Assembly: GCF_011043775.1 (NCBI RefSeq)
Contig: NZ_JAAKXY010000001.1
Location: 411,617 to 475,616 of the forward strand
Direction: 5' to 3'
DNA: 64,000 nucleotides
Origin: Natronolimnobius sp. AArcel1
GTDB lineage: Archaea > Halobacteriota > Halobacteria > Halobacteriales > Natrialbaceae
The position numbers were made by a program, and so were the translations under genes. Under the pieces are notes generated by a model that searched no databases, was not told where the DNA came from, and saw only the letters and a list, made by a program, of their open reading frames with translations. Shown here one piece after another: positions 1 to 64,000 of the stretch. Each line of letters starts with the position of its first letter. The first letter of the stretch is position 1.

Positions 1-1096
1 ACGTTGCTGCCGTGTCGATCTTCTCGCCGCCCGAAAAGGAGGGCACGCGGTCGCGGCGATCCACCGCGCCGACGCTGATCACGTCCGCAGCGTTCCCCGG
101 CGAAAGTGAGGTTCCCTCCCCGCCGTTGCCGACGCCGGCGACGACGACCGTTCCCGTCTCGCGTGCGTTCTCGAGTGCGTTGACCGTCGCTGGGCCGGGA
201 TTTTGCCACCCCAGACTCAGACTGATAACGTCCGCATCTTCGGCGAGTGCCCACTCGATACCTGCTAACACGTTCGAGGATTGTGCGCGACAGCGGTCGT
301 CACAGTCGGTCGCGACAGCCCCGTGCAACAGCGTTGCATCGGGGGCAACGCCGATGTGGCTCCCACTCTCGTTGCCACCACCGACAATCCCGGAGACACG
401 AGTGCCGTGGCCATCGTAATCCACCGGGTCGGCTGCGGGCTCGTCGCTGAAGTCCTTCCAGCCATCGATCTCGAGATCAGCGTGCTCACCGTCGACGCCG
501 GAGTCGAGGATGGCAACCGTGGTACCGTCACCCCTCGTGTGGAAGTCGTTCCAGACCTCGGGGGCGCGAATCGTCTCGAGGCCGTCTGTGTACGCCTCAC
601 CAGCGCCTCCTGTTGCTGCCGGCGAAGCCGTCACAGCGCTCGAGAGCGTCACCTCTTCGTCGGCCTCGAGTCCACGCACGACCTCGAGTCGCGCTAGGTC
701 TTCGAGTGGCGACTCCGCGCGATCCGTCTCGACCGTCACCAGCGCGGCGTTCGTGACCCAAAAGCCACGCTCGAGGTGGATTCCCTCAGTTGCGTTCGCA
801 TACTGCTCGAGTGGCTGCTGGCTCGTCTCTGCGTGGCTCTGTCGCGCAGCGATGGAGTCCGCGCTTGTCTCAGCGTGTGTCTCGTCGAACGCCTCGAGGC
901 GAACGAGTACAGAAACGGTTCCGTTCGCCTCGGTGAGTTCGTCGTCGATTGGGGCTGGCGCTGTCGCCTCGTCACCGGTCGGCTGTATCGCTCCGACGCC
1001 CCCAGCAAGTGCGACACCCAGGACAACTGTAAATAGGAGGACTGCGGTCGTCACCACCCCGGCACGCGTTCGCCGACCGCTCTGCGCGACAGACAT
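1..1096 (-). CDS. S8 (subtilisin-like) serine protease, C-terminus cut by window edge
   Basis: About 365 residues are visible; the frame stays open to the left edge. A basic N-terminus followed by a hydrophobic stretch (about residues 13-35) looks like a secretion signal or anchor. A propeptide-like acidic region follows to about residue 180. The peptidase S8 triad is partly visible: Asp198 in AILDSGVDGEH, His230 in DGHGTRVSGI, and the oxyanion Asn324 in VAGVGNGGEG. The catalytic Ser lies beyond the edge. This is the halolysin-type arrangement, so the product is probably an extracellular or surface protease. The ATG at 1096 has an A/T-rich TTTAAC element about 30 nt upstream. It sits downstream of leuD, where other haloarchaea often carry leuB, but has its own upstream region and is probably not part of that operon. 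Confidence 0.9.
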   Translation of the reverse strand, partial: MSVAQSGRRTRAGVVTTAVLLFTVVLGVALAGGVGAIQPTGDEATAPAPIDDELTEANGTVSVLVRLEAFDETHAETSADSIAARQSHAETSQQPLEQYANATEGIHLERGFWVTNAALVTVETDRAESPLEDLARLEVVRGLEADEEVTLSSAVTASPAATGGAGEAYTDGLETIRAPEVWNDFHTRGDGTTVAILDSGVDGEHADLEIDGWKDFSDEPAADPVDYDGHGTRVSGIVGGGNESGSHIGVAPDATLLHGAVATDCDDRCRAQSSNVLAGIEWALAEDADVISLSLGWQNPGPATVNALENARETGTVVVAGVGNGGEGTSLSPGNAADVISVGAVDRRDRVPSFSGGEKIDTAAT

Positions 1097-1233
1097 TATC
1101 GAATTGGAGACAGTCAGTGCGGTTAAACATGGCTGTTACACTGATGATTGCATTATCACTCCCTGCGTGACAGCAAAACAAACGCGAGGAGAAAATCGTC
1201 CGCTCGAGTCGATCGAAAACGGCTCCGTATCCG

Positions 1234-1878
1234 TTAGTCAGCGCGTGGAATCGCCGACTCGTCGACGTAGGCCAACTCTTCGGCCTTTTTCTGGACTTCG
1301 CCAGCGTTGGACTTCATCAGCGCCGTCGTATCCCAGACGCCCTCAACAAGGGCCTTGCGCTGGGCGTCGTCGACGGTCACGTCGATGGTCTCCCCGCCAT
1401 AGGTGACGGTTTCAGCCTCAATGTCGATCTCGAGGTCCTGATCGGGGTTTTGATCAACCCAGTCCTGCAGTTCCTGAACCGTCTCCGCGTCGGCGGTGAC
1501 GGTTGGAATCCCGAGTGCGAGGCAGTTGCCCGCGAAAATCTCGGCGAAGCTCTCGCCGATGATTGCATCGATGCCCCAGCGCATCAGCGCCTGCGGGGCG
1601 TGCTCGCGCGAGGAGCCACAGCCGAAGTTGCTGTTGACGACCATCACCGAGGAGTCTTGGAACTGTGCCTCGTTGAACGGGTGGTCTTTCTGATTGTCGT
1701 CATCGTCGAAGCGGACATCGAAGAAGGCGAACTCGCCCAGTCCGTCGAAGGTGACGACCTTCATAAAGCGCGCCGGGATGATCTGGTCGGTGTCGATGTC
1801 GTTGCCACGGATCGGGACGCCCGAGCCGGATACGTAGTCGACTTCTGGAATCTCGACTTCGTCGCCGTCGTCGGTCAT
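1234..1878 (-). CDS. leuD: 3-isopropylmalate dehydratase small subunit
   Basis: Small (swivel-domain) subunit of isopropylmalate isomerase, which converts 2- to 3-isopropylmalate in leucine synthesis. The 214 residues match the family. Visible hallmarks are [15 protein letters not shown] near the N-terminus and [15 protein letters not shown] in the substrate-binding loop. The ATG lies inside the end of leuC (4-nt ATGA overlap), so the two subunits should be translationally coupled. It is the last gene of the leu-ilv run in this window. Confidence 0.95.
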
Positions 1879-3296
1879 GCTGTCGTCACCTCCTTCAGTT
1901 CGCGCACGTCAGTAACCTCCCCAGTGATCGCCGCCGCGGCGACCATCTGCGGGTTCATCAGGACGGTGCGGCCGTCCTTGCTGCCCTGACGGCCAACGAA
2001 GTTCCGGTTCGAGGAGGAGGCACAGGCCTCGTCACCCTCGAGTTGGTCCTCGTTCATGCCGAGACACATCGAACAGCCGGCGTTTCGCCACTCGAAGCCG
2101 GCTTCCTCGAAGGTGTCTTTGAGCCCTTCTTGCTCGGCGGCCTCCTGAACGCGCTGACTGCCGGGAACGACCATCGCGCGAACGTCGTCGTCAACCTGAC
2201 GACCCTCGATGATCGCCGCTGCGCGTCGCAGATCAGGCAGTCGAGCGTTCGTACACGAGCCGAGGAAGGTAACGTCGATATCGTAGCCCTCCATCGTCTC
2301 GCCGGGCTCGACGCGCATGTGTTCCTGTGCGCGTCGTGCAGTATCTTGCTTATCCGCTGGCAGGTCTTCCGGCGCTGGAATCGGCTGCGTGATACCGATA
2401 CCCTGTCCTGGTGTGGTTCCCCAGGTGACGACGGGCTCGAGTTCGTTCGCGTCGATGTGGACGACGTCGTCGTATTCGGCGTCCTCGTCGCTCCGGATCG
2501 ACTCCCAGTACGGTTTGAGTTCGTCGAACTTCTCCGGATTCTCCTGGAAGTAATCAGTTTCTTCGAGCCAGTCGTAGGTGGTCTCGTCAGGGTTGACATA
2601 ACCCGCACGAGCGCCGCCCTCGATGGACATGTTACAGATCGACATTCGGCCTTCCATGCCGAGGTTCTCGATAGCCTCGCCGGCGTACTCGTAGACGTAG
2701 CCGACGCCGCCTTCAGTCCCGAGTCGGCGGATGATCTCTAAGATGATGTCTTTCGCTTCGACACCGTCGCCGAGTTCGCCGTCGACCTGGATTTTTCGTA
2801 CCTTCTGTTTCTCCATCGCAACGGTGCCCGTTGCGAGCACGTCCCGAATCTGGCTGGTTCCGATCCCGAACGCGAGTGCGCCGAATGCGCCGTGCGTGCT
2901 CGTGTGGGAGTCGCCACAGACAATCGTCTTGCCGGGCTGGGTCAGTCCCTGCTCCGGCCCGACGACGTGGACGATCCCCTGATCGCCGCTTTCTGGGTCC
3001 GAAAACTCGATACCCGCATCGCGGACGTTCTGCTCGAGTTCGGACATCATCTCTTCGGCGGCGTCCTCCTCGAAGGGGCGAGACTGGTCCGCCGTCGGGA
3101 TGATGTGATCGACCGTTGCGTGGGTCAGTTCGGGGAACGCAACCTCGAGGTCACGTTCCTCGAGCATGCCGAAGGCCTGTGGACTGGTGACCTCGTGGAT
3201 GAGGTGCAGGCCGATGAACAGCTGGTCCTGGCCGGTTGGCAGTTCGGTGACCTTGTGTTCGTCCCAGACCTTGTCGTAGAGCGTGCCCTCGCTCAT
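1875..3296 (-). CDS. leuC: 3-isopropylmalate dehydratase large subunit
   Basis: Catalytic [4Fe-4S] subunit of isopropylmalate isomerase, 473 residues, forming a heterodimer with LeuD. Aconitase-family signatures are clear: [33 protein letters not shown] (first cluster Cys) and the paired cysteines in [11 protein letters not shown] near the C-terminus. The start overlaps the stop of the upstream small gene by ATGA, and its stop overlaps leuD, which shows a tightly coupled operon. Confidence 0.96.
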
Positions 3297-3559
3297 TCTG
3301 CGTCCTCTACAGATCGGTTTCCGCGCTCGAAGACGCGGTTTGCGTCCTCGGCGTCGTGTGGCGGGGTGTGTTCAACCTCGGCCATCGTTCGTGTTTCTGA
3401 TTCCTCGTCAGTCCTGTCAGCAGCAGCGTCCGCTTCGCCGCCGTCCGCCGCGACCGTCGGGCCGCGATGGAACAGGTGGCCAGCACGTCGCCCCGTGTAG
3501 GGGTTCGAGTGGCTGACGTCGGCCATCGTTCGTGGTGTGTCGTTCTGATTGTCGCTCAT
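3293..3559 (-). CDS. Small conserved protein between ilvC and leuC, with an internal duplication
   Basis: An 88-residue acidic protein of unknown function, placed 15 nt after ilvC and overlapping leuC by ATGA, so it is almost certainly translated. It contains two copies of one 23-residue unit, at residues 11-33 and 58-80. Each begins TMA[DE]V, has a His at position 7 and a Pro at position 10, and ends F-x-RG; ten of 23 positions are identical. The linker is acidic and of low complexity. I recall a small gene at the same place in the Haloferax ilv-leu cluster, which suggests a conserved role with these enzymes, but I recognise no domain. Confidence 0.75.
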
Positions 3560-3574
3560 CGTGTCATCTCCGGA

Positions 3575-4621
3575 TTAGTCGTCTGCTGGAACTTCCTGTG
3601 CCTCAGCGTCGGCGTCTTCGTCTGCCCACGCAAACAGCGCACGCAGTCGCTCGCCGACTTCTTCGATGTTGTGTTCCTGTTCAGCCTGTCGAAGCTGTCC
3701 GTAGCTTGGGCGACCAGCCTGGTTCTCGAGAATCCACTCACGCGTGAACTCGCCGTTCTGGACCTCCTCGAGGACCTCTTCCATGTTCTCGCGGACGGTG
3801 TCGTCGACGATTCGGTCGCCACGGGTGAGACCGCCGTATTCGGCGGTGTCAGAGACGGAGTTCCACATCTCCATGTTGCCGCCTTCGTACATCAGATCGA
3901 CGATCAGTTTGAGCTCGTTCAGGCACTCGAAGTAGGCGATTTCGGGCGAGTAGCCTGCGTCGACGAGCGTCTCGTAGCCGTGTTTGACGAGCGCGGTGAC
4001 GCCGCCACACAGCACAGCCTGCTCGCCGAAGAGGTCGGATTCGACTTCTTCCTGGAACGTCGTCTCGATGACGCCAGCGCGGGCACAGCCGATTGCCTTC
4101 GCGTATGCGAGGGCACGCTCTTGGGCGTTGCCGGTCGTGTCCTGATAGATCGCGAGCAGGCCGGGCGTCCCTTCGTCGTTCTCGTAGTTGCGCCGGACGA
4201 GGTGGCCCGGGCTCTTCGGTGCAACCATCGTCACGTCGACGTTTGCGGATGGCTCGATCTGGTCGTAGTGGATGTTCAGCCCGTGGGCGAACTGCAGCGT
4301 GTCGCCATCCTCGAGGTTTGGCTCGATGTCGTTCTCGTAGACCGTTGCCTGAACGGTGTCGGGAACGAGCACGGAGATGTAAGAGGCCTGCGAGACGGCT
4401 TCGGCTGGCGTCTCGACGGTGAGACCGTCTTCCTCGGCGGCCGAGCGCGAAGACGAACTCTCGCGCAGCCCGACGATCACGTCAACACCGCTCTCGTGGA
4501 GGTTCAGCGCGTGTGCGTGGCCCTGGCTCCCATAGCCCAGCACGGCTACGGTCTCGTCGTCAAGCGTCGATACGTCTGCGTCGTCGTTGTAATAGATCTC
4601 GGTGGTGAATTCGTCAGTCAT
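3575..4621 (-). CDS. ilvC: Ketol-acid reductoisomerase
   Basis: NAD(P)H-dependent isomeroreductase of valine and isoleucine synthesis, 348 residues, class I length. The Rossmann motif [14 protein letters not shown] lies near residue 30, followed by the C-terminal helical domain with the metal-site segment [16 protein letters not shown]. The start chosen is the ATG at 4621 ([14 protein letters not shown]), which fits the family; the frame is open further upstream but that part is the ilvN tail read in another frame. It overlaps the end of ilvN by 8 nt. The C-terminus is very acidic, as usual in halophiles. Confidence 0.95.
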
Positions 4622-5309
4622 CTGTTGTTGTCTGCGTGTATTGTTGGGTCTGCTGTTGGTTCGCCTTGTCGGCGGTCGATGCAGCGTCGTCTGTGCTCGG
4701 GGCTGCTGCCGTCTCGTCAGTGCCGCGTGCAAGCGCCGTCAGCCCGGTCCGGGAAATCTCCCGAATGCCGAACTGGCTGAACGTCTCGACCGCGGCATTG
4801 ATCTTCTGGCGCGCACCCGTAATCTCGAACGTCGCCGTTTCCGGACTCGAGTCGACCGTTTTCGCGTCGTACATGTCCGCAACGGCGTTCACCGCAGCGG
4901 GATCGTGCGCGTCGACCTTCACGAGCGCCAACTCCCGGCGCATCGCATCCGGTTCGAGTTCCCGAACCGAGATGACCGGCAGCAGCTTTCGGAGCTGCTT
5001 TTTGATCTGGTCGATCCCGGGGTCGGGCTCTTCGACGACGACCGTGATCCGCGCACGGTCGTCGTTTTTCGTGGGCCCCACTGTCAAACTCTCGATGTTG
5101 AACTGCCGCCTCGAGAACAGTCCCGAGGCTTCAGCGAGCACGCCGGGTTCGTGTTTGACGAGCGCCGAGATGACGGTTCGGCGGGGTTCGTGGGTCGCTT
5201 CGACTTCGGGGTCGATACGAATTCCTTGTTTGTTTCGCCGTCCCGCTGGCGTTGGGCGCTCTTCCGGTGGTGGACCCTCGAGGCCCTGCTGGTATGTTTC
5301 GTCAGTCAT
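4614..5309 (-). CDS. ilvN: Acetolactate synthase small (regulatory) subunit
   Basis: Regulatory partner of IlvB, 231 residues. An ACT domain begins near residue 45 ([24 protein letters not shown], the hallmark of the family), followed by the C-terminal ALS small-subunit domain ([11 protein letters not shown]... [10 protein letters not shown]). The product probably carries valine feedback control. The start at 5309 overlaps the ilvB stop (ATGA). It has an N-terminal basic/Pro-rich extension and a Gln/Thr-rich tail that look disordered. Confidence 0.93.
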
Positions 5310-7126
5310 AGCTGGTCCTCCGTCAGTGCGAACTGGCCATTGTCGCCGCCACTTGGCACCATCGGGTAGACGTTTGCCTGCGGATCGATGTGAACGTCGA
5401 TCACGGAGGGACCGTCGTAGGCGATGGCCTCCTGAATCGTGTCTGCGACATCGTCGTACTCGTCGATGCGATAGCCCTGTGCGCCGAAGGCTTCGGCGAG
5501 TTTGTCGAATTCGGGCATCCACCCGTAATCCGAGGCGGAGTGACGCCCGTCAAAGAAGGCGTCCTGCCACTGGCGGACCATCCCGATGTACTCGTTGTTG
5601 AGCACTGCAACGGTAATGTCGAGGTTCTCGCGGACCGCAACGGACAGGCCCTGTAACGTCATCAGGAACGAGCCGTCGCCGTCAATGCAGATGACCTCCT
5701 GATCGTCATCGGCTGCGACGCGTGCGCCGATTGCTGCAGGCAGTCCGTACCCCATCGTCCCGAGCCCGTGACTCGAGACCCACGTGCGTGGTTCGGTGTA
5801 GGTCCAGTACTGGCAGGCCCACATCTGGTGTTGGCCGACGCCAGTCGTGACGATGGCGTTGTCGCTTGTCGCCTCGTCAAGGGCTTCGACGACGAACTCC
5901 GGTTGAACCGGCCGGTCCTCGGGCGCGTCGTAGGCCATCGAGTAGTCAGATTTCCACTGCTGGCACTGGGCGCGCCACTTTGTCGCCTGTGGCGAAGAGT
6001 CGACGGCCGCTTGCAGCTGTTCGACGACGGTCGCGGCGTCGCCGATCAGTGGATAGTCCGCGTGGATGTTTTTCGAGATTTCGGCGGGATCGATGTCGAT
6101 GTGGATCAGTTCCGCATCAGGGGCGAACGTCTCGATGCCACCAGTTAGGCGGTCGTCGAATCGGGTTCCGATGCCGATCAGGGTGTCACAGTGCGTGATC
6201 GCCATGTTGGCGTAGCCGGTGCCGTGCATGCCGGCCATCTCCATCGAGAGTTCGTGGTCTTCGGGGAACGAGCCGAGGCCGGGCATCGTCGTGATGACCG
6301 GAATCTCGTGTTCGATGGCGAACTCGCGACAGACATCGCTCGCTTCGGCTTTGATGACGCCGCCACCGAGCAGCAAGGCCGGGCGGTCGGCGTTTTCGAT
6401 CCGTTCGGCTGCAGCCGCGACGATTTCCGGGTCGGCCTCCTCTTGGACCTCATAGGTGTCAGGCGTTTTCGGCGCGTCTGGCTCGACCTCGGTGTCAGAT
6501 TTCGTGATGTCTTTCGGCAGGTCGACCAGTGTTGGGCCTGGTCGTCCTTCGCTTGCGAGTGCGAACGCTTCGCTGACATCGGTTCCGACGCGGTCCGGAT
6601 CGGTCGAGAAGGTGTTATCCTTCGTCACTGGTGTTGTGACGCCTGTCGTATCCGTCTCTTGGAAGGCGTCGTTGCCGACGAAATCCGTCGCGACCTGGCC
6701 CGTCAGCGCGACCATTGGGTCAGAGTCCATGTCGGCGTCCGCGAGCCCAGTCACGAGGTTCGTCGCACCTGGCCCCGAGGTTGCCAGACAGATGCCCGGC
6801 TTCCCCGCGACGATGCCGTAGGCGTCGGCTGCGTGCGATGCGCCCTGTTCGTGGGCCATCGTGATGTGCGTGATGTCCGAATCGTACAGCGCGTCGTAGA
6901 CGGGCATGATCGCCCCGCCTTGCACGCCAAAGGCGTACTCGACGCCTGCGTTCTCGAGTGCACGAATCACGGACTCGGCACCGTTCGTGACCGGCTTCGG
7001 CGTCGACTCGCTGTCGGCTTCGGCCTCAGTCTCGGTCGCAGCGTCCGGTGCGGCGCTGTCTGTTATCTGGTCGTCTGCCTGTTCATCGTCGTCTGTCGGT
7101 GTGATTTTGGCTGCGCGTTCGCTCAT
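5306..7126 (-). CDS. ilvB: Acetolactate synthase large subunit
   Basis: Thiamine-diphosphate enzyme, 606 residues, making acetolactate or acetohydroxybutyrate. The N-terminal 50 residues are an acidic extension. Then come the pyrimidine-binding domain with the catalytic Glu (TMAHEQGASHAADAYG), the central FAD-type domain, and the C-terminal ThDP domain with GDGSFLM...NN. The ATG at 7126 is preceded by GGGGGAG, a good Shine-Dalgarno sequence, which settles the start. A 347-nt region separates it from leuA and contains its own promoter and candidate leader (see 7245-7370). Confidence 0.95.
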   Translation of the reverse strand: MSERAAKITPTDDDEQADDQITDSAAPDAATETEAEADSESTPKPVTNGAESVIRALENAGVEYAFGVQGGAIMPVYDALYDSDITHITMAHEQGASHAADAYGIVAGKPGICLATSGPGATNLVTGLADADMDSDPMVALTGQVATDFVGNDAFQETDTTGVTTPVTKDNTFSTDPDRVGTDVSEAFALASEGRPGPTLVDLPKDITKSDTEVEPDAPKTPDTYEVQEEADPEIVAAAAERIENADRPALLLGGGVIKAEASDVCREFAIEHEIPVITTMPGLGSFPEDHELSMEMAGMHGTGYANMAITHCDTLIGIGTRFDDRLTGGIETFAPDAELIHIDIDPAEISKNIHADYPLIGDAATVVEQLQAAVDSSPQATKWRAQCQQWKSDYSMAYDAPEDRPVQPEFVVEALDEATSDNAIVTTGVGQHQMWACQYWTYTEPRTWVSSHGLGTMGYGLPAAIGARVAADDDQEVICIDGDGSFLMTLQGLSVAVRENLDITVAVLNNEYIGMVRQWQDAFFDGRHSASDYGWMPEFDKLAEAFGAQGYRIDEYDDVADTIQEAIAYDGPSVIDVHIDPQANVYPMVPSGGDNGQFALTEDQL

Positions 7127-7244
7127 CAATTCTCCCCCGCCGCGATGTGGCGAGCGGTTGGTCCGGATGGCTGGTGTGATCTCATTGTGGGTGTGGCTGA
7201 TCGCTCTGAAAACGATACGCGTTCGGGTCCGGAACAACGAAGTA

Positions 7245-7337
7245 CTAGGGATGGGGCGAGGACGCCCCTACAATACGAATCGGCGCGAGCGCGCTGCTGT
7301 CGCCCAGATGAGCCGACAGGGAAGCGCGGTTCGTCAT
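7245..7337 (-). CDS. Candidate ilvB leader peptide (30 codons)
   Basis: An ATG at 7337, about 29 nt downstream of a TATA element, opens a 30-residue reading frame ending in TAG. The transcript would be almost leaderless, so this ATG should be used. The peptide holds three Leu, two Ile and one Val. The cluster I-R-I-V lies immediately before a strong GC hairpin that overlaps the last codons. Position and composition suggest a leader peptide controlling ilvB, which starts 118 nt further on. This is inference: no homologue was checked and the peptide is short. Confidence 0.4.
   Translation of the reverse strand: MTNRASLSAHLGDSSALAPIRIVGASSPHP
7253..7268 (-). promoter_or_regulatory. GC hairpin in the ilvB leader (possible attenuator)
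   Basis: Perfect 6-bp inverted repeat (GGGGCG / CGCCCC) with a 4-nt loop in the ilvB leader RNA. It overlaps the end of the 30-codon mini-ORF, just after its Ile-Arg-Ile-Val codons. No U-run follows, so it is not a classical intrinsic terminator. It could affect ribosome passage or access to downstream sequence. Confidence 0.45.
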
Positions 7338-7362
7338 TACTGACGATGTAGGACGCTCGAGC

Positions 7363-7370
7363 CATATAAT
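7363..7370 (-). promoter_or_regulatory. TATA element for the ilvB leader transcript
   Basis: ATTATATG on the minus strand, in the gap between leuA and ilvB. A start of transcription 25-27 nt downstream would fall within a few nt of the ATG at 7337. It implies that ilvBNC-leuCD can be transcribed independently of leuA. Confidence 0.55.
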
Positions 7371-7473
7371 CCTTGTGAGTCGAGCGGCCGATTCGCGCTG
7401 CCTGACTCGCATCGTTCGGTTGCGAGCGCCGTAGCCGATGCTCGCGAACGGAGGCAAACGGGGAAGACATCGC

Positions 7474-8707
7474 TCAGGCGCGCACCTCCTCTCCTTCCTG
7501 TTGGCGGTCAACGTCGGCTTCCTCGGCAAAGCGCTCTAAGTCACTGACTGTGACGCGGCGTTTTTCGGCTCCGTAGTCTTTGACGCGGCGAGTCACGGCG
7601 CGGACCTGGTCCTCGGTGGGGTCGAATCCACGCTCGTGGAGGCGCTCGCGCACGGAGTGCGTGCCGGTGTGTTTGCCCATGACGAGTTTCCGCTCGGCGC
7701 CGACCATTTCGGGGGTCATGACGCCGGGTTCGAAAGTGTCGGAGTTTTCGATGACGCCAGCGGCGTGGATTCCGCTTTCGTGGGAGAAGGCGTTATCGCC
7801 AACGACGGGCTTGTTGCCCGGCGTTTCGATGGTGCTTTTCTCCTCGACGATTTCCGACAGTTCCGTGATGCGGGTCGTGTCGATGCCCGTATCGGTCTGA
7901 TACAGGGATTCGACAGCCATCACGAACTCCTCGTAGGCGGCGTTGCCGGCCCGCTCGCCGATGGAGTTGACCGACACCTGTGCCTGATCTGCACCGGCTT
8001 CGATGCCAGCCAGCGCGTTGGCGGTGGCCAGCCCGAAGTCGTCGTGCGTGTGGACGTCGATCCGTGCGTCAGTGTGGGCACAGACCTTCTCGATCATGGC
8101 CCGGAACCGCGTCGGCGTGGCGACGCCACAGGTGTCGGGAATGTTGATCCAGTCGACGCCGGCCTCGGTGACCGCTTCGATCACGTCGATCAGGAACTGT
8201 TCGTCGGTTCGCGTCGCGTCCATCGGCGAGAACATGCAGGTCGTTCCCGTCTCGGTGATGCGTTCGACCGACTCGACTGCGCGCTGTACTACCTCCTCTC
8301 GAGTGGCGTGCATCGAATCTTCGATCTGGACATCGCTGGTACTGACGAACGTGTGTACCATCTCGACGCCGGAGTCCAGCGCCGCATCGATGTCCTTGTC
8401 GACGACGCGGGCTAACCCGCAGGTCGTCGTCTGTGTCGAAGACGCGATATCACGAACGGCCTCAAACTCCGCGTCCGAGTTGACGGGGAACCCTGCCTCG
8501 ATGACGTGGGTGCCCATCTCATCTAAGATCGCGGCGATCTGCCGTTTGTCGTCGTACGAGAACGAAGTCCCGGGCGACTGCTCACCATCCCGGAGGGTGG
8601 TATCGAAGACACGTGCTGACTCTATTTCGTCAGTGGAATCTAACGTGCCCTGGAAGAACTCGACCCCCCTGACTGGTGTCAGAGGACGAGGCGTCGTGTG
8701 AAGACAT
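7474..8707 (-). CDS. leuA: 2-isopropylmalate synthase / citramalate synthase family protein, start frame uncertain
   Basis: HMGL-like TIM-barrel enzyme; the location points to the first step of leucine synthesis. Visible motifs are FDTTLRDGEQSPG (metal/catalytic), HTHDDFGLATAN (metal His pair) and NSIGERAGNAAYEE. It ends about 400 residues after the first motif, so it lacks the long LeuA regulatory dimer domain. The start is anomalous. The conserved VEFFQGTL segment has no ATG, GTG or TTG just upstream in frame. The ATG at 8707, about 31 nt below a TATA box, is in another frame, separated from VEFFQGTL by a run of six G (minus strand, 8664-8669). With five G the frames would join. Alternatives are a CTG start at 8682 or an unlikely in-frame upstream ATG at 8835. 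Confidence 0.85.
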
Positions 8708-8734
8708 TGTATCCAAATCCGAGGTGCGACAACA

Positions 8735-8742
8735 TATATAAA
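8735..8742 (-). promoter_or_regulatory. TATA box of leuA
   Basis: TTTATATA on the minus strand, centred about 31 nt before the ATG at 8707. It implies a transcript with only a few nt of leader, and so argues that this ATG, although out of frame with the leuA body, is the intended start. Confidence 0.6.
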
Positions 8743-9201
8743 TGTACCGCTGACACCCGTCCAAATCGATGAGTTACCACGCCACAGAGAGACACAGATA
8801 TCAAAAAATCGCACGACATAAACGCCCTTATACATTCTGTATGGACTATTATCATACCAGTCGAACGCCACCGAAACACCGTCTGGGTCCGACAGTAGGT
8901 GCCATTTGCCCCCGATACCGAGCCGAACGCGCTGGCGCGCGCTGTTGGTGGACAGTTGCCCACTGTCGGACGCGCTACAAGGTAGAAAACTCCTATTTTC
9001 TATTTCTGAAGTTCTTAGGTAGTTATTTGGCCACTGAAGAGTCCTCGAGCGTGACGGTCTCTCTCGTGCTGGGCGCAACACGGACGATTCGGCGCTTCAC
9101 GGACGACTCGAAGACGACTCGGGTGTGACAGCCCGCTCTCGATCATGTCGACACATCGAGAGAGGCGAACGTTTTTCTTATCCCGGTTCGACGCTGGCGA
9201 T
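8743..9201. other. Intergenic region upstream of leuA, with a short inverted repeat
   Basis: No convincing gene on either strand. It holds the region upstream of the leuA promoter and, at the right end, an A/T-rich TATA-like stretch (about 9172-9180) for the next gene. A 6-bp inverted repeat GACAGT-n5-ACTGTC lies at 8951-8967, and a related TCCGACAGT half is seen near 8888. These could be regulator sites but are weak. The segment around 8985-9025 is notably A/T-rich. Confidence 0.5.
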
Positions 9202-9492
9202 ATGAGCGATTTCGACCTCGACTTGCGAACCGTCGAGGAGCACATCGAAGAGGAGTTCGAACTCGAGGGAAGTATCGTACTTGGCGTGCTGGACGGCGAT
9301 ACATCCGACGAGAAGTGGCTCGAGGCAATCGGTGCTGGGAACGTGTTGATCCTCTATGTTGACGGTGAAGTCAACGAACTCGCGCGCGGATTCGCCCGCG
9401 ATGTAAAAGAATCGGGCGGAAATCTGGTTCACTTCCGTGGCTTCCTGATCGTGACGCCGCCGGGAATCGACGTGGATACCAGCCGTCTCTAA
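9202..9492 (+). CDS. Small conserved haloarchaeal protein (DUF5779-like)
   Basis: A 96-residue acidic protein (MSDFDLDLRTVEEH...) that I associate with the haloarchaeal DUF5779 family; the function is unknown. It has an alternating hydrophobic pattern (SIVLGVLDG, VLILYVDGEVNELA, FRGFLIVTPPG) typical of a small alpha/beta domain, with no signal or membrane segment. The start at 9202 was chosen over an upstream ATG at 9145 because a TATA-like TTTTTCTTA lies about 26 nt before it, fitting a leaderless transcript. Confidence 0.75.
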   Translation: MSDFDLDLRTVEEHIEEEFELEGSIVLGVLDGDTSDEKWLEAIGAGNVLILYVDGEVNELARGFARDVKESGGNLVHFRGFLIVTPPGIDVDTSRL

Positions 9493-9578
9493 CGCACTCG
9501 TTTGTTCTGCCGTCTCGAGCCAGTGTTGCCCTGAAACAGTCCGTCTCTTGAGTCTGTCCCCCGCCGTGATCCCAGCGG

Positions 9579-10268
9579 TTACACAGTGAACGTAATGATG
9601 TGTCCGTCCGGGTCGCGTACGACAACCCGTTCGTCAGCGACGTGGTCGACCTGCTGGACGGCATCCGAAACAGCCTCAAGCGCGGCCGTCGGCTCGCTGG
9701 TTTCGAATCCCAGGTCGACGTGGACGCCGCCGCGGGCGTCGGCGATGCCGAGGTGTGGTTCCCAGAGTTCGAGCGCAACGCCGTTGAGCGTCATCCGTAC
9801 GCGCTCGCGATCCGACCCCGTATCGACCGTTTCGAACCCGAGTGCGGCGTAAAACCCCTCTGATCGCTCGAGGTCCTCGACCTCGAGAACGACCTCGAAG
9901 ATGCCGTCGATTCCCGGTCCCCGAACGTCCGACTGGCCGAGTTCGACGCAGTTGCCGTCCGGATCGTACAGGTACAGCGACTTTGAGGTCCCGAATTTGG
10001 CTTCCTCGAGGTCGTACCCGGCCTCCGAGAGTCGGTCCCACCACTCGTCATATTCGTCTGCCGGAATCGAGAACGCATAGTGGGTGTGTACTCCGCCACG
10101 CGGGACCGAATCAGGTCGGCGAACCACGAAATCAGTCTCGCCAGCCGCGAAGACGAGTTCCCGCTTGCCACGCTCGTGAGCGGACAACTCGAGGAGATCA
10201 GCGTAGAACGATTCGGCTCGCTCGAGAGATTTGACCTCGAGTGCGAGCCAGGCGAGACCAGTGAGCAT
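9579..10268 (-). CDS. VOC-family (glyoxalase/dioxygenase fold) protein, two domains
   Basis: A 229-residue protein made of two vicinal-oxygen-chelate modules, about residues 1-118 and 122-229. Each module shows the typical start (WLALEVKSLERAESFYADLL; FEVVLEVEDLERSEGFYAALGF) and ends in a YDPDGN-CVELG or RDPDGHIITF strand with the metal-ligand acid. Such bidomain proteins include catechol 2,3-dioxygenase-like and glyoxalase-like enzymes; the substrate cannot be told from sequence. It appears monocistronic. Confidence 0.85.
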   Translation of the reverse strand: MLTGLAWLALEVKSLERAESFYADLLELSAHERGKRELVFAAGETDFVVRRPDSVPRGGVHTHYAFSIPADEYDEWWDRLSEAGYDLEEAKFGTSKSLYLYDPDGNCVELGQSDVRGPGIDGIFEVVLEVEDLERSEGFYAALGFETVDTGSDRERVRMTLNGVALELWEPHLGIADARGGVHVDLGFETSEPTAALEAVSDAVQQVDHVADERVVVRDPDGHIITFTV

Positions 10269-10392
10269 ACATACGGTACTCGCGTGAGCGCTATAGTTCC
10301 AGTGCCACTATTCAGTCGTCTCTGCTCGCCTTTCGAGTCTGAGCACGACCGAACGCGCAGTCGTTTATACGCCCGCAGACCGTACAGACGGT

Positions 10393-11079
10393 ATGGCACT
10401 CCGCGTCGACGAGCGTGCAGACGAGTTCACGGTAGTCGATCAGTTCGAAAACGGCGTCACTTGGATCGCCCATCCCGACGAGACGATGCAGCGGGCAAGC
10501 CACGCCCTCACAATCGACGGCGACGTCTGGGTGATCGACCCGGTCGACGCCGACGGGCTCGACGAGTTGCTCGGCGAATACGGAGACGTGACCGGTGTCG
10601 TCGTCCTCCTTGATCGCCACACCCGCGATGCGGCCGCGATTGCAAACCGCCACGAGGTCCCCGTCTTTCTCCCCGAGAGTTTCGACGACATCACCGGCAA
10701 CGATCTCGAGGCTCCAGTTGCTCGCTTCCGTGACGAACTCTCGACGACGGGACTCGAGGCGCACACGGTTGTCGAAAACCGCTTCTGGAAGGAGGTCGCC
10801 CTCTACAATCCAGACGACGGAACGCTCGTCGTCCCCGAATCCGTCGGCACGGTCGAGTACTTCTGTGCGGGTTCGGAACCCCTCGGCGTTCATCCGATGC
10901 AGCGACCGATGCCACCACAAGAGGCACTTGGTGGGTTCGCCCCCGACCGGATTCTCGTCGGTCACGGACCCGGCGTGCACTCGAACGCGAGCGAGGCGCT
11001 CGAGGATGCACTGGCAACGTCGCGACGACGAATGCCTCGAGTCTACGCCGGTACGCTTTGGCGCGCTTTGCCGTTCTGA
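10393..11079 (+). CDS. MBL-fold-like protein with an altered metal motif
   Basis: A 228-residue protein with the general pattern of the metallo-beta-lactamase fold: an N-terminal strand pair (VTWIAHPDETMQRASHALTIDGDVWVIDPVD), a hydrophobic strand VTGVVVLLDRHTRDAAAIANRH where HxHxDH would be expected, and a C-terminal ILVGHGPGVH. The canonical HxHxDH is reduced to a single His followed by RD, so metal binding is uncertain. A TATA-like TTTATAC lies 26 nt before the ATG, so it should be leaderless. The specific function is unknown. Confidence 0.7.
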   Translation: MALRVDERADEFTVVDQFENGVTWIAHPDETMQRASHALTIDGDVWVIDPVDADGLDELLGEYGDVTGVVVLLDRHTRDAAAIANRHEVPVFLPESFDDITGNDLEAPVARFRDELSTTGLEAHTVVENRFWKEVALYNPDDGTLVVPESVGTVEYFCAGSEPLGVHPMQRPMPPQEALGGFAPDRILVGHGPGVHSNASEALEDALATSRRRMPRVYAGTLWRALPF

Positions 11080-11142
11080 GTCCGCCTATTCCAGGGCATT
11101 CGCGGGGAATACAGCTAACTACGTGCTGTGCATACGTTCATT

Positions 11143-11565
11143 GTGGTCTATATCACGCACGCCCTCGTCGATGTCTTGCTTGATCTGGCCAGCGACGCCG
11201 ACCCTGACCGCGTGACGACCGGCGTCTCGATCACACCTGCAGCCGAACTAGAAGGTGCAGACACGATTCCACCGGAGACGCCAGTCTTCACGGATTTCTT
11301 CCTTCCCGATCCCGGAAACGCGGTCAACGCCGTCTTCGGCGTCGACCTTTCGACGCCTGCTCGCCAGGCACAGGGCCAATTCGTCTCTCACCCCGTTCGC
11401 GAACTCGAGGTGACGAAACGTGACGACCTCGCGCAAGTGATTTTCGTGGCTGTACCGCCGTGGGAACTCAGCGAGGACACGTTCGGCGCGTTCAACCGAA
11501 GCGGCGAGCGCCTGCCACTCGAGGTCATTGATGCCCAGCCGCCAGAACAGTCGCTCTCTGAGTAA
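11143..11565 (+). CDS. Conserved hypothetical haloarchaeal protein
   Basis: About 140 residues, starting probably at GTG 11143 (MVYITHALVDVLLDLA) or at GTG 11128. CTAACTACG about 27 nt before 11143 could serve as a TATA element. No domain is recognised. Features are a short helical N-terminus, a Pro-rich centre (IPPETPVFTDFFLPDPG) and a strand-rich C-terminal half (LAQVIFVAVPPWEL). No signal peptide or membrane segment. I believe similar proteins are widespread in halophiles but cannot name the family. Confidence 0.65.
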   Translation: MVYITHALVDVLLDLASDADPDRVTTGVSITPAAELEGADTIPPETPVFTDFFLPDPGNAVNAVFGVDLSTPARQAQGQFVSHPVRELEVTKRDDLAQVIFVAVPPWELSEDTFGAFNRSGERLPLEVIDAQPPEQSLSE

Positions 11566-11578
11566 CAGAGAGACAGTA

Positions 11579-11788
11579 CTACTCGAGGTATCCTAGGCCA
11601 CGAAGCTGTTCAGTAATCTCTTCGAACTCGGCTTCGGTTAGTTCACCCTGTTTCTGATGCTGGATGACGATACTGCGCAGCAGAAAGCGCACGAGGTCGC
11701 TCGTGCTTTGAAAACTCGTTCCTTCGATCGTTTCGTCGACGCGGTTTGCAAGGTCTTTCGGGATCGAAACCGTCGTGTATTCGGTCAT
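11579..11788 (-). CDS. Ribbon-helix-helix (CopG-like) DNA-binding protein
   Basis: A 69-residue protein. The first part, TEYTTVSIPKDLANRVDETI, is the strand plus first helix of a ribbon-helix-helix domain. STSDLVRFLLRSI is the second helix. The C-terminal 25 residues form an acidic helix (ELTEAEFEEITEQLRGLGYL). It probably binds DNA as a dimer and could regulate itself or a neighbour. The start at 11788 was chosen because the RHH strand begins there; the upstream open frame has unrelated composition. Confidence 0.8.
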   Translation of the reverse strand: MTEYTTVSIPKDLANRVDETIEGTSFQSTSDLVRFLLRSIVIQHQKQGELTEAEFEEITEQLRGLGYLE

Positions 11789-11912
11789 ACTGGTTGATGT
11801 ACTGCAGCGCCCAAATGCATACCGACAGTGACAGTCCACCCACCCCAGACCACAGCCATGTCTCGGCCTGTCTTCGGAGCGACTTTTATCGTTCGCACGC
11901 CAATGAACACGT

Positions 11913-12242
11913 ATGGGCGTTCGGCCACCTTCGAACGGAGACAATGACGACCCCGAAAGTATCGAATTCGGCATCGCTGCCGTTGATGCCACACTCAGAC
12001 GCACCGACCTCTCCTTCCCGGCATCGAAAGACGACGTTGCTGCCGAACTCGGACATGAGCAAGTCGCATACGATGTCCACGGAAACAACGTCGCACTGCA
12101 CACAATGCTCGAGGAAGTCGACGCGACCGAGTTTCGGTCCCGTCAGGAACTCCTCAACGAACTTCACGAACCGTTCGAGGCCTACCGGAAAGAACACTCT
12201 GGCGGCGTTTTTCAACAGATGCGCTCGATGTTGCCGTTCTGA
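11913..12242 (+). CDS. Small conserved haloarchaeal protein (DUF5789-like)
   Basis: A 109-residue protein (MGVRPPSNGDND... MRSMLPF) that resembles the DUF5789 family of halophiles; the function is unknown. The centre (ASKDDVAAELGHEQVAYDVHGNNVALHTMLEEV) looks like a small helical domain. Divergent from the RHH gene, with 124 nt between them that can hold both promoters. Confidence in the gene is high; the family name is from memory. Confidence 0.75.
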   Translation: MGVRPPSNGDNDDPESIEFGIAAVDATLRRTDLSFPASKDDVAAELGHEQVAYDVHGNNVALHTMLEEVDATEFRSRQELLNELHEPFEAYRKEHSGGVFQQMRSMLPF

Positions 12243-12299
12243 GTGACCACTGTCCGCTAACTGCACCACAATCACAGTGAGAGGACGCGTGTGTTCTCC

Positions 12300-13283
12300 T
12301 TACTCCTCTTCGCGCCGGCGAGACTCGGAGGCTCTCGAGTCACGAGCCTCCCGCGTAATCTGTTCTAAGCGCCGGCGTTGCTCGCGGTGTAAGCTCACGA
12401 GCATATCCGAGAGGACACCGAACATAAGCAACTGGACGCCGAGCAAGATTGCTGCGGCCGACGCCAGCGCCAGGATTTCGTGTCCAATTCCGTACTGGAG
12501 CCAGCGCCAGAGGACGTAGGTCGCAATCGCACCGCCTGCGACGATTCCTGTTGCGCCGAGGCTCCCGAAGTAAAACAGCGGGTTGTTCGTCTTCGCAAGC
12601 GAGTACAGCGCGAGGATAATCGTGCCGCCGTCTTTGATCGGGTGGAGGTTCGTCTCGGATTCCTCGGGACGGGCGCTGTAACTGACCGGAACGACCGTCG
12701 TATCGACACCGTGTTTGACACACTCGACGGCGAGTTCCGTCTCGATCGTAAAGCCATCCGAATCGAGCGAGAGCCGTTCGAACGACTCGAGCGTAAACGC
12801 CCGATAACCCGACAGAATATCCTCGTAGTCCGCGCCGTGGATAAATCGGAACGCCCGGTTGATCATCCGATTGCCGAAGCCGTTCAGCGCCTTCATCGCA
12901 TCATCGTCCATATCCGCAAACCGGTTGCCGATGACGTGCTCGTAGCCCTGCGCCAGTGGCTCGAGCATCCGTTCGGCGTCTGTGGGATCGTACGTCCCGT
13001 CGCCGTCGAGCATCAGGACGTATGGCACGTCAATGTACTCGACAGCTTCGCGGACCGCTTGCCCTTTCCCATCGCCGGACTGAACAAGCACCTGCGCGCC
13101 GCGCTCGCTGGCGATTTCTTGCGTCTCGTCGCTCGAGCCACCGTCGACGACGACGACAGTCGAGAACCCTTCCTCGTAGAAGCCGTCGATCACGTCGCCA
13201 ATCGTCGCGGCCTCATCGAGCGTCGGGATGAGAATACAGACGTCATCGGCGGAGATGTCGCGCGTTTGCGTCCGTTCGCTCAT
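12300..13283 (-). CDS. aglJ: Dolichol-phosphate glycosyltransferase, AglJ-type (GT2)
   Basis: A GT-A family 2 transferase that in Haloferax adds the first sugar (glucose) to dolichol phosphate in S-layer N-glycan assembly. N-terminal catalytic domain: VCILIPTLDEAATIGDVI, VVDGGSSDET, LMLDGDGTYDP (the DxD region) and FIHGADYEDILSGYRAF. After the catalytic domain come ETNLHPIKDGGTIILALY and NNPLFYFGS, shared with AglJ, then two C-terminal membrane helices (about residues 250-310) and a basic tail. The start at 13283 has GGGGAGGTC before it; the frame also opens at ATG 13346, giving 21 more low-complexity residues. Opens the glycosylation island. Confidence 0.88.
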   Translation of the reverse strand: MSERTQTRDISADDVCILIPTLDEAATIGDVIDGFYEEGFSTVVVVDGGSSDETQEIASERGAQVLVQSGDGKGQAVREAVEYIDVPYVLMLDGDGTYDPTDAERMLEPLAQGYEHVIGNRFADMDDDAMKALNGFGNRMINRAFRFIHGADYEDILSGYRAFTLESFERLSLDSDGFTIETELAVECVKHGVDTTVVPVSYSARPEESETNLHPIKDGGTIILALYSLAKTNNPLFYFGSLGATGIVAGGAIATYVLWRWLQYGIGHEILALASAAAILLGVQLLMFGVLSDMLVSLHREQRRRLEQITREARDSRASESRRREEE

Positions 13284-13487
13284 GGCGAGGACCTCCCCGC
13301 CGTTGTCGTGAGCGCCGCCATCCGCACGAACCGCATCATCATCCATCGCCTGTCACTCTCCCCTACGGGCGCAAAAGCGTACTGATTGATCGCTGCGTAA
13401 CATGTTGTGACCGTTCTCGAAGCCAGAGTGTCACAGTCAGCAACCAGTTGACCACACACCGACAGTGAGCACCGAGAACAGTCGTCG

Positions 13488-14780
13488 TTACCAGGTCAGT
13501 CCCTCATATACCTCAAGGGCGTCCTCATCAACGCCGATCCGTCGGCCATCGACGAGTACACGAGTTGTCATCCCATCGAACGCGAGGTCGTCGAACTCAG
13601 GCCAGTCCGTCGCGACGACGGCTCCATCTGCGCCCTCGAGTGCGCTTTCGGTCGAGTCGGCGTACTCGATATCGAAGTCGTACTGCTCGCGAACGTTCTC
13701 GACGGCGACCGGGTCGTAGGCCACGACTGACGCGTCGCGCTCGAGCAGGGACTCGATCACGTCCAGCGCGCGCGACTTGCGGATGTCGTCAGTTCCCGGC
13801 TTGAACGACAGGCCGAGGACAGCGATTCGTGCCTCCGACAGCGAGACGTGGTCCGCAAGCAGGTCGACCAGCCGGCGCGGTTGCTCGTCGTTGAGTCCGA
13901 CAACGGCATCCAACAGTTCAGGCTCGTAGCCTTGCGCTCGAGCACCCGCCCGAATCGCCGCAACGTCTTTCGGAAAACACGAGCCACCCCAGCCTAGCCC
14001 CGAGCGCATGAACCGCGACGAAATGCGGTCATCGAGTCCAACCGCCTCGAGCACCTGGTAGGCGTCCGCGCCGTACTCCTTCGAAATATTTCCGAGTTCG
14101 TTCACCAGCGACACCTTCGACGCGAGGAAGGCGTTGTTCGCGTACTTGATCAACTCAGCCTCGCGGATGTCGGTCTCGACAAGACTCGTCTCCTCACGCT
14201 CGAGAATTGGCGCATACAGCTCGCGAAGCGTGGCTGCGGCCTCGTCCGTTTGCGCGCCGAGGACCACCTTATCTGGCTCGAGAAAGTCCTCGACCGCGGT
14301 CCCCATCCGGAGGAACTCGGGGTTCATCGCGATGTCGATCCCGTCGCCGATCTCGGTTCCGGTGTGCTCCTCGAGAATCGGCGCGACGACGTCCTCGGTC
14401 GTCCCCGGAAGGACCGTGCTCTTGACGACCACGAGGTGGTCGTCCTCTTTGTCCGCAAGTGCGTCTCCGAGCATCTCCGAGCCAGCCCGCATTGGAGCCA
14501 GGTCAAGGCTGCCGTCCTCGCTCTGAGGTGTCGGGAGACAGAGCAGCGTGATATCGGTGTCGCGAACCTCGTCGTAGTTCGTCGTCGCGCGCAGGGACGA
14601 CCCGGCATGTTCGGCGATGCGCTCCTCGAGGCCCGACTCGTGAATCGGTGCCTCGCCTGCGTTTATCGCGTCGACAATGTCCTCGTCGATTTCGATATTG
14701 ACGACGTCGTGCTCGAGGTCGGCGAGACACGCGGCAATCGTCGTGCCGACGTAGCCGCTGCCGACGATAGAGACGTTCAT
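13488..14780 (-). CDS. aglM: UDP-glucose 6-dehydrogenase (AglM-like)
   Basis: Oxidises UDP-glucose to UDP-glucuronate, a donor for uronic acids in haloarchaeal N-glycans. 430 residues in three domains: a Rossmann domain (MNVSIVGSGYVGTTIAACL), a central helix domain with the catalytic cysteine (Cys268 in GWGGSCFPKDV), and a C-terminal UDP-binding domain (VLGLSFKPGTDDIRKSRAL). A TATA-like AAATATTT lies about 30 nt upstream of the ATG. Lies between aglJ and an epimerase, all on the minus strand. Confidence 0.92.
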   Translation of the reverse strand: MNVSIVGSGYVGTTIAACLADLEHDVVNIEIDEDIVDAINAGEAPIHESGLEERIAEHAGSSLRATTNYDEVRDTDITLLCLPTPQSEDGSLDLAPMRAGSEMLGDALADKEDDHLVVVKSTVLPGTTEDVVAPILEEHTGTEIGDGIDIAMNPEFLRMGTAVEDFLEPDKVVLGAQTDEAAATLRELYAPILEREETSLVETDIREAELIKYANNAFLASKVSLVNELGNISKEYGADAYQVLEAVGLDDRISSRFMRSGLGWGGSCFPKDVAAIRAGARAQGYEPELLDAVVGLNDEQPRRLVDLLADHVSLSEARIAVLGLSFKPGTDDIRKSRALDVIESLLERDASVVAYDPVAVENVREQYDFDIEYADSTESALEGADGAVVATDWPEFDDLAFDGMTTRVLVDGRRIGVDEDALEVYEGLTW

Positions 14781-14899
14781 ACGCAGTTTGAGGAAGGGGA
14801 AATATTTGTCAGTTTGGATGTCCCATCGCGGGCAGGGGACTGTACCGGATTATGGATGTGCCACTATGGACAAGACATCTCGCGAGCGAGACAACCGCG

Positions 14900-15883
14900 C
14901 TACGAACGGCGAACCAACGGCTCGTACCAGTCGCGGTTCTCGCGGTACCACGCGACGAACTGCGAGACGCCGTCGCGGATGCTTGTCGTCGGCTTATAGC
15001 CGATCAACTCGTGCGCCCTCGAGACATCCGCATGAGTGTGGCGGGCATCCGCCTCACGAGCCGCGTCGTACGCGATTTCGACATCTGCACCCGTCGCCTC
15101 GACAACGTGCGCCGCAAGTTCGTCGATCGTGATCGTTCCCGCCGAGCCAACGTTCATCACGGTTCCATCTGCCGCATCGGTCTCGAGGAGTTTGAGGTTC
15201 GCTGCGACGACATCGTCGACGTACGTAAAATCCCGCGTCTGCTCGCCGTCGCCGTAGATTACTGGGGACTCTCCGTTGAGACAGCGTGACGTGAAGTTCG
15301 TGATTGCCATGTTGGGACGCATCCGAGGGCCATAGACGGTGAAGTATCGAAGACAGACGGTGGGAACGTCGTGAATTTCGCTCCACACCCGGCAGTAGTG
15401 CTCCGCGGTGAGTTTACTCACTCCGTAAGGGCTCTGTGGCGTGTTCGGGTGGGATTCGTCGTAGGGAAGATACTTGTCGACGCCGTACACCGACGACGAA
15501 GAGGCGTGGATCACGCGCTCGACATCGTACGCGTTAGCCGTTTCAAGCAGATTGAGTACCCCCGTCGTGTTGATTTTGTGGACCTTCTTCGGGTTTTCGA
15601 CACTTGCTCGGACGCCTGCCTGTGCGGCCTGGTTGTAGACATACTCGATATCGTTGTCGGCGATCACCCGTTCGATAACATCTTCGTCGGTGATCGACCC
15701 TTCGATGAACGAAAATCGATCACCGCCAGCGTCTCGGCAGCGCTCGAGATTTTGTTCTTTAATCTTCAGGTCATAAAACGGATCCATCACGTCAAGGACA
15801 GTCACGTCGTGACCCGCAGAAAGTAACCCTTCCGTGATGTGCGAGCCGATAAATCCTGCACCGCCCGTGACGAGAACGTTCAT
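14900..15883 (-). CDS. NAD-dependent nucleotide-sugar epimerase/dehydratase (UDP-glucuronate 4-epimerase-like)
   Basis: Extended SDR enzyme, 327 residues. The N-terminus MNVLVTGGAGFIGSH is the NAD site; the catalytic triad is ASSSSVYG (Ser) with SPYGVSKLTAEHY (YxxxK). The pattern LRYFTVYGPRMRPNMAI is typical of UDP-glucuronate 4-epimerases. With the UDP-glucose dehydrogenase next door, a likely pathway is UDP-glucose to UDP-glucuronate to UDP-galacturonate for surface glycans. The exact sugar cannot be told from sequence. Confidence 0.85.
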   Translation of the reverse strand: MNVLVTGGAGFIGSHITEGLLSAGHDVTVLDVMDPFYDLKIKEQNLERCRDAGGDRFSFIEGSITDEDVIERVIADNDIEYVYNQAAQAGVRASVENPKKVHKINTTGVLNLLETANAYDVERVIHASSSSVYGVDKYLPYDESHPNTPQSPYGVSKLTAEHYCRVWSEIHDVPTVCLRYFTVYGPRMRPNMAITNFTSRCLNGESPVIYGDGEQTRDFTYVDDVVAANLKLLETDAADGTVMNVGSAGTITIDELAAHVVEATGADVEIAYDAAREADARHTHADVSRAHELIGYKPTTSIRDGVSQFVAWYRENRDWYEPLVRRS

Positions 15884-16032
15884 ACGGTAACGGATCGAGT
15901 GCGCGTTGTTTGTACGTTGCGATCACGACTTACTGGATTGCCTACGAGGAGTCGTCTCCCAATCGCTCGCGACTCGATTCCAGTCCTCGAGACAGCTGAT
16001 GTCTATTTGCCAGCCATCTATCCGAATCGTCT

Positions 16033-16190
16033 CTATCGTCCATCATAGCCCATGGCGACGATCAGTTCGGTGGTGCCAATCTCGAAGAGATTGTCAAAGA
16101 CATCCTCGATGAGGGGTTTCTCGTTGGCTTCGACGGGAATCTCGGCTTATCGTCGGTGAGCGGCCGCAGGCGGGTTCCGTTGCCCACGGG
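16033..16190 (-). pseudogene. Relic of a sugar-1-phosphate nucleotidyltransferase (AglF/RmlA-like)
   Basis: The minus strand encodes GNGTRLRPLTDDKPR in one frame, then after a shift IPVEANEKPLIEDVFDNLFE and IGTTELIVAMGYDG, ending at TAG. These are the N-terminal signature (G-x-GTRLRPLT) and the next conserved block of UTP/dTTP-sugar-1-phosphate nucleotidyltransferases such as AglF. No start codon, a broken frame and an early stop mark it as a short relic. The active gene should be elsewhere. The rest of the 412-nt gap between the epimerase and the flippase holds nothing I recognise. Confidence 0.7.
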
Positions 16191-16295
16191 GGATCTTGTG
16201 AAAGATAGGTCCCTCATACAGACTGCTGTCCGTCAGTTCCGGAGGACCCGCGAATATCCTGCGGTTACCTTGGTAACTCGGGGCAGCAGTCCGTA

Positions 16296-17735
16296 TCAGT
16301 TGGCGAGTGGGACCTCGAAAGGAAGGTTATCCGACACTGCGGTCCGGAGTCGACTCGAGATTGTGAGTAATACCGCGAAGTATACTCCCGCGCCGAGGGC
16401 GACTAACAGGACGACGAACACCTCGTTGTACGCTTCGATTGGGTGTGTTTCTCCGACTTCTCGAGCAGCGTAGACGACGACGCCCATAAGAAGGGCGGCA
16501 AGCCATTGCCGGGTGACTTCAATGTACGGCAGATGAACATCAATCAATTTCCGGGTGTAGTACAACGAGAGAACAAAACCGACGGTTGCTGACAACGCCG
16601 TTGCGATCGCTGCGCCGACCCATCCGAACGAGTACACGAGCACAATGTTCAATACGATGTTCGCGACGATGAACGTCGCGTTCGCCCGAAACGCCAAATC
16701 CGGACGATCAATGGCGTTGAGCGTAGTGAACAGCTGTTTCGAGTACGTGTAGATGAGAACCGCAACAAGAAGGATGACGAGTACGTGCGCGCCGATGTCT
16801 AGCCCGGGCCCGTACACGAGCAACAGTCGGTCGCCGAGTAGCATCGCGCCGACAACACCGGGAACCAGAAACAGCCCTGAGAACGTGAGTGCATCGTTCG
16901 TGAGCGTCCCGATCAGCTTCGTATCGTCCTGCTTCGAGAGTTTGCTTATCTCCGGAAAGAACGTCGTGCTGATCGCGCTTCCAAAAACCTCAAGAAACTT
17001 TGCCAGTGAGTAAGCGACAGCGTAGATTCCGGTGAGCCCAGCTGGAACGAAGAACCCGAGAACAAGAATATCCATATCGCTGAACGTTTTCTTTTGCATT
17101 TTTCCAATCCAAGCATACTTTGCGAAGTCGAACAGCCGAACGATGTGGTGCCACCGCGGAACAGCGACACTCGGCCGAACGATCAAGAGGCCGAGTGCAG
17201 CAACAATGGTTATGCCGACAGCGTGGCCGATAAGCATACCCGTAAGACCCCACCCGAGGAGAACGAGTGCGATCATTGCGACAGTCTGTGCACCTTCTTT
17301 CAACGTCTTCAGTGGCGCATAGATGTGGACTCTGTGCGTGCCTTTGAGCGCCGAGCTAACAAGTTCGCTAAAAATCGTAACGACCAGTAACAAAATCACC
17401 AACTCTGCGACAGACTGGCCAACGTAAGAATCAACATAGTCACGGAAAATATATACACCGCCGGCGACGGTCGCCGTCAGAACCACTTTGATCATCGTAC
17501 CTGCAGCGAAATACGCGTCGACCTCTTCGCTTTCACTCATTCTCTTGACAATTGCCTGTCCAAAGCCGACGCTTTTGATAATTCCGAGCCACGAGACTAG
17601 TGCAAGCGTTACCGCGTAGAAGCCGTAGACTTCCTCGCCGAGGAGCCGAATGAACACGATCGTCGCGATGAACCCAAGCGCCGACGCGGCAAACTTCGAG
17701 ATAAAATAGATGGCCGAAGTCTGTCCGAGACGCAT
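16296..17735 (-). CDS. Oligosaccharide flippase (MOP/Wzx type, AglR-like)
   Basis: A 479-residue polytopic protein with 12-14 predicted membrane helices and the MATE/MOP-superfamily polysaccharide-transporter pattern (start TSAIYFISKFAASALGFIAT, then GEEVYGFYAVTLALVSWLG). It probably helps move the lipid-linked glycan across the membrane before AglB transfer. Located in the glycosylation island next to a nucleotidyltransferase relic. A second, collapsed homologue lies at 20658 on the other strand. Confidence 0.88.
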   Translation of the reverse strand: MRLGQTSAIYFISKFAASALGFIATIVFIRLLGEEVYGFYAVTLALVSWLGIIKSVGFGQAIVKRMSESEEVDAYFAAGTMIKVVLTATVAGGVYIFRDYVDSYVGQSVAELVILLLVVTIFSELVSSALKGTHRVHIYAPLKTLKEGAQTVAMIALVLLGWGLTGMLIGHAVGITIVAALGLLIVRPSVAVPRWHHIVRLFDFAKYAWIGKMQKKTFSDMDILVLGFFVPAGLTGIYAVAYSLAKFLEVFGSAISTTFFPEISKLSKQDDTKLIGTLTNDALTFSGLFLVPGVVGAMLLGDRLLLVYGPGLDIGAHVLVILLVAVLIYTYSKQLFTTLNAIDRPDLAFRANATFIVANIVLNIVLVYSFGWVGAAIATALSATVGFVLSLYYTRKLIDVHLPYIEVTRQWLAALLMGVVVYAAREVGETHPIEAYNEVFVVLLVALGAGVYFAVLLTISSRLRTAVSDNLPFEVPLAN

Positions 17736-17972
17736 CGTGTGTTAAGTAAAACTGAGGAAGGTATCCAAATTATGCTTTCCGGTTGATCAACTTGCGAAGT
17801 GACCGTCCTGACCGTGGGTTTCGTTCGCACTCATGTGTCGTTCACAGATATCGCATAGACTTATATATTCTCGTATCTTTTGATACTGTAAACCCAACAA
17901 AGTGGACGGGTGCAACGCAGTGACTGTGATCCTGTTCCCAGCCGACCGCATTTTGAAAGGTATTCGATAGAC

Positions 17973-18740
17973 ATGCTCGTAGAGGAAAACGTCGCAAGGA
18001 TCAGAGAAAAAATTGAGCGGGAGGGTTTGATGTCGCTTCTTGTGGAAGGCCCGCTATGGGCCGTTCGCAGGACAACTGCAGCTCGGAAAGCACGAAGGGG
18101 CTATTTATTAGCCCGATACGATACGATATCTACTTCCTCGCAGCGGATCTGGGTAGACGCAACTGACGTGAACGACCATCTCATGAAAAGTTATCTGACA
18201 CGACGAGATCTCCCGTTTGGCCGATTTCACAGAACATATCACAGCGGGTTAGTTCTTCCTGGGAGTTGGGATCTATACACGGCACCGATCGAGTCTGAAC
18301 CAATCTATCGGGCGTACAAACGACGATTCAACGACGGCGTCCCGTGGGAGCGAACTGAGTATGGCAAGCGAATTTTTCGCGAGTATGAACGCGGCCGGTC
18401 GAAAAAAGGCTACGACACGAAAGATGCGTACTTCGAGAGTCGCGAGCAACTGTATCGAACGCTTGAGTCCGAGGGATACGATCCAAGTCACGGACCGATT
18501 ACAATAAATATCGGTAGGGACGGTTCGCTAATCGCCAACAACGGGATGCGCCATCGAACGGCCATCTGTGCACTGCTTGGTTTGGAGTCAATTCCGGTCG
18601 AGGTCATCGTTCGACATGATTCCTGGCAGGAGGTTCGTGCCGAGATTCGAACGGCAGACGCTGTAGACGACCTTTCCAAACGGGCGCAGGCGCACCTCGA
18701 TCATCCGGATGTCGCTGAATACGCAATAGAGAGGTCATAA
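17973..18740 (+). CDS. Glycosylation-island protein with ParB/sulfiredoxin-like motif (paralogue 1)
   Basis: A 255-residue protein from the ATG at 17973 (MLVEENVARIREKIE); an upstream ATG at 17910 adds a doubtful 21 residues. It belongs to a family of three in this window. N-terminus: a basic helix (EREGLMSL..). Middle: IWVDATDVNDHLM, then GSWDLYTAPIESEPIY and WERTEYGKRIF. C-terminus: NIGRDGSLIANNGMRHRTAI then GLESIPVEVIVRH. The last block resembles the ParB/Srx/SerK fold, where the G-x-R/H-HR loop binds nucleotide phosphates. In this copy the DGRHR is changed to NGMRHR. No signal or membrane segment. Function unknown; possibly glycan modification. Confidence 0.7.
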   Translation: MLVEENVARIREKIEREGLMSLLVEGPLWAVRRTTAARKARRGYLLARYDTISTSSQRIWVDATDVNDHLMKSYLTRRDLPFGRFHRTYHSGLVLPGSWDLYTAPIESEPIYRAYKRRFNDGVPWERTEYGKRIFREYERGRSKKGYDTKDAYFESREQLYRTLESEGYDPSHGPITINIGRDGSLIANNGMRHRTAICALLGLESIPVEVIVRHDSWQEVRAEIRTADAVDDLSKRAQAHLDHPDVAEYAIERS

Positions 18741-18990
18741 TATTGAGTGGTTTGGAAGAACATTCTGAAACGTCTGATGGTCCACTTTGCACAGCCACAC
18801 GAACCGTAACTCGACGAGGCCGGGCCTGAACTCGTAACAGCGATCGATACCGCTCTAAATCGTTTTTTGTTTCCAAAAGTAAGTGATTACTTCTAGTGAC
18901 GACTATAGAACAGATAGCATAGCAACACACCATCTAACGGACGTACAATACTTCCTTCTGTCCGATCATTCGGGTCGCGATTCACTCGCT

Positions 18991-19893
18991 CTACGATCGC
19001 CCGATATGTGGTAGATCCTGTAGATCGGGATGAGTTGTTTTGCGCTTGGCTTGAGCAACCGTCTCACGGTGTGCCATCCACTGTTCGTGTCTGGCAGCGA
19101 CAAACACAGGTACCGACTCGATTCCGAGAAGTTGTGAAATGATCAACCGATTTCGGTTGCCGGCGAGGAGCAATTCTCCGTCGCGATCAATGTCAGCGGC
19201 AATCTCGTTCACTCGTTCGTTGAAAAATCCGAATCCTGTTTGATCGGTCAGCGATGGCGGCGTTTCTCGGAGGTCCGCCTGGGTTTTGTAACCAACCGTA
19301 TCGAGCGATTTGGTGAGGTCATCAAGATAGCGACAGCGGTCGCGGACATCGGCTACATCCAGACAGCCGTACCAGCCTGGGTTGGACAATTGTGTTCGAC
19401 TAACTAGTGCCCGATAGAATTCGGTCTCCTCCCACTCTACATTGTCGTGAATCCGTCGCTCAAGAGCCTTGTATAGTAGTGTCTCTTCGAGTCGCTCCGA
19501 ACAAACAACGCCCTCAACGTCGGAGAGCGGTTGCTGGTCCCAGTCATCGTCAAGTACAACTCCAACATCGTAACGCGGGTTTTGCTTCCAGTTGATTCGT
19601 GGCGAGAACCGTTCGATCATGTTCGGATCGATCCATATCAGTTTGAATGGATGTGGGGGATGGTCAAACTGCGAGAGGTCGTCATTGTACCGTCGTCCAT
19701 AGAACTCAGGTGCGAGACGCCAGTATACTGCTCGAACTCCCGGAAGAAGCAGAACGGAATACTCGAGGAGACGGCCAGCAATGTGGCGAACGTCATTATT
19801 ATCGAGTGCTCGTCTGATGATTTGCGTACCGTTGTGCTGTTGTTTTCGCGGTTCGTCGTACTCTTCCGCGTCAGTCATGTCTAAGTCACTCAT
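18991..19893 (-). CDS. Glycosylation-island protein with ParB/sulfiredoxin-like motif (paralogue 2)
   Basis: A 300-residue protein, second of three related genes. It has an N-terminal hydrophobic patch (LLEYSVLLLPGVRAVYWRL, about residues 42-60). The shared middle follows: KLIWIDPNMIERFS, DDDWDQQPLSD, NVEWEETEFYRALV. The C-terminal motif is DIDRDGELLLAGNRNRLI followed by LLGIESVPVFVAARHEQW. The DGRHR loop is here AGNRNR, so the presumed phosphate-binding His is missing. It overlaps the start of the next gene (19886-20629) in the same strand by 8 nt, so the pair is co-translated. Confidence 0.68.
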   Translation of the reverse strand: MSDLDMTDAEEYDEPRKQQHNGTQIIRRALDNNDVRHIAGRLLEYSVLLLPGVRAVYWRLAPEFYGRRYNDDLSQFDHPPHPFKLIWIDPNMIERFSPRINWKQNPRYDVGVVLDDDWDQQPLSDVEGVVCSERLEETLLYKALERRIHDNVEWEETEFYRALVSRTQLSNPGWYGCLDVADVRDRCRYLDDLTKSLDTVGYKTQADLRETPPSLTDQTGFGFFNERVNEIAADIDRDGELLLAGNRNRLIISQLLGIESVPVFVAARHEQWMAHRETVAQAKRKTTHPDLQDLPHIGRS

Positions 19894-20629
19894 CGGTAGC
19901 GTTTGCTTCGACCCATTCGCGGTGGCGAGCGGCGATTCTGACTGGAATTCGATCTATATTGAGGCAGCGAGCGATGGCGAGTCGGTGACGACCGTCGACG
20001 AATAAAAGTTCGCCGTCGCGACCGATATCGACGACGACCTCATCGTACGGCTCGAACCGCGGGTGGGCAGCCGTCGATTCATGGCCGTTCTGTTTGAGAA
20101 GGCCCCGCTTGCGTTTGTATCCATCCGCCGCTATTGATGCGTACAGTCGATCGACGGCTTCGCGGTCAATCTCAGCCGCAAAAGTCATAGATTCTCCGTC
20201 TGCGTCGGACGCAGGCGGCGATACCTCACTCCATGCATTCTCCTGATCAAATCGTTGCATGAGCTCACGGACAACTGGTAGGTCATCAACGCGTTCGGTA
20301 CTTCGATCCCAGTCACCTCCCGAGACAGTTCCAATGTCAATCCATCTGAATCGACCCGGGAATGGCCCACGTCCCGTCACAAATTCGATTTCCGATGGAT
20401 CGACTTCGACGATTTCGAATGGTTCGGCGTTGTAATGGCCGAACCCGGCATTCTTCCACTGCAGCAACTCAAGAAACTGGTCGGAGCCGTACAATCCGAT
20501 CAGGCCGGCCTTATGAAGGGTTGATCGGTATACATAAGAAATCGACTTCCCGACCAGTGAACGGAGTCCTTCCTCTGCGTATACCCGACGAAGACGCCCG
20601 AAGATCGACGACAGTTGAATCATGTTCAT
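19886..20629 (-). CDS. Glycosylation-island protein with ParB/sulfiredoxin-like motif (paralogue 3)
   Basis: A 247-residue protein, the copy with the most complete motif: VVDIGRDGELLFVDGRHRLA followed by IARCLNIDRIPVRIAARHREW. The middle is FEIVEVDPSEIEFV and IGTVSGGDWDRSTERVDD. The N-terminal helix (LRRVYAEEGLRSLVGKSISYVYRS) matches paralogue 1. It is upstream of and overlaps paralogue 2. The intact DGRHR suggests this one may be the active nucleotide-binding member, if the fold assignment is right. ParB-fold proteins include the kinase SerK, so a small-molecule kinase is one option. Function unproven. Confidence 0.7.
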   Translation of the reverse strand: MNMIQLSSIFGRLRRVYAEEGLRSLVGKSISYVYRSTLHKAGLIGLYGSDQFLELLQWKNAGFGHYNAEPFEIVEVDPSEIEFVTGRGPFPGRFRWIDIGTVSGGDWDRSTERVDDLPVVRELMQRFDQENAWSEVSPPASDADGESMTFAAEIDREAVDRLYASIAADGYKRKRGLLKQNGHESTAAHPRFEPYDEVVVDIGRDGELLFVDGRHRLAIARCLNIDRIPVRIAARHREWVEANATDE

Positions 20630-20657
20630 GTTCGACAGTCAGTCGGTACTGTAACCT

Positions 20658-21260
20658 GTGGAAGTCGTGATACAAACCCTTCTCGGATTAGAAGGTCAGT
20701 CACCGACTTCACGGGGGATTCAAGATCGCGTTCTCGAGCTTCAATATGGTTTCTCTGCAATAGAGGCAATGAAGATATTTACTACTTTGGCAATTGGATT
20801 TTTGGTGACAATCTACTTCGATCGCGTTCTTGGTCCCGGAGTCCTCGGATACTATGCGGTTGCGTTGGCAGTCGTCACCTGGCTCTCGGTCGGCGGACAG
20901 ATTGGGCTCGCAAGCGCGATTACGAAGCAGATGAGTGAAGGAGACGGAGCCCTATGCGTACTTCTGGGCAGACGTCTCGATCATCATCAGAATATTTCTC
21001 GTTACATCGTATTTGAAGTGTCGGTTCTTGAAGTCTCCCGACAACTCACTGCGGCGCTGGCGATGGCCTCCGTCGTCTATCCGATGAATCGTGCGGCCGG
21101 CCCGGCATCGGAGAGCCTCTCGTCCATCCTTACAACCATCAGTATCGTTGCCGTTGGAGCGCTCGTCTACATCGGAATATTGCTCATCCTATCGCCGCGG
21201 TTCCGCGATGTCATTCGAATCAACGTCCCATTCAATCTGCCGGTTCTCACCAGTCAGTGA
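20658..21260 (+). pseudogene. Collapsed flippase gene (internal deletion and frameshift)
   Basis: The open frame joins the N-terminal part of a MOP flippase (IYFDRVLGPGVLGYYAVALA, TWLSVGGQIGLASAITKQMS) to its C-terminal part (EVSRQLTAALAMASVVY... INVPFNLPVL). Both match the intact flippase at 16296-17735, but about 300 central residues are absent. Just after KQMSE the homology continues in the next frame (EPYAYFWADVSIIIRIF, compare DAYFAAGTMIKVVL), so there is also a frameshift. The fused product is unlikely to work. Confidence 0.8.
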
Positions 21261-21286
21261 TTCGCCTCACAATCTATAGTATATTT

Positions 21287-22249
21287 TCACGGCGAAAGAA
21301 CTTGGTCATAAATTTCGAGGATCCGATCCCCGATCCGGTCCCAACTAACCTCTCGTACTTCCCCGCGGCCGTTTGATCGGACGCCAGACTCGAGAACATC
21401 CACGAGATGATCGACGAGTTCCACTTCGGTCTCTCCGACGCCAGACGGTGATACGTTTCGAAGTCGTGTCCGAACGTCGCCGACGTCGGTTGAGACGACT
21501 GGGAGGTTACAGGCCATTGCCTCCTTGACGGTGTTAGGCGACCCCTCGTGTCGAGAAGTGAGCAACAGTGCGTCGGCAGCATTCATGAAGACGGGAACCA
21601 GTTCGTGCGGGACGCCTGAGATTGTCTGCAAAGCGAGTTCGTCCTCATCAGTTCCCAGCCGATCCCGCGTCCGCTCGACAACGCGCTCAGCCAGCGGGTA
21701 GTTCTTGCGTTCGTAGTCCGGCGAGTACGGGAACAAGACGTGTGTGCGATCCGGATCCCAACCGACTTGCTCGCAGGCCGCCTCGCGGTCCATCAGTTCG
21801 AACTTCTCGAGGTCGATGCCACTGGGAAGGATATGTGCGTCGCGACCGAGCAACTCACGCATTTCCTCGCTGCGGACGGTGATCGCATCACAGCGCCAGG
21901 CGCAAGCTTTCGTCACGGCACCATCGGCGCCGACGACGTCCGAACCCCACAGCGTGACCACGACCGGAAGTTGAAACTGTGTGATTGCGAAGGGAGCGGT
22001 CAATCCGTAGTTCGCATGGATCAGATCGTACTCTCCGGAACGAAGTTCGCGACGAACCTGCGGCAAGAATCGGAGATATTCCATCGGGCCGCGACCGGAC
22101 CCCATATCGCCGTCAATTTGGTCGGCACCAGGGACGACAAGGACGGTCGTATTGACGCCCTTGCGCTCGAGTGTCTCGATTTGCTGGGAGAAAAACACCT
22201 CATTAGAGGTCGCGAGATGCAGAACTCGGAGGGATGTCTCATGCGTCAT
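21287..22249 (-). CDS. Glycosyltransferase family 4 (GT-B)
   Basis: A 320-residue GT-B enzyme. N-terminal acceptor domain: VLHLATSNEVFFSQQIETL, YDLIHANYGLTAPFA, VVTLWGSDV. C-terminal donor domain: LFPYSPDYERKNYPLA and the E-x7-E motif EGSPNTVKEAMACNLPVVS. It probably adds one sugar of the lipid-linked glycan on the cytoplasmic side. Its start overlaps the end of the upstream GT2 gene by 11 nt, so both are in one transcript. Confidence 0.88.
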   Translation of the reverse strand: MTHETSLRVLHLATSNEVFFSQQIETLERKGVNTTVLVVPGADQIDGDMGSGRGPMEYLRFLPQVRRELRSGEYDLIHANYGLTAPFAITQFQLPVVVTLWGSDVVGADGAVTKACAWRCDAITVRSEEMRELLGRDAHILPSGIDLEKFELMDREAACEQVGWDPDRTHVLFPYSPDYERKNYPLAERVVERTRDRLGTDEDELALQTISGVPHELVPVFMNAADALLLTSRHEGSPNTVKEAMACNLPVVSTDVGDVRTRLRNVSPSGVGETEVELVDHLVDVLESGVRSNGRGEVREVSWDRIGDRILEIYDQVLSP

Positions 22250-23213
22250 CGGTATCGGTTCGAGAGTCGGTCACAGCAGGCTCACTGACAAGTGAGTTGT
22301 TCGACTGAATCAATCCGTACAGATAGCCGAACCCAACTGCTGCCGTAAACACGAAAATCGTCACTAACTGCTTCATCTTTGGCGCTGACGGCTCGCGAAA
22401 GAGCGATCGCAATCGACTCGGAACGAACTCGAGCAGAAGCTGCCCCAAATACTCGTTCTTATCGCCCGACGCTTCGGGCAACAGCAGGTCCATAATCCGC
22501 TTCGAGTATCCTTGCCAGAACGATCGTCCCACCAACCAACGGAAATCTCCGCGATAGCCGAACAACTTGTGATGCACAACGGCCTCTTTGTTGTAGATCA
22601 CGCCCTTACCGTATTTGTTCGCGATTCGGATACAAACCGGCGCTTCGTGGGCCTGGATGTGGCGGTCGCCTTTCCGGCCAGTATTCTCATCGTAGCCGCC
22701 GACGCTCAAAAAGACGTCGCGCCGGTAGGAGATGTTCGAGCCGTACGTATTCCGAAGTTCCTCCATATGTTCGCCGAAGCCTCGTTCGTCACAGCCGACC
22801 AGCCAGTAGAACTCGGCGGGGAAGAAGTCGGGTTTCTCGGTTACCCAGTCAGGTTTGACGTGGCCGCCGACTGCTATCGCGTCGGTCTCCTCGTAGACTC
22901 CTGCAAGTTCCGCAATCCAATCCGCTTCGGCAACGCCGTCATCGTCGATGAATGCCACCACGTCTCCGGTTGCGATCTCTGCTCCGCGCGTTCGACTGTA
23001 GGAGATGCCCTGATTCTCGTCATTACAGTGGAGGACGACGTTCTCGCAGTCACCGTATTCGTCGGTGACGCGTTCGAAGACCGGATCGTTCCCGTCGACG
23101 ACGATGACGACCTCGAGTGGGTCGTAGGTTTGGGCGAGGACGCTATCGACACACTCCGAGAAGACATCGTAGCGGTCCATCGAATACGTACAGATGACGA
23201 CGGAGACCTTCAT
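22239..23213 (-). CDS. Glycosyltransferase family 2 (AglE/AglG-like)
   Basis: A 324-residue GT-A transferase. VSVVICTYSMDRYDVF opens the domain, followed by PLEVVIVVDGNDPV and VAFIDDDGVAEADW (the DxD site). The rest includes NTYGSNISYRRDVFLSVGGYD and HEAPVCIRIANKYG, then a C-terminal hydrophobic segment (TIFVFTAAVGFGYLYGL) that may be a membrane anchor. It resembles AglE and AglG, which add uronic acids in Haloferax; this fits the UDP-glucuronate genes nearby. The start is the ATG at 23213, where the fold begins; the frame is open for 48 more unlikely codons. Confidence 0.88.
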   Translation of the reverse strand: MKVSVVICTYSMDRYDVFSECVDSVLAQTYDPLEVVIVVDGNDPVFERVTDEYGDCENVVLHCNDENQGISYSRTRGAEIATGDVVAFIDDDGVAEADWIAELAGVYEETDAIAVGGHVKPDWVTEKPDFFPAEFYWLVGCDERGFGEHMEELRNTYGSNISYRRDVFLSVGGYDENTGRKGDRHIQAHEAPVCIRIANKYGKGVIYNKEAVVHHKLFGYRGDFRWLVGRSFWQGYSKRIMDLLLPEASGDKNEYLGQLLLEFVPSRLRSLFREPSAPKMKQLVTIFVFTAAVGFGYLYGLIQSNNSLVSEPAVTDSRTDTDDA

Positions 23214-23390
23214 TGTTGGATCGGTTGCCCTGAACAGGGAATAAGCCTTTTCGTTCGGGTGTATTGACGAGTCTGAGAGGAGCCAGTGGGATAGATTCTC
23301 ACCGAAAAAGTACGATTTTGCGTGGTCTGAGAGGAAAACACCGCGAATAGATGACAAGGCTTATTCTTGACTTGGCACTGATGGAAGCTA

Positions 23391-26318
23391 ATGAGTACTG
23401 ACACTGAACACGTCGACGAGGGTACGGAAACGTCCGTCCTCGAGACGTGGGAAGACTGGTATCATATCCCCATTCTCGGGGCTGTGATGCTGTTTATGGT
23501 CTGGGTACGAACTCAGGCGTACGAGAGCGTCGCGATGGTCGACGGCAACGCGCGTCTGGCCGCGGTCGACTCGTGGTACCACTGGCGGACCGTCCAGTGG
23601 ACGGCCGAAAATTATCCGTACACGATGCCGTACGACATCTGGACGAGCTTCCCGACCGGTCGGTACGTCGGGCAGTTCGGGACGCTGTTCGACCAGATTC
23701 TCGTCACGGCGGCGATGATCGTCGGTCTCGGCGATCCGACAACTGAAACGCTGTATACGGTGTCGCTGTTCATGGTACCGGTTCTTGCTGCACTGGTTGC
23801 GATTCCGGTGTTCTACATGGGTCGTCGGCTCGGTGGAACGCTTGGAGGGATCGTTTCGGTGCTTCTTCTGGCGCTTCTTCCTGGTCGGTTCCTTGCCCAA
23901 TCGACGGTTGGCCAACTCCAGCACCATGTTGCTGAAGTGCTGTTCATGGGGATTGCTGTCCTCGCTATGATGGTTGCGCTCCGTGCTGCAGAACGCGAAC
24001 AGCCGGTGTACGAGTTGCTCGTCGACAAAGACTGGCAAACGCTTCGAAACCCAGCACTCTATAGCGTGCTTGCAGGCGTTGCACTGACGCTCTACATCTG
24101 GGTCTGGCCGCCAGCGGTCGTCCTCGTTGGCATCTTTGCGGTGTTCTTTACTGTGCAACTCTGTCTCGACTACGTCCGAGGTCGATCCCCGGAACACACT
24201 GCATTTGTCGGTGCTGTCAGTCTCGGGTCGGCAGCGCTGTTGACGGCGCTGCTGATCGAAGAGCCGGGCACAAGCGTCACTAGTTTCAGCTACATTCAAC
24301 CGCTGAGTGCGGCACTCGTCGCAGGTGGCTGTGTGTTCATGGCCTGGTTCGCTCGCCAGTGGAACCAACTCGAGGTCGAGCGCCGCTACTATCCAGGTGC
24401 AATTGCAGGCCTCATCGCTGCGACGTTTCTGGTGATGTGGCTGGTGCTTCCAGATTTGTTCGACACGCTCGTCGATAACGCAACACGCCGTGTTGTTCCG
24501 TTCGGTGGGGCAGCAACTGACGCGACGATTCAGGAAGCCCAGTCACCACCAAACTTCGCGACGCACGTCTTCACTCAGACAGGCACTGCGTTCTTTACGA
24601 TGCTTCTCGGCATCGGATTGCTCCTTGCTCGTCCCTTTTTCGACCGCGAGTATCGGACTGAGCACACGCTGGTCATCGTGTGGGCGCTGTTCCTGACGAG
24701 CATGGCTGCGACGCAGGTTCGGTTTGCGTACTATCTCGTGCTTCCAGTTGCCGTCATTAACGCGGCCTTCGTTGCCGACATCATCCGCTTCTTCGATTTC
24801 GATATCAGTAGCGGTGTCAACTCACTCAGAGGGATCGAGACATATCAGGCAATTGCCGGTCTACTCATTGTGATCGTGTTGTTTGTGCCACTGCTGACGT
24901 CAATGGGAGGTGCAACAGCGATGGACCGCGGCGGCGCCACAGGTCCGTCCGGTGACTCGCTTCTCTGGGAAGACTCAAACGAATGGGTTACAGAGAATAC
25001 ACCTGAACAGGGAGACTGGGGTGGTGCAGATAACGCCAGTCAACTTGATCTCTACGGCAGTTACGAGTACCCAGAGGGCGAGAACTACGACTATCCCGTT
25101 GGCTCCTACGGTATCATGTCCTGGTGGGACTACGGCCACCTGATAACGACACAGGGTGAACGAGCACCACACTCGAACCCCTTCCAATCGGGTGCGACCT
25201 CCTCGTCTGCCTTCTTGACTGCAGAGTCCGAAGAACGCGGTGAGTTAGTCCTCGACGCCATCTCAGCCGGTGAATCACCCGAAGATGAATCTGACGCAGA
25301 ACTCGAGGCGATGGCCGAAAACGCCACGCATGAGGAGATGCGGTACGTAATGATCGACGATCAGATGGCAGGTGGCAAGTTCACGGCAATTTCGCAGTGG
25401 ACCGAGCCGCCGATGGAGACGTACTTCGATGAACAGAACGTCCTCCTCGAGGAAAACGAGATGGCACTCCCAGCGGGTAACGACAACTACCACGACACCA
25501 TGGTTGCCTCGCTGTATCTCGATGATGCAGATGGACTCGAGCAGTACCGACTTGTCCACGAGGCAGATACGTTCTCGATCGTTGGTGCTGGTGTGCAGGT
25601 AGATCAGGCAACGGGGCAGGTTGCGCCACAGCCAACAACGTCGGACCGCTTCCAGCAAGGAAGTTGGAACGATGTCGAAGAGATAGCCGCGCAAGTGGAG
25701 ATGGCAAGCCAGACGAATCAGGCGATTCCATTCGGCGAGCAGTACTATCACAACGCGCAGGTCACCTCGTCACTGAAGACCTTCGAGCGCGTCGATGGCG
25801 CGACGCTCTCCGGTTCGGTTGATGACGACGAGTTGGCTGATGACGATGCGACGGTCACCGCCGCTGTCGACCTCGAGACGGAAACGGATCGACCGTTCAC
25901 CTACACGCAGGAAGTCGACCTCGAAGATGACGGCACGTTCGAGCTGACGGTGCCGTACGCGACGAACGACGAACGCGGTGTCGATGACGGCTACACGAAC
26001 AGTAGCGTCGACGCGATGGATGAGTACGAGATCACAGTCAGTGCGGACGAAGATGACGAGACGCTGGTCTACTACGAGGGTCAGACCGACGTCCCTGAAT
26101 CTGCAGTCCTCGACGGCGAGGACCTCGAGGTCACACTCGAGGAAGTCGACGACCCAGAAGAAGCTGACGAACCGGAAGCAGCGGACGAGATCGATGCGGA
26201 AGATGCAGACGAGGATGACATGGACGGCGTTGAGGACGTTGATGAAGATGAGACGGTTGACGAAGAAGACGAGACCGAAACGGAACCGGCGCTCGAGCCG
26301 ATCGCGCCACGTCCCTGA
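23391..26318 (+). CDS. aglB: Oligosaccharyltransferase AglB (STT3 family)
   Basis: Transfers the lipid-linked glycan to Asn-x-Ser/Thr sites of secreted proteins at the outer face of the membrane. 975 residues. The first external loop has the metal-binding acid in ARLAAVDSWYHWRT (Asp60). About 12 membrane helices follow to residue about 500. Then comes the extracellular domain with the WWDYGH motif (residues 578-583). The C-terminal 150 residues are extremely Asp/Glu-rich. A TATA-like CTTATTCT lies about 28 nt before the ATG, so it is probably leaderless. Divergent from the glycosyltransferases, it closes the agl island. Confidence 0.95.
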   Translation: MSTDTEHVDEGTETSVLETWEDWYHIPILGAVMLFMVWVRTQAYESVAMVDGNARLAAVDSWYHWRTVQWTAENYPYTMPYDIWTSFPTGRYVGQFGTLFDQILVTAAMIVGLGDPTTETLYTVSLFMVPVLAALVAIPVFYMGRRLGGTLGGIVSVLLLALLPGRFLAQSTVGQLQHHVAEVLFMGIAVLAMMVALRAAEREQPVYELLVDKDWQTLRNPALYSVLAGVALTLYIWVWPPAVVLVGIFAVFFTVQLCLDYVRGRSPEHTAFVGAVSLGSAALLTALLIEEPGTSVTSFSYIQPLSAALVAGGCVFMAWFARQWNQLEVERRYYPGAIAGLIAATFLVMWLVLPDLFDTLVDNATRRVVPFGGAATDATIQEAQSPPNFATHVFTQTGTAFFTMLLGIGLLLARPFFDREYRTEHTLVIVWALFLTSMAATQVRFAYYLVLPVAVINAAFVADIIRFFDFDISSGVNSLRGIETYQAIAGLLIVIVLFVPLLTSMGGATAMDRGGATGPSGDSLLWEDSNEWVTENTPEQGDWGGADNASQLDLYGSYEYPEGENYDYPVGSYGIMSWWDYGHLITTQGERAPHSNPFQSGATSSSAFLTAESEERGELVLDAISAGESPEDESDAELEAMAENATHEEMRYVMIDDQMAGGKFTAISQWTEPPMETYFDEQNVLLEENEMALPAGNDNYHDTMVASLYLDDADGLEQYRLVHEADTFSIVGAGVQVDQATGQVAPQPTTSDRFQQGSWNDVEEIAAQVEMASQTNQAIPFGEQYYHNAQVTSSLKTFERVDGATLSGSVDDDELADDDATVTAAVDLETETDRPFTYTQEVDLEDDGTFELTVPYATNDERGVDDGYTNSSVDAMDEYEITVSADEDDETLVYYEGQTDVPESAVLDGEDLEVTLEEVDDPEEADEPEAADEIDAEDADEDDMDGVEDVDEDETVDEEDETETEPALEPIAPRP

Positions 26319-26717
26319 GACCGACTCCAAAGAGTGTAACTGGTAATTCGCTCGGGCGAGCCGAAGATAACCGTCAATACGGGGCAACGGCCTGTACTCG
26401 GCGGCTCTTGCGGACGAGAGAAAGTACTGACGCGTGTGACGACACGCAGTAGTGGCTGAATTTTAACGCGGCGTTCAACTGGGAGTTACACTCGAGTCGC
26501 CCACTATTCTGATGGCTACGACTGTTTTCCGACCCTTTCGACGGCATAGCTGGTGTACGCTCTGGTGTTGATGCGGCCTGGGACATGGTCAGAGGTGCGA
26601 ACACGCGGCCTACCCAATCCAACCAGGCTGGATCTGAGCCTGTTGAACAACAATTAGTCGTCCGGGTGTCTGTAATGATAAATTAAACTTATTACCGTCG
26701 GCAACATCCAGTGGTGT
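26319..26717. other. Gap after aglB without a recognisable gene
   Basis: About 400 nt. Codon pattern and start signals do not support a gene. It includes a TATA-like CTTATTA at about 26688-26694, placed 27 nt before the next start codon. I considered a mobile-element relic but found no inverted repeats or transposase motif. Confidence 0.5.
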
Positions 26718-26852
26718 ATGGTTGAGTCAGACAGCATGCGCGATTACCTCGCCAAGCACCCACGAATGATCGGCGTCCTGTTCACTATGTTCGTCCTGCT
26801 GAGTCAAGCGGGCACGGTCGCTGGTGGCAGCACCTCACAGATCGGTCCCTGA
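26718..26852 (+). CDS. Very small hydrophobic protein (DUF7503-like)
   Basis: A 44-residue protein, MVESDSMRDYLAKHPRMIG, then one hydrophobic segment (VLFTMFVLLSQAGTVAGG, residues 20-37) and a short polar end. I recall the pattern YLAxHPRMxGVLFT as a haloarchaeal family (DUF7503). It could be a single-pass membrane peptide. A TATA-like element 27 nt before the ATG supports expression as a leaderless transcript. It faces the CHAT gene tail to tail. Function unknown. Confidence 0.65.
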   Translation: MVESDSMRDYLAKHPRMIGVLFTMFVLLSQAGTVAGGSTSQIGP

Positions 26853-26929
26853 ATTGGTACAGCAAGCACACACCCAGCTAAGACCCGAAGAACAGCACAC
26901 GCCGGTTTTTCGGCCACGTCGGCGTTAGG

Positions 26930-29017
26930 CTACAGATCGATGCCCGGCCCAATTCCGTCGTTCCAGTGGAGTTCATCGTCGTACAACACTGGAAACTTGG
27001 TCCACGTGAGATACTCCTGAAGCGCCTGCGAATCGACCGCCGACCGCGGGGTCGTACTGGGTGTCAGATGCCGATCGTCAGCTACCTCAAGCGTCGATGC
27101 CGTTGTTGTTCCGAGTTTAAACTCCTTGGTTGAGTACGAGGTTGCACCGAACTGGCAGGAGTCAGCCGTTCGTTCGAGTTCGATGACCATTGGCGCGCCG
27201 CCGTCCGATTGGGCGATGTCAGTCGAGCCGTCGCCAACGATCAGATACTGCTCGCCAAGTCGCGAGTGTTCGCGTGCGATCTCGAGTGCGCCACGAAGTG
27301 GGAAGCCGCGATTGAGCAGGCGAGCCATCGTTTCGCCGGCGTCGACTGCTTCCTCATTTGGAACGTCCGCGCATGTGCTCACGCCCCCAAACGCGCCGCG
27401 ACGGGTCAACGCGAGCCCCTGTTCGTAGGAGCAACAGGCGTTCAAGAAGAAAACACCGAGGTCGACCGACTCGAGGGCTCGGACGTCGAGGTCGCCGTCG
27501 GGACAGCGAAGTCCATCCGCTGTTGCGTGGCCAATGTAGTGGAGGAAGTCGTAGCCACCATCCTCGAGTAGCGACGCGAACTGGTCCGTATCGACGCCAA
27601 ATGCGGAGTCGATTTCGAACGGGAGCGCCTCACGGTTACCATAGGTCTCATCGAGCAGGTCGTGTTCGGCGAGCATCCGGGCGTCGTTACAGACGAGCAA
27701 AATCTCGATGGACTCGGTTCGTTCGTCTCGAGTGAGTTGATTGCGGTAGGCTTCGACCGTCGCTTTTGAGGCGTTCTGGGGGACGCCGTCACCGAACCAG
27801 GCGTGCTCGACGGCTTCGTCGGTAACGTGTGGAACGATCGTCGAGGGCCCGGTATCGAGCGAGTCCGGCGCGTTCGTGCGGGAACTGCTCGCTGACCGAA
27901 CAACCTGAGCGTCCGGTGTCGACTCGGTATGTTGGGCCGGTGCGGACTCGAGGCGCTGTCCCCGGGCGATCCGAACGATCCCGAGTTCGTTAACGATGAA
28001 CGGGATGATTTCGGCTGCTGCTGGCTCGGCCGGCAGGTGCGCCGTCAACGGCCAGCGCGGAACGTACGGCTCGAGGAGATCGTACGGCACCTCGAGATAG
28101 CGCTCGAGGCGATCTGGAAGCGGGGCGGCGTAGGTTTCGGCGAGATCAAACGGCAACCGGTCCGCAAGTGCCGTTCGCTCGTGGAACTCGTACTGAAAGA
28201 GACCGTCAGTGCGGGAGAGACAATCAAGCAGGAAACTCCGCTTGAGTAGTCTGGCGACCGCATCCTCGAGCGAGCGATCCTCGGTGAGCGGGTAGCTCCC
28301 GCGTGGTGTCTCGAGTGTTGGCTCACTACCCGGTCGAAGTGTCGCACCGAGGAAAAACGCGAGCGGTGCAGCCTGATAGATCGCTGCGTGTGTGGCTGGG
28401 ACGATGAGTTCGATGTCGCTGTCGGGGTCCTCGATCGCATCAGGAATCTCGAGGGCGTCACCGAGTTCGATCAGCGGCGGGTGGCCACGGAGTGTCGGCC
28501 ACGTTCGCTCGGGCGAGGTCGTCTTCAGTGCCGATGGAAGCGTAGAAATCGCCTGCATGAGCGAGTCTGGGTCGCCGGGCGTGGTGATGGTCCCTGCGGG
28601 CCGGTCGTGTGGAGAACGGGCACCAAGTGTAACCGTCGCCGGCTCGTCGAACGTGAGCCGAACTGAAGACAGTCCGTGGTCGAGCGTTGCAGCCGTATCA
28701 ACGCGACAGTACACTCGGATCGGCCCGCTCAGCCCAACAAACTGCGTTCGACCCTCGAGTTGGGCTGTACCACCAACTTCGACCGTTGCCTCCGTCTGGC
28801 CGGTCGAATCGTGAATCGACATCGAGTACGATTGGTTGAAGACGAGTTCTGACACAGTAAATCGGCAGGCTCGGTCGACCGGAAAACAAAAGCCATCGGC
28901 GTCGACGGTGGTCACTGAAAACGGGCCGTCGGCCTGAAGCTTGAGCCGTCGCTGCTCGATCGAATCACATATTTCAAGACCGACCGGCGATGTCGTCTGT
29001 TCAAACTCGATCGTCAT
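26930..29017 (-). CDS. CHAT-domain (caspase-like) protein
   Basis: A 695-residue protein. The N-terminal 450 residues are not recognised: a strand-rich first third (residues 1-135) and then a helical part. The C-terminal region (about 420-640) is a CHAT peptidase-like domain. The expected catalytic dyad is seen as His497 in DFLHYIGHATADG and Cys528 in FFLNACCSYEQG. CHAT proteins are cysteine proteases used in signalling and some defence systems. The gene follows a degenerate Cdc6/Orc1-like AAA gene on the same strand, 123 nt away. The short hairpin CTTCG-ctat-CGAAG lies just before the ATG (29023-29036). Confidence 0.82.
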   Translation of the reverse strand: MTIEFEQTTSPVGLEICDSIEQRRLKLQADGPFSVTTVDADGFCFPVDRACRFTVSELVFNQSYSMSIHDSTGQTEATVEVGGTAQLEGRTQFVGLSGPIRVYCRVDTAATLDHGLSSVRLTFDEPATVTLGARSPHDRPAGTITTPGDPDSLMQAISTLPSALKTTSPERTWPTLRGHPPLIELGDALEIPDAIEDPDSDIELIVPATHAAIYQAAPLAFFLGATLRPGSEPTLETPRGSYPLTEDRSLEDAVARLLKRSFLLDCLSRTDGLFQYEFHERTALADRLPFDLAETYAAPLPDRLERYLEVPYDLLEPYVPRWPLTAHLPAEPAAAEIIPFIVNELGIVRIARGQRLESAPAQHTESTPDAQVVRSASSSRTNAPDSLDTGPSTIVPHVTDEAVEHAWFGDGVPQNASKATVEAYRNQLTRDERTESIEILLVCNDARMLAEHDLLDETYGNREALPFEIDSAFGVDTDQFASLLEDGGYDFLHYIGHATADGLRCPDGDLDVRALESVDLGVFFLNACCSYEQGLALTRRGAFGGVSTCADVPNEEAVDAGETMARLLNRGFPLRGALEIAREHSRLGEQYLIVGDGSTDIAQSDGGAPMVIELERTADSCQFGATSYSTKEFKLGTTTASTLEVADDRHLTPSTTPRSAVDSQALQEYLTWTKFPVLYDDELHWNDGIGPGIDL

Positions 29018-29140
29018 ACAAGCCTTCGCTATCGAAGCTATCCGTGTCCATCACTAAAAAGGGTCACATCGGTTCACGTGATGACTGATCAGGGTCGTTG
29101 CACCAAAAGCGGCGCTCACTGTCAGCGAGACGAAGACTGC

Positions 29141-30292
29141 TCACTCGAGTCGCGCCTCACTCAGTACGCGAAACGGAATCGTTGGAATGCGTGGCTCGAG
29201 CGTGCTTGGCCGGCGGCCGCTGCCGTCGCTTGGGAGTGGCACGCGCTCGAGGACGCCCCGATCAGCGAGTTCGTACAGCAGCCGTGTTACGGTGCTTTCG
29301 GTCAGTGAGGACTGATCGGCGATTGTCGCTGCGAGTTCTCGAACCGGCTGGTCGGCCGCATCAATCTCGATGAGGTGTGCCAGGACGCGCTGGCGCGTTT
29401 CCGAGAGCGCAAGCGCCCGGTCGATGTGAACGCCGTTGTCGGGAACCGCTGCGTGAGCCTGCTCAAGATGGCTGGCTTCAATCCGATTGGCGTCGTCTTG
29501 CATGGCAAGGACAGCCGCACCGAACAAGGTCGCAAGCGCATCGTGTGCGTTCCCGTCTGCCCAGTCAGCAAGCGTGCGAATCGACTCGTGCTCGAGCGCG
29601 CCCGGTGCAAGTCCCGACGACGTGCGATCGGTCACGACATCGACGAGTTCGTGGTGTCGGTACGCGGGCATCGAAACCGTTGCGCCAGTCCACTCCGGCG
29701 GTGGCTCCTGCCCGACGGCAACGACCGCAACGGATGCGGCGACTGGCTCAAGCAGCGTGATGACACGGTCGTACGACAGCGTCTCGGGCTCATCGTGGTG
29801 ATCAATCGCGATGACAGCGCGGCGGTCATGGCGCTCGAGGCGGTCGACAAGCCGTGTCCGGAGATCGTCCGTCCCAACACCACTCGTCGGCACCGGCTCC
29901 GAAGACACTGCCTCGAGGAGGGTTCGATACAGTGCGAACGGACTGTTGACACGGCGAGCATCGACGGTGACGAACCACGTTACCGGCATCGACGTGGAGC
30001 GAGTCGTCGTCCCGATCGCCCGATCCGTTGCGCCGAAGTGCTCGTTCATGGCGGTAAACAGAGCCGTCACAATCGCTGACGTTCCCGAGCCAGCCGGGCC
30101 GACGACCGCGACGGGATCGGGAAGGTGCTCGTTGAAAACCGGCTCGAGGACATCGAGGAGGTCTTCAAAGACCGGTCCGCGGCCGATCGGCTCTTGGCGA
30201 TGCACCGTCGGACTGAGGTGGTCTCGGTCGACGACGATAGTCCGATCCTGATGGGCAGAGCGGCGTCGAGCGATGCGCTCTCTGACGTTCAT
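29141..30292 (-). CDS. Cdc6/Orc1-like AAA protein with degenerate Walker motifs
   Basis: 383 residues. The N-terminus follows the archaeal Cdc6/Orc1 pattern (VVDRDHLSPTVHRQEPIGR, then LLDVLEPVFNEHLPDPVAVV). The P-loop reads GPAGSGTS: the Walker A Lys is replaced by Thr. The Walker B region reads AVIAIDHHDEP, so Asp is followed by His. The C-terminus (about 300-383) is a winged helix (SSLTESTVTRLLYELADRGVLERV). A replication initiator role is unlikely because of these changes; a DNA-binding regulator or partner of the CHAT protein is more likely. Its ATG overlaps the glpC stop (TGATG), which indicates translational coupling. Confidence 0.78.
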   Translation of the reverse strand: MNVRERIARRRSAHQDRTIVVDRDHLSPTVHRQEPIGRGPVFEDLLDVLEPVFNEHLPDPVAVVGPAGSGTSAIVTALFTAMNEHFGATDRAIGTTTRSTSMPVTWFVTVDARRVNSPFALYRTLLEAVSSEPVPTSGVGTDDLRTRLVDRLERHDRRAVIAIDHHDEPETLSYDRVITLLEPVAASVAVVAVGQEPPPEWTGATVSMPAYRHHELVDVVTDRTSSGLAPGALEHESIRTLADWADGNAHDALATLFGAAVLAMQDDANRIEASHLEQAHAAVPDNGVHIDRALALSETRQRVLAHLIEIDAADQPVRELAATIADQSSLTESTVTRLLYELADRGVLERVPLPSDGSGRRPSTLEPRIPTIPFRVLSEARLE

Positions 30293-31638
30293 CAGTCAGC
30301 GCTCGAGGGGGCGTCAGACTCGAGGAGTGCTGCTGCAAGTACCTCGAGCGTGTGCGTGATCTCGTAGCCAGTTCCGTGGCCCATCTGCATCGAGCAGGTT
30401 GGACACTCGGTCAGGCCCTGCTCGGCGTCGGCGTGCTCCATGTGTTCGAACATCTCCTCCCCGATCTTCATGGACGTTTCGTAGTTCTCTTCCTTCCAGC
30501 CGTAGGTGCCGGAGATGCCCGAACAGGAGTCGCCCACGTCGTGTGCGTCGACGCCATCGATCAACTCGAGGAGTTCGACGGTCTGTCCATCGAGGCCCTG
30601 ATTGCGTGCGTGACATGGCGCGTGGTACGCGAAGTCCTCGAACCGGTCGCCGTCGACTGCGGCGTCTGCGAGCGCCGCCTCGAGGTCTTCGTGAACCCGG
30701 AGATATTCGACGGCGTCCCAGGTGTTCGATGCGACGTCCTCGGTGCCCTCGAAGTCGAACAGCTCGGGGTACTCCTGGCGGATCGACATCGAACAGGAGC
30801 TACAGGAGGCGATGATGTCCGCGCCCTCGTCGATCGCCGCGGCGAGTTCGGAGACGTTGGTTTCTGCGGCTCTGCGGGCATCCTCGAGCATGCCGTTTGC
30901 GAACATCGGCGTGCCGGAACAGGACTGGTCGGGGACCATAACTTCGTAGCCGAAGTGTTCGTAGACGCCGACGAGGGCTTTCGCGACCTCGGGGGTGTTG
31001 TAGTTGGCGTAGCAGCCGTGGAAGTACGCAATTCGTTTGTCCGGGTTCTCGACCTGCGCGCCACCTCGTTTTGTCCACCACTCGCGGAACGTTTCCGTCG
31101 CGAACTCGGGCAGTTCGCGCTCGCTCGTAATGCCCATGACTTTCTCGCCGAGCCATTTCGTCACGGAGAGGCCGGTCACGAAGTTCGCCGTCCGTGGGAA
31201 CATCGCCCCCAGTGGCGCGAGCGTCCGGTAGTTCGCGAGCATCCGGTTGCGCCAGTACTCGCGGGAGAGTTTGCTCATGTTCTCCTCGACGTACTCCCCG
31301 CGGGCGGTGTTGTGCATCTGCGACAGTGGCACCTCCGAAGGACAAGCGCTATCACAGCGCATGCAGTTCGAGCACTTCATCACCGAGTCGTCGATGTCCT
31401 GGTCCTCCTGCCGTTTGAGTCGCCACTGCTCGGGTCCCTGGAACTTCGGCCCGGGGAACTCGTCGTCGACCTCGGCGACGGGACAGTTCGTGTCGCAGGT
31501 CGAGCACTTGTAACAGTTGTCCGCCCCCGGCCGGAGGTCCATGTCTTCGGCCTCGGGGAATACCTGAATCGGCTCGAACTCGTCGTCGCTCTCTGTACCC
31601 GGTCCGTGATCGTCCGTCGGTTGTTCTGCATCACTCAT
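30292..31638 (-). CDS. glpC: Anaerobic-type glycerol-3-phosphate dehydrogenase subunit C
   Basis: Iron-sulfur subunit linking GlpAB to the quinone pool, 448 residues. Two ferredoxin-like clusters are visible, CYKCSTCDTNCP and CSNCMRCDSACP. The CCG-type domains follow, with HGCYANYNTP, SCSSCSMSI, DSCSGISGTYG and CPTCSMQMG. The start is the ATG at 31638 (MSDAEQPTDD), with AGGTGA upstream; it lies 37 nt after glpB. Its stop overlaps the start of the Cdc6-like gene. Confidence 0.93.
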   Translation of the reverse strand: MSDAEQPTDDHGPGTESDDEFEPIQVFPEAEDMDLRPGADNCYKCSTCDTNCPVAEVDDEFPGPKFQGPEQWRLKRQEDQDIDDSVMKCSNCMRCDSACPSEVPLSQMHNTARGEYVEENMSKLSREYWRNRMLANYRTLAPLGAMFPRTANFVTGLSVTKWLGEKVMGITSERELPEFATETFREWWTKRGGAQVENPDKRIAYFHGCYANYNTPEVAKALVGVYEHFGYEVMVPDQSCSGTPMFANGMLEDARRAAETNVSELAAAIDEGADIIASCSSCSMSIRQEYPELFDFEGTEDVASNTWDAVEYLRVHEDLEAALADAAVDGDRFEDFAYHAPCHARNQGLDGQTVELLELIDGVDAHDVGDSCSGISGTYGWKEENYETSMKIGEEMFEHMEHADAEQGLTECPTCSMQMGHGTGYEITHTLEVLAAALLESDAPSSAD

Positions 31639-31675
31639 CGAATCACCTGATCCGTCGTCAGTCGCTGCTGTGTGC

Positions 31676-33079
31676 TCATTTGCCTGCCTCCTCGCCAACT
31701 TGCGTGCCAGCCTGCTTGCCAGCGACGTAGCCCGTCGCGAGCGAGACACCCGCGCCGGATTTCTCCGCTGCGAAGTCGTAGCCGCCAAGCACCGCACCGG
31801 CCGCACGCAGGTTCACAAACTCGAGTGTTCCATCCGCCTGAAGCGGGCGAAGCTCCTGATCGGTCTCGAGGCCAAAGCGGGCGAACGGCTGCTCGCCGAA
31901 GGCGTCCTCGACGAACCAGTCGTAACGATCCGTCGCGTGTGGGACATGGCAGTCGAAGATCGGCTCGAAGACGACGCCGGTCGCGTCGGTCTCGGACTCG
32001 TCCGCTCGCTCGGAGCGAACGCCCTTTCCGATGAGGCCGCCCGTCGCGAGAACGTACTGCTCAGCGTGGTGGGGAATCATCGTCCCGTTGCGGTCGACGA
32101 TGACGCGGTCGATCCGCTCGCCGTCGCCGTCATCTGGTGTCTCGCGGTCACTGCCACCATCGGCGGCGACTGCATCGGACGCCGTTTCGCTCGTTGCACT
32201 ATTGGCCGTCTCGTAGTCGATTACTGGCACACCCGAGGTGACGCGAACACCAGCGTCCCCAAGTGCATCATAGAGCAGGTCCTCGAGTCGCATCCCCGGT
32301 AAACTGGGTGGTCCCATTGGAACTTCGAATACGTCGACGCCGAGGGCATCTGCGAGAGAAGCGCGTACTTCGTCCGCGTGCTCGTCGCCCAAAATTGCGG
32401 GGAAGCCAACGCGGGATTCGTCCTCGAGATGGGCGTCGACGATTGAGACTAACGCCTCGCGTGCGCCGGTCGTGGATCCACCCATCGAGATCGACTCGTT
32501 TCGCTCGAGCAGGTGAGCGTATCGCGTCACCTTCGCGTCGTCTCGCTCGATGCCGGGGAACGAGACGGTGACGCCGCGTGTGTCGAAAGGGACACCTGCC
32601 GCCTCGAGATGGGCCGCCGCGAGCGGCGCGTCGAAGTCCGGCAGAGTTTCAAACCCGACGAGTAGCGTATCGCGGTCGTCACTCGCGAGTCCAGCGGCGG
32701 TCGCAGCCGGGTAGCGAGCGGTTGGTTTGACCGTCCCGCCGTGGGTCGGCACGAGCGCGTTCGTCTCGGTGTGGCCGCCAGCGTAGGCATCGCCCGCAAT
32801 GTCGTCGAATAAGTCGAGTGCCTCGCGGACGGCATCGGTGCCGACGCGCTGGTAGGGATGGCTGTCGGGCAGCTCCTCGAGTGCGTCGAACGGGTCGGCA
32901 AGCGGCCCCGTTCCATCGGGCGTGTAGCCGAGCACGTCGATCAAGCCGCTGGCGCTGCGTAGCGTGCTCTGTTTGTACGTGACCAGGCGAACCCGGTCGG
33001 CATGCTCGGCGGCTGACAGCGCGGCCATCGAGCCGGCGATGCCGCCGCCGATCACGAGCACGTCGTCTTCGATTGCCAT
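31676..33079 (-). CDS. glpB: Anaerobic-type glycerol-3-phosphate dehydrogenase subunit B
   Basis: Flavoprotein subunit, 467 residues, acting with GlpA and GlpC to oxidise glycerol-3-phosphate to DHAP. The N-terminal FAD motif is VLVIGGGIAGSMAALSAAEH; ATGGLIGKGV and an FAD-binding C-terminal segment (GAVLGGYDFAAEKSGAGVS) follow. The start is the ATG at 33079, 1 nt after the glpA stop, with GGAGGTG placed ideally before it. An in-frame GTG at 33088 is less likely. Confidence 0.92.
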   Translation of the reverse strand: MAIEDDVLVIGGGIAGSMAALSAAEHADRVRLVTYKQSTLRSASGLIDVLGYTPDGTGPLADPFDALEELPDSHPYQRVGTDAVREALDLFDDIAGDAYAGGHTETNALVPTHGGTVKPTARYPAATAAGLASDDRDTLLVGFETLPDFDAPLAAAHLEAAGVPFDTRGVTVSFPGIERDDAKVTRYAHLLERNESISMGGSTTGAREALVSIVDAHLEDESRVGFPAILGDEHADEVRASLADALGVDVFEVPMGPPSLPGMRLEDLLYDALGDAGVRVTSGVPVIDYETANSATSETASDAVAADGGSDRETPDDGDGERIDRVIVDRNGTMIPHHAEQYVLATGGLIGKGVRSERADESETDATGVVFEPIFDCHVPHATDRYDWFVEDAFGEQPFARFGLETDQELRPLQADGTLEFVNLRAAGAVLGGYDFAAEKSGAGVSLATGYVAGKQAGTQVGEEAGK

Positions 33080-33080
33080 C

Positions 33081-34772
33081 TCAGGCACCTCCGTCGAAGG
33101 CCGCGTACTCGAGTGTGCCGTCGTCCGGCTGTCGGTCGTCTGCTTGGTTCGCGGGATCGCGGTCTCGGTTCATCGTCGTCGCATGAAGCGCGTAGTTGAG
33201 CATCGCCTGGGAGAGTTGCTGGCCCCACAGGGCGTGGCGTTCACCCTTCCAGCGTTCCTGAAACAGTTCGTCGAGGGCTGCTCGAGTCGTCTCCTCGTCG
33301 TAGGTGGGATGGAGTTCGTTCGCCATGTTCTGACAGCAAAAGCCGCCCTGACAGTTGCCCATCGAGGCGCGGGTGCGGATCCGAACCGCGTTCAGGTCTG
33401 AGCCCGATTGTTCGATTGCATCCTGTATCTCCGCACGAGTGACGCCCTCGCACTGACAGATGACGGGATTTGGCTCGTCGGTCTCGAGCACGTTCTGTGA
33501 GCGACTGCCCAACCGCTGTTTGCTCCGGCGGGCAACGGGCGAGCGCAGGCCGAAATCGTCCATCGCGTCCTCGAGACGGGCGAGGTTCTCGCTTCCGGGC
33601 AGTGATTCCTCGGCGGTGGCACACGAGGCCTGTACGCCCAGTTTCCCGCAGACGTGGTCAGCAATCTCTTCACCCATCGCACGGTAGGTCGTAAACTTGC
33701 CGCCGACGATGCTTGCCATGCCCGAGACGCCGTCGCGGTCGTCGTGATCCAGTAGGAAGAAATCGCGCGTAATATCTGTCGGGTCCGTCGTCCCGGTCCC
33801 CGGCGGCTCGTACAGCGGACGCACGCCCCAGAAGGATCGGATTGTTCGTGACTCCTCGAGAATCGGCACGAGATCCGAGAGCGTGTCGATCATCATATCG
33901 ACTTCCCAGCGTTCCTCCGGGTAGTCGTCCGGGTCAGCGACTTCCTCGTCCGTGGTGCCTAAAATGGCGGTCGTCTCGTGTGGCACGATAATATCGGCGT
34001 CACCTTTCGGCCGGCAGCGGTTGATGACGGTATCGACCTGCCGGACGTTCATGATCGTCATGACGCCCTTCGAGGGTCGAACCTCGACCTCGAGGTCGGC
34101 CATTGCGCCGATCTGACCCGCCCACGCGCCGCTTGCGTTGACGACGTACTCGGCGGTAATCTCCTCGGTCGTGCCCGGCGTCGCGTGGGTCCGCTTGCCA
34201 GGGCCGGACTCGTGGCGAACCTCGACGCCGTAGATATCATCACCCTCGCGCAGCAAGTCGATGACCTCCGCGTGGGTCTCGATGCGTGCGCCGTGGGCCT
34301 CCGCGTCGAGTGCGTTTGCGACGCAGAGGCGGAACGGATCGATTGCGCCGTCGGGAACCTCAATAGCTCGCTTGACATCTTTCGCGAGATAGGGTTCGAC
34401 CTCGCGCGCCTCGCGTCCCGAGAGCACGCGGGCCGGAATATCGCAATCGCGACAGCCCTCGAGTTTCTCCTCGAAGTACGCGTCTGGATCCTCCGGGCGC
34501 TGGACAAACAGCCCACTGGTTTCCTCGACGCAGTGGCCCGCAATATCGCGCAGAATCTCGTTTTCTTCAATACACTCCGTCGCGCTGGCCTGGTCGGAAA
34601 CTGCGTACCGACCGCCGCTGTGGAGGAGTCCGTGCATTCGGCCGGTCGTTCCGTCCGTCAAATTGCCTCGTTCGACGAGGGTAACCTCGAGGCCGCGCAT
34701 CGCCAGATCTCTGGCAATACCACAGCCGGTCGACCCGCCGCCAATGACGAGGACGTCGGTGTCCCGTGCCAT
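33081..34772 (-). CDS. glpA: Anaerobic-type glycerol-3-phosphate dehydrogenase subunit A
   Basis: Catalytic FAD-dependent subunit, 563 residues. N-terminal dinucleotide motif [18 protein letters not shown]; then [15 protein letters not shown] and the [11 protein letters not shown] segment typical of GlpA/GlpD. The C-terminus holds a BFD-like [2Fe-2S] domain ([12 protein letters not shown]... [10 protein letters not shown]). The start is the ATG at 34772. In haloarchaea this enzyme is the main entry of glycerol into metabolism. Divergent from glpK; the A/T-rich CAATAAAATAAAG near 34800 is the likely promoter. Confidence 0.94.
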
Positions 34773-35062
34773 CCCTTCATTCTCACTAGCGTTGCGGCAC
34801 CTCTTTATTTTATTGGTGCACCCCATAACGGGCATAACAATCACAAATAGTAGTGCTAGTAGCCGAGAACCTCAACCAACAGAACAACAGGATTTGTCGT
34901 CGATTCTGTCCGTATTCCGCGCCTGAACGTCGAGTATGACTGACTAATGTGTGACTCGGTATCACTGGACTCGCACAGCAAATTTTATACTGATTGTCCC
35001 TTTTGTTTACTAACGCCACGCAATTAGCAGTAAAGATAATGCGTGATCGCAGGGAGACACTC
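34773..35062. promoter_or_regulatory. Divergent glpA / glpK control region
   Basis: A 290-nt region between the two divergent operons. AATAAAATAAAG on the minus strand (about 34800-34815) can serve glpABC. TTTTATAC on the plus strand (about 34983-34990) can serve glpK with a leader of about 50 nt; an in-frame ATG at 35039 precedes the canonical glpK start. I see no clear palindromic operator. Confidence 0.5.
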
Positions 35063-36601
35063 ATGACAGCAAACACCTACGTTGGCGCGATTGATCAGGG
35101 AACGACCGGCACGCGATTCATCATCTTCGACCACAGCGGGACGGTCATCGCGAACGCCTACGAAAAGCACGAACAGTACTACCCGGAACCCGGTTGGGTC
35201 GAACACGACGCAATGGAGATCTGGGAGAACACCAAAGCCGTCACGACCCAGGCGCTCGGCCAGGCCGGCATCAGCCCCGAGCAACTCGAGGCCATCGGCG
35301 TGACCAATCAGCGTGAAACGACGGTGCTGTGGGACGCAGATACCGGCAAACCAGTCCACAACGCCATCGTCTGGCAGGATCGGCGGACAACCGAACGCGT
35401 GGAAGAACTCGAGGAAGAGGGCAAAGTCGAGGAGATTCGAGAGAAGACCGGCCTCGAGGCTGACGCTTATTTCGCGGCGACGAAAGCCGAGTGGCTCTTA
35501 GAAGAAGGCGACCCGATCAAGATGGAGCGCGCGCGGCCAGCAGACGTTCGCGACCGCGCAGAGGACGGCGACGTGCTCTTTGGCACCATCGATAGCTGGC
35601 TGATCTACAACCTTACCGGCGAGCACATCACCGAGGTCACGAACGCCTCGCGAACGATGCTGTACAATATCCACGACCTCGAGTGGGACGACGAGTTACT
35701 CGAGGAGTTTTCGATTCCCGAGGCGATGCTCCCTGAGGTTCGGCCCTCGAGCGACGAGGACACCTACGGCACGACCGATCCCGAGGGCTTCCTCGAGGCC
35801 GAAATTCCCGTCGCGGGCGCACTCGGCGACCAGCAGGCGGCGCTGTTCGGTCAGACCTGCTTCGATGCTGGCGACGCGAAGAACACCTACGGCACCGGTT
35901 CCTTCTTCCTGATGAACACCGGCAACGAGGCCGTCACGTCCGATCACGGCCTGTTGACGACCATCGGTTTCCAACGCTCCGGCGAGGACGTCCAGTACGC
36001 CCTCGAGGGCGCGATTTTCGTCACCGGCGCAGCCATCGAGTGGCTCGAGGACGTCGACCTGATCGACGATCCCACTGAAACCGCAGAACTTGCCCGCAGC
36101 GTCGACTCGACGGACGGCGTCTACGTCGTCCCGGCCTTTACTGGCCTTGGCGCACCCCACTGGGATCAGCGCGCCCGCGGCACTATCGTCGGGATGACTC
36201 GCGGCACTGGTAAGGAACACATCGTTCGAGCGACGCTCGAGTCGATTGCCTACCAGACGCGCGACGTGGCCGAAGCGATGGAGGCCGATTCGGGCATCGA
36301 GATGTCCTCGCTGAAAGTCGACGGCGGCGCGGTCAAGAACAACTTCCTCTGTCAGCTCCAGTCTGACATCATCGGCTCGGAGATTGTCCGCCCCATCGTC
36401 GACGAGACGACCGCGCTCGGATCGGCCTACGCCGCCGGCCTCGCCGTTGGCTACTGGGATGACCTCGAAGAACTGCGCAACAACTGGCGCGTCGACCGGG
36501 AGTTCGAGCCGACGATGAACCGGACTCGTGCCGACCGGAAGTACGACCGTTGGAGCGACGCCGTCGAACGCTCGCGTGGCTGGGCTCAAGAAAATGCATA
36601 A
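35063..36601 (+). CDS. glpK: Glycerol kinase
   Basis: FGGY-family kinase, 512 residues, making glycerol-3-phosphate from glycerol and ATP. Visible: VGAIDQGTTGTRFIIFDHSG (phosphate loop), NQRETTVLWD, the substrate segment WQDRR, and the C-terminal GGAVKNNFLCQLQSDI. The start at 35063 (MTANTYVGAIDQ) has AGGGAG upstream and matches the family; the in-frame ATG at 35039 is an alternative. With glpABC across the divergent promoter it forms the glycerol catabolic unit. Confidence 0.96.
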   Translation: MTANTYVGAIDQGTTGTRFIIFDHSGTVIANAYEKHEQYYPEPGWVEHDAMEIWENTKAVTTQALGQAGISPEQLEAIGVTNQRETTVLWDADTGKPVHNAIVWQDRRTTERVEELEEEGKVEEIREKTGLEADAYFAATKAEWLLEEGDPIKMERARPADVRDRAEDGDVLFGTIDSWLIYNLTGEHITEVTNASRTMLYNIHDLEWDDELLEEFSIPEAMLPEVRPSSDEDTYGTTDPEGFLEAEIPVAGALGDQQAALFGQTCFDAGDAKNTYGTGSFFLMNTGNEAVTSDHGLLTTIGFQRSGEDVQYALEGAIFVTGAAIEWLEDVDLIDDPTETAELARSVDSTDGVYVVPAFTGLGAPHWDQRARGTIVGMTRGTGKEHIVRATLESIAYQTRDVAEAMEADSGIEMSSLKVDGGAVKNNFLCQLQSDIIGSEIVRPIVDETTALGSAYAAGLAVGYWDDLEELRNNWRVDREFEPTMNRTRADRKYDRWSDAVERSRGWAQENA

Positions 36602-36937
36602 TTCTGATACTTCCAGACAGACCGACGTGAGGATCGCTCGCTCCGCTGCGGCCGTCGCCGCCGGAGGCGGCCACGAATTCGTGACTGATAGAGAGTATCG
36701 TTGCCACCCGCAAAATTTGAAGCCCATCCATCGACACTGCGTGTCGGTTCGTTACGGGAGAAACTATGAACTCCGAGCATAATCCTTATGATTTCGTAGT
36801 GACTTCTGTCGGTAGTATGAGGCGCCAGCGAACGTAAATCGCTGTCAACTCGAGAGCAGCTTCAGAACCGGAGAGTGTCCCCCTCGCGAGAGGGATCACA
36901 CAGCATGTCATAACAGTTTTTATGGACGACTCGAGAG
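36602..36937. other. Gap after glpK without a recognisable gene
   Basis: A 336-nt region. A GC-rich stretch with GCCGTCGCCGCCGGAGGCGGC (near 36650-36670) could fold into a small hairpin after glpK. An A/T-rich part around 36780-36795 and a TTTTTATGG near 36916 may belong to the promoter of the next gene. No RNA gene or pseudogene was recognised. Confidence 0.45.
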
Positions 36938-37885
36938 ATGGTCACAACTGAACTCAACTTTCAGTCGGCCGAGACGGCTGCTGAGAACCGGTCCGGGCAA
37001 TCCGAATCGACGATCTACAGCACGACGGTCGGCATCGATACGGAGGTCCGACTCGAGTCTGGAGACTTGCGTCCGGGTTCGACAACGGAATCGATGCTCG
37101 ACACAGAAGATACGGTTCACATCATCAATAGCAATACGAATTCCCGTCACGTACGCTCCTCGATCGGAACGTGGACCGAAGATGGGAGCGCCCCCAACAT
37201 CGTGGTCTACTGTTCGACCCAAGCGGATCACCGGCAATCAGTACATGGGACCGTCAAACGGTACGAAACGCCAAATGAACTCGTCGATCAGTTGTTCGAC
37301 GTTGAGACCGGCGTGACTGCAGGAGATTCGATACTCATCTTCCGGGATCACGCCGCTGCCGATCCGCACCTGCATAGTTTCCAGATCGCTGATCGCCTCG
37401 ATGACCGACTCACTGCATCCACAACGGACGTGGGACCGAACGACGTGTTCGTGCTGATAGAAACGAAACAGTCGCTCTCGGAACAACTGTACGACTCGCT
37501 GGCCGTCGATCGAATCTTCAACCCGCTCCGAACAGAGTTGTCCTTCCTCGAGAACCTCGTACTGCTCCGACACAACGACCTCGTACAGGAGGTAGTCGAC
37601 CGAAAACTGCTCGAACCGACGACTGCCTACGAGTGGGCTGTTGATGTTGCACACTACTTTCGACACTTCACCATCCATCCGCGTACCGATTCCAACGCGT
37701 TCAGTTCTCGGGAACGAGGGCCACGCGAGAGCGGCGTCGAAACGGGTAGCGAACGCGATGACTTCCTGTGGATGACAATCGAGTCGGATTACGTGGAAGG
37801 AGAGCTGCCGACCGTTGTCCTGGCAGAACCCGACGACGATTCCGAGGACAAATACGAGTACGCGCTCTCGTTTCTAACACACTGA
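36938..37885 (+). CDS. Hypothetical haloarchaeal protein
   Basis: A 315-residue acidic protein of unknown function. It seems soluble: no signal or membrane segment. The middle (about 85-210) alternates strands and helices (NIVVYCSTQ, DSILIFRDHAA, DVFVLIETKQSLSEQLYDS), suggesting an alpha/beta domain. This is followed by LENLVLLRHNDLVQEVVDR. No nucleotide-binding motif. The codon usage fits the host, and TTTTTATGG lies about 20 nt before the ATG. It stands alone between glpK and a phosphatase gene. Confidence 0.65.
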   Translation: MVTTELNFQSAETAAENRSGQSESTIYSTTVGIDTEVRLESGDLRPGSTTESMLDTEDTVHIINSNTNSRHVRSSIGTWTEDGSAPNIVVYCSTQADHRQSVHGTVKRYETPNELVDQLFDVETGVTAGDSILIFRDHAAADPHLHSFQIADRLDDRLTASTTDVGPNDVFVLIETKQSLSEQLYDSLAVDRIFNPLRTELSFLENLVLLRHNDLVQEVVDRKLLEPTTAYEWAVDVAHYFRHFTIHPRTDSNAFSSRERGPRESGVETGSERDDFLWMTIESDYVEGELPTVVLAEPDDDSEDKYEYALSFLTH

Positions 37886-37995
37886 CATCATGGCTGCTCG
37901 TTCCTTGCACCGATAGGTTTTCGGACGGATCAGATCGGGACCGAACCGCTGCCGCGAACCGACCGCTTTAGGCGCTCGAGCAACCACTCGAGTGT

Positions 37996-38688
37996 ATGGC
38001 CACGGCCGACGATCCGCCGCTCATCCTCGACATCGACGGCACGCTGACTCGCCCCGACGGCTGGGGCATCGATCCGCGCATTTTTGACCCGATCCGCGAG
38101 TGGGACGCCCCCGTCGTAATCGCCACCGGGAAGGCCTTTCCCTACCCCGTTGCACTCTGTCACTTCGCGGGCGTGCCGGAATTCGTCGTCGCCGAAAACG
38201 GCGGCGTCGTCTACACCGGCGACGACGTCTACTTCACTGCCGACCGCGACGCTGCTCAGGCCGTCGCCGAAGCGTACCGCGCCGCCGGCTACGAGTTGGG
38301 CTGGGGCGAGGAAGACACCGTCAACCGCTGGCGCGAAACTGAAATCGCAATCAATCTCGAGCAACCCATCGAACCACTTCGTGAAATCGCCGCCGACTAT
38401 GGGTTAGACGTGATCGACACCGGCTACGCCTACCACGTCAAAGACGCCGACCCGAACAAGGGCGACGGCGTCGAAGTTATCGCTGACCACGTTGGTTTCG
38501 ACCTCGAGAACGCGGTCGCTGTCGGCGATTCGATCAACGACGTCTCATCCTTCGCGGTCGCCGGCCGCAGTTTCGCGGTTTCGAACGCCGATCCAGATGC
38601 GAAAGCCGCCGCGGATGAAGTACTCGAGGAGCCACACGCTGACGGAACGCTGGCAGTGCTCGATCGCGTTCGGGAACGCCATGAGTGA
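37996..38688 (+). CDS. HAD-superfamily phosphatase, archaeal phosphoglycolate phosphatase type
   Basis: 230 residues, Cof-type (C2 cap) HAD enzyme. Motif I LILDIDGTLTR, motif II VVIATGK, the Lys motif in DPNKGDGVEVIAD, and motif IV VAVGDSINDVSSFAVAG are all present. This is the pattern of archaeal phosphoglycolate phosphatase (Ta0175-like), which clears 2-phosphoglycolate. The substrate is inferred from the family. Monocistronic by appearance; the downstream gene is convergent. Confidence 0.88.
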   Translation: MATADDPPLILDIDGTLTRPDGWGIDPRIFDPIREWDAPVVIATGKAFPYPVALCHFAGVPEFVVAENGGVVYTGDDVYFTADRDAAQAVAEAYRAAGYELGWGEEDTVNRWRETEIAINLEQPIEPLREIAADYGLDVIDTGYAYHVKDADPNKGDGVEVIADHVGFDLENAVAVGDSINDVSSFAVAGRSFAVSNADPDAKAAADEVLEEPHADGTLAVLDRVRERHE

Positions 38689-38709
38689 ATAGCACTCGAG
38701 TCGGAACCG

Positions 38710-39906
38710 TCAGTACGCCAGCTCGAAGACGTCGATAATATCTTCTTTGTCCATCCGGCGTGGGTTCCGGTCGATGTTATGCTGGGAGTGCTCGAGTGCA
38801 ATGTCTGCGAAGGCGTCGAACTGCGACTCGTCGACGTCGGCCTCGAGGTTGCGGATCTGGTTCGGAATGCCGATATCGTCGTTGAGCGCTTTGACCGCGT
38901 CGACGCATCGGTGGGCGCGCTCGAGGGTCGTCTCGTCGTCGCGCTCGGGAACGCCAAGCAAGGTTGCAACGTCGGCGAAACGCTCGGGTTCGGCGGGGAC
39001 GTTGTACTCGATGACGTGGGGCAGGAGGACGGCGTTTGCTAGCCCGTGGCCGAGGCCGCACTCGGTACCAAGCGGGTAGGTGAGCGCGTGGACGGCCCCG
39101 AGCCCGGAGTTAACGAACGCCTGGCCGCCGAGCATCGCCGCGAGGCTCATGCCGTAGCGGGCGTCGTCGTTGTGCTCGCCCTGATGGACCGCTTCGCGGA
39201 GGTGCTCGCCAGTGAGTTCGATGGCGTGGCGGGCAAGGCCGTCGGTGTAGGGCGTCCGCAGCGTCGAGGTGTAGGCCTCGATGGCGTGGGTGAGTGCGTC
39301 CATGCCGGTCGCGGCCGCGACGCCTGGCGGGAGCGAGCGCGTCAGTTCAGGGTCGATGAGTGCCAGATCGGCATAGAGGTGCGTGGAGTAGACGACTTTC
39401 TTGTTGCCGTCGTCTTCCCCGTCCGCGAAAACACCGATGTGCGTGACCTCGCTGCCCGTCCCCGCCGTCGTCGGCAGCAAGATGGTTGGTCGGCCGGGAC
39501 CTGGGACGTTCCCCATCCCGAGCATCTCGCGAACCGGCTCGTCGTGTGCAGCGAGCGCTGAGGCGAGTTTCGCCGTATCGAGACTGCTTCCGCCGCCGAT
39601 TCCCACCACAGCGTCTGCGCCCGTCTGCTCGAGTTGCGCGGCCGCTGCCTCCGCGAGCGCAAGTTTCGGCTCCGGTTGGACGCCATCGTAAATCGACACC
39701 TCGAGGCCCGCATCCTCGAGCGCGTCGATCACTGGGTCGGCTGCGCCGGCCTCGAGAACGCCTTCGTCTGTGACGAGCAGTACTGACTCGAGGCCTTCCG
39801 CGGCCGCGTAGCTCTCGAGTTCGGCTGTTGCCCCCATCCCGTAGCGAATGTCGTTCGGACTGCCGACGCTGTTGACGTCGTCGATTGATCCGATCCCATC
39901 GAACAT
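38710..39906 (-). CDS. Iron-containing alcohol dehydrogenase
   Basis: 398 residues, Fe-ADH family. N-terminal NAD domain with GIGGGSSLDTAKLAS (the GGGS motif) and PTTAGTGSEVTHIGVF. C-terminal metal domain with MDALTHAIEAYTS and the His-rich HALTYPLGTECGLGHGLANA that bind iron. The substrate is not determined; members include butanol, lactaldehyde and hydroxybutyrate dehydrogenases. The start is the ATG at 39906 rather than 39933, since the fold aligns from there. Confidence 0.88.
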   Translation of the reverse strand: MFDGIGSIDDVNSVGSPNDIRYGMGATAELESYAAAEGLESVLLVTDEGVLEAGAADPVIDALEDAGLEVSIYDGVQPEPKLALAEAAAAQLEQTGADAVVGIGGGSSLDTAKLASALAAHDEPVREMLGMGNVPGPGRPTILLPTTAGTGSEVTHIGVFADGEDDGNKKVVYSTHLYADLALIDPELTRSLPPGVAAATGMDALTHAIEAYTSTLRTPYTDGLARHAIELTGEHLREAVHQGEHNDDARYGMSLAAMLGGQAFVNSGLGAVHALTYPLGTECGLGHGLANAVLLPHVIEYNVPAEPERFADVATLLGVPERDDETTLERAHRCVDAVKALNDDIGIPNQIRNLEADVDESQFDAFADIALEHSQHNIDRNPRRMDKEDIIDVFELAY

Positions 39907-40034
39907 GCCGGAATAGACAGCGAACACCCTCAAAAACGTTGACGTTCATCCCTCGAGTTACTACGGAGTTACCGCGTGGCGATGGAGTCGGGCGCTCACA
40001 GAACGCTTTTGCGCGGGCAGGCGTATCGTCAGGT

Positions 40035-40325
40035 ATGGACCTCACAGCAGTCCTCGTCGGCATCTTCGGTGTGGTGGTGTCGGCTGGACTCATTGGCTGG
40101 ACCTACCGGGACGCGACGCGACGAGAGGTCTCGCGCCCGATTCTCTGGGCAACGCTTTCCGGCGGCGCCTTCGCCCTCGGTGTTGGTCTCTATCTGTTCG
40201 CGACGGTGCCAACGACCGGCGTCATCATGACCGCAAACACTGGGATTGTCCTCTATACGTTCGAACGCGAGGTCTCGAGCGAATCCGACGAGGCTGCAGA
40301 ACCGGGCGAACTACCCCACAAATAG
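40035..40325 (+). CDS. Small integral membrane protein
   Basis: 96 residues with three hydrophobic stretches (about residues 4-24, 37-57 and 60-75), basic residues in the first loop (TYRDATRREVSRP) and an acidic C-terminal tail. The arrangement suggests a small polytopic membrane protein of unknown role. The start at 40035 was chosen because the first helix begins there; the upstream open frame is unlike a halophile protein. Confidence 0.65.
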   Translation: MDLTAVLVGIFGVVVSAGLIGWTYRDATRREVSRPILWATLSGGAFALGVGLYLFATVPTTGVIMTANTGIVLYTFEREVSSESDEAAEPGELPHK

Positions 40326-40328
40326 CCA

Positions 40329-41132
40329 CTACTGGACCAGATAGTACGGATCCGCCTCGAGTTTCGGCTCGAGGAACTGTGCGAGGTCGTTGGTCCGAAA
40401 CGCCATTACAGTGAGTCCGTTGAGCGAGTGATGCTCAAGGACGCCGGCCGCTTTGGCGTCTTCGCGGATCTTTTCGCGGTTCCAGTAATAGACGTACTCG
40501 TTCTTATCGAAACTCGTCTGGGTAATCTGTTCGCGTTCGCCGTCGGCGTAGCGGATTTCGCCGGTCGTATCGGCGAGTTCGGCGTAGGGTGGATTCGAGG
40601 CCATCTCGATGTAGTGCAGTTGCGTACTGATTAACCACGGCGTACCGACGTTCACCACGAGCACGTTGTCCGCATCGAGTTTCGCGAAACAACCGTCCGC
40701 GCCGAACGTCTTGTGATGGTCGCAATCGTCAAAGCGGTATGAGCCATGGACCAGAATCGAGTGGATTGCATCGTCCGTTCGGTACTGTGCATCCTTGAGA
40801 AAACAGCGCGAGAACGCGCCGATTTGGGGGACCGATTCGCGTTTGTCGTACACGCCAGTATCGCGAAACGAGGGAGTGAACCCCGGCACAAGCACCGATT
40901 CAAACTGCGAGGTGAGCGTATCAAACAGGAACTCGTAGGGGTCCGTCTCGAACGCATCCGAAACATCGCTCAGCCCTGCGTGAACGAACACGACATCCTC
41001 GTCGTACTGGGAGAGTACCTGTTCGAACAGCGCGGGATCGACTGACCCAACCGTCTCGGTCTCGGTTTTCTTTTTGACGTAGTACTTCCCGGTACACCAC
41101 AGCGTCCGTGGAAGATGACCAAGCTCCGTCAT
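40329..41132 (-). CDS. AAC(3)-family N-acetyltransferase-like protein
   Basis: 267 residues with the fold pattern of the aminoglycoside 3-N-acetyltransferase / YokD family. Visible blocks: DVVFVHAGLSDVS, SVLVPGFTPSF, IGAFSRCFL, DDAIHSILVHGSY, DCDHHKTFGADGCFAKL, and LVVNVGTPWLISTQLHYIE. In surface-glycan settings such proteins acetylate sugars, so the true substrate may not be an antibiotic. An N-terminal extension of about 45 residues precedes the core. Convergent with the small membrane protein gene, 3 nt apart. Confidence 0.78.
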   Translation of the reverse strand: MTELGHLPRTLWCTGKYYVKKKTETETVGSVDPALFEQVLSQYDEDVVFVHAGLSDVSDAFETDPYEFLFDTLTSQFESVLVPGFTPSFRDTGVYDKRESVPQIGAFSRCFLKDAQYRTDDAIHSILVHGSYRFDDCDHHKTFGADGCFAKLDADNVLVVNVGTPWLISTQLHYIEMASNPPYAELADTTGEIRYADGEREQITQTSFDKNEYVYYWNREKIREDAKAAGVLEHHSLNGLTVMAFRTNDLAQFLEPKLEADPYYLVQ

Positions 41133-41415
41133 CGTCCACGCAGGTGCGGTCTGCTTGCCCGCATTACGACGTGCCCCGGTGTCTGTACCCTACCTGATCG
41201 ATTTCGTTTCTCGTGTCCTGTCTGATACACGGACTGATCACGCGCTTGGATAGCGAGGTTGTCAACCATTGTTAGTCGGCGTCTGTCACGGTCTACAGGC
41301 GACCTGACGGCAGGTACGCACCGGCTACACTGTCGAAACCGGTGCCTGCGCGCACTCGCCGACCACGGGCGCTCGAACGTGGAGGTTTTTGTCGTCGGGG
41401 GCTAGTCACCCGCTA

Positions 41416-42396
41416 ATGAGCGATTCTGACGCAGGGCCGAATCAGGTTGATTCGCCTGACTACCACAGCGAGAACCACACGGCCGCCCAGACCTGTGGCT
41501 GGACGGCCAACGCACTCCGAGGCGAAGGACGGTGTTACAAAAACATCTGGTACGGCATCGAGTCACACCGCTGCATCCAGATGACACCAGTCGTCAAGTG
41601 CAACGAACGCTGCGTCTTCTGCTGGCGCGACCACCGAGGCCACGCCTACGAACTGGACGACGTCGAGTGGGACGACCCCGACGCCGTCGCCGACGCCTCC
41701 CTCGAGTTACAGAAGAAACTGCTCTCTGGCTTTGGCGGCAACGATGAGGTCCCCCGCGAACGCTTCGAGGAGGCCATGGAGCCACGTCACGTTGCCATCT
41801 CACTCGACGGTGAACCGACGCTCTACCCGTATCTCCCCGAACTACTCGAGGCGTTCCACGAGCGCGATATCACGACCTTTCTCGTCTCGAACGGCACGAA
41901 CCCGGATGTGCTCCGAGAGTGCAATCCCACCCAGCTGTATGTCAGCGTCGACGCCCCCGAGCGCCACACGTTCGATCAGGTCGTCAAAGCCGTCGATGAC
42001 GACGCCTGGGACCGCCTGCTCGAGACGATGGCTGTCCTGCGAGAGAAAGATGACACCCGAACCGTCCTGCGGACGACGCTCGTCAACGGCGAGAACATGC
42101 ACCACCCCGACTGGTACGCCGGCTTCTACGACCTAGCCGATCCCGATTTCATCGAACTCAAAGCGTACATGCACGTCGGCCACTCTCGAGGCCGTCTCGA
42201 CCGCTCATCGATGCCTGACCACGAGGAGGTCATGGCGTTCGCAGAGGCAGTTGGGGAGTACATGCCCGAGTTTAGCGAGGTCAAAGGTGTGCCGCCGTCT
42301 CGCGTCGCGCTCCTGTCGAAGACCGACGATACGTGGGTGCCCAAATTGAAGAAGGACAGCGAGTTCTGGGCGCGCGATCCGGTCACCGGCGACTGA
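41416..42396 (+). CDS. taw1: tRNA 4-demethylwyosine synthase (TYW1/Taw1)
   Basis: Radical SAM enzyme, 326 residues, forming the tricyclic base of wyosine at position 37 of tRNA-Phe. It has the SAM/iron-sulfur motif CNERCVFCWRDHRG and the N-terminal CGWTANALRGEGRCYKNIWYG region whose Cys residues bind the second cluster. LDGEPTLYPYLPELLEAF and AYMHVGHSRGRLD are also characteristic. The start is the ATG at 41416; a TTG at 41389 in frame is less likely. Widespread in archaea. Confidence 0.93.
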   Translation: MSDSDAGPNQVDSPDYHSENHTAAQTCGWTANALRGEGRCYKNIWYGIESHRCIQMTPVVKCNERCVFCWRDHRGHAYELDDVEWDDPDAVADASLELQKKLLSGFGGNDEVPRERFEEAMEPRHVAISLDGEPTLYPYLPELLEAFHERDITTFLVSNGTNPDVLRECNPTQLYVSVDAPERHTFDQVVKAVDDDAWDRLLETMAVLREKDDTRTVLRTTLVNGENMHHPDWYAGFYDLADPDFIELKAYMHVGHSRGRLDRSSMPDHEEVMAFAEAVGEYMPEFSEVKGVPPSRVALLSKTDDTWVPKLKKDSEFWARDPVTGD

Positions 42397-42411
42397 GTTG
42401 GCAAACACCGA

Positions 42412-43020
42412 TCAGCCGGAGTCGTCGAACAGGCCGTCAACAATCGTATCGATCAACTCGTCTCTGATTTCAGGATACCCGGGTGACGTCTCTCGAGAGT
42501 GCACATCTTTGTATCGAGTACTGAAAGCGAGGGTTCGAAAGAACTCGTTGACGACTGTCGGATCGTCGTATTTGAACGTCTCTAGCTCGACCCACTCGTC
42601 CGTTGCCACAAAGACGTTCTCGAACTCGGCGGAGACCTCCCGTCGTTTTTCTTCCGACAACTGTGTTTGGAGCGTCCTGACCTCGTCTTCGATGATGAGG
42701 TTCTTTATAATCGGATTCGACTCCACTTCCTCGAACGACTGTGTGAGCGCGACGCGAACCTGTTCGCGCGGGTCAGATTCAGCCGTAATTTTCCCCTCGA
42801 GTTCCGTTGTGAATCGATCGATTTCTCTGTAGAGGACTTCCGTGTAGAGGTGTTCCTTCGAATCGAAAAACCGATAGAATGTACTCGTTCCGATATCGAC
42901 TTCCTCGGTGATGTCTTTGATGCGAGTTCGCTCTAACCCGAACTGGATAAATAACGCTCGGCCCGACTCGATCAGGTCGGCTCTAATTCGTTCCCGTTCA
43001 TCGTCGCTGAATCCCTTCAT
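42412..43020 (-). CDS. TetR/AcrR-family transcriptional regulator
   Basis: 202 residues. The N-terminal HTH is clear: FIQFGLERTRIKDITEEVDI, then TSTFYRFFDSKEHLYTEVL. The C-terminal ligand-binding domain (about 55-202) is helical and specific. It is divergent from a secreted CARDB-type protein and an MMPL exporter, the usual arrangement for an efflux repressor. A perfect palindrome around the operon promoter (43363-43393) is the best candidate for its binding site. Confidence 0.9.
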   Translation of the reverse strand: MKGFSDDERERIRADLIESGRALFIQFGLERTRIKDITEEVDIGTSTFYRFFDSKEHLYTEVLYREIDRFTTELEGKITAESDPREQVRVALTQSFEEVESNPIIKNLIIEDEVRTLQTQLSEEKRREVSAEFENVFVATDEWVELETFKYDDPTVVNEFFRTLAFSTRYKDVHSRETSPGYPEIRDELIDTIVDGLFDDSG

Positions 43021-43362
43021 TTACTTGTGGTTGGTGTCGTTGCGTGGTGGTCGTAAATCAATGCGTCCCTTCGGAGTGGGGGCACAACGGTCGTCGACGC
43101 TGACTCGAACTAGCGCCGGCGGATATCGGCGTCCATTCCGGGACGGTTGCACTCGATCCATCTCCAGTTGATACTGCCTGACAAAACGAGTTACAGAGTT
43201 TCGACCGCCCATTCGGTCGAAACTCTTCACTGACTGTTGTCCAGTAGTATGAGCGGCTACACTCGAGCGTCCCACCAGAGCACCTCGAGTTCCTGCTATC
43301 CGTTCCCTACCCCATTGTGGCCGGTCGATTGGCATCTGTTCTCGTGCCTCAATAGAAACTCA
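43021..43362. other. Control region between tetR and the exporter operon
   Basis: No supported gene. Open frames here have Arg/Ser-rich translations typical of shadow frames. Apart from the 13-bp inverted repeat, the region contains an AATAGAAA half-site at 43351-43358 that matches the palindrome arms just downstream. Confidence 0.5.
43195..43226. repeat. 13-bp perfect inverted repeat in the tetR/exporter gap
   Basis: AGAGTTTCGACCG and its exact complement are separated by 6 nt (CCCATT). It lies about 175 nt upstream of the tetR start and 180 nt upstream of the exporter mini-ORF. It could be a regulator site or the hairpin of a small transcript. It differs from the second palindrome at 43363. 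Confidence 0.7.
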
Positions 43363-43393
43363 TGAATAGAAACCTTTTTTATTTTTCTATTCA
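43363..43393. promoter_or_regulatory. Palindromic operator around the exporter TATA box
   Basis: TGAATAGAAA (43363-43372) and its exact complement TTTCTATTCA (43384-43393) flank an 11-nt A/T-rich spacer that contains the predicted TATA element (TTTTTTATT). A third half-site, AATAGAAA, lies at 43351-43358. A protein bound here would cover the promoter and block TBP, as expected for repression by the divergent TetR protein. The linkage to that protein is inference. Confidence 0.7.
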
Positions 43394-43404
43394 CAGTCTG
43401 GTGT

Positions 43405-43524
43405 ATGACGATCGTAGTCGCTAACCCAAATTTTACGAGAGAAACGGCTGACACGACGAGTGGTGAATCACTGACCGGACAGCGACGGATCCTGCGCGTA
43501 CAGCCTGTGGAGGGTGTCGTATGA
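43405..43524 (+). CDS. 39-codon mini-ORF coupled to the exporter operon
   Basis: The ATG at 43405 lies about 28 nt after the predicted TATA box, so it should be the first codon of a leaderless transcript. The frame (MTIVVANPNFTRETADTTSG...) ends in TGA overlapping the ATG of the next gene (ATGA). This looks like a translationally coupled leader gene. The peptide is polar, without a membrane segment and resembles nothing I know. It may serve only to deliver ribosomes to the next start. Confidence 0.45.
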   Translation: MTIVVANPNFTRETADTTSGESLTGQRRILRVQPVEGVV

Positions 43525-45260
43525 CGCTCAGGTCGACCGGTACTGTCGTGATGGTCTTGCTGTTAGTCACCTCCGGCGTGTTCGCTGGCGGCGTTGGAAC
43601 GGTAGCCGCTGATGATGATGAAAATGGAGACGACGGTGAAGAACTTGATCCCGATGAAATTGAGGAAGCGGCGTACGAGGAAGGCCTCGAGATGGGCGAG
43701 CAGATGGCAATGTCTCAAATGCAAGGCTCGAGCCCACCGCCAGCGCACGGCGAACCGGACCTCGATGTTCACGTCCCGAGCCCAATTGTGCAGCCCGGCG
43801 AGACCAATGAAGTCCCCCTCGTCATCACGAACGATGGCGAGTTCGAGCGCGGGACCGACGAGTCGCGCGACGCCGTGACGACGGCGCGAAACGTCGAAGT
43901 CGAGGCCGATGCAGATGACACACCACTGACCGTCAAAAGCGGAACGATGGCGGTTGGCTCCGTTCCGGATGGACAACCAAACGACGGTGCCCAACTCGCA
44001 CTGGACGTGCCCGATGACATTGACGCTGGCACGTACTCGATCGACCTCGATGTGTCCTATTCGTACACGTGGCGCACAACCTCGGGGAGTAGCGTCTACG
44101 AAGACTCCGAAACGGACTCGATGACGATCGATGTCGTCGTCGACGACGATGCGCGATTCGACATCGTCGATGTCTCGACCGACGCACAGATTGGCGACTC
44201 AGGAACGCTAACGGCCGATGTGAAAAACACCGGCAACGAAACCGCTTCGAACGTCAACGTTGCCCTCGAGTCGATGAGCAGCGGGTTCCTGTTTGGCGAT
44301 CTGGAACAGGAAACGACCACAGAACAGGATACCGCGATGATCGACGAACTCGAGCCGAATGAGACGGCACCGGTAAAATACGATGTCTCAGTGATGCCGG
44401 GAACGTCAGAACGGTATTACATGCTTGACGGCACCGTCTCGTTCGAGACGCCGGACGGACTCCAACGCGCAGATGAAAGCCCGACTACGGGTGTGACGCC
44501 GCTTGCAGAACAGCAATTCAGCATCGACGATGTCGACTCGTCCCTGCACGTTGGCGAAGACGGCTATCTGTACGGCGTCGTCACGAACGACGGGCCGAGC
44601 AAAGCAGAAAACGTCGTCGTCCAGTACACAGACGACTCACAGACGGTAATCCCAATCGAACCGAGCATCGCTGTTGGCTCGCTCGAGCCGGGCGAATCCG
44701 AGGCGTTCAGCATGCCACTTGATGTCAGTAGCGAAGCCGAGCCAATCGACAGGACAATCGACGTCGGTGTGCAGTACCGGACTGCTGACTTCGAACAGCG
44801 ACTGTACGAGGATCTCGAGGTCGTCACGACGGTAAACGAACAGCGGGACGAGTTTGAGGTCGATGTTCTCGATCGTGAGCTTACCGCTGGCGACGAAGAA
44901 CAGATCACTGTCGACGTGACGAACAACCTCGACGAAACGGTCACAGACGTCGAAGCGAGCCTGTTTGCCAGCGATCCACTCGACAGCAACGATGACGAGG
45001 CGTTCGTTCAAGAACTCGAGCCGGGCGAAACCGTGACGATGACGTTCCAGTTGGAAGCGGGTGATGACGCGGCTGAGAAAACGTATCCGATCTCATTCGA
45101 CTTCCGATACGATGATGCATCCGGCACGAGCCAACTGTCCGATACGACTCGAGTGGCGATCGACGTCACCGAAGGCGGCGGTGGCCTGCCGATTGGTGCG
45201 ATTGCAACGGTAACGCTTCTCAGTCTCGGTGCAGGCGCATACATCTTTCAGAGGAGATAA
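43521..45260 (+). CDS. Secreted CARDB-type (COG1361-like) membrane-anchored protein
   Basis: 579 residues. Signal peptide at about 1-30 (VVMVLLLVTSGVFAGGVG..A). An acidic segment with Met/Gln (MGEQMAMSQMQ) follows. Then come three or four Ig-like CARDB/NEW3 modules (SPIVQPGETNEVPLVITNDG; GTLTADVKNTGNETASNV; YLYGVVTNDGPSKAENV; EQITVDVTNNLDETVTDV). A C-terminal membrane helix (GAIATVTLLSLGAGAYIF) ends in RR. It stops directly before the exporter ATG and probably forms its extracellular accessory part, as COG1361 proteins often pair with MMPL transporters in archaea. Confidence 0.85.
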   Translation: MTLRSTGTVVMVLLLVTSGVFAGGVGTVAADDDENGDDGEELDPDEIEEAAYEEGLEMGEQMAMSQMQGSSPPPAHGEPDLDVHVPSPIVQPGETNEVPLVITNDGEFERGTDESRDAVTTARNVEVEADADDTPLTVKSGTMAVGSVPDGQPNDGAQLALDVPDDIDAGTYSIDLDVSYSYTWRTTSGSSVYEDSETDSMTIDVVVDDDARFDIVDVSTDAQIGDSGTLTADVKNTGNETASNVNVALESMSSGFLFGDLEQETTTEQDTAMIDELEPNETAPVKYDVSVMPGTSERYYMLDGTVSFETPDGLQRADESPTTGVTPLAEQQFSIDDVDSSLHVGEDGYLYGVVTNDGPSKAENVVVQYTDDSQTVIPIEPSIAVGSLEPGESEAFSMPLDVSSEAEPIDRTIDVGVQYRTADFEQRLYEDLEVVTTVNEQRDEFEVDVLDRELTAGDEEQITVDVTNNLDETVTDVEASLFASDPLDSNDDEAFVQELEPGETVTMTFQLEAGDDAAEKTYPISFDFRYDDASGTSQLSDTTRVAIDVTEGGGGLPIGAIATVTLLSLGAGAYIFQRR

Positions 45261-47738
45261 ATGACGGACCTCAGTGAGCGAATCGAGCGGGCGACCGAGC
45301 GTCTCAACGAGACGATCGTCTCCCGTCCGAAGACAGTCGTGATGGTCTTTCTGGTGCTGACAGCCGTGTTTGCAGCCGGAATACCACTTATCGAGACCGA
45401 GACCGATGCGACCGACGCGTTCACAGAGGACTTAGCAGAACAACAAGCCTACGACGCGATCGAAGAGGAGTTCACTGGCCCGTTTACGACCGACGGTGAG
45501 AGCACACAACTCATTCACACGAGTTCGGACGTGCTCACCCGCGAAGAGTTACTTGCCAGCGTCACCGTTCTCGAGGCAATAGACGACCAGTCCGACCTCC
45601 GCATGGAGTCTGCAAGCGGACCTGGTCCGACCGTCGCCGAAGCGATCGATGAGGACGCACAAACGCCAACCGAACAGCGCCAGGTCCTCGAGAGCACAAC
45701 AGACCGAGAGGTCAGAGAGACGGTCCGCGCACTTGGCGAGGAACCGGAATTTGCGGGACTGCTCGCAGACGACTTCAACGAGGGAGAGCCCGCTGCCTCG
45801 GCGTCAATTACTGTCGTCTCACACGACGTTCCCGAGGAGTTCGGCGAAGAAGATCTGACCGATATTCAACTCGAGGTCGAGTCAATCGCCGAAGACGAGT
45901 CGGCAGACATTGTCGTCTTTGGTGAGGGTGTGATGTTCGATGAGTTCGAGAACGTGATCGTCGACTCGCTCGCGATCGTGATGCCAATCGTCGTCTTGCT
46001 CATGTTGGCATTCCTTATCGCAGCCTATCGGGATCCGATCGATCTCAGCCTCGGGCTGTTCTCCCTGTTGTTGACCGTCGTCTGGACGTTCGGATTCCTC
46101 GGCTATGCAGGCATTCCGTTCGATCAGCAACTGATCGCCGTCCCCGTCCTGTTGTTAGCAGTCGGCGTCGACTTCGGGATCCACATCATCAACCGCTATC
46201 GCGAAGAGACTGTCCAGGGGTATGAACCCCTGACGGCGATGCGAACTGCGAACAACCAGTTGATGATCGCCTTTATCATCGTGACGGTGACATCGGTCTT
46301 TGGCTTCGGGGCAAACGTTGTCTCAGATCTCGAGCCGATTCAAAACATGGGAATCGCATCGGGCATCGGGATGGTGTTTACGTTCCTCATCTTCGGCATC
46401 CTCTTGCCGTCGATGAAGCTTCTTGTCGATGACCTGCGCGAACGGTATGGCGTCCCGGAGTTCAACTCGACACCAATCGCCTCGGAAGACTCCTCACTTG
46501 GAAACATATTGACACTTCCTGTGAAAGCCAGTCAGTACGCGCCAACAGCGTTCGTCGTCGTGATTCTGGTTAGCGGCGCAGCAATGGGTGCCTACGGCAC
46601 GGGCGTCGACACCTCCTTCGACGAGGAAGACTTCCTCCCACCTGAAGAGGAGGCGTGGTACGTCGACCACATCCCCGAACCGTTCGCCCCCGGGGAGTAC
46701 ACCTTCACGCAGACGATCAACATCCTCGAGGATCGTTTCGACGCCAACCAGGATGAGACCGTAACGATATTCGTCGAAGGGCCGTTCGAGGAGGAACACG
46801 CTCTCGAGGCCCTTGATCGGGCGAACGACGATCCACCGAGTAGCTTGGCCGTTGCCCCGGGTGGCGAAGCCGACGAGCAGAGTATCATTACGGTGATCCA
46901 GTCGTACGCAGCCCAAGACGAGGAGTTCGCCGAACTCGTCGATCGCAATGACCGCAGCGGGAACGGGGTTCCGGATCGCAATCTCGACCGGATCTATGAC
47001 GAACTGTTCGCATCGCCGGCCGGTCCCGAGGCCGAACAATACCTCACGGACGACCGTCGTGGCGCACAGATCGAGTACGTCATAGACACCGAAGCAACCC
47101 AAGAGGACGCCGCTGAGGACGGCACGGCCTTCGCTGAGGACTTCCACTACTCGGCGACGGCGACCGGCCAGATCGTCATCTTCGACGCGATTACGGGGAT
47201 GATCTTCGAATCCGCGATTGATGGACTTATCCTCGCGCTCGTGCTCTCTGCTGTCTTCCTCGTCGTCATCTACGCGATTCTCGAGCGCCGACCGTTGCTC
47301 GGCATCGTCAACCTGTTCCCGATTGCGATTGCAGTCGCGTTCCTTATCGGGACAATGAGACTGCTCGGCATGCCGTTGAACGCGTTGACAGCAACCATCC
47401 TCGCGATTTCGATCGGCCTCGGAATCGCATACACCGTCCACACCACCGCGCGGTTCATCGACGAGTACAACGCCAACGGCGACCCAGTCGGAGCACTCAC
47501 CACGACGCTGTCGGGAACCGGCGGCGCACTCACTGGCAGCATGCTCACGACATCGCTCGGGACAGGTGCGCTCGCGCTCGCGATCACGCCCGTTCTCGGG
47601 GACTTCGGGATGCTGATGGCGCTGAGCGTGTTCTACTCGTTCGTCGCGTCCATCGTGGCACTCCCGCCCGCACTCTTGCTGTGGGCATCGTTCGACAGCG
47701 CCGAGGGTGGACTGCGAGAACAGATCTTCGCACGCTAA
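45261..47738 (+). CDS. MMPL/RND-family exporter
   Basis: 825 residues in two homologous halves. Each has one membrane helix, a large external domain and then five helices. The first half has VDFGIHIINRYREE, the functional acid in helix 4. The second half repeats the pattern with ISIGLGIAYTVHTTARFIDEY, in which the Asp is not at the same place, so only one half may carry the proton relay. Probable role: export of lipids, carotenoids or toxic hydrophobic compounds, under TetR control. The start codon directly follows the stop of the accessory gene. Confidence 0.88.
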   Translation: MTDLSERIERATERLNETIVSRPKTVVMVFLVLTAVFAAGIPLIETETDATDAFTEDLAEQQAYDAIEEEFTGPFTTDGESTQLIHTSSDVLTREELLASVTVLEAIDDQSDLRMESASGPGPTVAEAIDEDAQTPTEQRQVLESTTDREVRETVRALGEEPEFAGLLADDFNEGEPAASASITVVSHDVPEEFGEEDLTDIQLEVESIAEDESADIVVFGEGVMFDEFENVIVDSLAIVMPIVVLLMLAFLIAAYRDPIDLSLGLFSLLLTVVWTFGFLGYAGIPFDQQLIAVPVLLLAVGVDFGIHIINRYREETVQGYEPLTAMRTANNQLMIAFIIVTVTSVFGFGANVVSDLEPIQNMGIASGIGMVFTFLIFGILLPSMKLLVDDLRERYGVPEFNSTPIASEDSSLGNILTLPVKASQYAPTAFVVVILVSGAAMGAYGTGVDTSFDEEDFLPPEEEAWYVDHIPEPFAPGEYTFTQTINILEDRFDANQDETVTIFVEGPFEEEHALEALDRANDDPPSSLAVAPGGEADEQSIITVIQSYAAQDEEFAELVDRNDRSGNGVPDRNLDRIYDELFASPAGPEAEQYLTDDRRGAQIEYVIDTEATQEDAAEDGTAFAEDFHYSATATGQIVIFDAITGMIFESAIDGLILALVLSAVFLVVIYAILERRPLLGIVNLFPIAIAVAFLIGTMRLLGMPLNALTATILAISIGLGIAYTVHTTARFIDEYNANGDPVGALTTTLSGTGGALTGSMLTTSLGTGALALAITPVLGDFGMLMALSVFYSFVASIVALPPALLLWASFDSAEGGLREQIFAR

Positions 47739-47848
47739 CTGTTCCCGCTCGAGTCACTCTCTCGGTTCGCTGTGTCAGCGCTGGGTTCGACACGACCGGC
47801 TCGAGAATTGAGTTGGCAAGAATCGTTATTAGATCCTTGTCCGATGTT

Positions 47849-48679
47849 ATGGTAGTGAGTCTTCGATCGTTTCTGGACGCTGCTGGGACGCCGAACCATG
47901 CTATTGTAGTCCTTACCACCGAGGTTGCAGCGCCACTCGAGGGGTTGCTCGAAGCGCCGTTCAGTGAGAGCGGTATCGACGTGCACCTCGATTCCGAGAG
48001 CGACCTCAACGTTGGCAGTGGGACCGTTGTCGCACTCGAGCGTGAGAATGCAATCGCCACGGACGAGAGCCTTGCCGTCTTGCTTGAGGATGGAGCGCCG
48101 GTCGCCGCCTCGTCGTTGTCGGAACTGTACGAGACGCTACTTGCGATTAACTCGGATCTGTTTGTTACTGGAACGCGGGGGTTAGGCGAGATCGAACTGC
48201 CGGACCTTCTCGCTGGCCTTGCAGAGACACGACTGCGGCTGCGCGGTTATCCGCTTGCACATAAAGAGAAACTGCTCCTCATTTTGCTCTCACGGTACAT
48301 CGAACAGACTGCCTGGCAGGCCGATGCCGGCACGATTCGGTCGTCATTCCAGCACCTTTCCCGACTCGAGGACGAACTGGGGACGCGACGCGTCTACGAG
48401 CGTCTTGGCGAGACTGGGGTTGACGTTCATGTGTACGGTGTCGCGGACCGGACGCCGACACCTGCGACTGACCTCGAGGCTACGGTCCATACTGGCTCGA
48501 GCGACGAGTACCAAAACGGCTGGTTCGTCGTCCATCGACCACCCGAGCCGACGGCACCGGAGGCGACGCCAGCAGCCTTGGTCTGTCTCGAGAACGGCCC
48601 ACGAATCTGGGATGGGTTCTGGACGTTTGATCCCGAAACCGTCGTTGCCGTCGACGACTACATCGCTGAACGTCTCTGA
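47849..48679 (+). CDS. DICT-domain-like sensory protein
   Basis: 276 residues from the ATG at 47849. N-terminal part (SLRSFLDAAGTPNHAIVVLTT) and centre (LFVTGTRGLGEIELPDLLAGL) lead to a C-terminal DICT-like block (EKLLLILLSRYIEQTAWQAD, then RRVYERLGETGVDVHVYGV and GWFVVHRP). DICT domains accompany two-component and light-sensing proteins. No HTH or kinase domain is present. Frame open upstream to 47681 but this part is the exporter tail in another frame. Confidence 0.75.
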   Translation: MVVSLRSFLDAAGTPNHAIVVLTTEVAAPLEGLLEAPFSESGIDVHLDSESDLNVGSGTVVALERENAIATDESLAVLLEDGAPVAASSLSELYETLLAINSDLFVTGTRGLGEIELPDLLAGLAETRLRLRGYPLAHKEKLLLILLSRYIEQTAWQADAGTIRSSFQHLSRLEDELGTRRVYERLGETGVDVHVYGVADRTPTPATDLEATVHTGSSDEYQNGWFVVHRPPEPTAPEATPAALVCLENGPRIWDGFWTFDPETVVAVDDYIAERL

Positions 48680-48842
48680 AACGGTCTGTCGTACCGAGAG
48701 TGGAGAGTACGAGACCGGAGCTTTTTCAACGGGCCAGCACCGACTCAGTGTCAGTCGAATACACGCAACTGAACTGCATAACAGTTGTGTTACGCATGCC
48801 ATATTCGATACGCTTTTGAGGGATCCAGCCTAACTGCCGGAT

Positions 48843-49550
48843 ATGTCACTGACAACGGAGTCCGCCGTTGGCCCCGACGAACTCGCCGTCTTGAAGCTTC
48901 TGGCGCTCGAGGGCGGGCTCGAGGGCGATCTCAAAATCTCTTGCTCGCGGCTTGCAGATCGTCTCGACGCATCAAACCAGACTGCCTCGAGACGCCTCCA
49001 GCGACTCGAAAGCGCCGGGCTACTCGAGCGCGATACCGTCAACGACGGCCAGTGGGTTGCAGTCACCGAGGCTGGCGAGCGCGCCCTGCACGGCGAGTAC
49101 GAAGACTACCGTCGCATTTTCGAGACGGACGCCGAGGTCGCCCTCGAGGGCACCGTCACGAGCGGGATGGGCGAGGGACGCCACTACATTTCGCTGTCGG
49201 GCTACCAACGCCAGTTCGAAGATCGTCTCGGCTACGAGCCCTTCCCCGGCACGCTGAACGTCGACCTACGCGAGGACAGCGTTCGCCGGCGTAGCGCCGT
49301 CTCCTCGCTCGAGCCGGTCGCGATCGACGGCTGGGAAGACGATGACCGAACGTATGGCCCCGCCGTCTGCTATCCGGCGACGATCGAAACGAGCGATGGC
49401 GACACCTACGAGGGCGCACACACAGTCGCCCCCGAACGCACACACCACGATGAGGACCAACTCGAGGTCATCGCCCCCGACAAACTGCGTGACAAACTCG
49501 CACTCGAGGACGACGACTACGTGACCGTCTCCGTGGGTGATCGCCAATGA
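48843..49550 (+). CDS. ribK: CTP-dependent riboflavin kinase with N-terminal HTH
   Basis: 235 residues. The first 90 are a winged helix ([20 protein letters not shown]). The rest is the archaeal RibK domain ([41 protein letters not shown], split here; key Gly-rich loop and PGTLNV). It makes FMN from riboflavin with CTP. Fusion to an HTH domain is common in archaea and suggests autoregulation by FMN. Overlaps ribB by ATGA. Confidence 0.92.
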
Positions 49551-50275
49551 CTGGCCGTCACGCTGGTCCGCGCTCGAGTTCGAGCGGTGACGCCGAGGCA
49601 ACCGCAACCGATGTGAGCACCGACGCCACCGACGACGCATTCGATCACGCCCTCGAGTCGCTGCGAGCGGGCGAGCCGATTTTGGTCCACGATGCGGCCG
49701 ACCGAGAAGGCGAGACAGATTTGATCTACCACGCCGACGCGGTCACGCCCGACGCGGTTGCCCGACTGCGAAACGATGCCGGCGGCCTCGTCTGTGTCGC
49801 CCTCGGCCACGACATCGCCGAGGCATTCGACCTGCCGTTCTACGTTGACGAAATCGACCACCCCGCAGCGACCGGCCACGAACTCGGCTACGACGATCGT
49901 TCGTCGTTCTCGGTGACCGTCAACCACCGCGACACCTACACTGGAATTACGGACGCCGACCGGTCGAAAACCATTCAGGAACTGGGCGCAGCAGCCACCG
50001 ATCCCGACGCAACTGCGTTCGCGGCGGCGTTTCGCGTCCCCGGACACGTCCACCTGCTCAAAGCCGCGCCGGATCTACTCGCCCAGCGCGAAGGCCACAC
50101 CGAACTTGGCGTTGCCCTCGCCGACGCCGCTAACCGCTCGCCCGCCGTGGTCGTCTGCGAAATGTTGGACGACGAAACCGGCGGTGCACTTGCCCCTGCT
50201 GATGCTCGCGCCTACGCTGACCGCTACGACCTCGCCTACCTCGAGGGCAGCGCCGTTCTCGAGCGATTGGGCTGA
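49547..50275 (+). CDS. ribB: 3,4-dihydroxy-2-butanone 4-phosphate synthase
   Basis: Makes the four-carbon precursor of riboflavin from ribulose-5-phosphate. 242 residues. Motifs: [17 protein letters not shown] (acid loop that binds Mg), [34 protein letters not shown] and the C-terminal [12 protein letters not shown]. The first 35 residues are an acidic, low-complexity extension. Coupled to ribK, so the two riboflavin/FMN steps are made together. Confidence 0.93.
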
Positions 50276-50285
50276 GCGAGGTCGG

Positions 50286-50639
50286 CTATTTTCCGCCATC
50301 TACCTCGAGTCCAGTTTCGCTCGAACTCGTGCCGCTTCGATACACTGCATACAGGATTAAGACGGCAATCATGAAGTCGACGCTGTGTTCGATGAGGTGA
50401 TGTACGCCCATCGGTATGAGGCCGAACATCGTACACAGCCCGATCACCGAACGAGCAACCAGCAGACCGAGAACGATCGTAATCAGCAGGTACCGCTGTG
50501 AGCGTCGCCTCGAGTAGGCAACAAGGCCACAGCCAAAGAGAATCGTCGTTCCGAGTACCGCCAGAACGATGATGCCGAGCAGTACCGGTGCGAGTTCCGG
50601 ACTGACCCAATCGGCCTCGAACGGAGTCGTATGATGCAT
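50286..50639 (-). CDS. Four-helix membrane protein of unknown function
   Basis: 117 residues with hydrophobic segments at about 16-40, 50-70 and 78-100, and short polar ends. I cannot name the family with confidence. It is convergent with ribB and divergent from the two-winged-helix regulator at 50865; such pairs of a small membrane protein and a helix-turn-helix regulator are common in haloarchaea. Confidence 0.65.
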   Translation of the reverse strand: MHHTTPFEADWVSPELAPVLLGIIVLAVLGTTILFGCGLVAYSRRRSQRYLLITIVLGLLVARSVIGLCTMFGLIPMGVHHLIEHSVDFMIAVLILYAVYRSGTSSSETGLEVDGGK

Positions 50640-50864
50640 CGCCGCTACCGAATATGGGTGCGAGGTCCACGTATGTGCTTCGGTGCGAGGCCCGGCCTGC
50701 CCATTGACGGCCCGGACGCCGCCATGGCTGCGCTCGCCACAAGATCATCAGGGCGATCAAACCGTCATATGACCCGTTCTCATTTGTCGGGAACGATCAG
50801 AATCCGTTATCAAGGTTCCACGACTAGGCGCAAGTAGCAACCACCGAGTGCCGATTGATTTCCC

Positions 50865-51380
50865 ATGACTACGACTCGACGCCAGATCAGAACACACGTA
50901 CAGGCAAACGCCGGTATCCACTTCAACGAACTCGTCAGGGAGTCAGAGTTCGCACCAGGGCAGATACAGTACCACGTTCGGCGCTTGATCGACAACGACG
51001 ACCTCGTCCGCAGCGAGTTCTACGGCCGTACTCACTACTATCCACCTACATACGACGAATGGGAACGCGCCGCTCTTGCGCTCTTTCGACGCGAAACGAC
51101 CCGCGAACTCGTCGTCTATCTCATCGAGCACGAATCCGCTGGTCCAAGTGACGTCGCCGCCCGCCTCGACATCGCCCGAAGCACGCTCGAGTACCATCTC
51201 GAGCGACTCGTTGAGCACGAGATCGTCGAAAAGTCCTACGATGCACGCAATCGGGTGACGCTCTCGCTTGCGAACCCCGAACGAACTGGCGAACTGCTCG
51301 CAACCGTCGAGCCAACTGTTCCAGACCGACTGGTCGATCGGTTCACCCGCCTCGTCGACGACTTACTCGAGGCTGACTGA
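50865..51380 (+). CDS. Two-winged-helix transcriptional regulator
   Basis: 171 residues with two winged-helix domains. First: IRTHVQANAGIHFNELVRES, APGQIQYHVRRLIDNDDLVR. Second: VVYLIEHESAGPSDVAARLD, ARSTLEYHLERLVEHEIVEK. This architecture is typical of archaeal regulators that sense membrane or metal stress. It lies next to the metal-handling genes at 51536-54940 and may control them or the divergent membrane protein; this is inference. Confidence 0.87.
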   Translation: MTTTRRQIRTHVQANAGIHFNELVRESEFAPGQIQYHVRRLIDNDDLVRSEFYGRTHYYPPTYDEWERAALALFRRETTRELVVYLIEHESAGPSDVAARLDIARSTLEYHLERLVEHEIVEKSYDARNRVTLSLANPERTGELLATVEPTVPDRLVDRFTRLVDDLLEAD

Positions 51381-51535
51381 ACTCGAGACGGTGACTAGCA
51401 CTCTGTTGGAACGAGAAACGGTGGTCCTTATTCTCGAGCAACACGCTGTCGAGACACGAGCTTGAAAGTGTCTACCAGACATATTTTCGAGAGTCGTACC
51501 AGAACAATAAATAGTTGAGACAGAGACACGAGCGT

Positions 51536-52810
51536 ATGGAGCGACGCGTCAAACGACGGCGATTGATACAGGCGATGAGTGGCGGACTAGTAGTCGGTGT
51601 TGCTGGCTGTCTCGGTGGTGACGACGATACCGGCAACGGTGACGACGGAACGGGAGACGATCACGGCGACCACGACGATCATGATCACGACGATGACGGC
51701 GATGACGACACCGAAGGGGATGACGCCCCCGGAAGCGACGGACTCGCGTATGCGTTCAGCCCGGATACAATCGCAATCATCGACCCCGAAGACGGCGAGG
51801 TCGTCGACGAAATCACTGACGGCATCGATGACAACGGCTGGGGCGATACCCGCATCACAGCCGATTACAGCGAAATCTACGCTATCGAGGAATCGCTCGA
51901 TCAGGTGCTCGTAATCGACACCGAGACACGCGAAATCGTCGCGGAGGTCGACATCGGTCCCGATGCAACCCACATGTACCACCCCAACGACGACGAGATG
52001 TGGGCCCACTCGGATGACGAAGGGACATTCTACGTTATCGACACCGAGGACCACTCGGTCATCGAAACCGTCGAATCCGGCCTCGAGGCCGAAGGACACG
52101 GCAAACTGCTGTATCACGAAGACTTCGGCTCGATGGGCTATGCGACAAACGTCAACGATCCCGGCGCGCCCGTGATTGACCTCGAGAACTACGAGCGAAG
52201 TGACTTCATCGAGTTCGACGACGAGGACCAAGGCACCCACTATAAGGCCTACAGCCCAGAAACCGGCCTTGCGTACTTCGAGTACGGTGACGTGACGGTC
52301 GTCGTCGACACCGAAGATGATGAAATCGTCGACGAACTCGAGTTTGCAGGTGGAATGTACCTCACGCCAGACGAGGAGATTCTCGGCGTCCTTGACGGCG
52401 ATCAGGTTCGATTCCTCGACGCCACGAGCGAGGACAGCGAGGAACTCGGCGTCGTCGATGTCGGCGAAGGCCCTGACGCGTTGCGCTACTACGACGGCGA
52501 CGACGGACTGTACGCTTTCACCGCACACACACAGACCGACGAAGCGTCCGTCATCGACGTCGACGAACTCGAGGTCGTCGAGACGCTCGAGGTCGGCGAT
52601 ATCGAGCGCCCAGAGGACGCTCACCACCTTCACCGCTCGGCGGTCGCCGGCGACGAGTACTTCTTCACCCCGGCTGAGGCAGACGGCTTCGTCGCCGTCG
52701 TCGATATGGCTGAACAGGAAGTGGTCGACCACGTCGAGGTCGGAGACGGCGTCGACACCGTCCAGTACGTCGGTGACTCTGGCGTCGGTTATACTGGCAA
52801 GCTTCGATAA
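51536..52810 (+). CDS. Beta-propeller lipoprotein with His/Asp-rich metal-binding segment
   Basis: 424 residues. The N-terminus RRVKRRRLIQAMSGG... followed by VVGVAGC is a Tat-type signal with a lipobox, so it is a surface lipoprotein. Residues about 40-65 alternate His and Asp (DDHGDHDDHDHDDDGDD), a probable metal-binding site. The rest is a YVTN-like propeller (AIIDPEDGEVVDEI; VLVIDTETREIVAEV; FYVIDTEDHSVIETV; VVVDTEDDEIVDEL; VIDVDELEVVETL; VVDMAEQEVVDHV). It resembles AztD-like metallochaperones in overall plan. A TATA-like AATAAATAG lies about 27 nt before the ATG. Followed 3 nt later by copCD. Confidence 0.82.
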   Translation: MERRVKRRRLIQAMSGGLVVGVAGCLGGDDDTGNGDDGTGDDHGDHDDHDHDDDGDDDTEGDDAPGSDGLAYAFSPDTIAIIDPEDGEVVDEITDGIDDNGWGDTRITADYSEIYAIEESLDQVLVIDTETREIVAEVDIGPDATHMYHPNDDEMWAHSDDEGTFYVIDTEDHSVIETVESGLEAEGHGKLLYHEDFGSMGYATNVNDPGAPVIDLENYERSDFIEFDDEDQGTHYKAYSPETGLAYFEYGDVTVVVDTEDDEIVDELEFAGGMYLTPDEEILGVLDGDQVRFLDATSEDSEELGVVDVGEGPDALRYYDGDDGLYAFTAHTQTDEASVIDVDELEVVETLEVGDIERPEDAHHLHRSAVAGDEYFFTPAEADGFVAVVDMAEQEVVDHVEVGDGVDTVQYVGDSGVGYTGKLR

Positions 52811-52813
52811 CCG

Positions 52814-54940
52814 ATGGACCGAGACCCAGCATCGCCCGACCGCCGCCCTGAAACGCGCGCCCGCACCGTGGCCGTCCTTGCAGCCGTCACCCTCGTAGCC
52901 GCACTCGCCCTCTCGAGTCTCGCAATGCCGGTCGCGGCTCACGCCTATCTGAGTGAGACGGACCCCGGAAACGGCGAGCAGGTCGAAACACTGCCCGAGG
53001 ACGTGACGCTCACGTTCTCCGGTGACGGCGTCCAGAACGCGGACATCTCCGTTGTCGATCCCGACGGCGAGGAGGTCAGCGACGACCCTGAGATAGATCC
53101 CGATGATACACAACTCGTCGACGTTCCGCTCGAGGTCAACGGAGACGACGCCCCCGAGGGGATGTACACCGTCGAATGGGAAGTGCTGGCCGATGACGGC
53201 CACACGACCTCCGGCTCTTTCTTCTTCAGCCTCGGCGACGAACCACTCGACCGCGACACCGTTCTCGAGGCGTACGAAGACGATGATGAGGTTGACGACG
53301 AAGTTCCACCGCTCGAAACTGCCGCAAAAGGACTTCTGTTAGTCGCACTCGTCGGTCTCGTTGGCGGACCCGCCGCTGCGGCACTGGCTGTCTATCCCGT
53401 CACCGATCGATTCAACGCCTCGACGCGCGTCCTCGACCGGCGTCTCAAGCGACTACTAGCCGGCACAGCCGCCGTATTGCTCGCGTCGGTGCTCACACTC
53501 GGCTACGTGCAGGCCAGCGCAGTTGGTCCACTGTCACTCGAGACAATCCTCGAGTTCCTGGGAATGCCACTCGGACAGGCGTGGCTCGTACAATTTGTGG
53601 CTGCACTCGCCGTCTGTGGCGCGCTCGCGCTTGGCTTTGCGGGCATCGGTTCTCGGCCCATCTGGCTTGGCGGTACCGCTCTCGGTTCGATCATCGTCGG
53701 CGGGGCAGTCAGTTGGACGAGTCACTCCGCAACGGCGATTGATCGCGTTCAGGGGATGGCCGTCGACTTCGTCCACATCGGCGGCGCGGCGCTCTGGGTC
53801 GGCGGACTCGTTGTCCTCGCGCTTGTCGTCCCCGCAGTGCTCCGGGAAACAGCGCCTGCGGACCGCAGCGCGCTGGCAGCAGGGACGATCCGGCGATACT
53901 CCCTGCTCGCACTCACTGGCGTCACCCTCGCCGGTGCAACCGGCCTCGCGCTTGCCGCCTGGCACGTCCCCTCGCTGTCTGCACTGTCGGACAGCATCTA
54001 CGGCACAGCCCTCTCCGCGAAAACCTTGCTGGTCCTGCTGGCGCTTGGCCTTGGCGGCCTCACACGATTCATCTTGCTTCGCCACCTCGAGTCATCGCCT
54101 GCCGATCGTGGCGGCCTGACCGGTCGACTGTTCGAAACAGGCGACCAACTCCGCGAAGACGGCGGCGAGCCGCCCACCGACAGAGCGACCACCTCATTCG
54201 TTCGCGCTGTCCGCCTCGAGGTCGCCGTTCTCGTCGTCGTCCTGTTGCTATCGGGACTGCTCACATCCGTTCCCACAGCAGCGGTTGTTGGCGGCGAAGA
54301 AGACGACCTCGAACCCGCGACGATCGAGTTGGAAGGCGACGATGTCGACATGCTTCTGACTGCACTCCCCGGTGAGGCCTCAGCCGGCGCTTCAGGCGAG
54401 CAGTTCCACCTCGAGGAGAACGAGCCAATCGTCTTCGAAGTTGCGTTCATCGAGTCAGGAGCTGACGCCGATACCGAGGGTGATGAATCCGATGCCGCCG
54501 ATATCGACTCCGATGAGCTACTCGAGTCCGACCAGACCGTTCGCCTCACGGCCGATGCCGTCGACGGCGATACAACGTTCGATATCGAACTCGAGCAGAC
54601 CGACGACGGAACGTACGCGGCCGTCCAGCCGTTCGCCGATGACGGGAACTGGGATATCCGCGTGACTGGCAGTCCGGATGGGCAGTTCGTCAGTGAGTGG
54701 GTCGAAGCGTACGTGGCAGCCGAAGGAGATCACGATCACGATGATCACAATGGCGCTGATGACCATGATCACGAGCACGACCACGACGATCAGGCCGCAG
54801 CGGATGACTCCGAACACGACCACGACCCAGACACCGACTCGGCGTTTGCCACGCTCCTTCAGTTCGGCGCGATCACTATCGGCATCATTGGGAGCCTCGC
54901 CGTTGTCGTCGAATCCGTCCGACTCCGGGATCGAGGGTAG
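52814..54940 (+). CDS. CopC-CopD fusion copper protein with His-rich tail
   Basis: 708 residues. Signal peptide at about 18-42, cleaved before HAYLSETDPGNGEQV, so the mature protein starts with the Cu-binding His as in CopC. The CopC domain (about 43-145) ends with DDGHTTSGSFFFSL (second His). CopD membrane domain: about eight helices from 165 to 490, with SWTSHSATAIDRVQG and DFVHIGGAALWVGG. An extracellular domain follows (about 495-640). Then comes a His/Asp-rich stretch (DHDHDDHNGADDHDHEHDHD) and one last helix. Probable role: copper uptake or export at the membrane. Confidence 0.9.
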   Translation: MDRDPASPDRRPETRARTVAVLAAVTLVAALALSSLAMPVAAHAYLSETDPGNGEQVETLPEDVTLTFSGDGVQNADISVVDPDGEEVSDDPEIDPDDTQLVDVPLEVNGDDAPEGMYTVEWEVLADDGHTTSGSFFFSLGDEPLDRDTVLEAYEDDDEVDDEVPPLETAAKGLLLVALVGLVGGPAAAALAVYPVTDRFNASTRVLDRRLKRLLAGTAAVLLASVLTLGYVQASAVGPLSLETILEFLGMPLGQAWLVQFVAALAVCGALALGFAGIGSRPIWLGGTALGSIIVGGAVSWTSHSATAIDRVQGMAVDFVHIGGAALWVGGLVVLALVVPAVLRETAPADRSALAAGTIRRYSLLALTGVTLAGATGLALAAWHVPSLSALSDSIYGTALSAKTLLVLLALGLGGLTRFILLRHLESSPADRGGLTGRLFETGDQLREDGGEPPTDRATTSFVRAVRLEVAVLVVVLLLSGLLTSVPTAAVVGGEEDDLEPATIELEGDDVDMLLTALPGEASAGASGEQFHLEENEPIVFEVAFIESGADADTEGDESDAADIDSDELLESDQTVRLTADAVDGDTTFDIELEQTDDGTYAAVQPFADDGNWDIRVTGSPDGQFVSEWVEAYVAAEGDHDHDDHNGADDHDHEHDHDDQAAADDSEHDHDPDTDSAFATLLQFGAITIGIIGSLAVVVESVRLRDRG

Positions 54941-54969
54941 AACGACCCGGAGCTGAAAGCGCCCGTTCG

Positions 54970-55614
54970 TCAGTCGGAGTGCGCTTCAATTTGCGTCGTA
55001 ATCCACTCATCGACCTGTTTTGCAGTCGTCTCGAGTGTTTCATCTGTTGTATCGATGGTCGTCACTGCATCACGTTCGCACTCTGCGTTGTCTTTGAGCC
55101 ACTGGTTGAATTCAACCTGTTCTGTGACATTCTCTTCGGTGATTTCGAAGCGATCCGGATGCCGTTCTGGTGGGCGCGCCTGTAATCGCTGGCGCTGTTC
55201 GTCCTCGTCACAGAGCAACACGAGATACTCCACTGCGGAAAAACAGTCGTACTGTGGATGGGCCTCGAGGTTCTCTGGAACCCCAAATCCGGCCCCGAAC
55301 AGGACGGGCGGACGATTCGATTGGGCAATATCTCGACAGAGACGAAGCCACGTCTGGAAGTACCATTCGAAGTCGTCCCAGAACTCGTCCCGCCAGAGCA
55401 CATCCGAGTCGAGCAACACAGCATCATCACGCGTTCCCCGAAGCTCGTTGAGGACGGTTGATTTGCCAGTCCCGCCAGCGCCACTGACGATCAACAACGG
55501 CTCCCGATGAATCGACTCCTGGTGCCCGCAGGTTGGACAGACGACAACCGATTCGGCGCTGTCAACAGCCATATCGGTGTGTAAGCCGCCACAGCCCGGA
55601 CACTCATCGAACAT
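54970..55614 (-). CDS. Zinc-ribbon P-loop kinase-like protein
   Basis: 214 residues. The N-terminus is a zinc ribbon (CPGCGGLH ... CPTCGHQ). The rest is an AAA/adenylate-kinase-like P-loop domain: LLIVSGAGGTGKSTVL (Walker A), VLLDSDVLWRDEFW and LVLLCDEDEQRQRLQARP. The pattern suggests a nucleoside or small-molecule kinase, but the substrate is not clear. Fusion with a zinc ribbon is unusual for this fold. Divergent from ilvE. Confidence 0.8.
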   Translation of the reverse strand: MFDECPGCGGLHTDMAVDSAESVVVCPTCGHQESIHREPLLIVSGAGGTGKSTVLNELRGTRDDAVLLDSDVLWRDEFWDDFEWYFQTWLRLCRDIAQSNRPPVLFGAGFGVPENLEAHPQYDCFSAVEYLVLLCDEDEQRQRLQARPPERHPDRFEITEENVTEQVEFNQWLKDNAECERDAVTTIDTTDETLETTAKQVDEWITTQIEAHSD

Positions 55615-55839
55615 ATACCTGTACCCACGCCACTACTCGATAATCGTTATGGACATATGTTAACAGAGAGCGGCGAAGAAACGGTGGATACACCACTCCT
55701 CTTGTCGGCTGCAGAGCGGGTGAGTGCGACGCTCGGCGGTGATGAACACGACAGGGTGGACGCCACTGGGGTCGCGCTCGAGCCAAATGTGCCCGCAAAT
55801 CGCGAACACTTAGTACGGTGGCTTTCAACACACACGATC

Positions 55840-56769
55840 ATGGGATTCGACGAGATGGATGTCGACACGATCTGGATGGACGGCGAATTCGTCGACTGGG
55901 ACGACGCCCAGATCCACGTGCTCACGCACGGACTCCACTACGGCAGCGGCGTCTTCGAGGGCGCGCGCTGTTATGACACCGAAGAGGGGCCCGCAATTTT
56001 CCGCTGGGAAGAGCACCTGGACCGACTCTACCAGTCCGCAAAGCCCTACGAGATGGAGATTGACTTCTCGAAGGAGGAACTCACCGAGGCCACACTCGAG
56101 CTCATCGAGCGCCAGGAACTGCCCTCCTGTTACATTCGCCCAATCGCGTACTACGGCTACAACTCACTCGGCGTGAGCCCCGCCGACTGCCCCACCAAGA
56201 CCGCCATTGCTGTCTGGCCGTGGGGTGCCTACCTCGGCGAGGAAGCCTTAGAGCAGGGCATCGAAGTCATGATCTCCTCGTGGCGAAAACACGCCTCGAG
56301 TCAGATTCCAACGAACGCGAAGACGACAGGTCTGTACGTCAACAGCATGCTGGCGGGCGAGGAAGCCCGCCGGAACGGCTTCGCGGAAGCAATCGTCCTG
56401 AACAAGGAAGGCAACGTCGCGGAAGGCCCCGGCGAGAACATCTTCCTCGTGCGCGACGACGAAATCTACACGCCCGGCCTCTCGGAGTCGATTCTCGACG
56501 GCATCACCCGCGACACCGTCATCACGCTCGCCGAGGACCTCGGCTACACCGTCCACGACAACGTCTCGATCTCTCGAGGCGAACTCAACACGGCTGACGA
56601 GCTGTTTTTCACCGGCTCTGCAGCCGAAGTGACGCCTATCCGCAAAGTCGATAACGTCGTCATCGGCGACGGCTCGCGCGGGCCGGTCACTGAAGACATC
56701 CAGTCGGAGTTCTTCGATGTCGTCGAGCGCAAGACCGACGCGTACGACGAGTGGTTCACTTACGTCTAA
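55840..56769 (+). CDS. ilvE: Branched-chain amino acid aminotransferase
   Basis: PLP-fold type IV aminotransferase, 309 residues, last step of leucine, valine and isoleucine synthesis. Signatures: HVLTHGLHYGSGVFEGARCY, the catalytic Lys in SQIPTNAKTTGLYVNS, EGPGENIFLV and ELFFTGSAAEVTPI. The start is the ATG at 55840; a TAGTACGG element about 28 nt before it fits a leaderless transcript, and the frame upstream is not conserved in character. Separate from the leu-ilv cluster at 1.2-8.7 kb. Confidence 0.95.
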   Translation: MGFDEMDVDTIWMDGEFVDWDDAQIHVLTHGLHYGSGVFEGARCYDTEEGPAIFRWEEHLDRLYQSAKPYEMEIDFSKEELTEATLELIERQELPSCYIRPIAYYGYNSLGVSPADCPTKTAIAVWPWGAYLGEEALEQGIEVMISSWRKHASSQIPTNAKTTGLYVNSMLAGEEARRNGFAEAIVLNKEGNVAEGPGENIFLVRDDEIYTPGLSESILDGITRDTVITLAEDLGYTVHDNVSISRGELNTADELFFTGSAAEVTPIRKVDNVVIGDGSRGPVTEDIQSEFFDVVERKTDAYDEWFTYV

Positions 56770-56873
56770 GACGCCAACAGCGGGCAGTTCAGTGTGATAG
56801 GGAGTGAGTGCGGTCATACTGCAATCTCTGTGGCGGTATTGCTGCGCACTTCGCTGTTGGACCTAGGTAAGGG

Positions 56874-57920
56874 TCAATTCTTCTCGAGTGAGACAGACGA
56901 CTCTCCGGGCCACCACGCTCGTTCTCGAATGCCCTGATGAACCTGTGCAATGAGTCCTAACAACGGGAGTTCCAACAGTGGGCCGATGACCAGTGCCAGC
57001 GGAATCAACGGCTCGTGGGGGAACGCGACGACGGCGATTGCAAGCGCAGTCGGAGAGTTCCGCGACAAAATCGTATTGTTGAAACAGACGACCTCCTCGT
57101 ACGAGAACGATAGTGCCTGCCCAATGGCGAACCCGAGACCGAGATTGATTACATAAAAGCAGACCACTGGCACCGCAAGCAGTGCAAGCAAGCCCGGATT
57201 CTCGAGAACTTCCTGTCCTTGTGAGGCGAACATCGCGCCAATAGCGAGGCTCAAGAAGATAATCTGGAGTGGGCTGAGTACCGGGAGAAACGACTGTCGA
57301 AACCACTGGTCGCTTCGCCAGCGATGCAGTCCTCTGCGGACACCCACGGCGAGAACGAGTGGCACGACCAACACGAGCACGACACTCTCGACCAGCAACT
57401 CGAGCGGGAGTTCAACGAGTTCGCCTGCAAAGACGTACAGGTAGACGGGCAACAAGACGAGTTGCAAAATCAGGTTATACGGGAGGATAGACGTTGCAAG
57501 CGGGACATCGCCATCGGCGATGTCGGTAAAGATCAGGTACCAGTCCGTACACGGCGTCACCATAAGCATGATCAGGCCAACCCACAGCGCAGGATACTCA
57601 TGAAGGAAAATCGCACCGAGGACCACAGCGAGGACGGGATTCCAAATAAAGTTTATCAGGAGGCTCGAGCCAGCGACCCGACGATTACCGAAGGCAGACC
57701 GGAGCCTCGAGAGTGGCATTCCCGCGAACGCGCCGAATAACATCACCATCAAGAAGGGGAGGATGAGCGCATCTGCAACTGGGGCCACACCGGCAATCTG
57801 CCCAAGCGCAAGGCCACCGATGATCGCCCCGAAAACGAATACGGTCTGATATCGCTCGACGAAATCCATCCTCAGCCACCATTCCAACGGGCTGGCCGTA
57901 AACATACGGCTTCCTGCCAA
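56874..57920 (-). CDS. Arsenite/bile-acid symporter family transporter (ACR3-like)
   Basis: 348 residues, about ten membrane helices in the BASS/ACR3 pattern. The segment LIMLMVTPCTDWYLIFTDIA has the Cys of the TPC motif, as in ACR3 arsenite exporters. Other conserved parts are FNNTILSRNSPTALAIAVVAFP in the second half. Specificity for arsenite is likely but not proven; no arsR or arsenate reductase is adjacent. The start may be the ATG at 57905 instead of 57920. Confidence 0.82.
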   Translation of the reverse strand: MAGSRMFTASPLEWWLRMDFVERYQTVFVFGAIIGGLALGQIAGVAPVADALILPFLMVMLFGAFAGMPLSRLRSAFGNRRVAGSSLLINFIWNPVLAVVLGAIFLHEYPALWVGLIMLMVTPCTDWYLIFTDIADGDVPLATSILPYNLILQLVLLPVYLYVFAGELVELPLELLVESVVLVLVVPLVLAVGVRRGLHRWRSDQWFRQSFLPVLSPLQIIFLSLAIGAMFASQGQEVLENPGLLALLAVPVVCFYVINLGLGFAIGQALSFSYEEVVCFNNTILSRNSPTALAIAVVAFPHEPLIPLALVIGPLLELPLLGLIAQVHQGIRERAWWPGESSVSLEKN

Positions 57921-58010
57921 AAGATCGAAGCGAGACTATTCGACGCCAGCATGGCCACAAGCTGACGATTCGCTCACTGACCTACCCAGAAATAGTGTTC
58001 ACCAGTCGCC

Positions 58011-58367
58011 TCAGCTGTCGTTCAGATACACGCTGATTCGCGTGATCGACTCCTCGGCGTCGTCGAACTCCACGACATCACAGAACTTCGCCTCAACGTC
58101 TCCCTCATCGTTCTCGCCGGTAACTGTCCCCTCAGCAACGGAGGCGTCCTCGTCGTGAACGAGCAGCGAAACCTCGTGTGTCGAGTTCGAGAGCCCGCGC
58201 AGTTCGTTGACGTAGCGTGCGAAGCCGTCGAATCCCTCGAGTGTGCCCGTCAGTGATTCGTAGACGAACTCATCGGCGAGTGCGTCGCGGGCAATTGCGG
58301 GGTCTTCCTCGTCCATTGCGTCGAAATACGCCTGAATCAGGTCCTCGCGGTCGTCAGTAGCCATCAT
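58011..58367 (-). CDS. NTF2-like (SnoaL-type) small protein
   Basis: 118 residues with the cone-fold pattern: a first helix LIQAYFDAMDEEDPAIARDAL, then FVYESLTGTLEGFDGFARYVNEL, and four strands (HEVSLLVHDEDASVAEGTVTG, EAKFCDVVEFDDAEESITRISVYL). Such proteins can be small hydrolases, isomerases or ligand binders; the active residues are not certain. Monocistronic. Confidence 0.82.
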   Translation of the reverse strand: MMATDDREDLIQAYFDAMDEEDPAIARDALADEFVYESLTGTLEGFDGFARYVNELRGLSNSTHEVSLLVHDEDASVAEGTVTGENDEGDVEAKFCDVVEFDDAEESITRISVYLNDS

Positions 58368-58452
58368 ACAGTCCTTTCACACGCCATCCAATAAACCCGT
58401 TCGTCCAGCCTCGGTGGCTCCTCGAGCGCTGAGAACCAGGCAGCGGACCGCC

Positions 58453-59151
58453 TCAGTCGTCGTCCGCAGCGTCTGCGTTCTTGTTCTCGCCAGCTCTTGC
58501 CTCGTCGATCACGTCAATCGACACGCCGGCATCCATTCCCCGGTTGCGGTCTGAGTCACCGAACCCGGCGCTCAGGACTCGCGTGAGTGCGTCTTCGACG
58601 TCCTCGTCGATCTCTTGGATCCGCTCGGATTTGACCTCGATGACGAACCCGGTGGTAATGTTTGGCGACGTTGGCAAGAATAGGACCTCTCGGTCGTCGT
58701 CTGTCACCTTTCCGGTCTTGAACGCCGTCATCCGAAGCCCCTCCCAGACCTCGAGTTTGACGGGTTTCTGGAGCGATTCTTGCTCGCCGAAGGCGGTTTC
58801 GGCGGCCATCTTCGAGGCGTTGTAGACGACGCGCATCACGGGGACACGATTTGCGATGTTGTCGACAAGTCGCTCAACGAGACCGCCAATCGTCGTTCGC
58901 ATGAGATAGCCAACCGAGAGGGTCAGGATGATGAGGACGGTCAGTGCGACGATAACGCGGAGGAACTGTGCGACCTGTCGGGCCTGATCTTCGCCGCCGG
59001 GAACGAACGGGTCGACGGCTTGCCACTCGAGAATAAGTCCGGGAGTGATGCCGGCGACAAGGCCGTAGAGCCAGTAGATGACGTAGAGGGTAATGAGGAT
59101 CGGGCCGAGGACGATCAGCCCACTCGCGAAATCCCGCTTCCACGAAGCCAT
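58453..59151 (-). CDS. DUF502-family membrane protein
   Basis: 232 residues. Two N-terminal membrane segments (about 8-30 and 62-86) separated by a loop. The soluble domain has the DUF502 pattern: NIANRVPVMRVVYNASKMAAETAF, PVKLEVWEGLRMTAFKTGK and VLFLPTSPNITTGFVIEVKSE (each split to its key residues PV..VY and P(T)SP..TTG). Function is not established for the family. A Glu/Asp/Asn-rich tail ends the protein. It lies 39 nt after the proline dehydrogenase gene. Confidence 0.88.
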   Translation of the reverse strand: MASWKRDFASGLIVLGPILITLYVIYWLYGLVAGITPGLILEWQAVDPFVPGGEDQARQVAQFLRVIVALTVLIILTLSVGYLMRTTIGGLVERLVDNIANRVPVMRVVYNASKMAAETAFGEQESLQKPVKLEVWEGLRMTAFKTGKVTDDDREVLFLPTSPNITTGFVIEVKSERIQEIDEDVEDALTRVLSAGFGDSDRNRGMDAGVSIDVIDEARAGENKNADAADDD

Positions 59152-59190
59152 GTACGCAGACTCACACTACGGGCTAATGAGCCCTTCCCT

Positions 59191-60033
59191 TTACTGTCCG
59201 AGCACTGCTCGCAGCGCAAATCGGAGGTTTTCCTTGCGTTCCATCACCCGTCGCGAGAAGTACGACAACCAGCGCCCGCCGTAGGGAACGTACTGATACA
59301 CATCGTACTCCGCGGCGAGGTCGTACTGTCGTTGCTCGCGAACGCCCATCAGCAACTGGAACTCGACGTCAGTCCCATACTCGTCGTGGAGCGCAATTGC
59401 TCGCTCGATCATCTGGTCGTCGTGGCTGCCAACGGCAATTGTCGGCCCATCCTGAAAGTACTTGAAGGCGTACTCAAGCAAGGCCTCGTACTCGCGGTTG
59501 ACTCGCTCCGAGTCGGTATAGGCAATCGCAGCCGGCTCGTCATAGGCTCCCTTGACGAACCGGACTTTGCCGGGCAGGGTTGCCAGTCGCTCGAGATCGG
59601 TTCGCGTTCGTTTGAGGTTTGCTTGGACGCAGATGCCGACGCCGCCGTCATACTCGTGTGCGAGCGCTTCGAACGCATCGAGCGTGGCATCGGTCGTCGT
59701 GTGATCTTCCATATCGATCCAGACGAAGACATCGTGCTCGGCTGCGGTGTCGACGACGCCCTCGAGTTCCTCGCGAAAGACGTCTTCGCCGAGGTCGAGG
59801 CCCAGTTGCGAGGGTTTCACGGAGAGACAGGCATCGAGATTCGAGCGGGAAATATCGCCAGCCAGCGCCCGGTATTCGGCTGCATCGGAGCGGACCGGCG
59901 GTCGCTCGTCGTAGTGTTCACCGAGCAGATTGATGATCGCTCCGACGTGTCGCCCGTTGAGTCGACTGACGTGGTCGAGGACTTCGGCGGCCGACTCCCC
60001 CGCGACGAACCGGTCAGCGATTGGCGGGATCAT
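59191..60033 (-). CDS. putA: Proline dehydrogenase
   Basis: FAD-dependent monofunctional proline dehydrogenase, 280 residues, converting proline to pyrroline-5-carboxylate. TIM-barrel motifs are visible: CLSVKPSQLGLDLG, FVWIDMEDHTTTDATLD, GVGICVQANLKRTRTDL, VRFVKGAYDEP, FQLLMGVREQRQYDL and PYGGRWLSYFSRRVMERKEN. The start is the ATG at 60033; the longer frame is not supported by composition. The pyrroline-5-carboxylate dehydrogenase is not seen nearby. Confidence 0.92.
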   Translation of the reverse strand: MIPPIADRFVAGESAAEVLDHVSRLNGRHVGAIINLLGEHYDERPPVRSDAAEYRALAGDISRSNLDACLSVKPSQLGLDLGEDVFREELEGVVDTAAEHDVFVWIDMEDHTTTDATLDAFEALAHEYDGGVGICVQANLKRTRTDLERLATLPGKVRFVKGAYDEPAAIAYTDSERVNREYEALLEYAFKYFQDGPTIAVGSHDDQMIERAIALHDEYGTDVEFQLLMGVREQRQYDLAAEYDVYQYVPYGGRWLSYFSRRVMERKENLRFALRAVLGQ

Positions 60034-60195
60034 ACTGCTACTACTATTTGCCCCCTGTAAGAGGTTTGGTGTCAGTGACTGTGTGCGTGCCTGACCGGTG
60101 GAATGATAGGATGCCGACACGTAGGAGGCTCGAATACCCGCAGTTGCCGCAAGAAACCACCGCCCGTTAAGACGTGCGGGTTCGTTCGCGTCTAT

Positions 60196-60741
60196 ATGAC
60201 ACTCCTCGAGACCATCGTGATTGCGTTCTGGGCGATGTTGCCGGCGTACGTGCCGAACAACGCCGCCGTACTCGCCGGCGGTGGTCGGCCGATCGATGGC
60301 GGACGAACCTGGGACGGGAAACGGGTCCTCGGCGACGGGAAAACGTGGCGCGGGACGGCCGCAGGTATCACCGCGGGGCTCGCACTCGCTGGCATTCTGA
60401 CGCTGTTCGCTGGCGACGTGAGCAACGCACTTGGCTTCGAGGTGCCGGAGTTCGCTCCGCTTGCGGCGCTCGGCCTCGCTGCTGGTGCAATGCTTGGGGA
60501 CATTCTCGCGTCGTTTCTCAAGCGCCGCAGCGGTCGTGAACGTGGCGCGATGTTCCCCGGACTCGATCAACTCGACTTCGTCGTCGTCTCCCTGCCGCTG
60601 ACCGCGCTGCTTGCAACTGACTGGTTCCGCACCGTCTTCACGTGGGAGGTCATCCTCGTCGTCGTCGTGGTCACGCCAATTCTGCACGTCGCGACGAACA
60701 TGATCGCGTACAAACTCGGCCTGAAGAACGAACCCTGGTAA
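60196..60741 (+). CDS. carS: CDP-2,3-bis-(O-geranylgeranyl)-sn-glycerol synthase
   Basis: 181 residues, polytopic (five helices). Activates digeranylgeranylglyceryl phosphate with CTP in archaeal ether-lipid synthesis. Motifs: LPAYVPNNAAVLAGGGRPIDGGRTW, RVLGDGKTWRGTAAG, GDILASFLKRRSGRERGAMFPGLDQLDF (split: DILASFLKRR.. and GLDQLDF). The start is the ATG at 60196, in front of the first helix. Divergent from the proline dehydrogenase gene. Confidence 0.94.
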   Translation: MTLLETIVIAFWAMLPAYVPNNAAVLAGGGRPIDGGRTWDGKRVLGDGKTWRGTAAGITAGLALAGILTLFAGDVSNALGFEVPEFAPLAALGLAAGAMLGDILASFLKRRSGRERGAMFPGLDQLDFVVVSLPLTALLATDWFRTVFTWEVILVVVVVTPILHVATNMIAYKLGLKNEPW

Positions 60742-60750
60742 ACCGCTCAG

Positions 60751-61539
60751 TTATTCCGCTGAGACGTCGTCAGTCCACTCCGGCCGAACGTTCTCAGCAG
60801 TCTCTGTCACGTCGTACTCGAGCGTCGTCGTCCACGAATCGCCGCGCTCGAGGACGTACTCACCCCACGTCGCCGCATCGACGCGCTCGAGTGTGACGTT
60901 CGAGTGCTGCAGTTGCCCGTCCGAGTCGACATGCACCTCGCCGTCGGCGTCAGTGACGTACTGCGTCTCGTATTCGGCGTCTCCACCCTCGATCTCGGTC
61001 CATCCCGTTTCTGGTTCATACACTGAGTGCGGTGTGTCATCGTCGGTCGTTTCACCGGTCCGTTCAAACACGCTCACCTCGAGTTGGGTGTGAACGAGTC
61101 GGTCGGGATAGACGGCGGTCGCTGGCCCCTCAACCGTCACGTCGCCGTCCGCCGTGGTGATCGCGCTGTGTTCGTCCTCGTTCGTTCGAAGCACTTCGTC
61201 GTCAGTCTCTGCGAGCCACTCTGCGAGTCGGTCCGCTGAGTCGGCCGTGGTCTTCGTGTATCGCTCGCCATCGCCACTCCAGTAGTGGTCGTACGTAAGC
61301 GCCTCGACCGCAATCGTTTCACGCTGCTCGCCGGTGTCGCTGTCGACTATCGAGTCGCGCGCAAAGAACAGGTCGCCCTCGAGTAGCAGCGTCTCGGAAA
61401 CAGTGTAAGTGCCCTCGAGTTCGGTTGGCTCAGCGGGTGCGGCGGCTCGAGTGTCTGCCGGTGAGTACACGGCGAGGATGCCGGCCGTCGCAATCCCGAC
61501 GAGGACGACGACTGCAAGGAGGATATACCGTCGATTCAT
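60751..61539 (-). CDS. Membrane-anchored or secreted hypothetical protein
   Basis: 262 residues. One N-terminal hydrophobic segment ([21 protein letters not shown], residues 5-25) serves as an anchor or signal. The rest is acidic and strand-rich ([54 protein letters not shown]). No family is recognised, and there are no Cys or lipobox. Convergent with carS. Confidence 0.68.
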
Positions 61540-61751
61540 ACACAGTCATAACACGTTGCTACAAAAAACATACCGATCAGCTGCCACGTGTACTGAGGGC
61601 TGCGGTCAGAATCATGCTGAGTTCGCCGTTCAGGAGATCCGGTCTGAGGCGTCATCGACCGCCTCGAGTCCGACTGACTCCGCGAGCAGACATGCATCTT
61701 CCCGATCCGTTTCCACACCGCTTATTTCGTCGGGGCACGCGCGTTCGAGCA

Positions 61752-62285
61752 ATGACGAACCAGGCACTCATCGACGCCCTTCGCGAGGCTGATGCCGTTC
61801 GATTCGGCGAGTTCGAACTCTCACACGGTGGCACCAGCGAGTACTACGTCGACAAGTATCTCTTCGAAACCGATCCCACCTGTCTCGAGACCATCGCAGA
61901 TGCGTTCGCCGAGCGCGTTGACGAGGGAGACAAACTCGCCGGCGTCGCGCTGGGCGCAGTCCCACTCGCCGCTGCAACCAGCGTCGCTGCCGACGCTCCC
62001 TACGTCATCGCCCGCAAGCAGCGCAAAGACTACGGCACGGCTAATCTGATCGAAGGCCGACTCGAGGAGGGCGAAGAGGTCATTGTCCTCGAGGACATCG
62101 TGACGACGGGCACGAGCCTCGTCGATGCTATCGAGGCGCTCCGAGAGGCCGGCGCGACGGTCAACCGAGCCCTCGTCGTCGTCGACCGCGAAGAAGGTGG
62201 CCGCGAGACCGTCGAAGACGCCGACGTCGAAATGGAGTCACTCGTGACCGCGAGCGAACTGCTGGCCGACGCAGACCGCGAGTAA
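61752..62285 (+). CDS. pyrE: Orotate phosphoribosyltransferase
   Basis: 177 residues, making OMP from orotate and PRPP. Motifs: [20 protein letters not shown], the basic loop [19 protein letters not shown], and the PRPP site [20 protein letters not shown]. The start is the ATG at 61752; the upstream frame to 61425 has unlike composition. Upstream DNA (61540-61751) is non-coding. Confidence 0.94.
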
Positions 62286-62350
62286 CCTACTCGAGCCAGC
62301 GCCGCTTACGTGAGCGACGCAGTCAAGCCACTCGCGCTGGTGGTTCGCGT

Positions 62351-63073
62351 ATGGACCTCCCCAGCGCACTCGAGGCCGAGGGAAACACCGTTTGTGTCGT
62401 CGGCGCTGGCGGCAAGAAATCGACGCTGTATGCGCTCGCTGACGGCCTCGAGCGCGCACTCGTTACTGCGACGGTTCGGATTCCGCCGTTTACTGAGCAG
62501 GTCGCCGACCTTCGAGTAACCACAGACCCGAATACGGCACTTGAGGAGACGACCGACTGGCCGCTCGGACTCGTTGCCGACCGCGAGGAAGACAGGTGTC
62601 ACGGCTACGATCTGGCGGAAATCGACGCGCTCGCGTCGAACGCAGCCGACACGTCTGTCCTCGTGAAAGCCGACGGCGCACGCACGCGCTGGTTCAAGGC
62701 ACCGGGCGACCACGAACCACAACTGCCCACCACTGCGGACGTGGTCGTTCCAATCGCCAGTGCGAAAATCGTCGGGAAACGACTGGACGAGGAGTACGTC
62801 CATCGACCCGAGCGCGTCGCCGCGATCACCGGCCTCGAGCACGGGGATCGAATTTCTGCTCCTGCTGTCGCGGCCGTCCTCACGAGCGACCGCGGCGGCT
62901 GGAAGGGCGTTCCCCACAGTGCAACGGTGATTCCACTCCTGAACATGGTCGACACGCCGGCGCTCGAGGCGACTGCACGCGAGATTGCCGCCGAAATTCG
63001 CGAGCGTCGCCCCGGAGCCCGAGTCGTGCTCACCAGCCTGCTCGCAGACGAGCCAGTCGTCGCGGTCGTCTGA
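62351..63073 (+). CDS. yqeC: YqeC-like selenium/molybdenum cofactor accessory protein
   Basis: 240 residues with an N-terminal P-loop-like start (TVCVVGAGGKKSTLYALADGLE). The central block ADTSVLVKADGARTRWFKAP and EPQLPTTADVVVPIASAKIVG matches the YqeC family, linked to molybdenum hydroxylases that need selenium. No hydroxylase or selenium gene is seen near it; the role in halophiles is not clear. It lies 65 nt after pyrE on the same strand. Confidence 0.85.
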   Translation: MDLPSALEAEGNTVCVVGAGGKKSTLYALADGLERALVTATVRIPPFTEQVADLRVTTDPNTALEETTDWPLGLVADREEDRCHGYDLAEIDALASNAADTSVLVKADGARTRWFKAPGDHEPQLPTTADVVVPIASAKIVGKRLDEEYVHRPERVAAITGLEHGDRISAPAVAAVLTSDRGGWKGVPHSATVIPLLNMVDTPALEATAREIAAEIRERRPGARVVLTSLLADEPVVAVV

Positions 63074-63140
63074 GTGGTGTTGTGGAAGGGTGAAACGGGT
63101 CGTTATCCCCGAACACGCGCCGTCGCACACCATCACAATG

Positions 63141-63148
63141 TTTTTATC
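63141..63148 (+). promoter_or_regulatory. TATA element of thrS
   Basis: TTTTTATC, about 29 nt before the ATG of the 13-codon mini-ORF at 63174. The predicted transcript start lies a few nt before that ATG, giving a leader of about 160 nt before thrS. Confidence 0.55.
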
Positions 63149-63173
63149 CCGCTCGAGACTACGCGTAGCTACG

Positions 63174-63215
63174 ATGGTAGGTGTCCGTTTTACAGGGGCG
63201 TTTGCCCGCTTCTAA
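63174..63215 (+). CDS. 13-codon mini-ORF in the thrS leader
   Basis: ATG to TAA encoding MVGVRFTGAFARF. It begins almost exactly where the transcript should start, so it would be translated as a leaderless message. It has one Thr codon (ACA, position 7). The thrS gene begins 115 nt after its stop. A regulatory uORF is the best guess; no similarity was tested. Confidence 0.4.
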   Translation: MVGVRFTGAFARF

Positions 63216-63260
63216 CTCACATTCACGCCCGTCGTCTTGGCCGGTTCGAACCGCTTGGGC

Positions 63261-63300
63261 GGCGTTGACGGACGCCACGCCGAACGTCGTCTGGACGTTC
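63261..63300 (+). promoter_or_regulatory. Two hairpins in the thrS leader
   Basis: First: GGCGT-tgacgg-ACGCC (63261-63276). Second: GAACGTC-gtctg-GACGTTC (63282-63300), a perfect 7-bp stem that ends 30 nt before the thrS ATG. Such structure could bind ThrRS (mimicking tRNA) or react to mini-ORF translation. No U-run follows. Confidence 0.45.
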
Positions 63301-63330
63301 TTCCAGTAATCGTACCACACAGCTACAGCC

Positions 63331-64000
63331 ATGTCAGACTCAGACTCCGACGCGAACGCAGGGGAACAACTCACGGTCGTCCTCCCAGACGGCTCGGAAC
63401 TCGCCGTTGACGACGGCGCAACGGTCGAAGACTGCGCCTACGAAATCGGCCCAGGACTCGGTAGAGACACCGTCGCCGGCAAACTCGATGGCGACTTCGT
63501 CGCCAAAGAAGCACCCGCCTACGATGGTGCCGAACTCGAGATCATCACCGAGGGCAGCGACGAATCGCTGCGCGTCATGCGCCACTCGGCCTCGCACTGT
63601 CTCGCACAGGCCGTCGAGCGCCTCTACGACGAGGAGACGGTCAAACTCGCCATCGGCCCGCCAACGGACGAAGGCTTTTACTACGACTTCGACAACCTCG
63701 ATATCGACGAGTCCGATCTCCGTGACCTCGAGGCCGAAATCGAGGACATCATCGCCGAAGATTACGAAATCGAGCGCGAAGACGTCTCCATCGAGGAGGC
63801 CGAAGAACGCCTCGCAGGCGAACCGTACAAACTCGAGTTGCTCGAGGAACTCGCCGAGGAGGGAGACACCGTTTCCTTCTACAAACAGGGCGAGTGGGAA
63901 GACCTCTGTGCCGGTCCACACGTCGACTCGACAGGCGAAATCGGCGTCGTGAAACTGCTCGAGATCGCTGGCGCATACTGGCGCGGCGACGAGGAAAACG
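63331..64000 (+). CDS. thrS: Threonyl-tRNA synthetase, N-terminal part (cut by window edge)
   Basis: 223 residues visible, open to the right edge. After a 12-residue acidic start, a TGS domain (LTVVLPDGSELAVDDGATV) is followed by the second additional (editing-like) domain: RVMRHSASHCLAQAVERLY (HxxxH zinc motif), IGPPTDEGFYYDFD and DLCAGPHVDSTGEIG. This is the bacterial-type architecture with TGS and SAD domains, which some haloarchaea have. It ends before the catalytic core. The leader contains a mini-ORF and hairpins. Confidence 0.93.
   Translation, partial: MSDSDSDANAGEQLTVVLPDGSELAVDDGATVEDCAYEIGPGLGRDTVAGKLDGDFVAKEAPAYDGAELEIITEGSDESLRVMRHSASHCLAQAVERLYDEETVKLAIGPPTDEGFYYDFDNLDIDESDLRDLEAEIEDIIAEDYEIEREDVSIEEAEERLAGEPYKLELLEELAEEGDTVSFYKQGEWEDLCAGPHVDSTGEIGVVKLLEIAGAYWRGDEEN

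Follow-up and report, generated by a model that had tools for sequence, protein, structure and literature searches.

The pheST attenuator of Escherichia coli has a Phe-rich leader ORF (the PheM leader peptide) before the genes for phenylalanyl-tRNA synthetase. In the ilv attenuators of the same organism and in the leader of Corynebacterium ilvBNC (the ilvB-II motif), a short uORF rich in Ile, Leu and Val lies 5' of ilvB, leader lengths are divisible by three, and a conserved hairpin is found at or after the uORF end (PMC10272879). For archaea, a 2021 paper stated that no attenuation or antitermination mechanism was known (PMC8448881). An initial annotation of the present DNA had called peptide-mediated attenuation little known in this domain. 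No later report of archaeal attenuation was found in the open-access literature, of which coverage was incomplete, and the novelty of an archaeal leader-peptide sensor is provisional. Structured leaders have been judged untypical of haloarchaea (Babski et al. 2016, PMC4983044).

A leader with the three features of the bacterial ilv leaders is found between leuA and ilvB on the minus strand of the window, the 64,000-nucleotide stretch of Natronolimnobius sp. AArcel1 DNA that was analysed. A TATA box, TTATAT (7364-7369), is located 32 nt 5' of the ATG (7337) of uORF1 (7245-7337), a predicted near-leaderless ORF of 30 codons, among them three for Leu, two for Ile and one for Val, that encodes the leader peptide MTNRASLSAHLGDSSALAPIRIVGASSPHP* and ends with TAG at 7245. 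The putative sensor codons ATT CGT ATT GTA (Ile-Arg-Ile-Val, 7280-7269), read in uORF1, directly adjoin the 5' side of hairpin B (GGGGCG-TCCT-CGCCCC, 7253-7268), whose 6-bp stem is perfect and overlaps the end of the ORF. The initial annotation had described each of these elements, as well as the absence of a U-run 3' of the hairpin, and its description is correct. The leader differs from the bacterial ilv attenuators in its archaeal promoter, its near-leaderless uORF with a stop codon that across haloarchaea is usually inside the hairpin, and a second uORF that overlaps the ilvB start; neither a strong U-run terminator nor antiterminator pairing was found. Comparison of 6900-7600 with Rfam, up to E 5, also gave nothing (T-box, ppGpp riboswitch and other catalogued ilvB leader RNAs included). 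Taken by itself the window copy is not beyond chance, and folding of the whole leader is no better than that of shuffled sequences (z -0.89); comparison with relatives takes the leader far beyond chance.

The genes behind this leader run in the same direction as far as the ilvC-like gene. The large and small subunits of acetolactate synthase, ilvB (5306-7126, minus strand) and ilvN (4614-5270, minus strand), score above the NCBIfam cut-offs (TIGR00118 for the former, TIGR00119 and NF008864 for the latter). Further downstream are ORFs that, by their sequence features, are probably ilvC-like (3575-4621, minus strand) and, after it, leuC-like (1875-3296) and leuD-like (1234-1878).

The gene ilvB was found in 149 related genomes, and upstream regions were collected from those and from 80 named loci. 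Usable haloarchaeal ilvB loci numbered 168, which reduced to 131 unique leaders. The initial annotation had proposed an alignment of relatives as the check on its reading, and uORF1, its Ile/Leu/Val codons and compensatory changes in the stem all proved to be conserved across haloarchaea. By script, uORF1 is present in 167 of the 168 loci, and inspection by eye showed a GTG start in the remaining one (L153). In 106 of the 131 unique leaders the TATA element begins precisely at -32 from the ATG. The distance from the TATA-preceded ATG to the GTA codon takes 15 values, though the two are in frame in 130 leaders and out of frame in one. A frame that stays constant over 15 ORF lengths places uORF1 well beyond chance.

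The codons at the end of uORF1 are the most constant part of it. Immediately before the Gly codon and hairpin B, Val is found in 130 of 131 leaders and Ile in one, and the codon before that is Ile in all 131, counts that are partly built in by the script pattern, which demanded an Ile codon, then Val or ATT, then GGGG. Nearly all loci fit this pattern, and the few missed by a stricter first version fit by eye. Two codons further back than the Ile of Ile-Val (codon -4), Ile, Leu or Val is found in 85% of the 131 leaders. Variant C-termini are still rich in branched-chain residues (e.g., LVIV, LAIV, IRIRIV, LLIVGIV, IIV and GIIGIIGIIGA). Ile is mostly encoded by ATT and Val mostly by GTA, which are probably non-preferred codons in these GC-rich genomes. 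The near invariance of IVGA or IVGV as a peptide, and almost as much as codons (GTA in 130/131), is what one would also expect if the C-terminal I-V-G-A arrested the ribosome as a nascent peptide in response to free valine or isoleucine and not to empty codons. We consider such arrest improbable: the residue after Gly follows changes in the stem (VGP in L205, L224 and L396, VGE in L399), the residues preceding Ile-Val vary yet remain rich in Ile, Leu and Val, and the pheS and trpS leaders described below have unrelated ends.

The rest of the peptide is under little constraint. The pN/pS ratio of the uORF1 body is 0.87 over all pairs and 0.77 over independent pairs, compared to 0.23 for ilvB. 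Since this is near-free evolution by the standard of ilvB, the ORF appears to matter through its translation, with the peptide not the product. That uORF1 codes for a small functional protein, as its conservation across haloarchaea might lead one to think, is extremely unlikely with a body ratio of about 0.8-0.9 and only the last codons fixed.

Hairpin B is conserved as an RNA structure. All five core pairs are intact in 168 of 170 ilvB and valS leaders. At position 4 the G-C pair has become C-G in three valS leaders (two genera of Natrialbaceae and a further family are represented), and at position 5 C-G has become U-A in four ilvB leaders. With compensatory changes at two positions, the RNA stem is maintained by selection. 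The loop is mostly 6 nt long, with lengths of 3, 4 and 7 also observed, and in most leaders the stop codon of uORF1 is in this loop or overlaps the stem. In 17 of the 131 ilvB leaders, the window included, the stop within the hairpin is altered and uORF1 runs on to a stop just beyond it. A regulatory protein that bound the inverted repeat GGGGC..GCCCC in DNA or RNA, with the ORF incidental, is a very improbable explanation for these observations. Variable loops and stop codons within the hairpin do not suit an operator, nor does an ATG-to-repeat frame held through many indels (130 to 1); the Ile, Leu and Val codons are mostly swapped for one another, and at pheS the same logic goes with a different hairpin. 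An operator would account for a repeat that is nearly invariant in ilvB leaders and common to ilvB and valS.

Two other hairpins occur in the window leader. Hairpin A, within the body of uORF1 (CGCGC..GCGCG, inner TGTCG..CGACA; 7290-7328, minus strand), was identified by RNAalifold and covariation, and it covaries in Natrialbaceae (91 leaders, Z up to 4.7). Hairpin C (CGCCACATCGCGGCG, at 7152-7138) is followed by the Shine-Dalgarno-like GGGGAG of ilvB, the two together occupying 7132-7152 of the minus strand.

The region 3' of hairpin B (7228-7252, minus strand) is a candidate termination zone or a ribosome-free spacer. In the average of the relatives, roughly 15 nt past the hairpin are G-poor and pyrimidine-rich; the window copy has a few G. 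Over the first 6 nt, G makes up only 1-3% (mean of about 131 leaders). A U-run terminator is not seen here, the longest T-run in the 40 nt 3' of hairpin B being only 2-3 in most leaders. Neither RNAalifold, covariation nor constrained folding gave a conserved helix that competes with hairpin B as in a terminator/antiterminator pair. Pairing of the Ile/Val-codon region with the ilvB start was proposed by RNAalifold with a probability of 0.4-0.5 and was rejected, as covariation gives it no support. In constrained folding of 119 leaders, a ribosome masked on the Val codon removed hairpin B in nearly all, and the starts of ilvB and uORF2 did not change consistently between the stalled and free states. 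With no competing helix and no consistent change at a start site, the output should act through hairpin B itself.

A ribosome-mediated attenuator that senses branched-chain aminoacyl-tRNA is probably the correct description of the ilvB leader. The sensor side is well supported, and the output would be either premature termination or a translation relay. We infer the transcript start, the stalling of the ribosome, the direction of the response and the output step as follows. The transcript would begin at or beside the ATG of uORF1, with immediate translation from the 5' end. In the last part of uORF1 the ribosome would decode the Ile and Val (often also Leu) codons, with hairpin B folding directly after them. 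When charged tRNAs are ample, it would pass these codons, stop in or just past hairpin B and depart, and hairpin B would re-form. The re-formed hairpin would then curtail expression, most likely because transcription ends prematurely in the pyrimidine tract with its near lack of G. When Ile or Val is scarce, the ribosome would wait on the sensor codons with its leading edge covering the 5' arm of hairpin B; with the hairpin blocked, RNA polymerase would run on into ilvBNC and the genes beyond, and uORF2, overlapping the ilvB ATG, would pass ribosomes to ilvB by termination-reinitiation. A ribosome halted inside hairpin B covers the hairpin too, so the timing must differ from that of the bacterial scheme.

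Work on other archaeal systems bears on the termination step. For example, in Haloferax 59% of transcripts terminated in vivo at a hairpin that lacked a strong T-stretch (PMC7237163), and FttA, an archaeal factor that binds nascent RNA rich in U, is a proposed overseer of the coupling of transcription and translation (PMC11616081). Together with the G-poor tract, these findings lead us to prefer an output in which transcription ends prematurely unless a stalled ribosome prevents it; its main rival is the relay through uORF2. Several observations count against an attenuator: no pairing in competition with hairpin B was found, stalling does not consistently alter access to the ilvB or uORF2 start, the T-runs 3' of hairpin B are short and fall below Haloferax T-stretch terminators in strength, ilvB is absent from a published table of Haloferax uORFs (PMC4983044), which omits valS as well, and several other genes for amino acid use have no such leader (see below).

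The second uORF, uORF2 (MRSHQPSGPTARHIAAGEN*, 7126-7185, minus strand), ends with a TGA that overlaps the ilvB ATG (TGATG). In 124 of the 131 leaders an ATG-initiated ORF has its stop codon on the ilvB start or no more than about 12 nt from it, nearly always as ATGA, which is the position expected of a termination-reinitiation pair. Most species begin ilvB with ATGAGC, so the TGA in the uORF2 frame comes free; the unusual part is the in-frame ATG and the lack of earlier stops. Spacer ATGs are in the uORF2 frame in 132 cases and in the other two frames in 10. A functional uORF2 peptide was considered and rejected, its pN/pS being near 1. A conserved box, GCGACCAGCAwTC, is common to the ilvB and valS spacers between hairpin B and uORF2, and the valS spacers have a very conserved GTTTCGACGGATGTATTGT in 25 of 30 loci.

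This arrangement could serve a purely translational relay, in which transcription is uncut and the position of the ribosome on uORF1 and hairpin B sets translation of uORF2 and hence of ilvB. The initial annotation, noting the missing U-run, had likewise allowed that any control may be translational. The overlap of the uORF2 stop with the ilvB ATG in most leaders, the frame bias of the spacer ATGs and the lack of a U-run behind hairpin B are all as such a relay would have them. In Haloferax, termination-reinitiation works over short distances only (PMC12548453), which suits the uORF2-ilvB overlap, and the end of uORF1, tens of nt 5' of uORF2, is too distant for simple reinitiation. Constrained folding, free versus stalled, also gave no consistent difference at the start of uORF2 or of ilvB for the relay to act on, and we regard the relay as rather unlikely.

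The same design is observed at valS, and related leaders are seen at pheS and a second trpS. In the source genome there is one further copy of the hairpin pattern, within MADTVAVETFAGPPTTVFVGAD* before valS (valine-tRNA ligase; C1:749236, L172/L204). The valS leader has Val codons and the same hairpin as the ilvB leader, and it was recovered in 39 of 50 loci; in Natrialbaceae the stop position is that of the ilvB leader and a uORF2-like ORF is also present. In one genome (L215, about 1290-1400) an insertion of about 80-90 bp with inverted-repeat ends (MITE-like) lies between GTA and GGGGC, a natural disruption of the valS leader element. The pheS leader ends in ...GFGFFFAR* in 21 of 30 loci under a strict filter, with a T-rich box at -29 to -31, and in several cases its stop codon is inside a hairpin whose sequence differs from hairpin B. 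It is like E. coli pheST in its Phe-rich leader ORF and unlike it in its domain of life, hairpin and termination machinery; homology is not expected. Leaders of WQWRW type (...WQWRW...) precede the second trpS in 12 of 15 loci. In these (L264-L278) the Trp codons are far from the stop, GGCCTAACCCG is conserved around the stop, and a pyrimidine-rich stretch with T-runs follows, a layout unlike that of ilvB and valS.

The trpS and pheS leaders have a counterpart in published data. In Haloferax volcanii, dRNA-seq mapped long 5' leaders ahead of a trpS and of pheS, with small ORFs (uORFs) of 23 and 26 codons (Babski et al. 2016, PMC4983044). Those authors called them small proteins or uORFs, not amino-acid sensors; the leaders seen here at such genes are rich in Trp or Phe. 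No such leader was found in the regions searched at ileS, archaeal leuS and hisG. For trpE, which may be operon-internal, the search was limited to the region 5' of the gene. No leader was seen at 20 ilvB loci that belong to other families in the phylum, nor at ilvB in four distant genomes assigned to the same order (families f9 and f11). Given these absences, the system looks like an innovation within haloarchaea.

The initial annotation had read the locus by the logic of bacterial ilv attenuation. That part of the reading which concerns sensing is well supported, with conserved sensor codons and hairpin and with recurrence at valS, pheS and the second trpS; the mutually exclusive structures of the bacterial scheme were not found. 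The ilvB leaders have an ORF in constant frame between promoter and operon, and cognate codons lie beside a hairpin there and at valS and pheS (at the second trpS, farther from the stop). Since alternative structures and a U-run terminator are absent, the ilvB leader is not filed as a member of the bacterial type, though it would work like one. A broader proposal, to which we give about equal chances of holding and failing, is a class-wide, independently evolved archaeal attenuation. In it, near-leaderless ORFs with a stop in a hairpin after cognate codons would sense charged tRNA for Ile and Val (ilvB), Val (valS), Phe (pheS) and Trp (second trpS). Their signal would be relayed with no antiterminator pairing involved, either by FttA/aCPSF1 factor-dependent termination or from uORF2 to the gene. 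If the leaders work as read, archaea too sense amino acids through the translating ribosome, and this sensing probably evolved apart from that of bacteria; it would depend on the coupling of transcription and translation, an open question in archaea. The leader is small and conserved, and since its class includes Haloferax volcanii, which is a good model for genetics, tests are immediately feasible.

A different arrangement is found at the neighbouring leuA (8707-8640, minus strand), where a TATA-preceded ATG (8707) is offset by +1 from the reading frame of the LeuA body. An ATG in the +1-offset frame is present 88-106 nt 5' of VFDTTL in all 71 unique haloarchaeal loci (the window and L091-L170), with TATA at -31 to -37 and GTT CTT C invariant in the ATG frame. 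In eight loci the LeuA frame has no ATG, GTG, TTG or CTG start. The sequences suggest that the gene for the first enzyme specific to leucine uses programmed +1 frameshifting, at a Leu codon. For Haloferax the problem of the leuA2 start codon, including slippage and a link to leucine, has already been raised (PMC8305020); the constancy of the +1 frame throughout the class adds new evidence.
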